Below, in pieces: positions 1 through 64,000 of a DNA stretch of 64,000 bases (positions are counted from its first letter, which is position 1; each line of letters starts with the position of its first letter). Source of the DNA: Saksenaea vasiformis B4078 (taxonomy: Eukaryota > Mucoromycota > Mucoromycetes > Mucorales > Saksenaeaceae); contig JNDT01001856.1 of NCBI GenBank assembly GCA_000697055.1, positions 29,981 to 93,980 of the forward strand. The letters are read 5' to 3'. Below the pieces are notes generated by a model, which did no database searches, had not been told where the DNA came from, and worked only from the letters and a program-made list of their open reading frames with translations. The position numbers and the translations under genes were made by a program.

Positions 1-1690
1 ATATCACTAGCTGAACCAGACCTCGCTAAAGTATGCCTTGTGGATAACAGCCCTGCTGCGTTCGAGCTTTTTCAAGGTAAATCCCTACTTGGACACCCGT
101 GACCGTTTTTGGGGAACAAACCCATCGGAAAAGGCAAACGTAAACTGACTGCATTTGTAGAAAATGGCATTTCCCTACCAGGATGGATTTCAAACCCCAA
201 CGACGAATGCCTGTTAGATCTTTTACCATTGTTAGATGCGCTACGATTTACAGCAGATGTTCGGAGTATTCTGAAGTTGCGACGAATGGGTACCGCTTAA
301 CAAAAGTAAAAAGTTACGGCTTTTTCTCCTTGGTTATACCAAATACCCATGTTTCCTTGAGATCGTTAGCGAAGTAATCGATCAAGTACAAACTGCAATG
401 CATCTCTCGGCAGAAAATACAATACGCTACTTTATTACCTATTGTTAATCATACGTCTCCTTAGTAACTATCATTTTGCTCAGCTATATCAATAGATAGA
501 AGCTTCTTCTTCCCAAAATATGTCCGCAAAAGAGGCGTAACCAGACTAATTTTTCATTGCTACACAAGTTTGTAAATGTTCAAACTGGGAAAGTTTCGAT
601 GTCCATGAAGATTCATCTGTGATTTGTTCCGAGGACGGAGTGTGGGGAAAACAATTTTGATTCCGTTTCCTATTTTACTCTATATTGAAATACACGTTAC
701 GCTTCTTTCGTCCTGAACAAACTGCCAATTGTTCACCCCAAGCAGCGACGCCAGATCACATATTGGCAGAACATTTGGCCAAAGCTGTGCGACATTCTGT
801 TGCAAATCGATGCTCTCTATCACGCACCCGAGCAATTTCAGGCCGCCCCTCTGCTCCCCGAACGATTAGCAATGATTTTCTGCTAAGGCTGAAGTCTTCA
901 CCTACAACCTCCCGATGCGGCACGGCTACAACCACAGCCCTTTTGACTCCCCTTTTCCCGCTATCTCCCTCCCCAGTCTAGCTTCCTTTCTTTCCTATTT
1001 GTTCTCTGTTATCTCTTCATTATAGTACGGATTCTCCCTTCCGATCTTTTTTCTCTCACTTTTCTTCCATTTCGTCATCCCTTAGATCTGATACTCTTTA
1101 CCTTTTTCTTTTTCCCTTCGCTCACAAAGTTTTTTTTTCTATCCATTTTTCTCCGAGACGGAGCAAGAGTGGACATGTTAAATCACGAAGCACTCACAGT
1201 CATTCAATAAAAATACAAATATTCACCTACATTTTAGGCTACTCTAAAATAAAATTTTGCGCCCAGAAAGAACCAATCTTGCACTGAAAAGAAAACGAGC
1301 GTACGTAGTTAGTATGTCAGTTATGGCAGAAAGGGCATTTATTACTTACATGAAGGTGGTCCCTCCTATGGACGCAAAATAGATTGGAGTGGCGTATAAC
1401 ATATTTCATTTCATGGTTAGTAAATGGAATGATATTGCTATCTTTACCGCTTTTGCCAGATGCTTCCTTTGGGGATGCCTGGATATATCGTTTTCCTATT
1501 GCATCAAAGACATACTGGACTCGTCCGGTTACACGATCTTTCTATCGCTTTCAAGGCTGCGTGTTTTCGTTTTCCAGAGAATTTCCCATACGTTGGATTG
1601 ATAAAGAATCCGAATAAAATGTATTGGAAAAAAAAAAACAAGAAAAAGGAAAAAGAAGTGATCCCGTTAAATGCGCGTCACTTTCCGTCG
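1..1690. other. AT-rich stretch without a recognised gene
   Basis: No reading frame here resembles a protein I know, and none is supported by a plausible exon chain. The only notable feature is a change to a pyrimidine-rich plus strand after about 950. Short open frames on both strands, up to about 110 codons, look like chance or very old remnants. Confidence 0.5.
950..1155. repeat. Polypyrimidine tract
   Basis: About 200 bases of the plus strand are strongly C/T-biased (runs such as CTCCCTCCCC, CTTTCTTTCC, TTTTTCTTTTTCCC). Fungal promoters and 5' leaders often carry such tracts, but no gene follows directly on the plus strand, so the role is open. It may be low-complexity drift. Confidence 0.5.
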
Positions 1691-1695
1691 TCTGA

Positions 1696-1985
1696 GACAT
1701 CCTTCTTGTGCGAGAGAAAAGGGACCTATCTCCAATGCATTTTTTGCATGCGACGACGGAATCCTGTTTCTGAGGCACCGCTTGTATGAGTTAAAAGAAC
1801 CTGGTCACTGATTCACCCTTTGCATGACGTAAAAAAACCGTACCTTTCACACACCTCTTGCATGAAATAAAAATATCCGATCGTTGAACGCCTTTTGCAG
1901 GAGACAAAGAACCCTACCTTTAACACGTCCTTTCCACGAGACAATGAAATCCAGTCTCCGATACATCTTTTGCGTTAGATAATGG
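1696..1985. repeat. Degenerate ~37-bp tandem repeat array
   Basis: Roughly eight imperfect copies of a unit with the core CACCTTTTGCATGAGA followed by an A-rich stretch and CC(T/G)A. Unit starts fall near 1697, 1737, 1776, 1814, 1852, 1889, 1926 and 1962, a spacing of 36-40 bp. Copies differ at many positions, so the array is old. There are no identical repeats separated by unique spacers, which argues against a CRISPR-like structure. No coding frame runs through it consistently. Confidence 0.6.
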
Positions 1986-1999
1986 GAAGCTATCAGTGA

Positions 2000-4900
2000 C
2001 ACAAACGCAACATGGAAGAGTATGATACGCAAATCATAGAGTTGGACGAATGTAAAAATACGGACTTCAAAGCGCTGAGTTCAGATGGAAGTAACACCAA
2101 ATACCTTCAAATAGACGCAAAGTCTTGAGGAAAATCCTATAGTAACAGGTCAACTAAGATGGATTTTCTCGTCGCTCAACGTCTGGTCATCTTTGACCTA
2201 CCAAAATCCGTCTCCGAGGAAGTATGTAACATGATGTGTTTGCTATTCATCTGATGAACAAACAAAAGGACGTATAGTCGTTGAATCCCATTTTTTCTGT
2301 TATTTCCGTTGAGTGACAACATGATGTAATGGCCTAGTGATCCTTAAAAGACGCGGAAGTGATATATATGGTTTGTACCTCTTTTAGGTGATTAACACAA
2401 TAACTGCCTAAGTAGATCATCTGCTACATTAGTATAAAATAAATAATAAAACATGACGTGCAGGATCTTGCATCTATACTTCCACCAAGCTCACGACAGG
2501 ACAACATTTCATTTGAATTGGTGATATTATGCTTTAACAGATAGCTTATATATAAAAAGTACCTCGTAACTTTACCTTTTGTAGGTTTTTCCACCTCTCA
2601 TCTACGTTGCATGGCCTGTTAATAAAAACACTGAAAACTCAAGCCGCTAAAATGCAAGATAGTAAGAACGAGACATCCCACCCGCTTGCAATTCACAGCC
2701 GATCCATAGTGAACATCTGAATCACAGATTCAGGAGTGCAGAAACAAAAAAAAAAGTTACCTGGTAAACATCCTAAATGTTCCATCCAAAGGATCTCGTC
2801 TTTTCGTAACCCCTAAGAAACGGAACTTAAGAGGACGTTTGTTCATATAGACAGATCTGCTTGTGCTGTTATCGTCGGTGTGATGAATTTCCGTCAGATG
2901 CTATTATTTGCAGTAGCACTGTTTTAGAACCCCCCTCGTCATGGTCCTTTGATCATAACTTATTGCGTGTCATTATCCAATTTGTTGTATCAATGTGGAA
3001 ACACTCAGGAATCCTAGCGAGTAATTTTCTCAAGGTACTTTACCAGTTTTGAAAACACTAACACTTGACGCTCTGGACTATACTTGACTAACTAAAAATC
3101 TAGGGTAGTTTCGACGTACCTGGTATTGATTGCACTCAGTTATAAACTTGCTTCTGGAGTTATGTAGTTTACAATATCATAATCATTTGAGTTTGTACAA
3201 ATAGGAATATTTTACAATTGAATGCCCAACTTTGACTAATTGAGCTACATTAACCTGGAGATCGGGAAGAAAAAGCACTTGCTGGGCTACAAGAAGCTGC
3301 GTTTGGTTTTGCGAGAGCCATTGTAAGCATAACTCTGTTGGAACCAGTATCATTGCTATTTTTGTCCGAGACCGTCTCATTGTCATGTATTGTGCTTTAT
3401 GCCAAGTATTTGAATACAAAAAGAAAATGAAAGAGATTTCGACCTCACAAATGAAATACAGAGGAGGTTTGTCAGTGCTGGTTCCGAAAATAATGCAAGC
3501 AAAGAGGTAGAATGAAGGCAAATCCATTTGATTACCAGACTATCCTAACCAATTAAGACCAACGAAGCTTGTGCGTTCGTGAACATCCGCACTTTGACCA
3601 AATAGACTTTTAGCGCTGTTAATCATGGACATCGCTCAGGATACTGTTAATGTCGATCTCCGACTGGAAAGGTTTCCTCTTCCGTATTACTTTTAGCCCA
3701 TGTTTTCTGCTTAGTAAAGTTTACACCATGAATTTCCAGATTTTAAAGTGCTTCATTAGCTTAATTGACAGCCGCAGCTGACGAACCTGTATTAATGATG
3801 CAAAAATTTTCTATAGTACGTTCAAGCTTGCAATCTTGGATTCAAAAGATATTAACAATTCTAATACATCTACTAACTCACGTAAGCTTGTTAACAGAAA
3901 TAGCGGTAGGACGAGTGTGTAACTGACAATATTGGAAATAGAATTCAATTTGGCTAAACGAAATCAATTACCTAATATTCTCCAACAAACAGTGCGTTAT
4001 TACATCCTAGGTGATCGGATCGGCTTTAACTATTCCAGATTCTTAGATTCTATTGAAACCCCTGGCTTGCGATTCAACAGATTTTTTTATCGACTGATTC
4101 CAAATTAAATTCCATCAAGGTCCTCATTTCCATGATAATCATTGAAATGGGCTTATAGTGCGCAATTGTGGAAGGCGGATACCGACGTGCACACTCTCTT
4201 CCATACTCATCTCAATTGAATACTATTGAACAATATTAGCCTTAGGAATTATTGACAATCCCATCTCTTGATTCGATGGTCGCTTTATAATAACACTTTC
4301 TGGATATCTCACGAAAGCAGAAGCCTATTTTTTTATTGCATTATTCTTAGCTCCATACAAGCGCAGACGTACGATAAAAATAATAAAAGTCAAACAATGG
4401 GAAATAGTGCTTACCCACACAAACATATACTTTTCTCTTATGTAACGCTGAGCCATCTAGATTACACAAAAGGTCTGCTCGCCTCAGCTTAGTTCTCTCA
4501 TTCTTTTTTCTTGCGGGTCCCTACGTGAGATACCAACAACAATATTAATAATCATTGTAGCCGCACAGTTGCGCAATACATAAGAATAACTTCAGCGCGA
4601 TTTCAGATGATAAGTCAAAAAGATTGCAGTCATTTGTTTGCATACAATAACTAAATGTTATTGTTCTGATCCAACGGTGTTCAGATTTGGACAGTGGGAT
4701 TATCAATACCTTGTAACTTCCGCTTCTGCGCCTTATTTTGAGAGAAATTCTAGGAAGGTGCTACTAGAGGTCGGCGATGCTGCTTAATTTAACCATCGCC
4801 GCATTCAATTACATCTTCGGAGATAATCAAGCTTCCCCAGCAGAAAGCGTGTTACTTGTTTGCTGCAATAAACGATTATTTGAAATGGGTGCCAACAATG

Positions 4901-7735
4901 CCTTCAGTGATAAGACATTTTATAAATGCAGAGAAAAAACATACCAAGGTTGAAAATCAAATTGTTTGTGCACTTTCAAACATTGGACGAAAAGACGGTC
5001 GAGAAATACAAGAAAATGTCAAGAATTGGTAGTTCTCGGTCCCCTTTTTCCATAGTAGATCATTACTCAATCAATCATTTCATCGATTATTTCATGATAT
5101 TTGCCTGAATTGCCTAGATAATTGCATATTGTGTAACTTGTGGTTAAGAGAAATAGAATATCACAGAAATCGTTATCCCATAGAGCATACATAAAATGAT
5201 GACTATCATCGTCAAATACTAATTTCATAGCTGATTAATGATATTATGGCTAAGTAAAAGGCTTATTACTGAAACAAAATAGCACGATGGATTACTTCTT
5301 TCATCATAATATGTATATTCGCTAGGTTCTAAAATACATGCCGTCATAGAAAGAGGTCATACTCAAAAGTAAGTTAGCCAAACAAGGGCTAGATGCTTCT
5401 CTTCTATTTTGCCTCGATTTCGTTTGTATGACTTTTTTAATCCTTCCTGATTCAACATAATATCGAAGATAGCGATTTCTCATTCAAATGTCAATATTGT
5501 TACAACGTCTTCAACGAAATTGAGGAATGAATGCTATATTGGATACAGTGAACGGCACAATGGTACACGTTTCGACTTGCTCTTTGAATCACAAAGCTCT
5601 CCTCTTAGTCCTATTCCAATTATTATCGAAATTCTGTTATTAACAATTTTATGAAATAGGCGATAAGCTACTGCCTTCAAGTCATTTCAAACGTATGTCG
5701 CGGACACACTGTTCTTTTGATTGTATGCATTGACTGGTTTCGCTACACGCTCCCCATTGACTCCTTGACTGGTGACATCAGCCAACGCAGTCAATCGACT
5801 TATGTTCACGGTTATTACACCTTCCCTTGCAATTTTTAGGCCTCCGAGTATTCTATTTGTACCAATCAAAAATCAATGACACCACCCAGTAACCTCTGGA
5901 TCCTTTTATGGCTCTAGGTTTGTTTCTAATTAATGATGCTGTGTCTATAACCGATTTTCTTTACAGTGACCGCTCCACAATCAAGCTAGTTTATACCTTG
6001 ACTATGAATCATTATGAAAGACTTGTTCGGATTCAGCTTCCTCCGGTCAACGTGGAAAAATGTTTGTGCAACACCCAAAATTATGAATCCAGATCTTGTG
6101 AAAAATGATGCACTACCCGAAATAAAGATGCAAAACTTCAAGAGTGCTTAGATTAGAAAACACGATTTGAGTTGAAGTACATCCATATATGAGGTTGTGG
6201 AGTACTCTAAAAGAGCTATCTCACCAACAAGGCTTCAAATGATTTGTCTGGAGGAATTCACTCAGTTACAAGAATCACATTAATGTCCGCTTGACCTAGT
6301 TACGCCCAAAAAAAAAATTCTGGAAACCCCGTATGTTAAATTTCTATATTTGTCCTACCCAACCCCTTAAAAAGTTAAAATTCTGTATTTCCAATGCAGA
6401 TCTTCGTGATACCAAAATCTTGGATTAGGTAACGTGTACATGCGTCGCACACGGACCTGGAGCTTAAACATTTACGGTGCAATGAAGATTGTAAAGGCCT
6501 TTTTTTTCTTTTACAGGTGTAAGATACAAATCAATGTCTTAATAAGCACATCTTCCGTTTGTACATTATAGCATAGATCTTCGCGCAATTGTGAACTGTT
6601 TCTTGAAAAATGAAGGATGGTGTCCTAAATGGGACTAACCCGAATAATCACTTCGAGACAGAGATGAAGTCATTGGATACGTACAACACTTCGAGGGATC
6701 ATTGTGCTACAGCTTTTCTTATTTGTGCTTGTCACAGTTTCACACCCAAACTTGTGTATTACCCGGGACTTCACGTTTTCCGTTTATGCTTACAGGCGAA
6801 GTAGTTAGGAAAAAAGTTTGATCCTGTTGTTGGCATGTAATGGATTCTATAAGCGAAAAGCTAATTGTGTGCATTATTATACATCGTAATGCTGTTATTC
6901 AGCACTGATATAGCAGAGACTTTAACCTCAACCAGTTTTCTAAACCAAGGATGCAGAAATGTTATCCCAGACTTGTAGTCGGAGCTTAAGTTACCACAAA
7001 ACCTCATTGCCAACGGTTTTTTACCGTGTAAGCCTATCGAAGAGTTTGGGCTAACATCACGCTTGATAGTCCATAGAGCTTTGATCGAATAACTTTCGCT
7101 AATTATTCTCTACTAGATACCATCATGCGTCAGTTAGTAATCCAAAACTTATGATCTTCTTTGCTGGGGCGAAAAGTGGCAGCTATGATGTGCCACATGT
7201 CACAAGTTCCCAAACCCGACAACAGTGGCCATTATAGTCCGGATCGAGCCATTGAATGTCGACTGAAGAGATTGTTCAGCTAAAACTAGAACAACAGTGT
7301 CTAAGGTCAATATCAAGGGTTTTCATTCATTGCACACTTAGCAAAGTTTGTTTAATCCACATTTCTGGTACTGCTGGTCAAGGATCAAGAATCGTTAGAA
7401 GCTTCCTTTCGGAGATGAACAGAGTCTTGCATATAGTCCGACCATCCGTACTTGTAGACTAGAGCTTTTACGTAGAACTAGGTACAATCTCTCATCCAAA
7501 GACATATTTTTTCCAGATAGCCTAGTTTCTAATGGCAGTCAAGCTGCATTATGCCAAATCTTAGGGTTCCTGCAAGCGAGCCACTAATGAATTCGCAGTA
7601 TTTTCTTGTTGCTAGTCAGAGTAATTTCAGGTCCGGTACCTGTCGGTGTACCGTGTTACTCAAATATTGTGTTCCATTAAAAACCTTATTTCTCTGAATG
7701 TCATAATAGCGCGACCTTAGATCATGGAAGAGAAG
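2000..7735. other. Long AT-rich intergenic region
   Basis: No gene, RNA gene or clear repeat was recognised in this 5.7-kb stretch. Open frames are short (60-114 codons), occur on both strands and show no recognisable motif. Base composition is lower in GC than the housekeeping genes further right. It may hold eroded mobile-element sequence that can no longer be read by eye. Confidence 0.5.
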
Positions 7736-7741
7736 AAAACA

Positions 7742-7748
7742 TATTTAA
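7742..7748 (+). promoter_or_regulatory. TATA-like box of the first secreted poly-Asp gene
   Basis: TATTTAA lies 71 bp before the start codon, just after a purine-rich AGAGAAGAAAAC stretch. The related gene at 14491 has the same heptamer at nearly the same distance (67 bp), also after a purine-rich run. That shared layout is the main reason for calling it a core promoter. Confidence 0.6.
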
Positions 7749-7818
7749 GCAAGCGCACATACAGCAAATTCTGAGACAATATCAAAGCACCGTAGTCAAG
7801 TTTTACCGATTATTCAAC

Positions 7819-9204
<1,386 letters not shown>

Positions 9205-9292
9205 AATTTTGATACGTCCTGCAAAAAATCGCGCCTTTCTATTAGATTCAAGCTATACAGCTAGTAGTATTGCATACCATAGAACTTAATGT

Positions 9293-9298
9293 AATAAA
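9293..9298 (+). terminator. Putative polyadenylation signal
   Basis: AATAAA about 90 bp after the stop codon of the first poly-Asp gene. The surrounding sequence (GTAATAAATTATA then CAGAATTTT) is nearly identical in the 3' flank of the second gene at 15852, so the signal was duplicated with the gene. Confidence 0.6.
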
Positions 9299-9299
9299 T

Positions 9300-10130
9300 T
9301 ATACTTCAGAATTTTGCTTCATTAGCTTATCGTGGTAAATGCTGGCAAAGATTATAGTGAGCTGTCTATGTATCAAGTCGCTGTGTCAAATCTTATTCTG
9401 AAGCGACAATTCGACTAGGTCAACATCGAGGAGGTCCCATTTGTGATATATGTGTATATGTGAGTAAAAGAAACAGACCGAAAAATCATTTGAGACTGAG
9501 TTATCCTTTATTGTTCTCATAGTTAAACTATTTATATAATGTCTCTACGTATGCTGTATGATTTATGCGCCATCTCCCATTAAGTGCAGCACGTATCTAG
9601 GAGTATATACTAAGCAAGAGAGGATTGACTGCATGAATCCAGCTATCATCTCTTGTCGCATTATGCATGCGGTAGGATAGTCTGATCCTCTTAATCCTGT
9701 TATGCGGGGAGATATACATTGTACGGAAAATACGATGATCCATGGATCCTTATGTAAGCGGTACATTGAAGACCCGCTTCTCAAGGTGCATTACAACATC
9801 TTAGCTATACGATAATATTGACATGATTTTTCGCTATCTAGAGGAGAGTGGTTCGCCGCGCTTGTATCGATTATGGACGAGAGCTGCTTTTTTGATTAAC
9901 GAAGTGTTTAAGGACCATAAGTGTTACACAGCGCAGATTATCTTAAAATCTAGCCTAAACCTTACCCTAGACTTTAGTTTCGCTAAGACACTTCAATTAA
10001 CACCTCGTAGAACGATTGCTATAATACACAAAACGGCGATACAGCCTTACAGCGGTAGCTCGTAAGAAAACTTGCGGTTTACAATGGTCTATGATTGTGT
10101 AGCGCTTATGGCCCCTAAGAAAAATCGTTT
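9300..10130. other. Intergenic, no gene recognised
   Basis: Short frames occur on both strands (for example minus 9784-9563 and plus 9823-10065), but neither resembles a known protein and neither continues through plausible splice sites. Nothing else was seen. Confidence 0.45.
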
Positions 10131-10132
10131 GA

Positions 10133-10655
10133 TCAACGTGGCAATTGATAGCTTGGACGTGTCACAGATGATACATCCGTTTCGACCAAATCTGAGATAG
10201 AGGGATCTGAAACATTGACAGCAGGCTGAACAGCTGAAAAGGATGATGATGAATTTGACGCAGTGTATGCTGCCGCGGATGACGACGATGTTGCTGGGGA
10301 TGATGACAATGACGTTGAAGATGAGCATATAAGTTTTCTTGTGAGGAGACGTTGAGGCTGACGAGGATGCTTCAAGAGGCCGTTTGATGGAGGACGTCGA
10401 TGATCCCAGTTGTTCGGCGTGTAGTTACAGCAAGACATTTTGAATTCCGAGAACCGCTATTTCCATGACGGTCTGTCGCTCCTGTCGCTTAACATGGTCT
10501 TTCAGAGCTTCTTGGCTGTGTGGGCGAAAAAGTGATTGTTCAGCTTATCCATTTTAGCATTTGTCAAAGCTTTCTTCAACCGTGTGACCATCTTTATGTT
10601 ATCGATATGGTGAACAAATGCGGTGCCGAGTTTATCTAAATCGTGCTTCATTTAT
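10133..10655 (-). pseudogene. Remnant of an unknown Ser-rich protein gene
   Basis: On the minus strand an open stretch begins at an ATG near 10652 with protein-like composition (MKHDLDKLGTAF, then DNIKMVTRLKKALTNAK) and runs about 49 codons to a stop. After further stops and a frame change, a Ser/Ala-rich frame follows (from 10438) containing runs such as SSSTSLSSSPATSSSS. In a neighbouring frame the same DNA reads KRPLEASSSAS, a nuclear-signal-like phrase. The changes of frame and the stops suggest a decayed gene. I do not recognise the family; unspliced introns could explain part of the breakage. Confidence 0.3.
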
Positions 10656-11656
10656 ATGTGGCAGTCGCGTTTGTTAATCAAGGACTTGCTTGACAAGCCT
10701 CTGCCGTACGCTGTCACCCCAATTTGCGCAAGATGTGCCTTTCCAGTAATCTATGAGCGCAAAAAAGAGAAGTTATTTTACCATTCTGCAGTAGCACCTC
10801 ACCAACATCAAGTCCTTGGTTCCTTGAAAAATACTTGAGCGCCACAGGAGTTTATTTATTGACGATGTGTGATAAAGGCATCTAAGTATGAACTAAACTG
10901 TGAGTCGTGGGCGCTCGTACTAGACACCATCAAGAGCAGCTCTTGCGTAAAATAACGAGTCATTATGTACGGCTTTTTACAGTCTTATGAAAATTGCGAT
11001 TTTATCAATGAAACAACAGATAAATACAGGTATCAACAACTCTTTTTTATCACCATTTTCTGTAATTCCCGCCAAAGGATGTAGCTATGACTAGTGAACA
11101 ACGCAATGCGCTACGAATAATGAAAGAAATATCGCAGATGACACTGTCAGAGTCTTTAGCTTGGGCGAAGAACCAGTTTGTTCTCTTAAAGGTAGCCAGC
11201 ATGACGACAATTCTAACAATCTTGAAACGAAAGTGAAATGGTCCCTCAGAACCAATAAACAAGCCTATAAGGGACGAAGCAATCGTGCTAATCCAGTAAG
11301 TATGTGAAGTTTCGAAAGAGGGACCATATCTTTCACTGCGAGATCACTGTCATGTATTGACACTGTGATAGACTTCCGTACTGAAGAGAAATATGGAAAG
11401 GTCACGGATGATCCCCGAAAATACGAAATGGATTGTGAGAGCAATGCATTATGAGACAAACGAATATTGCATTTTGTATGAAATTGATCAACGTGGAGCG
11501 CCTTCGAAGCAACAATTTCCCCCGATAGCAGTTTCCGCCTTCTTTGTACCTTGAACTTGGTTTTTTTAAGGATTAGAAAATATAGTATTACAAGGGTTCA
11601 CGTTGTAACCAGTCATCAAATACAGAAACGGAAGGTTCGCAAACCCTTTCAAATTG
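10656..11656. other. Intergenic, no gene recognised
   Basis: AT-rich sequence between the Ser-rich remnant and the transposase remnant. No conserved motif or convincing exon was seen. It could include the 3' end or terminal repeat of the adjacent transposon, but I could not identify matching inverted ends by eye. Confidence 0.4.
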
Positions 11657-12686
11657 CTATATTATATCATGTTGCGTGCATCCTTGATTCGTGAAGTCAA
11701 GGTCTCTTCTTCGAATGAGTCTCTGGAGTTTCAATTTACTTTTGATCACTGACCAGAATTTCTCGGTGCGATTGAGCTCCGGCGAATAAGAGGGAAGGTA
11801 AATGCGCCAATAACCACGGTTTTGAATATACTTAGCGATAACGTCATATTTGTGAATAGGCGCATTGTTCATCACCAAGTAGTTGCCTTCGAATTTCTGG
11901 TGCTCATCCATCACGTCCAACGTGCTTGTGATAAACTTGAAGTAATGCCCAGTGACGATTTTGTTTTTGCTTGTGGAATCGATTTTGCTGTTTCCAGCAG
12001 CCTTTCATTGCTTGGAAGAGGGCTGAGATTTCGGCAATCTTGCCGATCTTTGCACAATACCGTAGGGAAAAATGGCGCCAAGGATTGTGGTTATTTCCGC
12101 CCTCGCCTTGGGAGCAGTTACCGTTGTGCAAATGCCTTTCTTCGATCATGCAGAGCTCCGTTTCAGATTCATGTGGAAAGCCGATTTGTCAATGAAGACA
12201 AAACTGCTGCAGTAATTCATGTCGCTGTCCAATCAGTGTGTCACCCAGTTGAATCGCTCGTCGATCCTGGCCGGCGAGTTTCTTTCAATTGAGTGGAAAT
12301 GTGATTTTTTAAGGTAATTCTACACTGTTCGGCAGTGCAGTTATACAGGGTGATTTTCGACACCTGCAGTCCCGCAAACTGTTTTGGCAAACTGTCCATC
12401 ATCTGATCAAGGACAAAGGGCGAATGTTCATCCAACAAATTTGTCAAAAACGCTACGTCTTCTTCCTCAAGTCGGACGGCCTTCCAACTGGACACGTACT
12501 TTCGCTAGGTCTACTGGGTACTCCACCATCAGGATCAGAATTTTCTTGAGCGTTTTCTACCCCTATCTGAGTAGTGCACGGCGCAATCTTGAGTTCAATG
12601 GCTGTCTCTCGAGTGCATTTGCCCTGTTCATACACCATGAAAGAAAGACATTCTTTCTGTGAGCTGTGTACCGTGCTTGCGGTCAT
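11657..12686 (-). mobile_element. Decayed Tc1/mariner-type (DDE_3) transposase
   Basis: Minus-strand remnant reading N- to C-terminal from 12686 to 11657. The N-terminal helix-turn-helix part appears as YEQGKCTRETA and a second helix region near 12430-12310. The catalytic core shows FVFIDKSAFH (first Asp, near 12195), ITTILGAI, a NNAPIH motif (near 11863) where the family has DNAPIH, and YSPELNRTEKFWS (third acidic residue, near 11760). Three in-frame stops (12235, 12148, 12007), at least one frameshift near 12270, another in the HTH part, and Asp-to-Asn at the second catalytic position show the copy is dead. It lies between the two secreted poly-Asp genes. Terminal inverted repeats were not found. 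Confidence 0.85.
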
Positions 12687-12689
12687 ATG

Positions 12690-14410
12690 ATACTATGTCT
12701 TGCTTTAAGAACCTCGACATTTGATTTCAATTCCCTTATGGGTTTTTCAGGTGATCCATTTCTATTACGGAGACTGTGTCGACTTCGTTGTCGACCATGG
12801 TTCCATGACCATGTTCATGGATGAACGTCGTTGTCATCGTCCTGAAAAATAAAGCATCTCCCCACGTTTTTCCTCTGTGTAACGCCACTTGTCCACCCAA
12901 AGATGTGCCAGTCATTTCTGGAAAAAGTGTACAACACTAGCGAATTTGGAAAAAATAACGTGTTTTGATCGGTTACTCCTTCATTTTTTTTCTGAATGGA
13001 GAAACATAAAGTTAAGGTTTACCGTTGAATGTAGGACTTTTGTGCAATCTACCAGAAAGTTGAACGCAGTCACAGCAGCTTGCCTTATACTGATCAACAA
13101 TTCGACAACTTTCACATGCTACCTAGCTGTAAAGAAAGAGAGAAAGTCTTTTGCAACTCGTTTCCAAATGCTCACAATGGAGTGATGTGGATAGTGGTAT
13201 CGAAAAACGACATCAAATCCACACAGACGAAGCTTCACGTTCGTCCTTTTTGTACGGCACCTACCGAAGCAATTGCTGGAAAATGTCAATGAGTGGATGC
13301 AAAACTTGAGCAGTTTATTGTACCACCTATGTTTTAAAAGGCACAGCTGTCGGAGCACGTCGTCACCAAGCAACTTTAAAATTGTGCTTCGCATGGTTTG
13401 GAGTCAGACTTTCTGACTTGCTGCAACATTTTTTTTTCTCCGTTTGTAGTAATAAGTAGATGACTTCTTCTTTCTGTCGCTGCAGTTCCAAGCATGTCAC
13501 AGAAAAACTCACACGGAAGTCGGACGATGTTCTTTACTTTTTTATTTAGCAGAAATGCCATTAGTGCATCATTTTCTGCAAATTAAACTCTGATCTGACC
13601 CCGGAATTGAAGGACCTAATCACGATTTCCTGTTTTGTTAAGTGTTGGCACACTCGGCTTTACAAATTTCAAATGCGCGATAGGGTCGTAAATTGTGTAG
13701 CCGTAGCAGTCGTGAATGGAATAGTAACACGACTCGTCGTTACTATACTCAATATGGTGAGAACAGCAGGATATCTACAGCCAATGCTTCTAGTTCCAGG
13801 ACTCGAGATACATACAGTAAGTATGACCAATACTATCCTATGTGAGTATTGCATTTCTACATTGGACCAGATCCATGTTATGCAGGGTGTTTGTGTCGGA
13901 GACAGCATCATTTCGCATCAAATACCATTACCTAATCGTTGGCTACCTAGTAGTCGCGAACGATAGGTCTACGAGAATCACGTCATGCTGTTACCCTAAG
14001 AACAAGAGAGAGAATGATGAGATATCAACGTTTCTATGTAGTTACCTTCTATACCCGACGCTGGTGGAGTTGTCTTGGGTTACCAGTTTAGAAATGAGCG
14101 TAATATTAGGATATCTAGGCATGATACTCTCAGCTACAGGAATAGTTCCTCTTGGAGCCTGCAGCCCATGTTGGTGTGGAAGCTTTCTTCTCGCTCTCTG
14201 GATTTCTACGCAGAATAGCTTCCACAACGAGCAGTAATGTATATTCCAACCTGGGTATGTATTTCAAGGCCAGCGATTGCTACTTTCGCTGTATCCAAGT
14301 CAGGGAATACTTGTACTGTTAATTAATGAGGACGGAAAGAATTTGGTGTTTGCGGTACGTGTCACCGTGGCCTTTGAATAAGGTAAAACAAAAAAAAAAG
14401 GAAGAGAGAA
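12690..14410. other. Intergenic, no gene recognised
   Basis: Frames of 60-130 codons occur on both strands (for example plus 13842-14237 with Cys-rich hydrophobic stretches, minus 13394-13119), but none shows a family motif, and opposing frames overlap heavily. It may contain further eroded transposon sequence. Confidence 0.4.
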
Positions 14411-14417
14411 GAAAAGG

Positions 14418-14424
14418 TATTTAA
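14418..14424 (+). promoter_or_regulatory. TATA-like box of the second secreted poly-Asp gene
   Basis: TATTTAA, 67 bp before the start codon and preceded by AAGAGAGAAGAAAAG. It matches the promoter of the paralogue at 7819 in sequence and spacing. Confidence 0.6.
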
Positions 14425-14490
14425 ACGACGGCATTTTACGGCACAGTAACGATAACAACGAAACATCCAGTCGTTCTTTGCCTTCTCTTC

Positions 14491-15756
<1,266 letters not shown>

Positions 15757-15853
15757 AATATTGGAACATCTTATGAAATCGAATGATTTTCTATTAGCTA
15801 GAAGACTTAGAAGTAATATTATTAAATACCAAGAGCTAGCTAACATATACCGT

Positions 15854-15859
15854 AATAAA
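15854..15859 (+). terminator. Putative polyadenylation signal
   Basis: AATAAA about 100 bp after the stop, inside the block GTAATAAATTATA...CAGAATTTT that is shared with the 3' flank of the first poly-Asp gene. Confidence 0.6.
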
Positions 15860-15864
15860 TTATA

Positions 15865-17370
15865 ATCCAGAATTTTACCTCACAAAACTGTTGGGAAATA
15901 TGTTGTCAAACACGATAATGGGTTTATTTTGCATCAAGTAATCACAAATAGGTATGATTAATACACAATACAGAGAGGAGGGAAGTGGAAAACTCTAAAC
16001 GGATTACCTTCTCAGAGGAGATGTGCCATACCTTATGAACATGTTGCTGCTGGAACAATTGTTATTACTATTATAAACATGCTGATCTGCTTGACCTAGG
16101 ATACAGACAAAGTTAGAGCAAGAAAGACCGAGTTTTGTAGTTCGTCATGTAGCATTATTTTGTACGAATACTCTATATCTGCTAATACCTTCTAATTTGT
16201 TTAAGCCAAACTAAGGATTTCATGAGCCCTCGTACGACTTGCGCGATATTGCTCATGGTACCGTTTTTCCGATCAAATAGGTACGGACAGGAGCGTCACT
16301 CTGCGCTGCCATGGTTGACCTTTCGTATTACCGAAAATATAGAAGATAGATTGCTACCCGTATTTTGATTGCACTATTTCGAAATCAAAGTTGCACCGAG
16401 AGCGCCTTGACCGGGTGCCTACATAGAACCTATAGAACATTGACTTCAGAGAGAACTGCGTCTTCCTTGACGAATCAGTCCTTCATATTAACATGAAGTG
16501 CTGAATGGTATCGCAGAGAAGGGAAAAAGTGATGACAGGGCTTAGGTGCGCTTTCTCCATCTGGTCTGGTCAAGTGCATCTTGAGACTCCCGCACGCACG
16601 GCATCTAAGAAAGGAAAGAGAAGGGTCATTCTGTAGTTATGAGGGCAATCATCTCAATATAATTTGTACCAATGATATAACCTAACTATTCTATATAGTT
16701 TCAGGTTCTAAAACGCTTATGGACATACAGGCACGGTGGCTCTATTCATCATTTTCTCAGGTGGGAGCTAGCCTTGGGTATATGGATTTTACACAAGACC
16801 ATCAGTACAGATATAGAACAGAAAAGCAATAAGTATCTCTTCCGTGGGATACGTTTGTGGCTCAGAATACGTGACGATCACCCCTACTACTCGGGCACGT
16901 ATTGTTGTTCATATTTCCTTATTGTTTGAGTGCAAACGACTACTATCTAGAAAACAAAAATCAATGCTTTTGAGAGCTCCTTAGCAAACAGCATGGTATC
17001 ATATCATGAAAAGTTACAGCTATTTGTTGACTAGTTCCCTCCCTCACGGCTAATGCTATAAATAAAGTCGTATCAGTGGAAGCCCTTCAAATACAAAATA
17101 CGCCGAACCTTCACAGCGCATAAAATAAATAAACCCAAAACTCTGAGAGTATCAAAGGCCAGTCTCGGTCATAGCAAGAACGGAGATCCCGGAAAGACGA
17201 TTCTATGTCTTGCGATTAGTTCTATCACTGACGAAAAAGCCGCTCTTATATGACGTAAGTAAATATTGTTGCGGTCATGGGATGCTCCGTTGGAGTTCCC
17301 TAGTAATTCCCGCTTACAACTTTCACGCGGCTGAAAGAGATGATCTCAGGTGTTTCGGTAAAAGTTTTTC
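15865..17370. other. Intergenic, no gene recognised
   Basis: No motif-bearing frame or RNA gene was seen. The sequence is AT-rich with scattered short frames only. Confidence 0.45.
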
Positions 17371-18640
17371 TTGGGGAGCTCATACCAAATTCCCGAGGAC
17401 GCGGAGGCAGAGCAGACGGTGGCCGCCATTGCAGTTGAGCTGGCCTCGGAGAGCGTGCACAGGGAGCTGCCAGACCCATTGGTGGAAATATTCTACAATT
17501 GGCTATATACCCTGGTAAGCAGCATTAAATCACTTGATGTTCTTTTCTTGATCTAAAAAAGAGAGCTGGAAGGGAAGACCTATAATGCACCAAGGGATGT
17601 TATTGATCAGCAAAAGTGGGATCCGAAGGATTCTCGAGATACTATGGCGCATATTGCGTACATTTTACTTCCCCAGTTTCAGCCTAAGGAGTATATATCA
17701 TTTTGCACGCTGAAGTATGTAATTTTCTACTTAGTCATCACCGTTCCATTGATTTATACTTTTTTCTAGGTTCTCACTGTCTTATATCCTTAATACAGCA
17801 AACGAGGACATGATGGACCTGTGTGGAACGTGTTTCAAGGGCACAAATATCGAAAATTTTCTTACAACAACATCTTCTGGAACTAATAACGACGAGCACA
17901 GTTTTGACGACATCGAAACTCTGTGTGACGAGATCTGCAAGGTTGGATGTTATATATAATGCAAAACTCGTTGGCTGACAGGTAGTATATCAGCCACTGC
18001 AGGATAAGACTACAAAACAACCAGAAGATCGCATGCGAAAGGCCCTAAAATTGATTAGCGACAAAAAGAGCTCGTTGCTTGAGGTGTCTTTGGACAGTCT
18101 GGAGCAACAAGCACTTAATGTGTACGAGCATGTGTAAGTTATATCCACAGTGTACCAGTTGTTTGTTTGCTAAGGGATTGCTGAGTAGAATCCGAAATGT
18201 GGAGAAGTGGGCAGACTTAGACCTCGACAACAATGCTACAGAAGCAGACTACTTCCCAGAAGTCTTCCCAACAATCAAGACAATTTTCCGAACGACGAAA
18301 AGCGTAAAAACAAGAAGGTAGATGTATGGCTTCTGCATACAACTTCTGTATTGATATTTAGTGAGGACTTGGTTTTAGTGGTGAAGCAGGGTATAAAGCC
18401 ACGGAGGATGCCAAGGCTAAACTGCAACAGAAGTATCACATGCAGCCCACGCAACGCGTCTACGGGAGGAAAATCGACTTGTTTTTCACAACACAGCGTG
18501 GGATAGAGATCTGCTCAACCTAATAGAAGAAGGGGAATGCACCAGTCGATATGTTGATGATGCAACAAACAGAGAACCTCCGAGTCTCAAAATGCATACT
18601 GAAATTATCCATCATTCGCATAAAGGATCGTTGAACAATT
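17371..18640 (+). pseudogene. Broken copy of a multicopy Mucoralean protein family
   Basis: A chain of plus-strand exon-like pieces: PEDAEAEQTVAAIAVELA (17398 on, donor at 17515), a piece ending FQPKEYISFCTLK (donor near 17713, acceptor CTAG at 17770), a piece with MMDLCGTCFKG, another with DRMRKALKLISDKK, then WADLDLDNNATEADYF. A last piece reads YGRKIDLFFTTQRGIEICST, two stops, and KKGNAPVDMLMMQQTENLR. From memory, proteins with a YGRKIDL...ELS...WK...QQ.KN.R signature are numerous in Mucorales and have no assigned function; that family link is recall, not a search. Here TAA-TAG replaces the usual acidic-Trp pair, and two exon joins are out of phase, so this copy is probably non-functional. 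Confidence 0.55.
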
Positions 18641-19831
18641 TACCGCCACAGTTGATATTTCATAAATTTGACATGTTCATTAAGAGAATACTATAATCAT
18701 TAACCGAGCGACCACTGTACTATCTCAGGAACTCAAATCTGCTGATCAACTCAATGTTGCAATCTGCAAACCAATATAATTATCTTTTACGTTACATTCA
18801 AATGAAGAATAGCTCAAAGGTTTCCCTGTCTGTCAAATCACAACTAAACCGAAATCCAGGTCCAAAAGGTTTTTAAGGCACTATGGTGCGTGTTGCGTAC
18901 ATGTTGCTTATCGTGCAAGTCGAGCAGTTCTGGGTTCATGCGCCAGATTAGTCACAATTCCTTCACACATGCCATTGAATAAAGCGGTTATAAAACTCTT
19001 CCTTGATGGTACAACCTTCTACACTCGTATATTTTTCAAGTAAGATGCAAGCCTGACTTTCTTTTCCAATTTTCAAGACTATGTGGTATACTAGCCAGAT
19101 CCTTATGCAAAGCCCGATTGGCGCGACGAAATTGTCATATATCTGGCTAACATCGAAAAACACAGTTACAAAACAGTCGACTGGATTTCAAGAGAAAATA
19201 CACCAGTTCTTTTACGATAGAAGGGATCTACAGACGACGTCAATCCGCTAAATTGAACAAATCGCGATCTTTTAACGATGTATTTTTTTGAAAGAAGTTA
19301 AACCAGTCGCTAAAGAGCGAGTAAAAGATATCTATTTGCATTTGCTTTTGTTTCCTGTCATTGTTGTAAACGTGTACAGTGACTTTCTCCGGGCGTATAA
19401 TCACAGTGTGATTTTGTTCAAAAAATTGATATGAATTGCTCCCGTTTACAGAATATATCTGTGAGAATGTTGTCAAATTTCTCTGCTGATGGAAGATAGT
19501 GTTATCCTTAAGAGTCTAGGGTTGGCAATCGCAGTAAGATGTTATCAACCTAGGACCGGGCGTCCTGAATCTGAGATTCTCGCACAAAGACTAAGGTCTA
19601 TAGAGGTCAACGTTTATGTTATTAACCAGCCTTTGCTACATGTCGTTTAATTCCGAGTTTGCTTCACCAAAAACAGAGGATAACAAACCACCTCAGAATG
19701 TCTGTTGAGAAAGACTCTCTCTCGATCAACCGTCACGCGCGGCGCAAGAAAAATGCGTTCAAAAAAGAAATTGCGGGGCCAAGTCCAGGTTCAGAACGGT
19801 AAACAAAACTCGCCTTCCCTTTTGATCAGCC
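18641..19831. other. Intergenic / eroded sequence
   Basis: Minus-strand frames at 19163-18963 and 19476-19240 have protein-like composition (for example FYSLFSDWFNFFQK) but no recognised family and no convincing splice joins. The part from about 19600 is probably the promoter and 5' leader of the next gene. Confidence 0.4.
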
Positions 19832-20918
19832 ATGTCCATTCCTGCTCGAAGATTCGTTCTCGGAAATGTTCCCAAGGTAAAATAATTCCTAATGTCGGGT
19901 GCAGGTTCCGCTTTTGCGTTTTACTGATTCAATTCTGTAAGAAGACATATTCGTCCGTTGTCTCAAGGTCGTTATTATGCACACCTCCCGCAACACGGCT
20001 TATGGTAACTACAGCGGTACATGTCATGACGGGCTTCACATGAAGTTTGTCTTTTTTTTTTTGTTAGCGTCCTGTCACAGGCATGCGCTGGTCAAGCAGT
20101 GACGATAAAGCAGTGGAAACACCCAAATATTCAAACGCGACAAAAAAACTCGTGTATGGTTTAGCCAAAGTGATGGGATATTATTCGACAAGTTCAACCG
20201 CGATCCGAGTGAGCCATAGTCTGTATAACGTGTGTGCACAACAAATGGAGCGAAACAAGGATTTCTTTGTCGGCAGTGAGTTGACTACACAGAAACTACG
20301 GCGAAACGTTGATGATGACTAAAAAAAACCTCCTGTTTCTATCAGCGTGTAATCTACCCGATAATTTTCAGACATGGTTTTCTGTTACGCAGCTGCACGT
20401 ATGGATGTTGATGGTACATTTGCGAGCGGAGAGCCAGGGTAAGCTATACATCCAGGAACTGGTCAACCGCTTCTTTGAGGACTCGGAGGCAAGAATCCGA
20501 GAACACGGGGTAAGGGTCTCGTTTTATGATGATGATGATGCATGAGATGGGGCTAAGCAAGCGTACGGCAAATTGCAGATCACCCAACAAAAAGTGATCA
20601 ATAGTTATATCAAGGATCTTTTAGCTCAATTCCATGGAGGTGTGGTTGCTTATGACGAAGGCATGTGCAAGGATGATCCCGTGCTTGCAGCAGCCCTGTG
20701 GAGGTCAGTGTGTGAATTTTGGCGTTATGCGTGAGGGAAAAGGCAATTGACACCACAGTAGAAATTTATTTGCACCATCTACCAACGACGCGACAGATCT
20801 AGCTTACGTTGTACAGTATATCCGACGGGAATTACAAGCAATGGAGAAGTTTGGCGGTGAAAAGTTCAATGCAGGCATTGTAGAATTTGGCAAACCGGAG
20901 GCCACCTTTGAACCTTAA
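19832..20918 (+). CDS. CBP3: Ubiquinol-cytochrome c chaperone (CBP3/UQCC1)
   Basis: Mitochondrial assembly factor for cytochrome b of complex III; in yeast Cbp3 acts with Cbp6 at the mitochondrial ribosome exit. Exons by consensus and phase: 19832-19876, 19945-20004, 20068-20275, 20346-20509, 20579-20703, 20762-20918, giving 252 residues. The N-terminus (MSIPARRFVLGNVPK, then YSSVVSRSLL) is basic and lacks acids, like a matrix-targeting peptide. The chaperone domain is clear: CNLPDNFQTWFSVTQLHVWM, GKLYIQELVNRFFEDSEARI, FHGGVVAYDEGMCKDDPVLA and ALWRNLFAP. Family membership is secure. The first two exons are less certain (an alternative upstream start exists at 19698). Confidence 0.85.
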
Positions 20919-21163
20919 ATAGCTCATTACGCTTAATCACACACATTGGGAATAGAAAAACACAACATTCAATACATGCGACAAATCTTTGTTTGTTCTA
21001 ATCAGAGGAGAGGTGTACATACACATGAAGGGGAGGGGGAGGGGGGGGAAATGATATAAAACTCTAGAAAAACTGTATCAACCCTACGGTATCATTTATC
21101 AAACAAGAAGTATCCGCTGGCATCGCAAAGAAGAGGAAGAAAAAGAAGAAGAAAAAAGACGAA

Positions 21164-21216
<53 letters not shown>

Positions 21217-21255
21217 GGGGAGAGGGGAAATAGGAGGAGCAAGAGGAGGAGGAGG
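20919..21255. other. Convergent 3' intergenic region
   Basis: Tail-to-tail spacer between CBP3 (plus) and the PSP1-domain gene (minus). It contains G-rich (GGGGAGGGGGAGGGG near 21030) and GA/GT-rich low-complexity sequence and presumably both 3' ends; no clear AATAAA was seen. Confidence 0.6.
21164..21213. repeat. (GT)n(GA)n microsatellite
   Basis: About 11 GT units pass directly into about 14 GA units. It lies in the predicted 3' untranslated part of the PSP1-domain gene, where the transcript would carry CU and CA repeats. Confidence 0.9.
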
Positions 21256-22354
21256 TCAATGAGCGACTGCGTTCGTCGATTTGACAGCGCACATCCAAAT
21301 ACGCGTTTTGTATATTTTGAACAGTTCGCGCACCAACTCTCGGAAGTCAATGCGTTGTTCAGCCACGAAATAGAATGTGAGTTTTCGCCGATCCCTATAT
21401 ATACATATAAAAGATTCGACATTAAGAACACTGCAGCTTTTTTTTTAACACATTGATAGGAACTTACCATTGATATTCAGCATTCATGACTTCCATTGGT
21501 AGTTCTCTTTGTTTGATTTTGGATTGGCAGACGGACAAGGCTTTTTCTTCGTCCTGGTTTTTGATGGTCAAGGTAGCTATTTCCGCTGGATTGGCAATTC
21601 GATAAAGGCATTTCACATGCAGCTCCTTGGCATTTGGACGCGTCGAAGCATCGTTGTCATGTACCGACTGGTTAGCCGCATCGTTCTGCATCATAGCAAT
21701 CTCTGCAGCTGTCAAATGGTCCATGACCACTGTGCCGAGATCCCGGCCCCGATCTGCTTCAACAATCACCAAGTCCCCATTCTTTGGTTGCAGCGTCCCA
21801 CGATCGCCTTCCATAACGTAGCATATTTCGGAACGTCCCGCCTTGAATTCAACTTTGTATAACACGGTATTACTGTCGACAAAGTGATGTAGAGGGATGC
21901 CTTTGCCCATATTTTGACAAGCTGGATCACCAGTGCCTCCGACGTTGTTGGATGTCGCACGGGGCCCACCAAAGTACTCCTCGATGTGCTCCAATAAATC
22001 CTTGTGTAACACTTGTTGGCGCTGTCGATGGTACACATCTTCGCCACCAGTGTACTCGGGTAAGTAGCCAAACGACTTGTCCACAGCAGAGGCAATGGAA
22101 TGTGTGTTACCCCCACGTTGCGATAGATAGGGACCGGCAACGGAGTGCCGGCGAGCCCCGACGCCATTTGTAAGTTCCTCATATGATCTATGGAGAGGTC
22201 GACTTTTCCTTTTAGTCACACGGTATTAAGCTTTTTCTTCTTTTTTTTTTTAAAAAAAAATTACCTTTGTAAGGTAGGGCCATCCATGACAAGGGATGTC
22301 CAATAATCTGAAGAAGATGGGTTTTCTGTCAAAGAGAAACGTCGTTGTTGTTGC

Positions 22355-22388
<34 letters not shown>

Positions 22389-23325
22389 GCTGCGTGTTGT
22401 ATGCACCTCGCAACATCACAGGACTGCACGACGCCCATTGAGCGGAATCGGGTGAAACGGTACGCTGCGCAACTGGAGGTGACCAAATAGAAGCCGCAGG
22501 AGAATAAGCCACGTTTCGTTCGTCCTCAGGGACTTGGGCAGCAGTATTACCGCCAGACAATGTAGATGTATAGGGTGTTGAGGAGGGAAGGGATTCTTCA
22601 GTCGTGGGTAAACGACCACTAAAATAATCTTCTTGCATCATTGGTAAATTGGATCTATAGCGTAATTGTTTCTGGAACACAGGTCCCTGACGCGAGCCCG
22701 CCGCAGCCGAAAAGGACATGCTCCGACGGGAGAAAAAGGCCGACTCCAAAGCGCGCTGCTGTTCATCCACACGTTTCTGATCTGCGGGAGATAAATTGGA
22801 TACCATCGGCGATACCAACGGATGATCGGTCCAGATAGAAGAGGGTGATTTCCAAGATAAACCTGAAGAAGGTCTATCGGTAGGCCAAGGAGATGGTAAT
22901 GAAGTCAATGAAGTTGGACGGGGAGTCTTTTCAGGTTTGGGATCCAAAGAAAGTAAAGAATCGAGATCGTTTTGTAAAGGAAAAGGTGTATCAAAATCAT
23001 AAGCGTCATAAACGGATTCGGAAGAGGGTTCGTCCTTGGCGAAAAAAGAACAGTTGTTGTTGTCACTCAACCTGTTGCCATCCGATCGGTCTTCTGTTGT
23101 TTCTTCTTCAGTTGGATGGTGCGACTTGTTCATCCCCCAAGCTTGATTCAAGTACGAATGAAACATCTTGTTTGTACTTGCACTGGGAGTGGTTGGTGAA
23201 CTATTGGAAGAGGCTTCCGAAACAATGTCAGTTTTGACACTGCAGGCAGTACTGCTTTGTTCTTCTTTGAATGGTGGAGATTCAGGTCCTATTGGAGGAG
23301 CTAATGTACTAATCTCGCTGGTCAT
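21256..23325 (-). CDS. PSP1 C-terminal domain protein
   Basis: Three exons on the minus strand: 23325-22265, 22208-21468 and 21394-21256, together 646 residues. The N-terminal 350 residues are disordered, rich in Ser/Pro, and carry a run of about 16 Gln near residue 325. The C-terminal third has the conserved PSP1 region: LYKVEFKAGRSEICYVMEGD, NGDLVIVEADRGRDLGTVV, EKALSVCQSKIKQRELPMEV and, across the last intron, WDRRKLTFYFVAEQRIDFRE ending RIWMCAV. Yeast PSP1 was found as a suppressor of DNA polymerase alpha defects; the molecular role is unclear. The last intron splits the Trp codon of AEYQW, and joining restores the conserved QWDRRKL. The gene is convergent with CBP3. Confidence 0.9.
22340..22393 (-). 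repeat. CAA/CAG polyglutamine tract
   Basis: Near-pure CAA run (TTG/GTT on the plus strand) with CAG at both ends, coding for about 16 Gln in exon 1 of the PSP1-domain gene. Its length is likely variable between strains. Confidence 0.9.
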
Positions 23326-24527
23326 TTCTTTTATATGTATATATGTATATATATATATATAAAGAAAGAGGAAAAGAGAGAAGAAAAGGGAAAAAGAAAG
23401 AGAAAAATAATAAGGGGAAATATAGTTCAGTTGAAGGGGGTTATTATTTCAGGTGAGAAAAGAACAGATGTACGTTTTGGTGGGAAAAAAAGAAAAAAGA
23501 AAGTCAAACGTTACAGTAGCAAAAGAAACTGTGGGCTGACGTGTTTGGTGCACTCCTTTCACTAAGGAGGCTTTAACCCAACTCCTTCAGTCTGCGCAAC
23601 ATCACACACATACACACACATATGAAAAAGATTCTTATATATATGTACATATAGCTTTATGTATGTTAGTTTATATATATAAAAGCTGATGATATTATAA
23701 CAATAATAGCTCTACCTTGCTTCTTTCTTTATTGCTTGACACGTCCTAGTATGGCTGCATGATTTTTCTTTGTATTTGCGCAGAATCACATGAGAAACAA
23801 AAATTCACACACCACTTTGAATTGCCAACCTCTCGTTTTACTCCTGTCTCAGCTGGTCAGTGCGTTGAGCCAATTCTAGTCCAGACCAACCCTCAACTTT
23901 AAATTCATTCGGTATAAAGCAAAAAGATTTCCATCTACCAGTGATAAAAGACACGATCAATGACCACCGAAAGAGCATAATTGGAGACATCTATTACCAC
24001 ATGTCTACTTTTTCCATCTTGATTCTGTAGCCGTTTATATATGTATGTGTTGTGTGTTGTGTTATCATCAAAATTGAGTGGAGCACCAAATCTTAACCAC
24101 TACTTTCATCCAACAAAGTGATACAAAACCTCTCCTCCTTGCCATTTTCACATTTGTGCTACCTTCATTACCATCTTTCAAGTTACGCAAGCAGTGCTTG
24201 AGAAATAGCTACCGCGGCATTATTCATGCAAACTTGATATACTGAGTAACTTGAATGGAACTTACCTCCCAATTTCTTCTTGGCCTTTTTCACTTACAGA
24301 ATTCGAGAAAAAAAGAAAAACATTTGTACATCCATTATCAAAAAGGATGGCATACGTCAAAATCAACCGTTGAAAAGAAAATATCAACTCATGCATCTAA
24401 AGCTGACTGCAGCTTATAATCCAATCCAATTCATCTTCAATCTATGTACACAATTTTGCTGCGCATTTTGGAAGTAAAAAAAAAAGATGTCGCAAATATT
24501 TTATTTCCAAAGTGAAAGACATAATAT
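23326..24527. other. Intergenic between PSP1-domain gene and RPL3
   Basis: Contains the PSP1-gene promoter/leader (TATA-rich ATATGTATATATGTATAT near 23334-23360, purine-rich on plus) and the RPL3 3' region. No additional gene or RNA was recognised. Confidence 0.6.
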
Positions 24528-25936
24528 TTAGAGATCCTTCTTGAGGGTACCCATGAACTGGTGCTTTTCGGCAGCAGTCTGGAAACGACCATGACCGAAC
24601 TTGGAAGAGGTGTCGATGAACTTGAGGGAAACCTTCTCCAAAGCGGAACGCTTGGTGTGGACAGTCAAAGACTTGCGGAGGGTCAAGACTCTCTTCTTGG
24701 CACCAGCGCAGCAACCCTTGATCATAACGAAGTCCTCGTTGACAATACCGTAGTGGGGGAAACCACCCATGGGAGTGATGGTCTTGTCAGTAATGTCGAA
24801 CTCAGTGGCAGCAGACTTCTTCTCACCACCGTTAGCAATGCGGTAGATCTTCTTGTTGATCTCAGTACGGCGATGGTAACCACGCTGACCAGCACGGGGA
24901 ACCGAGTACATGACTCGGGAAGGATGCCAGGCACCAATACAGGCAACCTTGCGGAGACCACGATGGGTCTTGCGAGGAAGCTTCTTAGTACCCCAACGGT
25001 GAGTAACACCTTCGAAACCGTGACCCTTGGTGGTACCAATGATATCGATCATCTCATCCTGCTCGAAGATAGAGCCAACAGTGACTTCCTTTTCGAAGTG
25101 CTCGCGGGCCCAGTCAACCTTTTGGGCAACGGAACCACCGTTCAATTGGATTTCCATAAGGTGAGCCTTCTTCTGACCAATCTTGGCCTTGCTGATCTGG
25201 GTGTGGGCAATGACACGAACGACAGAGCAGTACTTCTTGATGCGCTCGAGTTCACGAGTGACATCCTTAGCACCCTCAGCGTACTTCTTGGCGTACTTGG
25301 TGAAAGCCTTCTTCTTGGAACGGTACCAGTTCTTGTAGAAGCGACGCTTGGCCTCCTCAGACAAGTGCTCGGCCCAGACGGTGGTCAAGGAACGGAGACC
25401 ACGGGGAGTCTCAATGTAACCAACAACACCAATGACAACCATGGGAGGAGCTTCGATGACAGTGACAGCCTCGACGATCTCCTTCTTGTGCATCTCTGTT
25501 TATCAGGTCAGAAACACCTCCAATTCACCACACCACACTCTGTTTGTTTACTTACTGGAACCGGGGCGCTCCAAATCGCGAACAATGTGGGTCATACCGG
25601 CCTTGTAACCCATGAAGGCGGTCAAATGGACGGGCTTCTTGGGATCGTCCTTGGGGAAAGCCTTAACTCTACCGCGGTGGGATCTGGTTCTCTTGCGAGG
25701 GGAGAAACCCAAATGACCGTGACGGGGAGCTGTGAAGATCAATCATGTAAGCCTTTCTGTATCTTACGCAACGCGATCATTCCGCAAGTTAAGACATACC
25801 CTCGTATTTTCTATGCGACTATAGAAAAGGAATCGGAAAAAATGATGGAATCGACAGATAGATGGATGTTTTGGTTAGTTACTGGTATTCTTCATATTGA
25901 TGTATGCTTGGACGTATTGGATGCATAGCCTACCAT
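24528..25936 (-). CDS. RPL3: 60S ribosomal protein L3 (uL3)
   Basis: Large-subunit protein at the peptidyl-transferase centre. Four coding exons: 25936-25934 (the ATG alone), 25818-25800, 25729-25556 and 25495-24528; joined they give 387 residues, the usual fungal length. Conserved text includes [60 protein letters not shown] (the W-loop region) and [19 protein letters not shown]. Start: ATG followed directly by GTAGGC, with the next exon beginning TCG-CAT-AGA after TATAG, restores MSHRKYE. The antisense strand is also open over much of the gene because of codon bias; that frame is not a gene. Confidence 0.97.
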
Positions 25937-27556
25937 GACTGCTCGAGGTAAGGTTGAGAGAGAAGGAAACAAACAAGCTAAGGAAAGAGGGGAAGATATC
26001 ACAGGATTCAATGTCAGCCATTTCGGCTCGGACAACCTATTCGACTCCGCTGGATATTTCATCCATACATGTGAGACAGGATGTTGCACTAGCAAGCGTT
26101 TTTCCTTTTTTTTTTTCTCGTTGAACGAATATTAAATTTTATATACAAGTAACGGCTCCCACAAATTAACTTATGACTTGATCTTCTTATATGTTTACTG
26201 ACTTCAGCTACTAGCTGCGCATTAAGTAATAGCCTTGCTGCCTACATTTACACTGTGGGCTAAACTATTGCAGTGTATGGTAAAGCTACATTTTGCTACA
26301 TTGATGACCTAATTGATATCATCCGTGAATAAAAGTTTGTTTGATCCATTGAAGTTGTCAGGACCCTCCGGAAATGGGTCCTAAGAGACGAATTGGCTTA
26401 ACTTGATATTATAATACGGATGATCGCAGATACTACCACTTAATGTACCCAGTTGATTTGACAGGATTGTACAGAACCAGGATATGTGTTGTCCTGAGGT
26501 ATATAAAAATGCATGAAACCCCTTGCTCGTAAAAATCGAAAACTTGCAAAGTTCTTTAACCAACGCAAGGATCTAAAAAGGGGGAACGAATTGTTTAAAA
26601 CAAATCCAAAATGATGACACACTCAGCGTGTGTGTGTGAATCCACAGTGTACAATATGTGAAATGAGATATGCAAGTCTGCAAGGGATCAACAACTTGCC
26701 TTGGCTAGTGCATCCGATCTTCTATGTGACCCGAGTCTGTCTCGGTTCCTTCCGCTATTCTACAGGAAACGGAAACAACATCATCGTTTCATTCAGGGTC
26801 CAGACGTTGGTTTAGTTTTGTAGCAAAACCTACTCGCTATTAGGCAAAATTGACTTTTGATTGGGTTAATGATGGAGCATCTAGGATTCCACCGATTAAA
26901 CCCAAGAAGCAACACTAAATTTACTTTCTCATGCATGTAAACAAAAACTAAACTCTAATTCCGTCTATCTTCTTCCCTTCTGGTCCCTCATGATAATAGA
27001 AAAAAAAGAGGACACACACCCAAAATAATTTAGATGACGACGTACAGGTTTTACGGTGGCGTTCCTAGCGATCGATATGCGGGGGGAACTGCAGGTTGTA
27101 TTACAATCTCTGCTGAACCTATTGTTCTTGTTTATAGAATAGATAAGAAGGTGGGGAAAGTAAAAAAAGAAAAAGAAAGAGAAAAAGTGGGGTGTTATGC
27201 TTTGAACACTTTGCGCAACATAACAATTGTTTCAACTTAAGAAGTGCAACACACGTTACCGTACGCGTCAAGGTCTAATGACCAATGGGTTAAATGTAGA
27301 AAATTCAAATCTTGGTTGTCAGGGAAACTTGTATGCAAGTAGGTGTAACAAGAGGCACAGCCTATCCCATTGTAATCATCGCGTTTCTTCCAAAAAAAAG
27401 ATCATGTGTTTGTACAGTTTTTACTTGGTTTGGCTTAGGAAAAAAGGAAAAAAAGAGAAAAAAGGAGATGGAGATTTGGGGTTGGAGTTTAAACAAGGCA
27501 AAGGCTGTGTGTATGTGTTGTGTTGTGTGTGTGTTGTGATTAATTAAACAGGACTA
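25937..27556. other. Intergenic, no gene recognised
   Basis: About 1.6 kb between RPL3 and the tail-anchored protein gene. Its left part is the RPL3 promoter and 5' leader. Short frames are not conserved-looking and no RNA gene was seen. Confidence 0.5.
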
Positions 27557-29128
27557 CTATACGGAGTCTTCTCCGTCCATGTCATCCGAGAAAAAATCGT
27601 CCGGCCCGTTTATCAGACTGACCATGACGGCTAGACTCAGAATGCCGAGGAATCGACACCATCGCCAACTTGCATAGATAACAAACTTGAAACCATTAAC
27701 TAAATTCTTTCCAAGCCAAGACCGGCTGGTGGTTCCCATTCGGCGATGCTCGGACATAGCGTCCTTGATCTCCGATAAAGGCCGACAGCACAAATCTGGA
27801 CGTTGAAGCAGGAAGTACATATCCTCGCTGAATCCGCCATCGTCTTCGCTGGAACTTAACCCGTCAAGGAAGCTCAACGCCTCATCAAGCACGGTTCGTT
27901 CGGGTATATGGACAGGTGAGGGTATAGATTTGCGAAGCTGAAGCCATGAGTCGTCGGTTTCGCTCGGCGCATAGGAAGTCGGTTCTTGATCATAGAGCCA
28001 TGTTTCATAGGAGAGTTGGTCTTCAATAAATTGTGGTCGAGGTGATGAGGTTGGGGATGAGGATGATCTATTGTAATCTTGCTCTGCCTCATCCGAAACA
28101 CTAGAAGAAAATAAAAAGGATGCATCTTGGAAGTGGCCCTCGAGAGGTGATAAGGGATGATGGTATGCTTCGGTCCGTTGTGAGAAATCTTGCGACGAGA
28201 AATCCATTTCCTGTTGCTCCCTCGTTGTTAGAGGTTGGAAAGGAAATTTGTGCGCGTCCGTTTCGCTCTGCTGGTGGTACAACGCCACATCCAGGGTGGC
28301 AGATTTCTCATGTGATCGAGAATGAGACATTGGCTGATGATGATTATGATTATGATGATGATGATGGTGATGGTGGTGAGAATGTTGTTGTTGTTGTTGT
28401 TGACGGGTATTAGACAATGACCATCCGTGGTGCGAACTGACAATGTGGTCTGCTTCGTATGTCGGCCTGTCTCGGTATCGCTGACGGTGACATCGTACCC
28501 GCTTACGTCGTCGATCTTTCAGCAGCTGATCCTCCTCTGAGAGTAGGGGATCTGTGCACGGGTTGTTTGTGATACTTGTTGCTTCGCTGTAATCATCCTC
28601 CTCATTGTCCAATGTCATAGGCACCTGAGGCCGACTGAACAACGAAGATGCAAATGTTTGTGCTGATGAGAAGGAAGAAGAAGTAGTAATCGCTGTTGTA
28701 GAGGAGTCGGACGTGGCCAGGACACCGTTTGTCATTGGTGATACCTTGAGCTGAGAAAGCTGTGTCCGATGCTTATCGAGTCGCTGTTCCAACTCATCGA
28801 GAGCTTCGTCTTCTTGTGTGTTATCTTCTCCCATCTTCGCCACCAAATCCACGGTGGTCACGGCTTCCATTCGTAACATTTCCAGTTGGTTTTGCAACCG
28901 AGTAATCTCGCTTATCACGTCGCCTGCACCTTCTTGGAGTAACCGTCGACGCAGACGTACCGTAGCCTGCTGAATAAGTTCCTCCTTTAGGACTGAATCT
29001 TGGTGTTTATTGCTATTATTTTCAAACATCCAGTCCCACGAGTTTTCCGTTTCCATGGTATATTCCTTTGTCGCCATAGGAGGCGCGATAGGTCTTAACG
29101 TTTCTGCTTCGAAAAGTGATTTGGCCAT
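27557..29128 (-). CDS. Predicted tail-anchored coiled-coil protein
   Basis: Uninterrupted frame of 523 residues from the ATG at 29128. An upstream in-frame ATG would add a hydrophobic CTT-repeat translation and is unlikely. I do not recognise the family. An N-terminal segment (about 70-130) with heptad-like spacing (ISEITRLQNQLEMLR, then EALDELEQRLDKHRTQLSQL) predicts a coiled coil. The middle is disordered, Ser-rich and has a His-rich tract (about 9 His, then HNHNHH). Near the C-terminus LVNGFKFVIYASWRWCRF and LGILSLAVMVSLI form one or two hydrophobic segments followed by an acidic tail, fitting a tail-anchored or C-terminally membrane-inserted protein. A CTT-repeat leader precedes the start. 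Confidence 0.7.
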   Translation of the reverse strand: MAKSLFEAETLRPIAPPMATKEYTMETENSWDWMFENNSNKHQDSVLKEELIQQATVRLRRRLLQEGAGDVISEITRLQNQLEMLRMEAVTTVDLVAKMGEDNTQEDEALDELEQRLDKHRTQLSQLKVSPMTNGVLATSDSSTTAITTSSSFSSAQTFASSLFSRPQVPMTLDNEEDDYSEATSITNNPCTDPLLSEEDQLLKDRRRKRVRCHRQRYRDRPTYEADHIVSSHHGWSLSNTRQQQQQQHSHHHHHHHHHNHNHHQPMSHSRSHEKSATLDVALYHQQSETDAHKFPFQPLTTREQQEMDFSSQDFSQRTEAYHHPLSPLEGHFQDASFLFSSSVSDEAEQDYNRSSSSPTSSPRPQFIEDQLSYETWLYDQEPTSYAPSETDDSWLQLRKSIPSPVHIPERTVLDEALSFLDGLSSSEDDGGFSEDMYFLLQRPDLCCRPLSEIKDAMSEHRRMGTTSRSWLGKNLVNGFKFVIYASWRWCRFLGILSLAVMVSLINGPDDFFSDDMDGEDSV

Positions 29129-29817
29129 GGTAAAAACTTTGAAGCAGAAGAAGAAGAAGAAGAAGAGAAGAAAGAAGAAATACAAATTGCGAAGAAAAAA
29201 GATAAAGGCTATCGCGCAAAGAGACAGCGAAAATCAAAAAAGGGAGTAATTCCCGTCATTCGGCAAAGACGAAACACGAAACAAAACAAGAAGAAAAACC
29301 ATATCACAAGGACTTGCATGCGCGCGATCATGATAAACCATCATTGTTTTTTGTTTGCCTTGTTTAGGACCTTAAATTACTTTTCTTCTTTTTTACAGTT
29401 GTGTTGCCCACATGTTCATTGTCAATGCCTCTTCCCCCGCGCGCGCGACAGAAACTTGTGTCCCTCTCCATCGATACATCTCAAAAGTGTGCTGAAAGTG
29501 ACACCACTGACAACCACGTGCAAATGAATAATAATCAGCTGGTCCACTCCCCCCACACCTAGGACGTTTTGCAATCTGCAAAGCATAGTAAAAAATTTAA
29601 CCTGTCAGCTGAAATTTCCTGTACTTCCTTTGTGCGTGAGATCATTCACTTGGCCCTTTTTGTGCCACGCTTTCTTTACTTCTTTCCCGTGCAGGCTTTT
29701 TATCGGCTTCAATTCTTCCAATAAAATAAATAAATTACTGGTTTATTATTATTGTCAACACAAATAATAGCTACACAGAAGCCAGCAATGTAGCCCACAG
29801 AAAAAAACATGGTATTT
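29129..29817. other. Intergenic (promoter of tail-anchored gene)
   Basis: Holds a GAA/CTT repeat leader just before the start at 29128, then mixed sequence with a CCGCGCGCGCGAC run near 29435. Nothing else was recognised. Confidence 0.6.
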
Positions 29818-30748
29818 CTAAACAACTCTTCTTCTTCTTAGAAAAGAATGTCTCTTTTGCTTATGGTGCCGATCGGCGCCTTTCGTTGAAGAGGGAGATG
29901 CTTCATCGTTGTCACTAGACACAGTAGAACTAGGAGATACTGCAGGTTTATCATCGGAAGGAGTAGTAGCAGAAGCAGTAGCAGCAGTAGTACCAGTAAT
30001 TTTGGATGATTTCTTGCTATCCGCCCCAGAATAACTCGTACTCAAATAACTTGCACTCTCGATGGGGGGAGAGTACTGTGGAACATCTGGCGAAGAAGAG
30101 GTCTTGCCACCTTTCGAGGACTTTGTTGTGGTATTGGAAGAACCGGAAACGTCATAAAGCGCCTGTACTGTGAAGATCTGACTCATTTGTCTGCCATCGT
30201 TTTTCTCTTTGCTGTCGTCTTCGTCTTCGTCTTCTTCTTCCTCATCTTCATCCTCACCGTCTTCGCCATCCTCATCATCATTGCCATCTTCATCTGATTT
30301 CTTCGCGTTAGGTGCAATAGCCACTTCGTCAAGTTCAATGAAATAGCGGCCGGAAGTGATATTTCGGGGAACGACCCAAGCAAATGCGCATGATTCCGGG
30401 ATATCCTCAGCCTTCCATTCACGAATTGTTTGTACTATCCTGTATAAAACGTTGTAAGCCTCACGAGAGAGCTCGGCATTGTCATCAGTGACTTTTTCAC
30501 TTACATTCCGCCTTCCGTGTACAGATTGGCTTGCAGGTTTTTCTCATCGTCGTCCGGCATATCCTTGACCATAAACTCAATGATCGACCCTGGCTTGTAA
30601 ATCTGGTCGGCAGGTGGTTGTTCGAAATACTTTGGACTAGCCAACACAGAGGCAGCCAAGGCAAGAGCACCAAAGACACAACTCAGAGATGTCTACTTGC
30701 AGTGGTTAAATCAGCTTTCATTTTGTCTTCGAGGGCACTTGCCTTCAT
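29818..30748 (-). CDS. Secreted acidic Ser/Thr-rich protein
   Basis: Three exons: 30748-30743 (ATG-AAG), 30692-30505 and 30439-29818, giving 271 residues. The first intron has a GC donor (GCAAGT). Joining it yields a textbook signal peptide, MKTSLSCVFGALALAASVLA. The mature N-terminal domain (about 20-100; YKPGSIIEFMVKDM, NLYTEGG, FAWVVPRNITSGRYFIEL) resembles the small Ig-like extracellular modules of fungal wall proteins (Kre9/KNH or Ser-Thr-rich type), but that link is weak. A very acidic Asp/Glu tract, a Ser/Thr-rich region and a basic tail (HKQKRHSFLRRRRVV) follow. No GPI signal is visible. Wall or extracellular location is inferred. Confidence 0.75.
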
Positions 30749-31303
30749 GTTCAGTAATCGAATAAATAAAATAAAAACCAAACAAACAATAGAACAAGAA
30801 GGTGCCTTTTTATATATATATGTAGACATTGCATCTTCTTTTTTTAATCTAATATACTGAAAACTCATGGTTATGCTAAAGCGTGAGGAGGAATATCCAT
30901 AAAAAGAGATCGTCATTAATGATCTCCCGCTTTCTAACCATTAGTCGCCAAACATTTTTCCCCCTTAGTCAAAGGGGTATTTGTTCAAGTAGGAGAAGTA
31001 CATCGCCGGCTAAGTCCAAGATAATGGTTTTTTAGCATTTTCTGTATTATGGCTATCCATATTTCTTTTTTTCTTTTTCTTTTTTTTTTTTTTGATCGTC
31101 GCAAAACTTAGCTCCGTCATTTTATGCATGCGGCACAGTTCCTAGTAATGTTCTAGGACGACGAAAGAAATTCGATTCTTTCTCCACGTTTCTTACCGTC
31201 AATTTCGTTTAGTACGGGATGCACATTTCCGAGAATTAGGACAAAAAGGTTAAACTTTTTATATAGTTACAAATATAGGAACGCTATATTACAAGGAAAC
31301 AAC
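30749..31303. other. Intergenic between secreted protein gene and SAH1
   Basis: Promoter side of the secreted-protein gene and 3' region of SAH1. Contains a poly(T) run near 31080. No further gene was seen. Confidence 0.6.
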
Positions 31304-32859
<1,556 letters not shown>

Positions 32860-33299
32860 GGTAAAGAGGGAAGTGGTAGAGGGAAGAAACCGCGCCAACG
32901 AATGTACTCAGGTTAGTTAAAATGGTTCAACTCAATGTTTTTATTGGATGAAAAATTTTTTGGGCCCGTCTTTACAGGCGCCGCGGTGTCCCACGACGAA
33001 CAAAAAGATTGAACATTCTCTGATGAGATGCATACACAGATCTCGATAATACTACTTGTGCATTCGATTATTTCACAAAAAGCACGGCAAATAAAAAAAA
33101 AAAAGAGAGATATCTACTGGTACCCCTACTATTGACGTAATGGATCAAGAAAATGAGGAATGCTTCCAAAAATCTAAGCATTTTTATTCTTCTCGTGTAT
33201 TCGGTATTCACTCTATGTCCAGTACAACGTGTGACCCATGCAGAATGAAACATGGGAAAAACCAACAGAAGGCAGGAGTGGTAGTCATCGCCACAACAC
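32860..33299. other. Intergenic (SAH1 promoter)
   Basis: About 440 bp between SAH1 and the 3' end of NDUFB9. It is the only upstream sequence for SAH1. No specific site was identified. Confidence 0.6.
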
Positions 33300-33691
33300 T
33301 TAGTGCATGATCGGTGGGACGTTGCGTTCCCATTTGGTACCTTCAGGGCCGAGAGGAACTACATAGAAACCATTGGATTAATTTCATGCTCATAAACAAC
33401 GCATGCCTCCTGAAAAAGAAAAGCAGTAATTGATACTTTACGTTTGTAAGGATCAGGATGAGCCCATTCCTGGAGGGTCTTCTCGGTCTGTTTCACAAGA
33501 GCCTGCAATTCCTTGGGATTCGAGACATGCTTGTTGGCCTCGAATTGCGCACGGATAGCCAAAGCCTTCTGACGCCACAAATCGCGCTGAATGTACCAAT
33601 CAAGCGAAAGCTTCAATGAACGCTTGTAGAGCGATTGAACATGAAGTCTGTGCGCGTTCTTAAATGCTGTGGAGGCTGCGGAAGTCGACAT
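33300..33691 (-). CDS. NDUFB9: NADH dehydrogenase (complex I) subunit B9, LYR family
   Basis: Accessory subunit of mitochondrial complex I (B22/LYRM3). Two exons: 33691-33442 and 33358-33300, 102 residues, close to the usual fungal size. Conserved text: HVQSLYKRSLKLSLDWY (LYR motif here LYK), QRDLWRQKALAIRAQFEANK, LQEWAHPDPY and, after the intron, LPLGPEGTKWERNVPP. The internal ATG at MSTSAAS was preferred because upstream codons are not conserved and it lies at the usual distance from the LYR motif. Its presence shows the organism retains respiratory complex I. Confidence 0.93.
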
Positions 33692-35574
33692 CGTTGTGTG
33701 CGTCTTTGGGATTTCGAGCGACCGCCCTTGCCTTGCAAGTCTATCTACCACCAGTCACTCAACCGTAAAATGATTGGCCATCTGGCTTTTTTTACCTCAT
33801 CGAAATCTCAGGGTCGAACAGAAGACATGAAGAAACGGGTAACTTATTGCGTTATCACTGAAAGGTCATTAGGGCTGCCTATGTTTTATCAATAGAAGTA
33901 AAAAATCAAAGCTGCAGAAAGCTATGCAAAAGAACTTTTTTATTGCAGTACTATTTTGCTTGGGAAGTAACCAGCGGTGGCTGACAAATTTACTCTGGTC
34001 CTACAATGAAGTTATTCTTTTTTAAACAACGAGGGAAAGCTTCTTGACATGTACATAGCTGAATTAGGAAACATGGTGAAATCACGTTGGAGAAAAAAAG
34101 TTGCATAAACATGTGAAGCATTCGGGATATGTGGAACGCATGGCTTGTTTCTCGGCATCATGCCAATTTTTTTTTACCTTCTGCCAGAATAACTCTATTT
34201 CATCATCAGGTAAAATGAATGAAGAATCTCAAAATTAGGTGCAAAATTACAAAGGGTCTGCATTCCTCTACGCATGATACAGATACATACTGGCTCCCTT
34301 TCGGTTAAACTGCTAGGCTACATTCTGACACGTTCTACACTTTTCATGTTTGTTTGCTTGTGGCTAAATTGTATACACTTCATATGATACGGATCGACAT
34401 TTGTGGGGAATGTTGTTCAAACAGCATGTTGATGTAGCTGTCAGTGATGAAATATTGATTTGTTACGTTTTCAACGCATCTGCATGGAATTAATAAGCAA
34501 ACAACTGTTTAGAGTTTCAGCTGGGGAAAAAAAACAAAAAAAAAACAAAAAGTAAAACACATTCCAATGTGATTTTCAACAGAAAAACAAGTCAACAATT
34601 TCATACAAACAAACAAAACGATAAGACATGTTGTCTCATGTGAAAAAAGAAATAGCGACGACTTCCTACTTTCGGCTTTTCCTTTCCGGAACCCGATCAA
34701 ACAAAACGCTTGTCCCATTTTCCCAAGCGACTGTTTCACATTTGTTAGAATATATCTACTAGAATAGACAAAGACTAGCAGCAACGAGTGGAAGCTTGGT
34801 ATTGTGACTTCAAAAGAAGCACTTGAGACAGCAGCTTGGGATATACCACTGGTATTCTCGTTTTCCAAGGATACATTTCATGCGCGTAAGTTTTGCTCAA
34901 TTCCAAAACTAATAGGTTTTGTCGTAGCAACCTCGAGGCTCGTACAAGCGGATTGAAATTTGCGCGACCATCCAAAATGGAAAACTTTGCTGGTTCCAGT
35001 GCTATTGCAATCCGGGTTATCGAGTGACAAAATGGCGAAATTCGCGACACTCGACTACAAAATTATATTTTTCTGAAGTATAGCTAGAAACTAGCGCCGC
35101 TAAGAATTCCTCTAGATAATCGAGTTCAGCAAAGTAATGTTCCTTTTTTAATTAAGGACTGCCGTGCATGACAAAGACGTGCAAACACGATAGCTATTGA
35201 CAATCAAGTCGAGCTTATCCTCGAGCAATCGCGCAAGAGAGGAATGAGATTTGGACCTATTGATGCTATATGATTTTATTTCTTTGCAATCATGCTTAAC
35301 CTGTGTGTACATCTCATCATAGAAGGATCCTCGCCTTTTCCAAATCATCTTCAATAAACTTTACAATTTCACTGTTTTCAAGAGACGGATGTTTAGCACG
35401 GCACACACTGTACATAATCCCATCCGTTTTTCTGTTTGCATTATTGTGTTTTATTGGCCGGTTATACATTATAACATTACGTGACGCTCAAGCTGCTTCG
35501 AGTAAATTACTGACGAGTACACGTGGTGGTCTTTGAACACTTTATATGTCACGTCAGTAAGAACAGGATTGTTC
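33692..35574. other. Degenerate, gene-poor stretch
   Basis: Minus-strand fragments with protein-like composition occur (for example FSILDGRANFNPLVRASRLL near 34960, and KFIEDDLEKARILL near 35350), but stops and frame changes interrupt them. They may be the decayed continuation of the unknown frame that begins at 36462. Nothing was identified by family. Confidence 0.4.
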
Positions 35575-36462
35575 TTAAAATCCCACAAAAGTGGATGCAG
35601 ACGGTAGCTTGAATGCTACCAAAGTTCTTTCCTGCAGTAATCTGCACTCAACGAAATAGTCCTCGTATTTGGTTTGAAGCACGTAAAGCCGCCCAATAGA
35701 TGATTCGCGAGCGTGCGTAATCTCATTCTTGCGAAGGATCTTCTTCCGCAGATAGCGCGTTCTATCTAAGTTCTGCAGGCTGTCGTCGATATCGCGCACT
35801 GACTGAAGATCCACTCCTTGATGGTGCCCAACAACCAAAGCCTTTGGTGGGGTTTCTGGACGCAAAGTAGCCAGCGTTTCTAGCTGCTGGTAGGCTTCGG
35901 CGCTCAAGTGCTTTGCTTCGTATGAATCATGGCTGTGTGAATCCTCGCCAGCTGCAGTGCCAGGGTACATGTAGTACTTATCGTCTTCAAATCTGAAGTG
36001 CCGCCTGGTTTTGCATGCGTTGTGGATCAGAGGATATCCACATGCACCGCAGCCCTTTTCACACTGGGTATCAATGAGCTTTTGGGTGATTTTCGGTCTG
36101 AGGTCGGCCAGCTCCAGCTCACACAAGGTGTTCAAACACAAGACAGAGCCCAGAAATGTCTTCGTCAATTGCCAACCGTTTGCAATCGCGTATCCATTCT
36201 GTCTTTTCAGACACCATCTGATGTCGAGTAACTCAGGTTCACACACAGGGTTCAAACGACGGACGGAGCCCAGACATGCCCTCATCAATCGCCGACCGTT
36301 TGCAGTCGCGTATCTGTTCCGTCTTTCCAGACACCATCTAATGTCGAGCTTTCCAATAGTGTAGGCGCTGGTTTCATTCCGTGGAAATGGCGCGTTCCCT
36401 TCGAGATGCTGGGGAACGTTTGTAAAGTATACGTCTTTGTTACACCAGGCAGTGGCTTATTT
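35575..36462 (-). CDS. Unknown protein with internal tandem duplication (partial or decayed)
   Basis: Open on the minus strand from just after a stop near 36464 to the stop at 35575, about 295 codons; no good ATG lies at its left end, so an upstream exon or truncation is likely. Start of the open part reads ATAWCNKDVYFTNVPQHLEG. A 40-residue unit beginning LDIRWCL occurs twice in tandem (LERRNRYATANGRRLMRAC and LKRQNGYAIANGWQLTKTF). A Cys cluster (CEKGCGACGYPLIHNAC) and a C-terminal stretch SIGRLYVLQTKYEDYFVECR follow. I do not know the family; the context of decayed sequence suggests a repeated or element-linked gene. Confidence 0.45.
36110..36349. repeat. In-frame 120-bp tandem duplication
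   Basis: Bases at 36121-36240 match those at 36241-36360 at a spacing of exactly 120 bp (for example GCCGACCGTT at 36291 against GCCAACCGTT at 36171). Two copies, diverged by roughly a fifth, keep the reading frame of the unknown protein open. Confidence 0.85.
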
Positions 36463-36465
36463 GCT

Positions 36466-37141
36466 GAATTCGCATAGTTTGCACGTTTTTCTTACATCAA
36501 TCACATAATGTTTATTGATATCGGCGCTCTTAGGCGAGTGAAGCTCATGTTTGTTCATGGAAACCATTCTAGAATGCAATTAAACTACGAACGATAACTT
36601 CGGGAGGTATGTTGCGAGAAAGCAATATAAAACTTACAAGAGGAAGATACGTCAATGAAGTGAATAACAGCAGTAAAGAAAAATTGACTTTTCAGTGCGT
36701 CAATGCAAGACTACTCCGATATTTCACCTCCGTGTATCCTCAACAACAGTTCCTGGAATGTGCATAGAAACCAGTTTCTCGGTTTGCGATGGATACTGTC
36801 ACGCAAAACGAATTACTTGTCTGTTGATGTTAATAGGCTCCGCTGGGATAAACATAGGCGATAACGGACTCGTAAGTTTCTGGACCATCCCTTATGTAGA
36901 GACCTGTGAAGATGTAAGAGCGACATGATAACGGTTGATTTCTGTGAGTATACGTCAAATGAAACGGAACCTTTTTTAACCTTGCAACCATTATGATTGG
37001 CCAGCTGTCTCAGCTCAAACCACTGCACTCGAGGGCTTTTTTAATCTCAACTGAAAAATCCCGTTTTCTTTTTCTTTCTGTGTGATCTTTGACTCCCTTT
37101 TTTCCTTTCCTTGCAATCTAAACCAGAAGCACGAGCGTACG
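36466..37141. other. Intergenic (Mpv17-family gene promoter)
   Basis: Spacer before the plus-strand Mpv17-family gene. It has a pyrimidine-rich segment (CCCGTTTTCTTTTTCTTTCTG near 37062) close to the start. No other gene was seen. Confidence 0.55.
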
Positions 37142-37926
37142 ATGGGCCTATGGAGGGGTTTAAAAGTTATCTATAACAGGTCTTACGAAAAAAGGCCTTT
37201 TCTGACGCTCTGTGTTACAAATGGTACTCTCGGCATGTTCAGTGACATCGTGGCTCAGAGCATCACTTATCTGGACGCAAAGAGAACATTATCGGGTGAT
37301 CAGCATGCCCTCCACCTTCGGGAACACCTACCAGAAAGTCTACAAAAGCACCAAGGCCTGTGGCCTCCGCCACCCTCCTCATGGGATGCAGTTCGGACTC
37401 TACGATTTGCATGTTACAACTTCTGTGTTGCACCCATTGCTGGAAGATGGTATATGTTTTTGGACAGCTTTTACCCTATGCCACAAGGAAACGGTCGCCA
37501 TATAAAGCGAAAAAAAGATATCATAGCTATCAAAAGAATGGTAAACACACGTGCACGCATGTTTTATGCATCTTATGCATGACTTTAAACGTTAAATTGA
37601 CCACCCGTTTGTTTGCTCGGCAGATCACTGATCAAACCACATTTGCTCCCGCTGGTTTGGTATTATTCTTCACTGTAATGGGGTATGCAGAAACCGGAAA
37701 ATGGAGAGGAGTTGAAGAGAAATTCCACGATGCCTTTCTTCCAGCTCTGATAACTAATTATAAAGTATGGCCATGGGTTCAACTCATTAACTTCAAGTTT
37801 ATGCCCATCCAGTACCGTCTGCCATTTGTCAGCAGTCTGGGCATTCTGTGGAATGTTTATCTCAGTTGGATCAATAATGCAGCGAAGCAGGAAGAGTATG
37901 TGTTAGAACATTATGAAAATCTTTGA
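37142..37926 (+). CDS. Mpv17/PMP22 family membrane protein
   Basis: Small four-helix protein of the mitochondrial inner or peroxisomal membrane. Two exons, 37142-37540 and 37624-37926, 233 residues. N-terminal MGLWRGLKVIYNRSYEKRPF with TLCVTNGTLGMFSDIVAQSI matches the family start (W..Y...L...P..T....G.L...GD...Q). The C-terminal signature VWPWVQLINFKFMPIQYRLP and LGILWNVYLSWINN is complete. The region between helices 1 and 2 is longer than usual (Pro-rich LWPPPPSSWDAVRT). Intracellular location cannot be decided from sequence; yeast Sym1 is mitochondrial. Confidence 0.92.
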
Positions 37927-38718
37927 ATATATCATAGATACAAAAAAGAAGCCTTTGATTTGTAGACCTTAAAAGTAGAAAGGGCTCTCATACATTTGTG
38001 CTCGGGATGCAAACGAACTATCATAGAATATGCAGTTTTTTTCGCGGCATCTGGTATCCTGCAGTCATGTGTGCTAAGGGTACCCAGGATAAAGATATAC
38101 CTGACGACGTAGCCACGGATGCACCTACAATGGTTTTGTTGCAGTGTCTGGCTGATTGATTAGAGCGGCATGAAACGAGACAAAGTATGGACTTGTTAAG
38201 CTGAAGAGAGCAAGGATTAAAAAGAAAAAGCGCTTATTGCGACTCTGTAATTTGATGAACGCCGCTAGAGGAGAATATGTTCCTCGGACCCCGAATCGAC
38301 AGTGGCAGGATGACTATCTTAGGCGGAGTAGTCGTTTGAAATGGTGCGCCAAAATGGCGATCGTCGACCTTCTACCAATTCTTGGGAATAGCGTTGAGCA
38401 CTTTAGCATTGATTTTGCTACGAACCAGCAGAACAGAAAGCCAGTCGAATGACCGTTTATCATATACTTGAACACAATTAACCACCAGAGAATCGGTCGA
38501 TAAGGAGGCTTATCATTGTACTTTTGTTCCATCGCCGAGAATTAATTAAATACCGCTTCTTTAAAGTACTCAATATGATCCAAATAGAAAGAGAGATCCG
38601 AGTCATAACTTATGACTTAATGATAGACTACGCATGTGGGTAAAGAAAAGCAAAACTTGTTTTATGCGGGAAAACTGTACAAAGAAAAAATAAAGGTGGC
38701 TAGTCTATTTCGATTCGT
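37927..38718. other. Convergent intergenic region
   Basis: Lies between the 3' ends of the Mpv17-family gene (plus) and LYS2 (minus). Short frames only, none recognisable. Confidence 0.55.
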
Positions 38719-41700
38719 TTAATGCTGGGCACCACTTCGCTTCAAAAGAGTCACCGTCATGTCCAATGTCGGTAAAGCCTTTGCATGTGGTGGCGCCAGT
38801 GTTGGTGTGGGTAAGAATCCAGCTTTGATGAGATAAGCATAATAAAGACCGAGAAGGTCATCACCCATGAGTGGACACTGAATGCCGTCCTTGGCTAAGA
38901 TGGTCTGCGTGTTTGTGTCATCCAACTGCGCGCTCTTGGTGGACGTCGGAAGGTCGTCCAAAACAAAATGAAGCAGCGGGAAGAGAGAGTGATCTTTTGC
39001 TTGTAACGTGTACTCCATCAATTTGTTTCGCCAGTCGATGTACTCTGTCTGCTGACAAGTGTAGCCAAATGTCGGCAAAGTACCAAACAGTTGGTTGAAC
39101 GAGAAGTTGACGGGATGTGTCACCTGGAAGACCCCCAGTTTGCTTGCTTCTTGATCATACAAGGCTGCAGATGCTACGACGGAAGCAACGTAGTCCACAG
39201 AGCAAAGGTTGACGTTATTGGAAATGGACGGAATGTAGCCCAGTTCGATGCAACCCTTGAGTAAACGCCAAATAAAATCATCCGTGTTGGTCACGCCTGT
39301 GTGTGAATCACCTAGGATATAGCCGGGTCTGATAATTGTGGCAGGCATACCACGACGCCTTGCCTCCATGATAAGTCGTTCCGCTACCCACTTGGATTGG
39401 CCATAGCCAGAATCAAGTCCTGTGCGAGAGCCTTCCAGTCCGTCACTTTCCAGAACACGTTGACGCTCACCAAACTCTACGTAGTGTGGTGTGTCAAGCA
39501 CGGATGTGGATGAAACAAAATGGAAGGATTTCTGCTTGACTTCCGAAGCCAGACGCATTGCCCATAACGTGCCAACCACATTGGGTCCGCGCAGTTTCTG
39601 ATACGGATAAACCCAGTGCACAAGAGCGCCATTGTGGATCACACCATCTGCCTCTGTCACCATGCGTTTCCAGTCACTTTCGGAAAGACCGAGACGATCG
39701 CTTGCCAAATCACCACAGAGTGCTTCGATGCGGCTGTCTTTCTCCCATTCTTCCTGCCAAACCAGGTGGCCAACAGCTGCTTGTTTCACACGAGCGTAGG
39801 CTGCCTTGCTGTCCTTTGCTCGAACGATACAGATCACCCGCGTCTGAGCATGTGCCAGTAACTTGCTGAGAATAAATGCACCAAGGAAACCCGTGGCTCC
39901 CGTCAGCACAAATGTACGTCTTCCCTCGGAAACAACCAATGGATCATAGGACGCCTGAAGGAACTCGGAAGCCAGAATGTCCACATCCGCGCTGTAATCG
40001 ACTGTCTGCTTCTCCTTTGCTGCCTCCGCTGGCTTCGCAGCTTCTTGTGGTTGCTGTTCTGCCAATAACAGGTCACTCTCCTGCAGCTTGCTGACTTGTT
40101 GGGCTAATCCACGAATGGTAGGCTCGGCAAAAACAAGACCTAGCGGCGCATCCACCTGGAATCTCTGTCGGATTTCAAAGATCAGCCGAGTAGCAATCAG
40201 AGAATGACCACCGATATCAAAGAAATCTTCATCCAAACCAATCACTGGTTCGGGTGAGGGTAGCAATTTTTGCCAAATGTCGTGGATCGCCTGTTCGTTC
40301 GGGTTCATGTTGAGAAGCTTAGCTGCAGGTTGTTGCTCAGGCTTATTCTGGAACTGTGCAGTGTCAGGGAATGGCAAAGCGTTCTTGTCAACCTTTCCAT
40401 TGGGTGTGAGCGGCATACGGACGAGAGGGACAAAGACAGAGGGAATAGCATAGGTTGGCAATTTCTTCTTCAGATAGTCGCGCACGTTTCGGATCAGTTC
40501 ACGGTACTTGCGACGAGAGCGAACGTCGGCAGGATTATCATGATTCTCTTCATCATCTGCTTCGTCTGTAGCACTAACAAACCCAGAGTCGATGTCTTGG
40601 ACAGGGACAAAATAAGCTACCAAGGTCTGCTCTTCGTTCTTGTCACGTCGGACCAAGGTCACGTTTTCTCGGATCAAAGGATGCTGTGACAGATGGGTGT
40701 CAATTTCACCCAGCTCAATGCGGAAACCGCGAATCTTGATCTGGTCATCCGCACGACCCGTGCACTCGACATTACCATCCGGACGATAGCGGCCAAGATC
40801 ACCGGATCGATACATACGATCACGCTTGCCCTTCCAGAATGCCTTCCAATCATCACCCTTCACAACCGCTTCTACTGCGTTGCTGTCCTCCTCATTAGGA
40901 TTGTTAACAAACCAGTTACAAATAAACTTCTCGTTGGTAGCGTCAGGGAGTTCAAGATAGCCTTCAGATAAACCAGGTGCACGGACGTAAATCTCGCCAA
41001 TCTCGCCGACAGCACACATCTTCGTTCGATCATGACGATTGACGACCAAGAGCTGCACGTTCACCATACCCTTTCCTGCAGGGATGACTTCCTTCTGTGA
41101 ACTTAAGAAAGCGGGGTGGTTTGAACGAGAAGGCACCACGTAGTAGGATACGGATCGCTGGGTCTCGGTTGTGCCATACATATTGATGACGGCGACGTTA
41201 GGAGCAAACTTTTGAATACGGGCTGCATCACGCTTGGTTAGGATATCGCCAACAAAGAACGCGTTCCGGAGAGCTGGGATCTCCGTCTGAGCATGCGATG
41301 ACAAGAGTTGACCCATAGCTGGCGTGAGATGGGTGATGGTGACTTGAGAGCGTTGCATCCATTCGGCTAATCGTCCAGGGATGCCGATATCTTCAGCGGT
41401 TGGAACATGTAACTGAGCACCAAAGAAGAGAGGAGTAAAAATATCACGTTGGATAGGGTCATGGGCAATGCCGGACAACATGGTAAATTTGTCTTCGCTG
41501 GAAATACCAAAGGTCTCTGCCATCCAGGGATAAAAGTGCGTCAAGGAGAAATGACGTCCACGGACACCTATATATAAGAAAGCAAAGGTGAAGGTTATTT
41601 CCATGCTTCTCTTTTCTTGCTTGTATCCTTACCCTTTGGAATGCCCGTGCTACCGCTGGTGAAGCTCAGCGTGCCGATACTATCGGGACCAATGACAATG

Positions 41701-43158
41701 CCTGTGTCTTGGGGAGCCTTTGCTCTCACGCCGTCCAAGACATCGCCAGAGCCATCTGCAAGCTGACCACCGAAAACGGAACCATCGGTATCCATTTGCA
41801 GGCTAGGGATCTCGCATACGACATGTTGTTCTGTCTTGATGTACTGACGTACCGAGTCAGCAATCTGTCCTGCACGACGGATCACAATCAAACCGCGAGG
41901 CTTCGCGACGGATAAGTAGATTTCCTGTCTTGCCGCAGGATAAGCAGGATCTGAAAGAAAACGAGCATCAGCTTTCTGTTGTCGACACTAAAGAAACCCT
42001 CCCCAACTTACCGATCACACTAAACGTCGCACCCGCCTTAAGAACACCCATGATGGATACAACTAAATCGACCCCGCGATAGGCATAGATAACGACTACA
42101 TCTTCCCGTTGTATTCCGTTCTGAACAAGATAATGGGCAACAGTATTAGATGCCTGATGAATTTGCTGATAATTGTATGTGACAGTCGAACCATCGTCCA
42201 ACGATTCAACAACGCAAGGTCGGACGGGATGCTTCCTTGCATTATCTGAAAACACATCGGTGATTGCACCTCGCCACAGAGACCAATGCAGATCAGCCGT
42301 GGGATCTGGCAACGGTGAATCGGCTGCACCGACGTCTGACAGCGGGATCTGCCCAACAGCAAGGTCTTGCGCCTTGGCTGCGTTTTCCAGGATCGTGGTC
42401 ATCTGGGTAAGAATATACTCGATGCGTCGTGGAGAGAAGAGGATCTGATTGTACACCACGCGGATGGAGATTGGACGCAAAAAGGATGTACGTAGTGAAG
42501 TGGAGGTCTCAGGAGAAGTAATGAAGATGGTCAAGTCAGAGCTTGCGGATGTGTAGGATAACTGTTCTGGGGATGGCGTATCCGTCTCATTGTAAAAACG
42601 CACACGGAAAAGAGGTCTTCGAGAATCAGGATCTGTGCCTTTGTCCAATGCCTCCACCAACTGTTCGAATGGAATCTCCTGCGACAGAGCTTCTGCTTCC
42701 ACCTAAACAGACGGTCCATTGTTTAGACCCGTTCCCCCATGGTAACCGTTCCTTTTTTTTCTTTTTCTTACCTGATGAACCATGGACACAACCTCATTAA
42801 ACGCATTCTTTGGATTAACATGTAGGCATAAGGCGAGAGGATTGCCGGATGGAGAGGAGGAACCAACTGCAAACTCTTCGTCCCCAGTGTAACGTTGAAG
42901 AAGAACGGCAAAGGCAGCCAATAAGACGGAAAAAGCAGTCGGCCTACTGTTTGGAGAAGCCATTGAAAGTTGGAGAACACTTAACAATGTCTGTTCTGAC
43001 AACTCAAAGGCTTGAACGTTCTCCACAGTTTTTTGGGGAAGCGGTCTTGGGTAGTCCGTTGGCACCAGCAAGTCGGATAAGTTATGTAGACGGGACTTCC
43101 ATTGCTGGATATAATCGGTGCCGCTTGATGCATTTGTTGTTGAGGTTGTATATACCAT
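38719..43158 (-). CDS. LYS2: L-2-aminoadipate reductase (alpha-aminoadipate pathway)
   Basis: Large NRPS-like enzyme of fungal lysine biosynthesis that reduces alpha-aminoadipate to its semialdehyde using ATP and NADPH. Four exons: 43158-42772, 42702-42012, 41950-41633 and 41567-38719, in phase, 1414 residues (yeast 1392). Order: condensation-like N-terminus; adenylation domain with SFTSGSTGIPKG (about 455-466), YGTTETQ and YRSGDLGRYRPDG; carrier domain DEDFFDIGGHSLIATRL with Ser near 921 as phosphopantetheine site (needs a Lys5-type transferase); thioester reductase domain with TGATGFLGAFILSKLL (about 1020) and SGYGQSKWVAERL. It is divergent from HIS1, another amino-acid biosynthesis gene. 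The pathway is one reason for calling the organism a fungus. Confidence 0.97.
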
Positions 43159-44089
43159 AATGGTGGAAAGGACAATAAAAGAAAAGAAAGTTACGGATTG
43201 GAAAACGTTGAGAGAAAATGAAACTTTGCCTTTTAAGCCTTGCGATCATTTATGCCGTGGAGAGTCCAAAAATGGCAATCGCGATGAGATGATGTATATA
43301 CTCCGCTAGATGGAGGCGATCCAGATTATCGCAAGGGTTCATCATCAACCAGTGTGCAGTAATCCTTCAGTCATTCATCAATACAAATCAATTGAAAAGA
43401 GGGCATTTACGTAAGGTTCGACGCAGTTATTATCCCTTGTCATGTCAAATGCCATGTAAGGAGAACAAACTTTCGTTTGCTAATCAGAAAAAAAGTTGCC
43501 ACTCTAACGACATATATGGGCTTGTGGATCACCCAACAATCACGCGCTTACTTAAATCCTACATCCGCCTGGTGAAGTGTAAACGACGATGATATCTTGG
43601 GAAACCTGCGTCCATTTGAAGTTAAAATCTCCGCTTTTTCATTTCCACTTTTGGCAAGATAATCAGATCCTAATGTCTTCCTCTTTTTCTTAATACAGCA
43701 GTACGAAAAGCTGCAGTTGCCTGCAGCTAAAGGCTTTTGGGAAAGATGGCACCATCTCTAAACATCGAGCACGGATAACATGCCACACCTGATGCAGACC
43801 AATGGATCAGCACGCCACCCATATCTGAACCCTTCCCTTCTTTGGCCTTCCTGTAAATGAAATGATGGACACGAAACACACGCTGAGTGCGTGGGTTGCT
43901 AATTTATACCTTTCTTAGAAACGGTTGCAAACCATTTCAGGAATGCAGCCGACACAATGTCTTTGATATGCAAACATGGCAACTTTTTTTTTGACTCAGA
44001 ATGAACAAGCAGTGACTTGCTATCGGGGACACAAACAAAAAAAAATAGGTGAGATCGTCTCGTCTACCTTTTCTTTGTTTCAGCCTGCG
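43159..44089. promoter_or_regulatory. Divergent LYS2-HIS1 promoter region
   Basis: A 0.93-kb spacer from which LYS2 (minus) and HIS1 (plus) diverge. Apart from the TGACTCA site at 43992 no binding site was identified. A shared control under amino-acid starvation is inference. Confidence 0.6.
43992..43998. promoter_or_regulatory. Gcn4/CpcA-type site (TGACTCA)
   Basis: Perfect TGACTCA, the consensus of fungal Gcn4/Cpc1 bZIP activators, 92 bp before the HIS1 start. HIS1 is a classical general-control target in other fungi. The heptamer can arise by chance, but the location is telling. Confidence 0.6.
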
Positions 44090-45137
44090 ATGGACTACGT
44101 GAAAGATCTTGACAACAGACTTTTATTTGCTGTGCCCAAAAAGGGTCGTCTCTATGAACAATGCTTGCAATTGCTGACCGGTTCTGATATCCATTTCAAC
44201 CGAAAGACGCGTCAAGACATCGCGCTTTGCACCAATCTCCCCATTGCTCTTATTTTCTTGCCTGCTGCAGATATTCCTAAATATGTTGCTGAGGGAAATG
44301 TGGATCTGGGTATTACTGGACAAGATATGGTGATGGAAAACGAAGTTGGCGATAAAGTTGACGAAATTATGCCGCTTGGATTTGGCAAATGCCGTCTTTG
44401 TGTTCAGGTTCCTGTTAAGGGCGACTACCAGACCTTGGAATCCCTTGTGGGCAAACGCATTGTTACCAGTTTTGATGGATTTGCACGTAAAATCTTTGAT
44501 AAATTGGACCAAGAAAACGGAACAAAGACCACCATTAACTACGTCTCTGGTTCCGTTGAAGCTGCATGTGCTCTTGGCCTTGCAGATGGTATCAGTTAAG
44601 TGCTCAACGAAATGACCAGCGAGAGACGACTGACCCATTTTCCCTCTCTGTCTCTCTCTTTCCTTTTTCTTTTTGTGTTATACAGTTGATCTTGTTGGTA
44701 CGTAAATGCTTTGCTCCTATTTGGTGTTTTCTTTATGCTTAATTGTTTCCTTTCCTTTAGAATCGGGTGAAACTATGCGTGCAGCTGGCCTCCACGATAT
44801 CCATACATTGATGACGACGGAGTCTGTTCTTATCGCCAACCGAAACTCCTCGCATGCCAATCTCGTTGCTAAAATTGCCTCCCGCATCCGTGGTGTCATT
44901 ACCGCCAACAAATATGTCCTTTGCACCTACAACATCCCCCGTAGCAACCTTAGCAAGGCCGTGCAGATTACACCCGGCCGTCAAGGTGCTACCGTGTCGT
45001 CCCTTGACTCGCACGAAGGATGGGTCGCTGTGTCCTCGATGATTGAGAAGAAGGAAAAGGGCGAGATCATGGATCGATTAACTGAAGTTGGCGCTTCTGA
45101 TATCCTGGTCACCGCATTCACCAACTGCAGAGTCTAA
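44090..45137 (+). CDS. HIS1: ATP phosphoribosyltransferase
   Basis: First and feedback-regulated step of histidine synthesis (ATP + PRPP). Three exons: 44090-44594, a 12-nt microexon 44686-44697, and 44761-45137, giving 297 residues, the same length as yeast His1. Motifs: LLFAVPKKGRLYEQCL, YVAEGNVDLGITGQDMVMEN, GKRIVTSFDGFARKIF, the PRPP-binding stretch SGSVEAACALGLADGIIDLV (rebuilt only when the microexon is included) and the C-terminal regulatory domain (KYVLCTYNIP, VSSMIEKKEKGEIMDRL). The start at MDYVKD was preferred; an in-frame ATG at 43976 would place the TGACTCA site inside the coding region. Confidence 0.96.
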
Positions 45138-45458
45138 ATAAGTTCAATCCTCTGTCCTTTCTTTCCTCCGTCTTTCTCCCCTCCTTTTTGTTTTGTGCAT
45201 AAACGGTACTCGTAGAAGAAGAAAACTTATCATGATGCACACATATCAAGCGAAATAGAAGAACAGCATCCCTCCTATACATATATATATATATATATAA
45301 GGAAACAAAGGGAAAAGCATGATTGGAAAAAAAAAACCTAGCGTTTGCTATTGTTCATTGAGTTGATGGCACAAAAATGAAGAGAACTCATCTCATTTTT
45401 TTATTAAGCGGAGGAAAATGGCAAACTCTACCCAAAAGACACGGCTAGTGTGGTTTTT
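45138..45458. other. Convergent 3' spacer with (TA)n tract
   Basis: Between the 3' ends of HIS1 and the RACK1 gene. Contains a run of about 10 TA units at 45279-45299. No gene was seen. Confidence 0.65.
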
Positions 45459-46711
45459 TTAGAGGTTGTGGGTCACCTGCCAGACGCGGATGTGGTTGTC
45501 AGTGTAGCCAGAGAACAAAGTGTGGCCATCAGCGGACCAGGCGACAGACAAGCACTCGGGATCGCGAGCCTTTCTCTTGCCAAGCTGGCTGAATTCGGGA
45601 CGGAGGTCATCGACGATGGTCTTGGTCTCGAGATCCCAGACCTTGATGGAGGAGGCGGTGGCAGCGCAAAGCCAGTAGCGGTTGGGCGAGAAGGTAAGGG
45701 CGTTGACAACATCGTTAGCCTCAAGGGAGTACAAGTGCTTGGACTCGTTCAAATCCCAAAGCATGACAACACCGTCCTTGCCAGCGGAAGCGCAAAGAGA
45801 GCCATCGGGGGAGATGGTAACAGTGTTGACATAGCCGTTGTGACCGATGAAGTTAGTTCTGAGCTTGAACTTGGTAAGATCCCAGACCTTGACGATCTTG
45901 TCCCAACCACCAGAGACGATGACGGGGTTTGCAGGGTTGGGAGAGAAGCGGACGCAAGAGACCCACTCGGAGTGACCATCCTCGGTGATGTTGTACTTGC
46001 ACTCACCAAGGGTGTTCCACAACTTGATGCTCTTGTCACGAGAACCGGAGACGATCTGACGGTTGTCGGCCGAGAAAGAGACAGACAAGACATCGTTGGT
46101 GTGGCCAACGAAGCGGCGGGTAGTGGTACCGGTGTTCAAGTCCCACAAACGGAGGGTCTTATCCCACGAGGCAGACAAAGCGAACTGACCATCGGAAGAG
46201 ATAGCAAGGTCCTCAACGAAGTGGTTGTGGCCCAAAAGAGACTTACGGGGGACACCGTATTCAACCTCATTTCTACACATCGCCAAAGAGGGTTACTATG
46301 CTAAATTCCTTCACCAATATGCTGAAATAGTTACCTGGTAAGATGCCAGACGATGATGGACTTGTCTGAAAATCAAAGAGAAAAAAAAACAGAAAAAGTT
46401 CTACGTTCAGCGAATGCATTCATTTGGAAACTTCAATCCTACCGCGGGAGGCAGACAAGACCATATCAGGAGCCTCAGAGGTGGTAGCGATGGCAGTAAC
46501 TAAAGTAATAATATAATACTGAGCATGGATGTTCTGCTGTCAAGGTACAAGCGCGCAACGCGTTTTCGAGCTTACCCCAGTTGCCGTGACCTAACAAAAA
46601 AGACAAAGATTTTAGTATCGGTTCCTTCCATCCATCCATCCATCCATCCATTTCTCTCTGTTTCTCTATCAATCACCTACCTTTAAGAGTACCGCGCAAT
46701 GAAAGAGCCAT
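45459..46711 (-). CDS. CPC2: RACK1-type WD40 protein (Asc1/Cpc2)
   Basis: Seven-bladed beta-propeller on the 40S head near the mRNA exit, scaffold for kinases; its fungal homologue is tied to cross-pathway control. Five exons: 46711-46681, a 15-nt exon 46590-46576, 46499-46443, 46365-46335 and 46272-45459, 315 residues. Rebuilt N-terminus [22 protein letters not shown] repeats such as [41 protein letters not shown] and [15 protein letters not shown]-terminus [15 protein letters not shown]. Full length. Intron 1 contains a TCCA microsatellite. The antisense strand is open over 284 codons through codon bias and is not a gene. Confidence 0.96.
46627..46650. repeat. (TCCA)6 microsatellite
   Basis: Six TCCA units in intron 1 of the RACK1 gene. 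Low-complexity feature, likely polymorphic. Confidence 0.9.
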
Positions 46712-47574
46712 TGGTGAGGATAAAAAAAGAGGCTGTCCAAGAGTACACTTTGTAAAACGAAATATAGTGGAGAATGCCGCACAATGGCGGGCATTAAAAC
46801 CTAGTCGTTCCGATCCGGAGAACCTCTTTTGTCTCACTCTATTTCGTGAAGCCACTACACATCGTTACTGCCTATTATCCTATATGAATTAGTCGATTGA
46901 AATGATCATGTTATCTTTTTTACTTTTTTTAATGGTTCTTCGATCTGTTTTAGAGGAAAGGAGAATTTGTGGATTAGTAATACAACGTTTTGGTTTATGA
47001 TTATGTGAATATGTTGTTTACTGCTCGCTTTTTCAGTTTTAATGAGATTTTACTTTCTAGTGATTATTCCCTCCATGCTTTTAAATGATGCTTAGTTAGA
47101 GTAAATGATGATAAGAATACGAGAAGGTATTTTAGGGAAGATGGTTAGTTCGTATGGTGCGACGTAGTAACCATAGTCCCTGTGAACCTTGTCTTCGGCA
47201 GTATTCCGAGACTTGTAGGAACCATAATAATGATGAAGATCTATAAAGCAACTACCTACGTGAACAGAGAGAGATGAGATCAAATGGTATCATGCTGCAA
47301 TGTCAGTTACCGGGTAAAGGAAAAGGGGTAAATGGGTAAAGGTGTTGTAAATCAACAAACATGTCCTGAAATTATGCACAGTCGGTTGGAATTCAATGGA
47401 ATACTGTGAGAAAAAGGGCATTCTAGGTTCTCTTTAACAAATGGATAGATTCAATTTACACACACCGTAAAAACCCTTTCTCCCCACTTCCGATCCCGGA
47501 GACGATATTTATTTTTTTGAGGATGTTTTTTTTTAGTTCTTATATCTTTTACCCGTGCAACCTTTGCTCTTCGC
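46712..47574. other. Divergent promoter region (RACK1 / K+ channel)
   Basis: Spacer between the 5' ends of the RACK1 gene (minus) and the channel gene (plus). No gene or RNA was recognised. Pyrimidine-rich stretches lie near both starts. Confidence 0.55.
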
Positions 47575-49413
47575 ATGGGAATATTTCGCACCAAACCGGC
47601 CAAGTTCGCCAAAATAAATAATGATGAAGAATCTATAGGCGAAGATGCTAATGCCATTGAGATGTCATCGACCAATGAGGTTGACGATGAAAAGATGACA
47701 CCGGACGATCGTCACTACCCTCCGTCCCCACCTAGGTCAACTGTGGCTCCATCTACACGTCAACGTCTCGGACAACAACCCGACGGCTGGGTCTCACTTT
47801 CAGCACTTGTCAATGAAGGGCGAAGTCAACCTCCTCTAGATAATGATATCCCTACTCATGATCACCCTGGAGGAGAAGACGACACCGTACATGACATGAC
47901 CAATGATCTTAAGAAAAAACTTTATCTTCTACTAGAAGAACCATCCAGTAGTAACGCTGCTTTTTGGATCAACGTTATTGTTTCTGTCCTTATTGTCCTG
48001 AGCGCTGTCATGACCACTATCGAAACCATCCCAGCCTTTCGATCCAAAGAAAGTAACCGCGTTTGGCAAGTGATCCCTCCTTTCATCACAGCTCTTTGCC
48101 TCTTCCTTGTCGAAAAACTAATGATAAGCATTTGATAGGTTTAATCTAGAGTCGACGATGGTCGCTTTGTTTACGTTTGAATACCTTTTACGCGTATTTG
48201 CGCATTCGGATTCATTCCAGATGTTACGAAAATTCTTCTTATGTAAGTTATATCCTCTTCATTCAGGATAGAAGCATTCATGATACTGGAGATAGCCCCT
48301 CTTTCTGTTATTGATTTTATTTCGATTGTACCATTTTATATCGAGTTACTGGCCAAGCGAGATACGGTAAGAGAAAGGAAAAGGGGCAGGGAAAAAAAAT
48401 CATTGCGGCTAAACGACGAGTGATATGATTCAACAAAGACTTATGAATTCCGATTCACGATTCTACGATTATTTCGTCTTCTGCGTTTGTTCAAAACATA
48501 CAAATATTCCAATGCGATTATCATGACTATTGAAGTCATGGTGGTTGCTCTTAAACGATCAAGCGACGCACTCTCGGCCTTATTTTTCTTTTTGGTAACA
48601 TGTGTTGTCTTATTCTCGACATTGCTGTACTTTGCCGAGCGTGGCGTATGGGACGAAAAATTGGAAACTTTTGTTAATCCCGATGGAAATCCAAGGTAAG
48701 GAATATCCAAATAGTAGTATACCAGACATAGGGAGGTATTTATAAATTTTCCTTTTGTTAGCTCATTCGACAGTATTCCGGCTGCATTTTGGTTTGTACT
48801 GGTGACAATCACAACGACTGGTTACGGTGAGTTGGTTTGTTGAACGGCAGCACAGGCGATATCCACTAACAGAAAAGACGCATAGGCGATATGGTACCAA
48901 GTACATTTATTGGAAAATTGGTGACTTTTCCTGCGATGATGTTTGGTGTTCTGGTAAGGAACAGAAATTTCTCAGATGGAAAAAAACTGATACAATAGTT
49001 TAGTTGATCGCCTTACCATCCATTATTGTGGGACGGAATTTTACTGTTGTCTGGGAATCCATGCGAAGGCGTCGCTACTATAATACCTATGTATTAGCAA
49101 ATCGTGGGGCAGATGAAGATGACGATATACGGGAACGCACAGGTAAGAAATGGTAGATTGATGCTCGCCTTTTTAACAATACATAGAACCTCCACATGCA
49201 CCCCCGCCTCCTGCAGCGATTGTACCTAACCTTGACACAAACGAAGAAATTTTAAAACAATTGCGAGCTTTGACGAAACTTGCGCAACAGAACCAGGAGG
49301 CCATAGAACATATTATGGGTATACTTGCTGAGCAAAAAACGGTAATGGTGAAACCAAATAAGGGTAAACAGGCTGTGGTGGGAAACAGCCATGATAGCAG
49401 CACAGACATGTGA
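47575..49413 (+). CDS. Voltage-gated (Kv-type) potassium channel
   Basis: Six-helix K+ channel of the Shaker-like superfamily. Eight exons: 47575-48065, 48139-48242, 48296-48366, 48439-48695, 48762-48826, 48886-48953, 49004-49142 and 49187-49413; 473 residues, all joins in phase. Intron 1 has a GC donor (GCAAGT). Pre-S1 LKKKLYLLLEEPSSSNAAFW is Kv-like; S1 about 128-150, S2 FNLESTMVALFTFEYLLRVF, S3 SPLSVIDFISIVPFYIEL. S4 carries R232, R235, R238 and K241 (LRLFRLLRLFK). The selectivity filter TTTGYGD (325-331) is split by an intron after Gly-330. S6 is TFPAMMFGVLLIALPSIIVG. No T1 tetramerisation domain is visible in the acidic N-terminus. The C-terminal tail has a Pro-rich stretch and a probable coiled coil. 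Confidence 0.93.
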
Positions 49414-52400
49414 CATATAGATTACTATTCTATTAAAAGTTATTCATTTTTTTTCATCTGTTTTGTCCTGAAGCAAAAGAGTGAAGGGCTCATGTTGGAG
49501 CCTTTCTGAATCTGCTCGAAAACTATTTTCTTATTTCTGTCTACATGTGTTCTCGTCCGACCCTGGTACGACGATCTTGCTATGCTTGTTTGTTTTGTAC
49601 AACGTCTCAAGACAGGTACCGATTTCGGTAATATCTTCTGCAGTTCAAAGCAATGAAGGAACTTGCTCATTACCATGTGCTTTCTCGCCTAAACCATGTG
49701 AAGGATCGACCTGCGAAAACGTTTATCCTTTAATGGGAGGAAAACGGAAGTGGAAAGCGAAGGTTAAATTCCACCCGTGTCCACAAAGGAATTGACAAAG
49801 GCTCCCTATCGTGTAATAATAGTAACGTCGTTCATTTTGGTAATTTGATCTAAGAATCTACTCTATCAACGAAAATTCTGCCGTATACGCACTCCTAATC
49901 GGCAGACAGAATTTGGCTTTGTGTGGTTAATGTCGGGTGCTGAAACTGCGCCAGCAGCAGAAAAGAAGACTGAGATGCGGGGGTTACCCAGAGGTCTGAG
50001 TCCACGATCATATTGTTTGAATCTATGGAAATCTAGGGGCCATGCCTCTCGTGCAGTACTAGTGTCCGAGGTCACCGGTTTATAGGAAGCGAGAAAGCAC
50101 AAACACGTACGCCGCTCAAAATGATTCCAACGTTCCATGGAAAGTCAAGCTTGCGCTAAGGAAGGCATCGACTACGCTTTCTTAATTCGTCCAATTTGCT
50201 ACGTTTTCCTTCACAATTTCTATAAACTTGTATCATTCACCTTGAAGGATGATTTACTTTTTGGGTTGAAATGCAAAGATTAACGCCCGAAACAACAGTT
50301 TACTGCTTCTCAAGACAAGATGTGTTTGGCGTTAATGCAAAACAATGCTTAGCGAACGCAGGCATCTCTTCAAAATACAGTAGTTTCACGCAATACAAAA
50401 CCCATCTCCAAAGAAAAAAAGCTTTTAGTCTTAATGTATGCACCGCTTGTGAAGCATATCTAATACCTGAAGGTACCTAGTTGCACATCACATTGCACAG
50501 CTGGGCATACCTCATGATTTCGATACATCTGATACGCTGCCAGGACTATATGAAATGACAATGCAGCGCTCTTTCTCAAACAGATTTACGGGGTGATCGT
50601 GTAGCACTACTTGTGTGATATGCAATGTGGGCAAGCTTTGGGTAAGCGGGTATCCATGGTGTACTTTTGACGCTGGTATTTTCGAACTACCTGTTGGTTT
50701 GCTACATTCCCTTTGGCATACTAAGCGTACTGGAGATTGTAACAGCTCTCGAGAGATGTACCAACGGACATACTTTTCTGCCTTATGTACCATGTCAATC
50801 GAAGCGTTTCGTCCTTCTTGGGGCGCCCCGAACTCTAAAGTCCTTCCGCAAGTGTGTGTGGCAGCGATTTGGTAGCTATGTGGCGTGAACACGGCATGGA
50901 CGTGGCAGGCAGATTGCGTTTACAGGTAAGTAACATGGCGATGTCTGGCAAGCACGTGGCAATCAGAAAGCAATCAGTGCCTAACGTGGTAGTGATGTGG
51001 TAGTGATGTGGCAGTGGTATGATAGGTGTGTGGTAGCAAGCTGTAACCTCTAGATTCGTTTTTTTATTTCTTGAATCTTCCTTTGGCGGACATGTCTTTC
51101 TTTATTTCTTTTCTTTTCCTGTGTTCTTATTTATTAGCTTAGCTTAGGTTAGTTTATGTTTATCTTTTATACTTGTCCAAGTGGTGAGTAAATGGAACGC
51201 AGGAAATTGTGATAAAAGTGAGTGATGTCGCTAAATAACTCGATAAGACAGATCACGCATTGCTAGACTCATAACAATTTTAGGCGCTCACGCGACATTG
51301 CCAAAAACTGAAGCAACTGACCTGCATGAATAGCGGTAGTAGTCATGTACGTTGCATCGCTAAACTTTGAACAAATATGATATAGTCTTGCCGCATTACC
51401 AAGTCAACCTCTACCTGATGTAACCCAAGTCATAGACTTTATTCTTCTATTTCCGGTAAGATTCTTATTTTTCCCGACCCCACGAGCCCATCACTCGAGA
51501 ACTACGCAATCTCTTTCTCTTCATACGCTCTGTTTTGCACTCCAACACGGGACCAAAGATAATGGCAAAAAATCTGTCTAAGGGTTAGACTCCTTTGTTG
51601 AATGGTAACCCTTTAACCCTTGTGTCTATCGACAACGTCTCTTATTTATCTTTTCTGATAAATACTGAAACACGTATCAAGTTGCTTAATAAAATAAAAT
51701 AATAAACAACCTCGGAGAACAATAGCTGGTAGAATTTATCTGTAGTTGCGCTGCTATCCTTCCAAATAGCCACTTCCTGCGAGGGACGGTCGAAACGATG
51801 ACGACATCTATCGTAGTCTGGCCAATGTTAAAGGACATATGAAGATTGAGGAAAAGAAAAAAGAGAATGGGATATGACGTTAAGTGCTTGTCGCAGATCT
51901 GACTAACCAGCAAAATGGACGCAATACTTATCCAGAGTACAATAAACTGCAATCCAATGAACAGTGCTGTATGGTCGATATCCAAGCTGAGTCCTCCAGG
52001 GCAACCACATCGATCAAGACAGGATGTCCTTAATAACTAACCATTATGAAACTCACAAGAAGAGAATTACCATCATCACTCATAAAAGTTGCTGTCGTCC
52101 GAAACCAACGAACAGAAATGAGTCGAAGACAGTTAGATCCCCCACATAACAAAGAAACTTCTGTTGATCACATATGGAGCTGCAAAGTTTAGCGGAACGA
52201 TAGGGAAGGTATATGGTTAGGTTCTCGAACGTTCATAATGATAGAACAAGGCCATTGTATTGTTATGGAATAGACGATTTCGTAAAAAGTATGTTCAGCT
52301 TGCAGCAATGACGATATACATGTACATATTGTGAAAGAGGCATTCTGGACATCTTTCCACGTCCTCATCAACCCCCAAAAAGTGAAACACTCTGGTATCA

Positions 52401-52688
52401 CGAGTCCAGCAGAGTCGCAACATCCTCTGACATAGCCTTGAACGAAAAGCGAAGAATCTGCGTCTGACGATCAATAGAGATGGACCTCAAAATTCGATAC
52501 AAAATGTTCTTCACAACGCTGAAAGACTTGTTATTATTAGGAGATATGGAACAAAAAAGCATTAAACTATAATACAAAAAAAAGGAGGTAAAGGTTGTAT
52601 GTAAATAATCAAAGACATAGGGAGGTTTACGAGTGTATGTTTTGTGTATGTGTATGCGAAAAGATAAGTGATGCGTTTGGTGGATTAA
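49414..52688. other. 3.3-kb gene-poor region
   Basis: No gene was recognised. Minor points: short GTGGTAGTGATG-type repeats at 50955-51025; a plus-strand phrase GKRKWKAKVKFHPCP near 49735; a hydrophobic minus-strand frame at 51985-51686; and a minus-strand stretch ending ILRFSFKAMSEDVATLLDS near 52408, preceded by an acceptor-like CTTTCAG, that looks like the C-terminal exon of something not otherwise visible. Confidence 0.4.
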
Positions 52689-54253
52689 TTATTTGCAACG
52701 ATGGCTATGTGTCCAACCGTTGGATAAAACGCCGTCGTTACACACTTCGATGGGCGATAGCCATTTTGATGCCAAGGCCTCGTCGACAGTCCATCGTGTT
52801 GAGGGATCGGGATCTAGCATTCCAGCCAAGCACTCTCGTTCATCCTCCGACAAATCTTTGAATAGATCGCACCGGTGTGCGCCGAGTTTTGCCCGCTCTT
52901 CGTGGTAGCGTCCGTAAAGAGGACATCCTCCGTTAAGTTCTTTGTTAGCAATGGCTGCTGGCGAGTCTGGGTCAGCACCCTTAGGTGGCGGTTGAGGAAG
53001 GGCGTTGTAAAAGGCACAGTCAAAAGGCAGCAAGTTACAAAGACAGAAAAACGTGATAGCAGCACTCCACACATCGAGAGTCCGACCGTCGTACACAGAG
53101 TCCTTTGTCTTGAGTGTCCACATTTCTGGGCTCCAAAAAGGTTCGGATCCACACCATCCATAGCATGCGTTGGCAGGGCTCGATGCCACTCCAAAGTCGG
53201 CGATCTTGAGTGTACCACCACCCTTGGTAAGTAGTAAATTTTCCGGCTTAATATCCCGGTGGGCCACGTTATGCTGATGAAGATGTTGCAGACCTCTTAA
53301 AAGTTGCTTAAACAAACACGCCCGATCTTGGCTATCCATATGTTCAGTTTGACAAAGAGAGAAAAGGTCGCCTCCTTCACACTGTCAACGAGAGGAAAAA
53401 AAAAAGAAAAGAGAAATTCAGTACGGTTTCGTCGTCGTCGTCGTCGTCTTTTTTTTTTAATTTTTTTATCATGGCTTTTACTTACGTATTCCATAACCAG
53501 GCACCAGCGACCGCGTTCATTTTTGATCCGTTCGCGCGTTTCGACGACGTTGGGATGACCCGAAACGGAGACACTGAGGTAACATTCGTTCCGCATTCGG
53601 GTTTCGTACTCCTCTGATGACTCGGATTTCTCCCGTTTCTTAAATTCTTTGACGGCGAAGATTTGCTGTTGTTGCTGAACGAGACGGATGACAGCGGTGG
53701 CACCTGTGGCTACCTTTTCTCGTTTCTTCAACGCAATGGTCTTGCGTCTGATGTAGTCTCCGTACTTGTCCTGAAGACATTCTTCGCCATCCAAACGTTT
53801 GTGTTTCCTTTTAAAGGACGACGAGAGAAGATTACTGAAGGATCGACTGAGCTTGCTTGAGATGGAGGAAGAGGTGCTTCGGATACTTGGGCTACTGCGT
53901 GAGGCATCGCGGGGCAGGCTTCCTTCTTCTTCTACGGCGATGCCATCGACGGAGTTGTCATGGTAACAGCCATCATCAATTCGAGTCATTCGTAGGCCGG
54001 CAAAGCCCGAGTGGTGCGAGTGTTTGATCGGCATCGGCATGGTAGTTGTAGCAGAGGGTGTAGGAGTAGCAGAGGAGGATGGTGTATCTAAGGAGGAACA
54101 GTCGCTATGGTCACTGTTGCCATGATGATAGGAACCCCTGATAGAAGACATCGACGAGGACAGACCGGGATCAGCCTCGGGAGACTCTGCGCGTTGCAAA
54201 AGATCATCCATGGTCCAAGAACCACCCAACTTGATATCCATTGTCGAGACCAT
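52689..54253 (-). CDS. HAL/NPR-type Ser/Thr protein kinase
   Basis: Two exons, 54253-53486 and 53381-52689, 486 residues. A disordered Ser-rich N-terminus (1-165) precedes a kinase domain: [19 protein letters not shown] (Gly loop region), AVKEF (Lys-202), [11 protein letters not shown] (297-307), ADFGVASS (DFG 318-320), then [12 protein letters not shown] at the activation segment and [17 protein letters not shown]. The GSEP.W.PE form, the inserts after the DFG and the C-terminal IEVC...HSH ending resemble the fungal HAL4/HAL5/NPR1 group, which controls plasma-membrane transporters, among them Trk potassium uptake. Assignment to a particular member is not possible. A K+ channel gene lies nearby, but a functional link is only a thought. 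The intron carries a (GTC)n run. Confidence 0.9.
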
Positions 54254-54856
54254 AATGTCTAAATAAATAATAAAGTAATAAAAGAGGTCCACAAAGAAAT
54301 AAAAAGAGAAGGGTATCGAGGAAAAAGGATAATTATATAAAAACAAAAAGGGTCCACATTAAAAATTTTGTGCTTTTTGTTTGCGGGATGTGGATCTGGT
54401 GGACCAATGCATGTGCACCTTTTCGGTTTGAGTATGGATCATACTTTTTCCTTTTCCAGTTCGATCCCGTCTATTACCTTCACCTACAGAAATCTTCTTT
54501 TTTTTTTTTTATAAAAAAAATCCCTTCAAAATTTTTATCGTCGTTCAATTGTCAACGTTATATTTTTGGGTACTTTCAACGTTCCCTCTTTTCTCCCGTC
54601 GGTTAACGTTTTTTCTTTTTTGGTTACGTTTCGCCGGTGACTGAAAAGCGCCGCTTTAAATTTATTTCCAGTTAGCAATTTTGCTCCCCCAATGAAAATC
54701 ATTTTCGCAGCTACTCTCCCCCATGTGCGAATTTCGCCCTCCCCCCACAGTGGTAAATTCCGCATTTCTCAGAAATAAAGATTTCCCGTCCCTGAAAAGC
54801 CTTATCTTACAGAACTCAGAGGATACTCCCCCATTTATTGAATATTTGAAAACGAG
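54254..54856. other. Intergenic (kinase gene promoter)
   Basis: Upstream of the kinase gene; T/A homopolymer runs near 54500 and no gene. Confidence 0.55.
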
Positions 54857-55144
54857 ATAGGCAAGGTACGGTTGAAAAATGAGCACAGAAGGCCCGAGTC
54901 AACGGACAACGCCATTGACGAGGAGACTTATGCCCTTAAAACGGTAAGTTCAAGGGAGACTTTGGATTAAAAAGCTATGTGCGTCCACAATGCGAGAAGC
55001 ACCTATGCCATTCTGTAGGGAAAAAAACTTCCATCAAGCGATTACGCTCCGTATGGACCAGGAAAAGAAGAGATTTTTTGCAAGCGACTGCTTAAGAATC
55101 GCTTGGCGATCGTCTCCGCTGTCGGCAAGTTTCGTACGGCTTAA
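54857..55144 (+). pseudogene. Possible small spliced gene fragment
   Basis: Two plus-strand pieces join in phase: one ending DNAIDEETYALKT with a donor GTAAGT at 54942, and one after TCTGTAG (55018) reading GKKLPSSDYAPYGPGKEEIF then CKRLLKNRLAIVSAVGKFRTA and a stop. Composition is protein-like and the splice consensus is good, but the left end runs into a stop without an ATG, so it is a truncated gene or the 3' exons of one whose beginning is lost. Family not recognised. Confidence 0.3.
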
Positions 55145-56386
55145 AAGATAAGCCAAGTCATATGAGGGGACATCTAAACAGTAGAGCCATTCGTGTATCC
55201 TCCGCCGAGAAGCGCAAGAAGATCATTTCAGATAATTGTTCAAAAGCGATTGTACCTTGCTAAAGCCTGCAAATAGAAAAGACGACGGAACAAACCGTGA
55301 TATCTCTTGATAGCTCTGCTTTCCATATGGGCATAAAGCGCAGCATATACGGTATACCAATAAAACATCATGATTCAAACGAAAGGTCATGATAAAGGAC
55401 ATAAATTCAACATACTCCGTTAATGTCACCCTTTGCCTATAACGGCGTAGTTTAGAATGCATCATTCAATGGCGAACATGAGAAACAACACCTAATTATA
55501 ATACACTAGGGAAAAAAAATTTAATGGTAATCTCGGCGATCCGTAAATTCACATTTGCCCAAACAATATCAAGATTCCCGGGAAAAAAATAACGCGAGAT
55601 GGATTCCAGAAGCACATATTTAAATTACTTGCAACAAGTAGTAACAGGATCCGCGCACTGAGTTTCTGTGACATCCACAATCTCCTCTTCCTCCACTTTC
55701 AAAAGAATTTTCTCGAGACAAGTTAGCACGCTCCTTTTGCGAGCCCTTGTACAATCCTACAGGGATGATTGTTTTGATGCGTCGTATGCGTCGGGATCTA
55801 AGCGAGGGCGCGGGTGCCCCGTTTATCTATCGGGAATCATTTCCCATTCGCGATACCACGCCACTGCTTGTCCGAATTCCAAGCGGATTACGGCATCTGT
55901 GACAGTAATTGCTAATAAGCCATACGAGCAGGCCCTTTGGGAAGAGCCATCTGGAGCAAAAGAGCATCGAGAAGTGTTTGTACGCTTTTCGCACGAGCGA
56001 TTCCATCTTGATACTCTAACAGAGACGAATTGCTGTTTCCTATCGAGATCATTGAAAATCTAGAAGATGACGAGAGCCATCAAAAACAAATAAACAGTGT
56101 ACTTTCTCATGTTGTTGTGAGACACATATGATTTGTAAGCATGCGAATTCTATTTTGCGACATGCAAAATTCACTCTTAAAAGATTGTAAAATCGATTTT
56201 CATTTGGGGGTGGCGAAATCGCTTTTAGAAATGAGTGTGTCGCCCGTCTCACATGTCCTCCTGGTTTTTTTGAAACAAACTTAATCTCCAAAAGAAAAGA
56301 CACGTGGGTAATCAATGTTGCGTCCTTAGTGTTTCCTCAGTCTCGCTTTTATTTCGATCTGTTTACAGATAAATATGCTGATCGAT
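55145..56386. other. Intergenic, no gene recognised
   Basis: A plus-strand frame at 55668-56063 is open for 131 codons but overlaps other frames of equal quality and shows no motif. The right end is the 3' region of the GH5 gene. Confidence 0.45.
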
Positions 56387-58929
56387 CTACATGATATGGC
56401 AACGTCCATCACCGCCATTATTATTGTCCGTAGAAGTATCCAATGCTCGGATCTTCACAATGATTCTATCCGCTGTCATTCCATGGTCATATTGATGATA
56501 GACGGTATGTTTTTCGGCTGCATAGTGCCATTCTCCATGACTGACTTGTACATCCAGTTGAGCGTCCCGGAAATGATAGTGGGGTATAAAGATTTCGGTC
56601 TGCGTTGCCAAGGTATCGTCTATCTGATAACCATCCTCTGTCAATTGTTTGATTTCAGCTGTATCAAACGGAGTGAAAACCAACGTATACTCGAGCATAT
56701 CCATGTTGAATTCAGATGATTCTGGTATACCAGCTATTTTTGACGCATAGGGACGCTACACATGGCAACATTGTTATTCAGGTGATCGCTGGTTTTACCG
56801 TAACTCACCAAAGCGGCATCAAGCACGCGACCTCCATCGTGCAAACGACTAGGATGGATCTTACTCGCAGCAGATGTATCTGAGCCTTCTGAGGAAGGTG
56901 AATATTCTACACTGCTGTCGTCGCTCGTCAATCGCAAGGTGCCTGGTGAAAAAATGGAAAAGTTTTCACCGTTCCAGTGATCACCATATTCGTTGTCATT
57001 GCAAACGTCATAATTCCATAACCTGATGATGAAGGGATGACGCTTACTATAAGAAAAAAACAACGTTGCACAGTCAACAACTTACGCAAAATTCACGAGA
57101 TTCGTTTCCAGGGCATGAATGACGGCATCCATAAAGTGGATATGCTTTTTGTAATCGCCCGTTTGAAACGCAATGCGTTCATTCAGATCCATGGGAATTC
57201 CCACTTCGCCGAGAACACACGGTTTCTCTCCCATATTCTGCAGACCACTTTCCTTGATGTTGCGAATTTGACCTCGGTAGTTTTTCTTTGCTCCATTGCG
57301 GCCAAAGTAAGTCGCCGATAGGACATTACCTCCCTATGTAGCCATGAATAAACGAGGAGGTGGATGAAAAAGACGTTACGTTTTGCAGACATTGGACATC
57401 ATGTGTCATTCTTCCGTCAAACTTTTTGTAGAAAACGCAGCTGAGATCGTACCAATGAGGAGCGTAGACCATATTATGGTGGTGGTCCTTCTCTGTGTAG
57501 ACGGGCGCTCTCTACAAGGAATATGAGATCTCTCAACTCAGTGAGCAGCAAAGCTAACTGACTTCATTGGCCAGGGGTTCTACGAAGCAGAACCAGTCGT
57601 TCTTCACGCTCTGGATGGCCTGAGCGTACTTGTTAACAAAAGGAACATAAAAATCATGATAGAAATCCACGGGCTCTCCCGTCAGAGGATGCTTGCAAAA
57701 ATAGGCTGGATCCAGTAACCTCGGTTTCTCATCCTTGCCAATTTCCCAAACCCCGTGCTGTCGCCAGATGCATGACTGGCCATCGACCCAGGCTGAGGTG
57801 CGACTAGCGTTTATCACACGGTAGTGAGATCGCTTGGTTGGGAAAGGCCATGATTTGATGTAGACACCCACCGTCTGTGGAAGGCCATCACCCAAAGCAA
57901 AACTCTGAAGCGGCGTAGGTGCATCGCCAAAAATCAGATTGACAGTAGGATCAAATTCGTGCAGATCCTTAACCCCAATATATCCTGGATGCGGTTCATT
58001 CATTACTTCAAATCCCATGACAGCCTCCAAATCTTTGATCCGTCTAGCAAGGTACTGGAAAGCGCCAATAAAACTGTCGTTCAGGAATTGCTGAATCGAC
58101 TGTCCTTTGTAGAGGTGTGACGGTGCGAATGTATCACCCGCAAAGAAAAGTGTAAACATGGTGCATGAAGCCAACTTTGTGTAATTGGTAGGCCACACCT
58201 TTTTTTTTTGTTAATGTACCTATTTAGTACATGATCGTATAAAGAGAACACATTTCCTTACCATAGGTAATGGGTCACCCGGAACGGCATTGGTGTTATG
58301 GACGTAGGCTGCGCCAGTTTCTTTAAATGCGCGAATGTTTAGCCCCGCAATCTCAAATGTCCAACCAGGTGCGCCAGATCCTCCAGAAAAGCGCGACCAC
58401 TGGCATTTTTTGGAGGAAATTTTAGGTCAACATGAACCAAGCGTTTTCGTATCTATTATCTTTTTACCGTATCTTGGTGCGGATCAATCAAACACTTTAA
58501 ACCGTACTCAGGCATCAATGCAATGAGCTCACGAAGATAATCGATATAAACATCATCGTACTGGCCTGGTCCGGCATGCTCTAGACTTTCCCATGGCACC
58601 AACAACCGTATCAAGGTAAGGCCCCAGGCGCGCAGACGTGCAAAATGTTCCTTGGCCTCGTTGAGCGGAAAAGGTCGGCCGACAAAGCTCACACTCCGGT
58701 GATCCCAAAACAATTTTTCATCGTACAAATGGGTCGAACCAGGATAAGGATGTGTCGGTAACTTTGACGATCCGCAAAGATTAACGCCACGCATGAGTAA
58801 TGTACGGCCATAAGGATCCTTAAACCAGCGACCACGATGACGGATGGGTGTGGTCCACTCTTGCGCGGCGGTTGCTTTCGAATAATTGGTAGGGGTATCG
58901 AGAGGCGCCTGGAGCGTGTTGGTAACCAT
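56387..58929 (-). CDS. GH5 glycosidase, sterol-glucosidase/endoglycoceramidase type
   Basis: Seven exons: 58929-58468, 58399-58262, 58198-57563, 57511-57380, 57333-57086, 57022-56809 and 56755-56387; 732 residues, all in phase. Motifs: GRWFKDPYGRTLLMRGVNLC, LTLIRLLVPWESLEHAGPGQ, GLKCLIDPHQDTWSRFSGGS, MGFEVMNEPHPGY with the acid/base Glu near 268, and VLGEVGIPMD with the nucleophile Glu near 499. Length and the C-terminal beta domain match the fungal GH5_12 enzymes related to EGCrP2 (ergosteryl-beta-glucosidase) and EGCrP1. No signal peptide is visible, which suits the intracellular sterol- or sphingolipid-glucoside enzymes. Both catalytic residues are present. A CTT-repeat leader lies just before the start. 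Substrate cannot be fixed from sequence. Confidence 0.93.
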
Positions 58930-60960
58930 GTTTTCTTCTAATAGAAAAAAAAGAAGAAGAAGAAGAAGAAAGAGCCAAAGTTATACTGGTTTTATAGCTG
59001 GCCGGTTTATCAATGGTGTGGTTTATATGAGCGTGTGGGTTTTAAAATGCCGCGTGCAAGTCAAAAGGTTTGCCCCTCCTAGATACAATGTCTCCCGACC
59101 GATCACGTAAAAATAAGCCTAGTATGTTGCTTCCAGCTGTTCAGCTATGGTCAATAGAAAGGCTGGTGTGCCTATGAAATGCGGAAGACTACCAGGCTGT
59201 TCAGGCCATGACCATCGTCATAATCATCGTCCTTTCTATGTCTTCTGCATTCTCATTTAAGTACAGCTGTCAACCCATCTGCAGCCTCTCACAGTGAAGC
59301 ATGTCACCATCGCTTCGTGCCTCGGGCATTTATTATCCGCATATGGGACGTGTTGTGTGTCCTGACACACCGCCAACCACAACCCCAGGGACGCAGCGCG
59401 CACGTATCACCACGTTCTGTCGGAAGTAAAAGCCGTTGGCCTATGTCTCCCTCTCTCCCCACCATAGCCAAAGCCTATGAAATTGAGAAATTTAAGAGCA
59501 TGAATGGAAAGAAACAGGGTGCTACTACGATACTTGCTTCGAATGAACAGCTTCCCGTAAAGAAAGACCTTTTTTTCCCATGACAAATGTAGGTATTTTT
59601 GTTTCAGCAAAACGCCGAAGTATATTCAGGGACATTGAAACTGCAGGTGGGTTCCGTGCAATGATAAATAAAGGAAGGGTGTGATTAAGAATCCATGCTT
59701 TTGACGACCACTGGACATCACGACAAGGGAACACACGCAGACCGGTGAGCAATCATAGTTAGACCTGATACAGTCAACAGGCCTCCAATCATACCTGCAA
59801 CGGCCGTATCATAAGATTATCCGGCGGAAACTTTGTAGACAGCCTAGTAGTAACTTAACCTTGGATGAAGCGATTAGCATCCATACAAACGCTCCCTATT
59901 GCTTCAATGGCAACATGACATACTGGGAAACATGATGATATAAAAATGTTCTTATCACAATAAAGCGTATACATTTTTTTAGAACATTCTTTATTCAGTT
60001 CATGATCAACGTGTAAATATATACACACCTAGATCTATCCAATAACCTGACGATACTTAGACGACGAGCATTCATTTTGCCAGATTGTCAGACCACAGTG
60101 CCACTGCAGCCGTCCACGAGGACGCAGTCAGCTACAGTTACCAATAAACAAAACCAAACGAGGCTGTTCACCTAGAGCATTACCTAAACAACAGCTGATA
60201 GACCCGCTACCCTTTTCTTTGTTCGCCGTCTTTCCTAAACAGTACAATGAATGCAATGGCCGCTGTCAGACTGTCGCATAGACATTTTAAAGGTACACAT
60301 TTTGACTTTAGGAAGAGTTGATATGAATGAAAGAAATAAATAGATACATGCATATATTGCGGCTATGCGGGATTCATGCATGCCTCGACATAGCCATTCT
60401 GAAATCTTGATAGAAGATGAAGAAGTACCTGGTCCAGCAGCAGGAAATAGTTCTATTTTCGTTTCTTTTCCTTTTTTTTCCCAATCCGAATTTGTTTGAC
60501 AATGCCGTGGCGGCATTCATCGCGATGCATACTTTCACAGAGATGCATAACGCTTACCACTCGGATACGTTGGCTTCTTCCAATTTTGTCACAGCTCAAA
60601 GTAGCATCATGCATGTCAACAGATGAATCCAAAATTCAATATTACTGTCTGTCATAACAAGACCTTCGCGCTGGACCTACAAAATATCGATTTGTTTTAT
60701 GCTATTAGCCTTCACGGCTCTAGCTACTGACGATCTCCCAATCACATAGACTCTAAAGAAAAGCAATATGCATTGAAAAGCTTCCACCACTTTAACGAAT
60801 GACACTCTAGCTGGAATGATGTAATATGACTTTCTCCATCTGTGGATGATCTGCTTTGCTCGAGTTTGTGTCGAGAAATCAACCAGATGAGGGGGTTACC
60901 GCTACACGCACCCCACCGGGCGCACCCCAATGACGTCAGTACAGATAGTCAGAAAAATTT
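58930..60960. other. Accessory intergenic region
   Basis: The left end is the GH5 promoter (CTT repeats on the minus strand at 58941-58970). Further right only short frames; a minus-strand piece near 60516-60420 (basic KKGKETK or, in another frame, GLGKKRKRNEN) could be an exon remnant. Nothing was identified. Confidence 0.4.
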
Positions 60961-61015
60961 TGTTTCTGCTTACCGTACGAAACCCGTGCCTAACAGGAGG
61001 CTAGATGACAGCTCT

Positions 61016-62251
61016 TTAACTGTCTGTGAGAACTTGTTCTTGCACTGTTTCTGGCGGTCGTGATGGCCTCTGAAGCGCTGCTGGACGAGAGTCAATGTTA
61101 CATCCAGATCGAATGCACGCCTCCAGTATTCGTCGCATGTTTTTTCCAGCATTCACGTCTCGATTCCACACCTGTTGGGACTATGAGAAGACATTCTATA
61201 ATATATTGAGAACCTACAAGTTGGCGTTCTCCATTGGTATCCGAAAGGCAATGTTGGCAATGTTGGCACATCCGTACCGGATACAATATTGACTGCCACG
61301 ATTGCAAACCTATCGTCAAGTTAGTACATGATACAATTTCAGGCTAAGTTGATAGTACCGTAAGTTGTTCTTGCGGGACATACTGAAGAATAGCAGAGCA
61401 CATTATTCTCATTGTCCACGCAACGTTGTCTTCTTCGTTTATCAGTTGCAAGTCGTAGGTATTTTTTTCTATCAATTTCATGAGCGTCAGATGAACACGT
61501 ACTGAAGACCATGTATACGAACTTGTGTCTACACCTCTGCCCGGCCTGACGAACTTCGACCGTCTCATTGTCGCATATACTGCACACTTTGCTTGTTCGG
61601 TATTCGTCAATACAGACAACTAGTGCCTTTTGGGACAGGATTTGGCGGAAACCCTAAGGATGCGATTTAGCAACAGCATGTTTAGATTTGTACATACCTT
61701 GATTGGTAAGGGCGCCTGGCCATGCATCGGCCGTAAATCTGCGTCGCCAAACGCTACTATCGCCGGCCTAGTATCTTGTTGCTCGAACGCCCTAATCCAC
61801 CGTCTTTCTCTCTTGCGCACTCTTTTCTTATCCTTATGTACCCATTGCAATGGCTATACCAATTGTTACAAACTATGCCACAGCCTTTCATGACCTTACA
61901 ATGTCTGCCGCTCTGTATTTCCCAATTAATTTGTCTGCGATACAATGTAGTGCCATCTTCCGTTGAGCAGCAAGGCGCTCCCGAGTCTCTCTGTGGCGAT
62001 AGCTAGAATTGAACTCTTTTATTCTATTTCCATATATCATTAGCTTGAACAAAATTACAGCCGCTTAAGTACCTGCACGATTCTTGACTCAGAGTTCTGA
62101 TATAAGCAGCAAACTCTGGTAAACTGCCAACTTTGGGTGGGGTATCACTCAGCCGTGTGTACACATCTTGGATCTCTGCATCCTCTCTGTTCCGAAGTTC
62201 TTGTTGCCTGGCCCATGCAAACATCGACGCCACCCTAGATTGATACATCAT
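61016..62251 (-). pseudogene. Decayed Fanzor (TnpB-related) sequences
   Basis: Minus-strand pieces of RNA-guided-nuclease relatives. Piece A: PAIVAFGDADLRPMHGQAPL (near 61755), donor GTATGT at 61697 and acceptor CTTAG at 61654, then VVCIDEYRTSKVCSICDN (61620-61570), i.e. the RuvC Glu motif and first zinc-ribbon CxxC; it ends at a stop at 61339. Piece B: an acceptor-like GACGATAG at 61311 followed by VCNRGSQY, and in a shifted frame VWNRDVNAGKNMRRILEACI (61171 on), the RuvC-III Asp motif, to a stop at 61016. An upstream piece (62251-62024, WARQQELRNREDAEIQDVYT) may be N-terminal. A and B do not join in phase and each lacks parts, so at least one copy, perhaps two, has decayed here. Confidence 0.75.
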
Positions 62252-62369
62252 TAGGTTTAGAGATACAAACAGTATCTACCACTTACTAATAGTGCCTATT
62301 GGTAACGGAGTACTGTACTCTTGTCCAAGGCTTGGCCCAGTACTAAGGCGCAATCTGGAAGGTGAGACA

Positions 62370-62705
62370 GATCTTCACAATCAACTGTACCTGACGTCTT
62401 TAATAGCACACCTCAAGTGTCAGAGAACCTTGACACTGAAGAAACTGGTCATAACGAACAGACTGCAATCGAATCTTTGCAAGAAGACGACTCCATAGCA
62501 CAGCAAGACGAAGGTAAGATGTACACTTGTAGCCTCCAACAGCTCTTTAATTTGTTTTTCAGATTTTCCGATCCCATCTACTGTGCCAGAGATGACCATC
62601 GCTCTCACTCGGACTGCATCTGTAGGTACCAAAAGGAGCAAAGGAAAAAGAACCAATTATGCAGCTGAAAAGAAGTCGAAGAAACGCACCACTAGAAGAG
62701 ATTAA
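62370..62705 (+). CDS. 3' exons of an unknown protein with basic tail
   Basis: Two plus-strand exons in phase: about 62371-62513 (SSQSTVPDVFNSTPQVSENL, acidic Glu/Asp/Gln-rich after it, donor GTAAGA) and 62563-62705 after TTTTTCAG (DFPIPSTVPEMTIALTRTAS, then a Lys/Arg-rich tail KRSKGKRTNYAAEKKSKKRT ending at TAA). The tail looks like a nuclear localisation signal. The 5' part is not clear: a stop precedes the first exon near 62367, and an upstream exon may lie at 62290-62360. Family not recognised. It sits between the decayed and the intact Fanzor sequences, on the opposite strand. Confidence 0.45.
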
Positions 62706-62864
62706 GATAGAATCTTGTACTAGTTTCTGAAGTTAAATAAAGAATAGTCAGCCAATAATGAAAACTATCATATCCAAAAGCAGCCGTCTATTACGGGAGT
62801 TGGGTCCAATAGAAAATTCGCTACCATTATGTTAAATCCAATCAGATACTGTTGTTGTCCCAAA
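62706..62864. other. Short spacer
   Basis: Nothing recognised; AATAAAGAATAG at 62738 may be the poly(A) signal of the preceding plus-strand exons. Confidence 0.5.
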
Positions 62865-62875
62865 GAGTCACTGAA

Positions 62876-63112
62876 GGTTCCTGATGGTTACGAAAATGCA
62901 TGTTAGTGGATCCTGTAGGATCCTTCAGGACACCAAATAGTTATATACTGGATACCGCTGGTTCCTAAAGGTTGCTATATGACTAGGTTTCCGTAGGATA
63001 CTGAGGGTTCCTGTTGGTTACTTGATTCCTCAATGACTATTTTTTTTGTTAGAGAAAAATAGTCATTGAGGAACCGAAGTCAATAAGGAACCACTGGGAA
63101 CCACGAGGAACC
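62876..63112. repeat. Inverted GGTTCC / GGAACC array around a 19-bp hairpin
   Basis: GGTTCCT-type words at 62876, 62960 and 63006 (with variants GGATCCT near 62915 and GATTCCT at 63024) face GGAACC words at 63070, 63087, 63097 and 63107. At the centre a perfect 19-bp inverted repeat (63026-63044 with 63055-63073, arm TTCCTCAATGACTATTTTT) encloses a 10-nt loop. The block begins 160 bp past the stop of the Fanzor gene on that gene's strand. Confidence 0.85.
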
Positions 63113-63274
63113 GCTTCCCGTAGTGCAAGTATCACGAGCGGAGTTACACATTAACTGTTTAGCATTATGTCCATAAATCATCAAGCAAGGACTTACCGAA
63201 ACGAATTCTGAAGCAAAAAATTAGTGTCACTGATAAGAATTTTCGTCAAAGATCATAGTACGTACTGTAGAAAT

Positions 63275-64000
63275 CTAAACCCTTGCGGGTCCCGGATTCA
63301 CAGCGATGATACGGTTAGGGCGACGGAAAGCGCTTCGCCTTCCACCTCCGTCCCAAATAGACTGTGCAATGTAAAACGTATTTTTGCTGGCATTGACGTC
63401 GCGATTCCACAACATTCCACAGTTTTTACAGTCTTGAATGCCGTGGTGGTTGACGTTGTCAGCCGTAGTCATATTCTGCATGTTCCTTGTTTTACATTGA
63501 TGGCAAACCTATCGATCACGTCAGACAAAAACATTACATGGCTGATAAGTATTTGCCTGTGAGGTATAGTATTCGTCAATTTTCAAAACCAACGCTTCAC
63601 CACGGGCTTCTCGTCTCTTCAAGCTTCCCCATAACTTGTTAACTGCTGCTTTGCAATGTCCCTTATAGCAACTGTTGTTCCCAAACGTGCCCGCCCCAAA
63701 GACAAGTAAAGGCATTCTTCCATCGTTGCATGGATTTGACTTTGCTGGTTTCCATTTCCTTTTGCGGCACGTCATATTGACCGTGGAGCGTACAGCAGAT
63801 GTCGGCTGCTCTGGAATCCTGTCATTATACAATAGTTAACAACTTTGACTTAAATATTCAATGATTTTTCATGTCCCACCTGCCACTATTTTTCTTCTTG
63901 TATTTCTTGCGTTGCTCACGGTTCTTTTTCCTTTTTTTCCTGTTTGTACTTCGATGCCTCCGTTTCCGACGGTTGTATTTTTTGCCTCTGTTTATCAGTA
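63275..64000 (-). CDS. Fanzor-type TnpB-related nuclease, C-terminal part (runs off window)
   Basis: Minus-strand exons: right edge to 63880, 63818-63557 and 63508-63275, all in phase; the 5' part lies beyond base 64000. Exon 1 is very basic (NRGKKYNRRKRRHRSTNRKK, then REQRKKYKKK). Exon 2 has TCRKRKWKPAK and MPLLVFGAGTFGNNSCYKGH, then KIDEYYTSQ (RuvC-II Glu). Exon 3 completes the zinc ribbon, VCHQC...QDCKNC, and RuvC-III WNRDVNASKNTFYIAQSIWD, closing with GRRSAFRRPNR. The last intron has a non-standard GC donor (GCAAAT) but joins TSQ to VCHQC as expected. No stop or frameshift is visible, so this copy may be functional. Fanzors are known RNA-guided DNA nucleases; guide RNA and activity here are inference. 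Confidence 0.82.

What the first reader, a model, noticed from the sequence alone, without database searches (positions are those of the whole stretch)
63275..64000. Apparently intact Fanzor nuclease gene at the right edge
Seen: RuvC-II (DEYYTSQ), two CxxC zinc-ribbon pairs (CHQC, CKNC) and RuvC-III (NRDVNASKN) lie in exons that join in phase without stops. Known: this motif set defines the TnpB/Fanzor family, whose eukaryotic members are RNA-guided DNA nucleases. Inference: this copy could be active in a Mucoralean genome.
Basis: partly seen in the sequence, partly recalled or inferred. Interest (0 to 1): 0.8.

Follow-up and report, generated by a model that had tools for sequence, protein, structure and literature searches.

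The report
Decaying Fanzor copy cut by contig
The right edge holds the last quarter of a real Fanzor (TnpB-like RNA-guided nuclease) gene of a fungal transposon family, but the rest is missing and this copy looks worn out, so it is an ordinary member of a known family.

Summary
The motifs are real. On the minus strand, window 64000-63275 gives 204 codons in three exons without an internal stop, matching Pfam PF07282 once the last intron is removed (4e-11). The contig ends at window 64000, so about 570 of 774 codons, RuvC-I included, are absent and "intact" cannot be shown. Ten other places in the genome are at least 90% identical. The closest one that runs on (C651, identical over 61884-64000) has RuvC-I 'AIDPG' but an in-frame stop ahead of it; two others, C184 and C569, are fully open. 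The window lineage has 10 amino-acid-changing against 3 silent private codon changes and has lost the Pro of a GRP motif kept in the 10 other distinct sequences compared. The same element carries broken IS630/Tc1-mariner-type transposase pieces. Verdict: the C-terminal part of a Fanzor gene, probably Fanzor1, in a mariner-type element of a Mucorales fungus near Apophysomyces; probably a decaying copy. Side result outside the window: sister copies and diverged Fanzors here carry N-terminal CCHC zinc knuckles, which I did not find in the papers searched.

The parts
63880..64000 (-). Partial internal exon (Lys/Arg-rich, LINRGKKYNRRKRR...), cut by the contig end
   Evidence: open frame; contig C409 ends at 93980 = window 64000
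63819..63879 (-). 61-nt GT-AG intron
   Evidence: splice sites and phase; GT in 10 of the 11 copies read, C486 reads GG (C651 itself)
63557..63818 (-). Exon with RuvC-II region, DEYYTSQ (Glu six residues before the first CxxC)
63509..63556 (-). 48-nt GC-AG intron
   Evidence: GC donor in 5 of 11 copies (window, C62, C651, C184, C569), GT in 6
63275..63508 (-). Last exon: C4 zinc ribbon (CHQC, CKNC), RuvC-III NRDVNASKN, stop TAG
   Evidence: PF07282, E 4e-11 when joined to the end of the preceding exon
63126..63274 (-). Conserved 3' non-coding stretch of the element; homology to most other copies stops at 63126
   Evidence: no unusually stable RNA fold (z +1.1 to +1.5 in three copies)
60929..64000 (.). 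3.07-kb duplicated segment shared with C62:1-3062 (99.06%) and, from 60986, C651:1-3006 (99.2%)

Best explanation
This is the 3' quarter of a spliced Fanzor gene, probably Fanzor1, carried by a multicopy DNA transposon of the IS630/Tc1-mariner type in a Mucorales fungus close to Apophysomyces. Shown: the C-terminal RuvC-II, zinc-ribbon and RuvC-III frame; ten sister places; the whole gene in a sister copy (two zinc knuckles, a long N-terminal half, RuvC-I 'AIDPG', RuvC-II, zinc ribbon, RuvC-III); broken transposase pieces in the same element. Inferred from the family: intact members are RNA-guided nucleases whose guide RNA comes from the element's 3' end and which favour retention or spread of the element by cutting matching DNA. 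Inferred from the sequence: the window copy is most likely a decaying, non-functional copy.
For: Frame and motifs. Contig end. Copies. Model of sister C651 with RuvC-I and one internal stop. Two open copies, C184 and C569; frameshifts in six others, C431, C457, C486, C664, C359, C572. dN/dS 0.16-0.68 over 21 copy pairs, 20 of 21 at or below 0.39, so past purifying selection; against that, 10 amino-acid-changing to 3 silent private changes in the window's codons. GRP motif altered only in the window sequence, 1 of 11 distinct sequences. Homology to C184 and C431 stops in the window about 150 bases before the end with the inverted-repeat-like sequence. Transposase homologues: 21 of 28 hits carry PF13358 or PF13565. 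Fanzor1 in mariner elements is known (PMC3627910, passages).
Against: The window copy's own 5' part is unseen. C651 may not be its continuation: by BLAST the window differs from C651 at 15 and from C62 at 19 positions plus gaps, all but one left of 61884. Thirteen private codon changes are few, so relaxed selection is suggestive only; the count over the whole C651 coding sequence is 8 silent to 19 others, the stop included. Loss of the 3' end is not special to the window: the C359 copy stops earlier, and C569 and C457 diverge soon after. No RNA data; no target-site duplications established; no tree.
Confidence: 0.78

Rival explanations
1. The window copy is an intact, active Fanzor; its 5' part lies across the assembly break and is open.
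For: No lesion in the 204 codons present; two related copies are fully open; the family shows purifying selection.
Against: Nearest copy that runs on has a premature stop; 10:3 private changes; altered GRP motif; element stops short of C184's 3' end.
Confidence: 0.15
2. A Fanzor domesticated as a host gene.
For: Past purifying selection.
Against: Ten other places at 90-100% identity, transposase pieces in the element, other repeats beside it; lesions in most copies read.
Confidence: 0.03
3. Bacterial TnpB from contamination or recent transfer.
For: PF07282 also rings in 6 of 14 prokaryotic control genomes.
Against: Introns, DPG plus displaced Glu, and the two nearest proteins are from Mucorales; a host gene on the same contig is fungal.
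Confidence: 0.01

Closest known systems
Fanzor1 of Tc1/mariner elements, e.g. PGv-1 and PUl-1 (Bao and Jurka 2013, PMC3627910; passages and section 12 seen)
   Same: Fanzor motif set and a mariner-type transposase in one element; Fanzor1 families are also reported there from the Mucorales Rhizopus, Mucor and Phycomyces, some in MuDr-like and some in unclassified elements
   Different: Host near Apophysomyces; transposase broken in the copies read; N-terminal zinc knuckles in sister copies
Parasitella parasitica PpFz1 (PMC11423790; passages seen)
   Same: Fanzor1 of a Mucorales fungus; the paper reports cleavage of DNA in vitro
   Different: No chain named as PpFz1 among the 13 PDB matches of my model at E up to 10; PpFz1 has an insertion in RuvC, for which I did not test
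Guillardia theta GtFz1 (9cer) and Spizellomyces SpuFz1 (8gkh)
   Same: Weak match in the RuvC-II/zinc-ribbon part: E 0.0018 and 0.73
   Different: Hardly any sequence similarity elsewhere
Rhizopus azygosporus CU097_009585 (P0002) and Apophysomyces ossiformis EC973_007737 (P0001)
   Same: 35% and 42% identity over 63% and 59% of the sister-copy model
   Different: P0001 as annotated stops before RuvC-II; P0002 begins inside the second knuckle region and lacks its last Cys

Membership tests
Fanzor (TnpB superfamily) | D-X(125,275)-[TS]-[TS]-X-X-[C4]-X(5,50)-RD (Bao and Jurka 2013) | tested here: met
   Met in the sister C651 model: D459, 235 residues, TS, C4, 5 residues, RD. In the window only the part from TS on is present.
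Fanzor (TnpB superfamily) | DPG at RuvC-I and Glu six residues before the zinc ribbon (PMC10711439, passages) | tested here: met
   AIDPG in C651; Glu six before CHQC in window and C651. RuvC-I of the window copy itself cannot be seen.
Fanzor (TnpB superfamily) | Cas12f1-like TNB zinc ribbon PF07282 | tested here: met
   43.4 bits against cut-off 26.3 with exons joined; 24.3 bits for the last exon alone
Fanzor1 (as against Fanzor2) | Place in the Fanzor1 clade; carried by non-IS607 transposons | tested here: inconclusive
   Mariner-type transposase pieces in the same element, but non-IS607 elements with Fanzor2 also exist and no tree was built.
Active RNA-guided nuclease | Complete open reading frame with D-E-D triad | tested here: inconclusive
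   Window copy lacks its 5' three quarters; C651 has a premature stop; C184 and C569 are open
Active RNA-guided nuclease | Structured guide RNA at the 3' end of the element | tested here: inconclusive
   3' stretch conserved but folds no better than shuffles (z +1.1 to +1.5, three copies)
Active RNA-guided nuclease | Guided DNA cleavage | not testable with these tools
   needs biochemistry
IS630/Tc1-mariner element | DDE transposase, terminal inverted repeats, TA target duplication | tested here: inconclusive
   Transposase homology met (21 of 28 hits with PF13358 or PF13565); imperfect 48-bp inverted match, 70.8%, in C184, nothing comparable in C651; TA duplications not established

The most novel reading that the evidence does not exclude
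The Fanzor lineage to which this copy belongs carries a conserved N-terminal module of two CCHC zinc knuckles (C-x2-C-x4-H-x7-C each), shared by widely diverged Fanzor families in this genome. It could bind the guide RNA or the nascent transcript, an architecture I did not find in the Fanzor papers searched. The module lies outside the window, in sister copies.
Probability: 0.35. Interest if true: 0.45.

Novelty: new member of a known kind. Interest (0 to 1): 0.2.

Why it matters
As it stands it is one more Fanzor copy, useful mainly as a caution: a motif-perfect C-terminus at a contig edge does not show an intact nuclease. The wider family matters a little more. This genome gave 137 PF07282 matches at E 1e-3 or better with 150 of 388 candidates scored (the window's own copy is not among them, so the count is a lower bound), and holds copies with fully open frames. 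That makes it a fair place to study how Fanzor-bearing transposons multiply and die, and whether the zinc knuckles help to handle guide RNA.

Tried and rejected
Suspected a frameshift between DICCTLHGQYDVPQKEME (another frame) and DGRMPLLVFG. Set aside: the 11 copies aligned show no indel there, two related loci (L043, L044) read through to MPLIVFG in one open frame, and P0002 is compatible. Against that, L059 has the two stretches in different frames. A first PDB search with the wrong join gave nothing at E 1e-3; repeated with the corrected model.

Suspected C62 to be a haplotype of C409's end. Rejected: window 44000-45500 is single copy in the search and the shared segment ends at 60929.

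Suspected the host to be Apophysomyces ossiformis from P0001. Rejected as the same species: best exon identity about 60%; host protein 85% to A. ossiformis and 87% to Apophysomyces sp. BC1034.

Looked for a stable 3' RNA: none in three copies. Pfam named no transposase in the pieces tried; protein homologues did. No structure prediction was tried: by the tool's description spliced proteins are not accepted; P0002 could have been folded, but I judged a two-sequence alignment too thin.

Fanzor1 as against Fanzor2 was changed to inconclusive. In one search the C664, C486 and C572 copies dropped out because my stop pattern did not fit them or they end there.

Full report
WHAT IS IN THE WINDOW. The window is G000:C409:29981-93980 of a 38.7-Mb genome in 666 contigs, and contig C409 ends at base 93980, that is at window 64000. 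On the minus strand three exons (64000-63880, 63818-63557, 63508-63275) join to 204 codons with a single stop, the terminal one. The introns are 61 nt (GT-AG) and 48 nt (GC-AG). The frame holds DEYYTSQ, CHQC, CKNC and NRDVNASKN. Across the last intron the protein hits PF07282 at 4e-11, 43.4 bits against a cut-off of 26.3; the last exon alone reaches 24.3 bits.

THE FAMILY. A DNA search in the same genome found 26 matches; 11, the window included, are at least 90% identical over at least 714 of 801 bases: C409, C651, C62, C184, C457, C431, C569, C664, C359, C486, C572. N-terminal exons of the family are found in 12 places at 85% identity or more. Several of these places are contig ends, so the number of true copies is uncertain. 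C651 runs past the window edge. Its spliced model is 774 residues with RuvC-I (AIDPG), RuvC-II, zinc ribbon and RuvC-III, and one internal stop ahead of RuvC-I. Of the copies compared with it exon by exon, C184 and C569 cover the coding sequence (2325 and 2322 of 2325 positions) without stop or frameshift; C431 covers 2322 with a one-base insertion and stops; C457, C486, C664, C359 and C572 cover about 2000 and each have frameshifts; C62 and C409 cover 617 and show no lesion there. The GC donor of the last intron is found in five of the eleven (window, C62, C651, C184, C569), GT in six. In C184 and C569, and in C431, the first intron also has a GC donor.

IS IT A FANZOR? The C651 model meets D-X(125,275)-[TS][TS]XX-C4-X(5,50)-RD: D459, 235 residues, TS, C4, 5 residues, RD (definition from passages of PMC3627910). 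It has DPG and a glutamate six residues before the zinc ribbon, the pair that Yoon et al. call the fingerprint of Fanzors (passages of PMC10711439). Against 5.8 billion proteins (4532 candidates scored) two hits passed 1e-3, both from Mucorales: P0001 (Apophysomyces ossiformis, 42% over 59%) and P0002 (Rhizopus azygosporus, 35% over 63%, PF07282). Matches to solved Fanzors are weak: GtFz1 E 0.0018, SpuFz1 0.73, no chain named as PpFz1. I built no tree, so Fanzor1 rather than Fanzor2 is likely, not shown.

THE ELEMENT. Upstream of the Fanzor gene, C651, C184, C569 and C431 hold pieces of a transposase in several frames. Three pieces of the C431 copy found 28 proteins among 658 candidates; 21 of the 28 carry PF13358 or PF13565, and some are named Tc1-like or transposase. 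C184 has an imperfect inverted match of 48 bases, 70.8%, between its end regions; C651 has none comparable. In the window the homology to C184 stops at 63126, about 150 bases before that 3' end. The 3' ends differ among copies: C359 stops earlier than the window, C569 and C457 diverge soon after, C184 and C431 run on. The element is therefore best read as a mariner-type transposon with a Fanzor passenger, a known pairing; target-site duplications were not established. The 3' stretch folds no better than shuffled sequence in three copies (z +1.1 to +1.5), so I have no evidence for a guide-RNA structure.

IS THE WINDOW COPY INTACT? It cannot be seen whole. Window 60929-64000 is shared with C62:1-3062 (99.06%) and, from 60986, C651:1-3006 (99.2%); C62 and C651 differ at 3 of 3006 bases. 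From 61884 to 64000 window and C651 are identical, and C62 differs from both at one base, so C651 is the best proxy but not a proven continuation. Evidence from the window's own codons (the C651 letters were used, identical there): among codons where at least four of six other copies had clean letters and all of these agreed, there are 10 amino-acid-changing and 3 silent private changes; over the whole C651 coding sequence 19, the stop included, and 8. That is close to what I would expect without selection (my estimate, about three to one). Copy-to-copy dN/dS is 0.16-0.68 over 21 pairs, 0.20-0.33 for the six pairs with C651; the C-terminal half of one pair, C569-C359, reaches 1.11. One private change turns the proline of a GRP motif into arginine; 10 of 11 distinct sequences found in the fetched loci with a pattern open at that place keep proline. 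I conclude that decay is likely, not proven.

SURROUNDINGS AND HOST. To the left, window 62316-63120 belongs to another repeat (C493, 96%) and 60893-62312 to a third (C624 98%, C626 96%), which holds a second Fanzor-like gene: its zinc-ribbon piece reaches 18.5 bits against PF07282, below the cut-off, and P0002 matches it at 4.6e-4. A 961-residue host frame at 38722-41604 is 87% identical to alpha-aminoadipate reductase of Apophysomyces sp. BC1034 and 85% to A. ossiformis, so the host is a Mucorales fungus near Apophysomyces, not named further.

A SIDE RESULT. Sister copies begin with two CCHC knuckles, C-x2-C-x4-H-x7-C (PF15288 for the first, 25.3 bits, cut-off 22). Of five family loci read, four hold both and C431 holds only the first with exact spacing. 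An N-terminal query found 102 matches in the genome. Of nine diverged loci that I chose and fetched from these, five hold both knuckles with exact spacing and four hold one; the pattern occurs 0 times in six frames of the 64-kb window. Searches of the paper library for Fanzor with 'zinc knuckle' and with 'CCHC' found no paper, and 'knuckle' does not occur in the main texts held of PMC3627910 and PMC11423790. The library lacks most subscription papers, so this is not a claim of first description.

LITERATURE SEEN. Passages of PMC3627910, PMC10711439, PMC11423790 and PMC10432273 and section 12 of PMC3627910; other papers only as search listings. Yoon et al. state that some Fanzor transposons reach up to hundreds of copies in their host genome (passage), so the abundance here is not new in kind. 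How Fanzors help their transposon is taken from that literature and general knowledge, not tested here.

Noticed in passing
60893-62312 (minus): A second, different Fanzor-like gene (CIDEYRTSKVC, VWNRDVNAGKN), apparently cut at its 5' side where it meets another repeat; copies of the stretch in C624 (98%) and C626 (96%).
   Followed up: partly
L066, L067, L069, L087 and L088-L096: N-terminal CCHC zinc knuckles with the same spacing in this family and in diverged Fanzor families of this genome; both in five of nine diverged loci, one in the other four.
   Followed up: partly
62316-63120: A repeat rich in degenerate GGTTCC/GGAACC motifs with a roughly 60-bp inverted self-match at 63020-63080, directly beside the Fanzor element.
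   Followed up: no
L084 1396-3201 minus (C419) and L085 60-1418 plus (C525): Another Fanzor-like family with a long frame without introns (601 aa in the piece fetched, and 452 aa); the C419 copy reads ADPR, the C525 copy ADPG at RuvC-I.
   Followed up: partly
11993-12378 (minus): Remnant related to an IS630-type transposase (tblastn of P0003, 1.7e-10).
   Followed up: no
63556-63509; first intron of C184, C569, C431: Recurrent GC-AG introns in this transposon gene family.
   Followed up: partly
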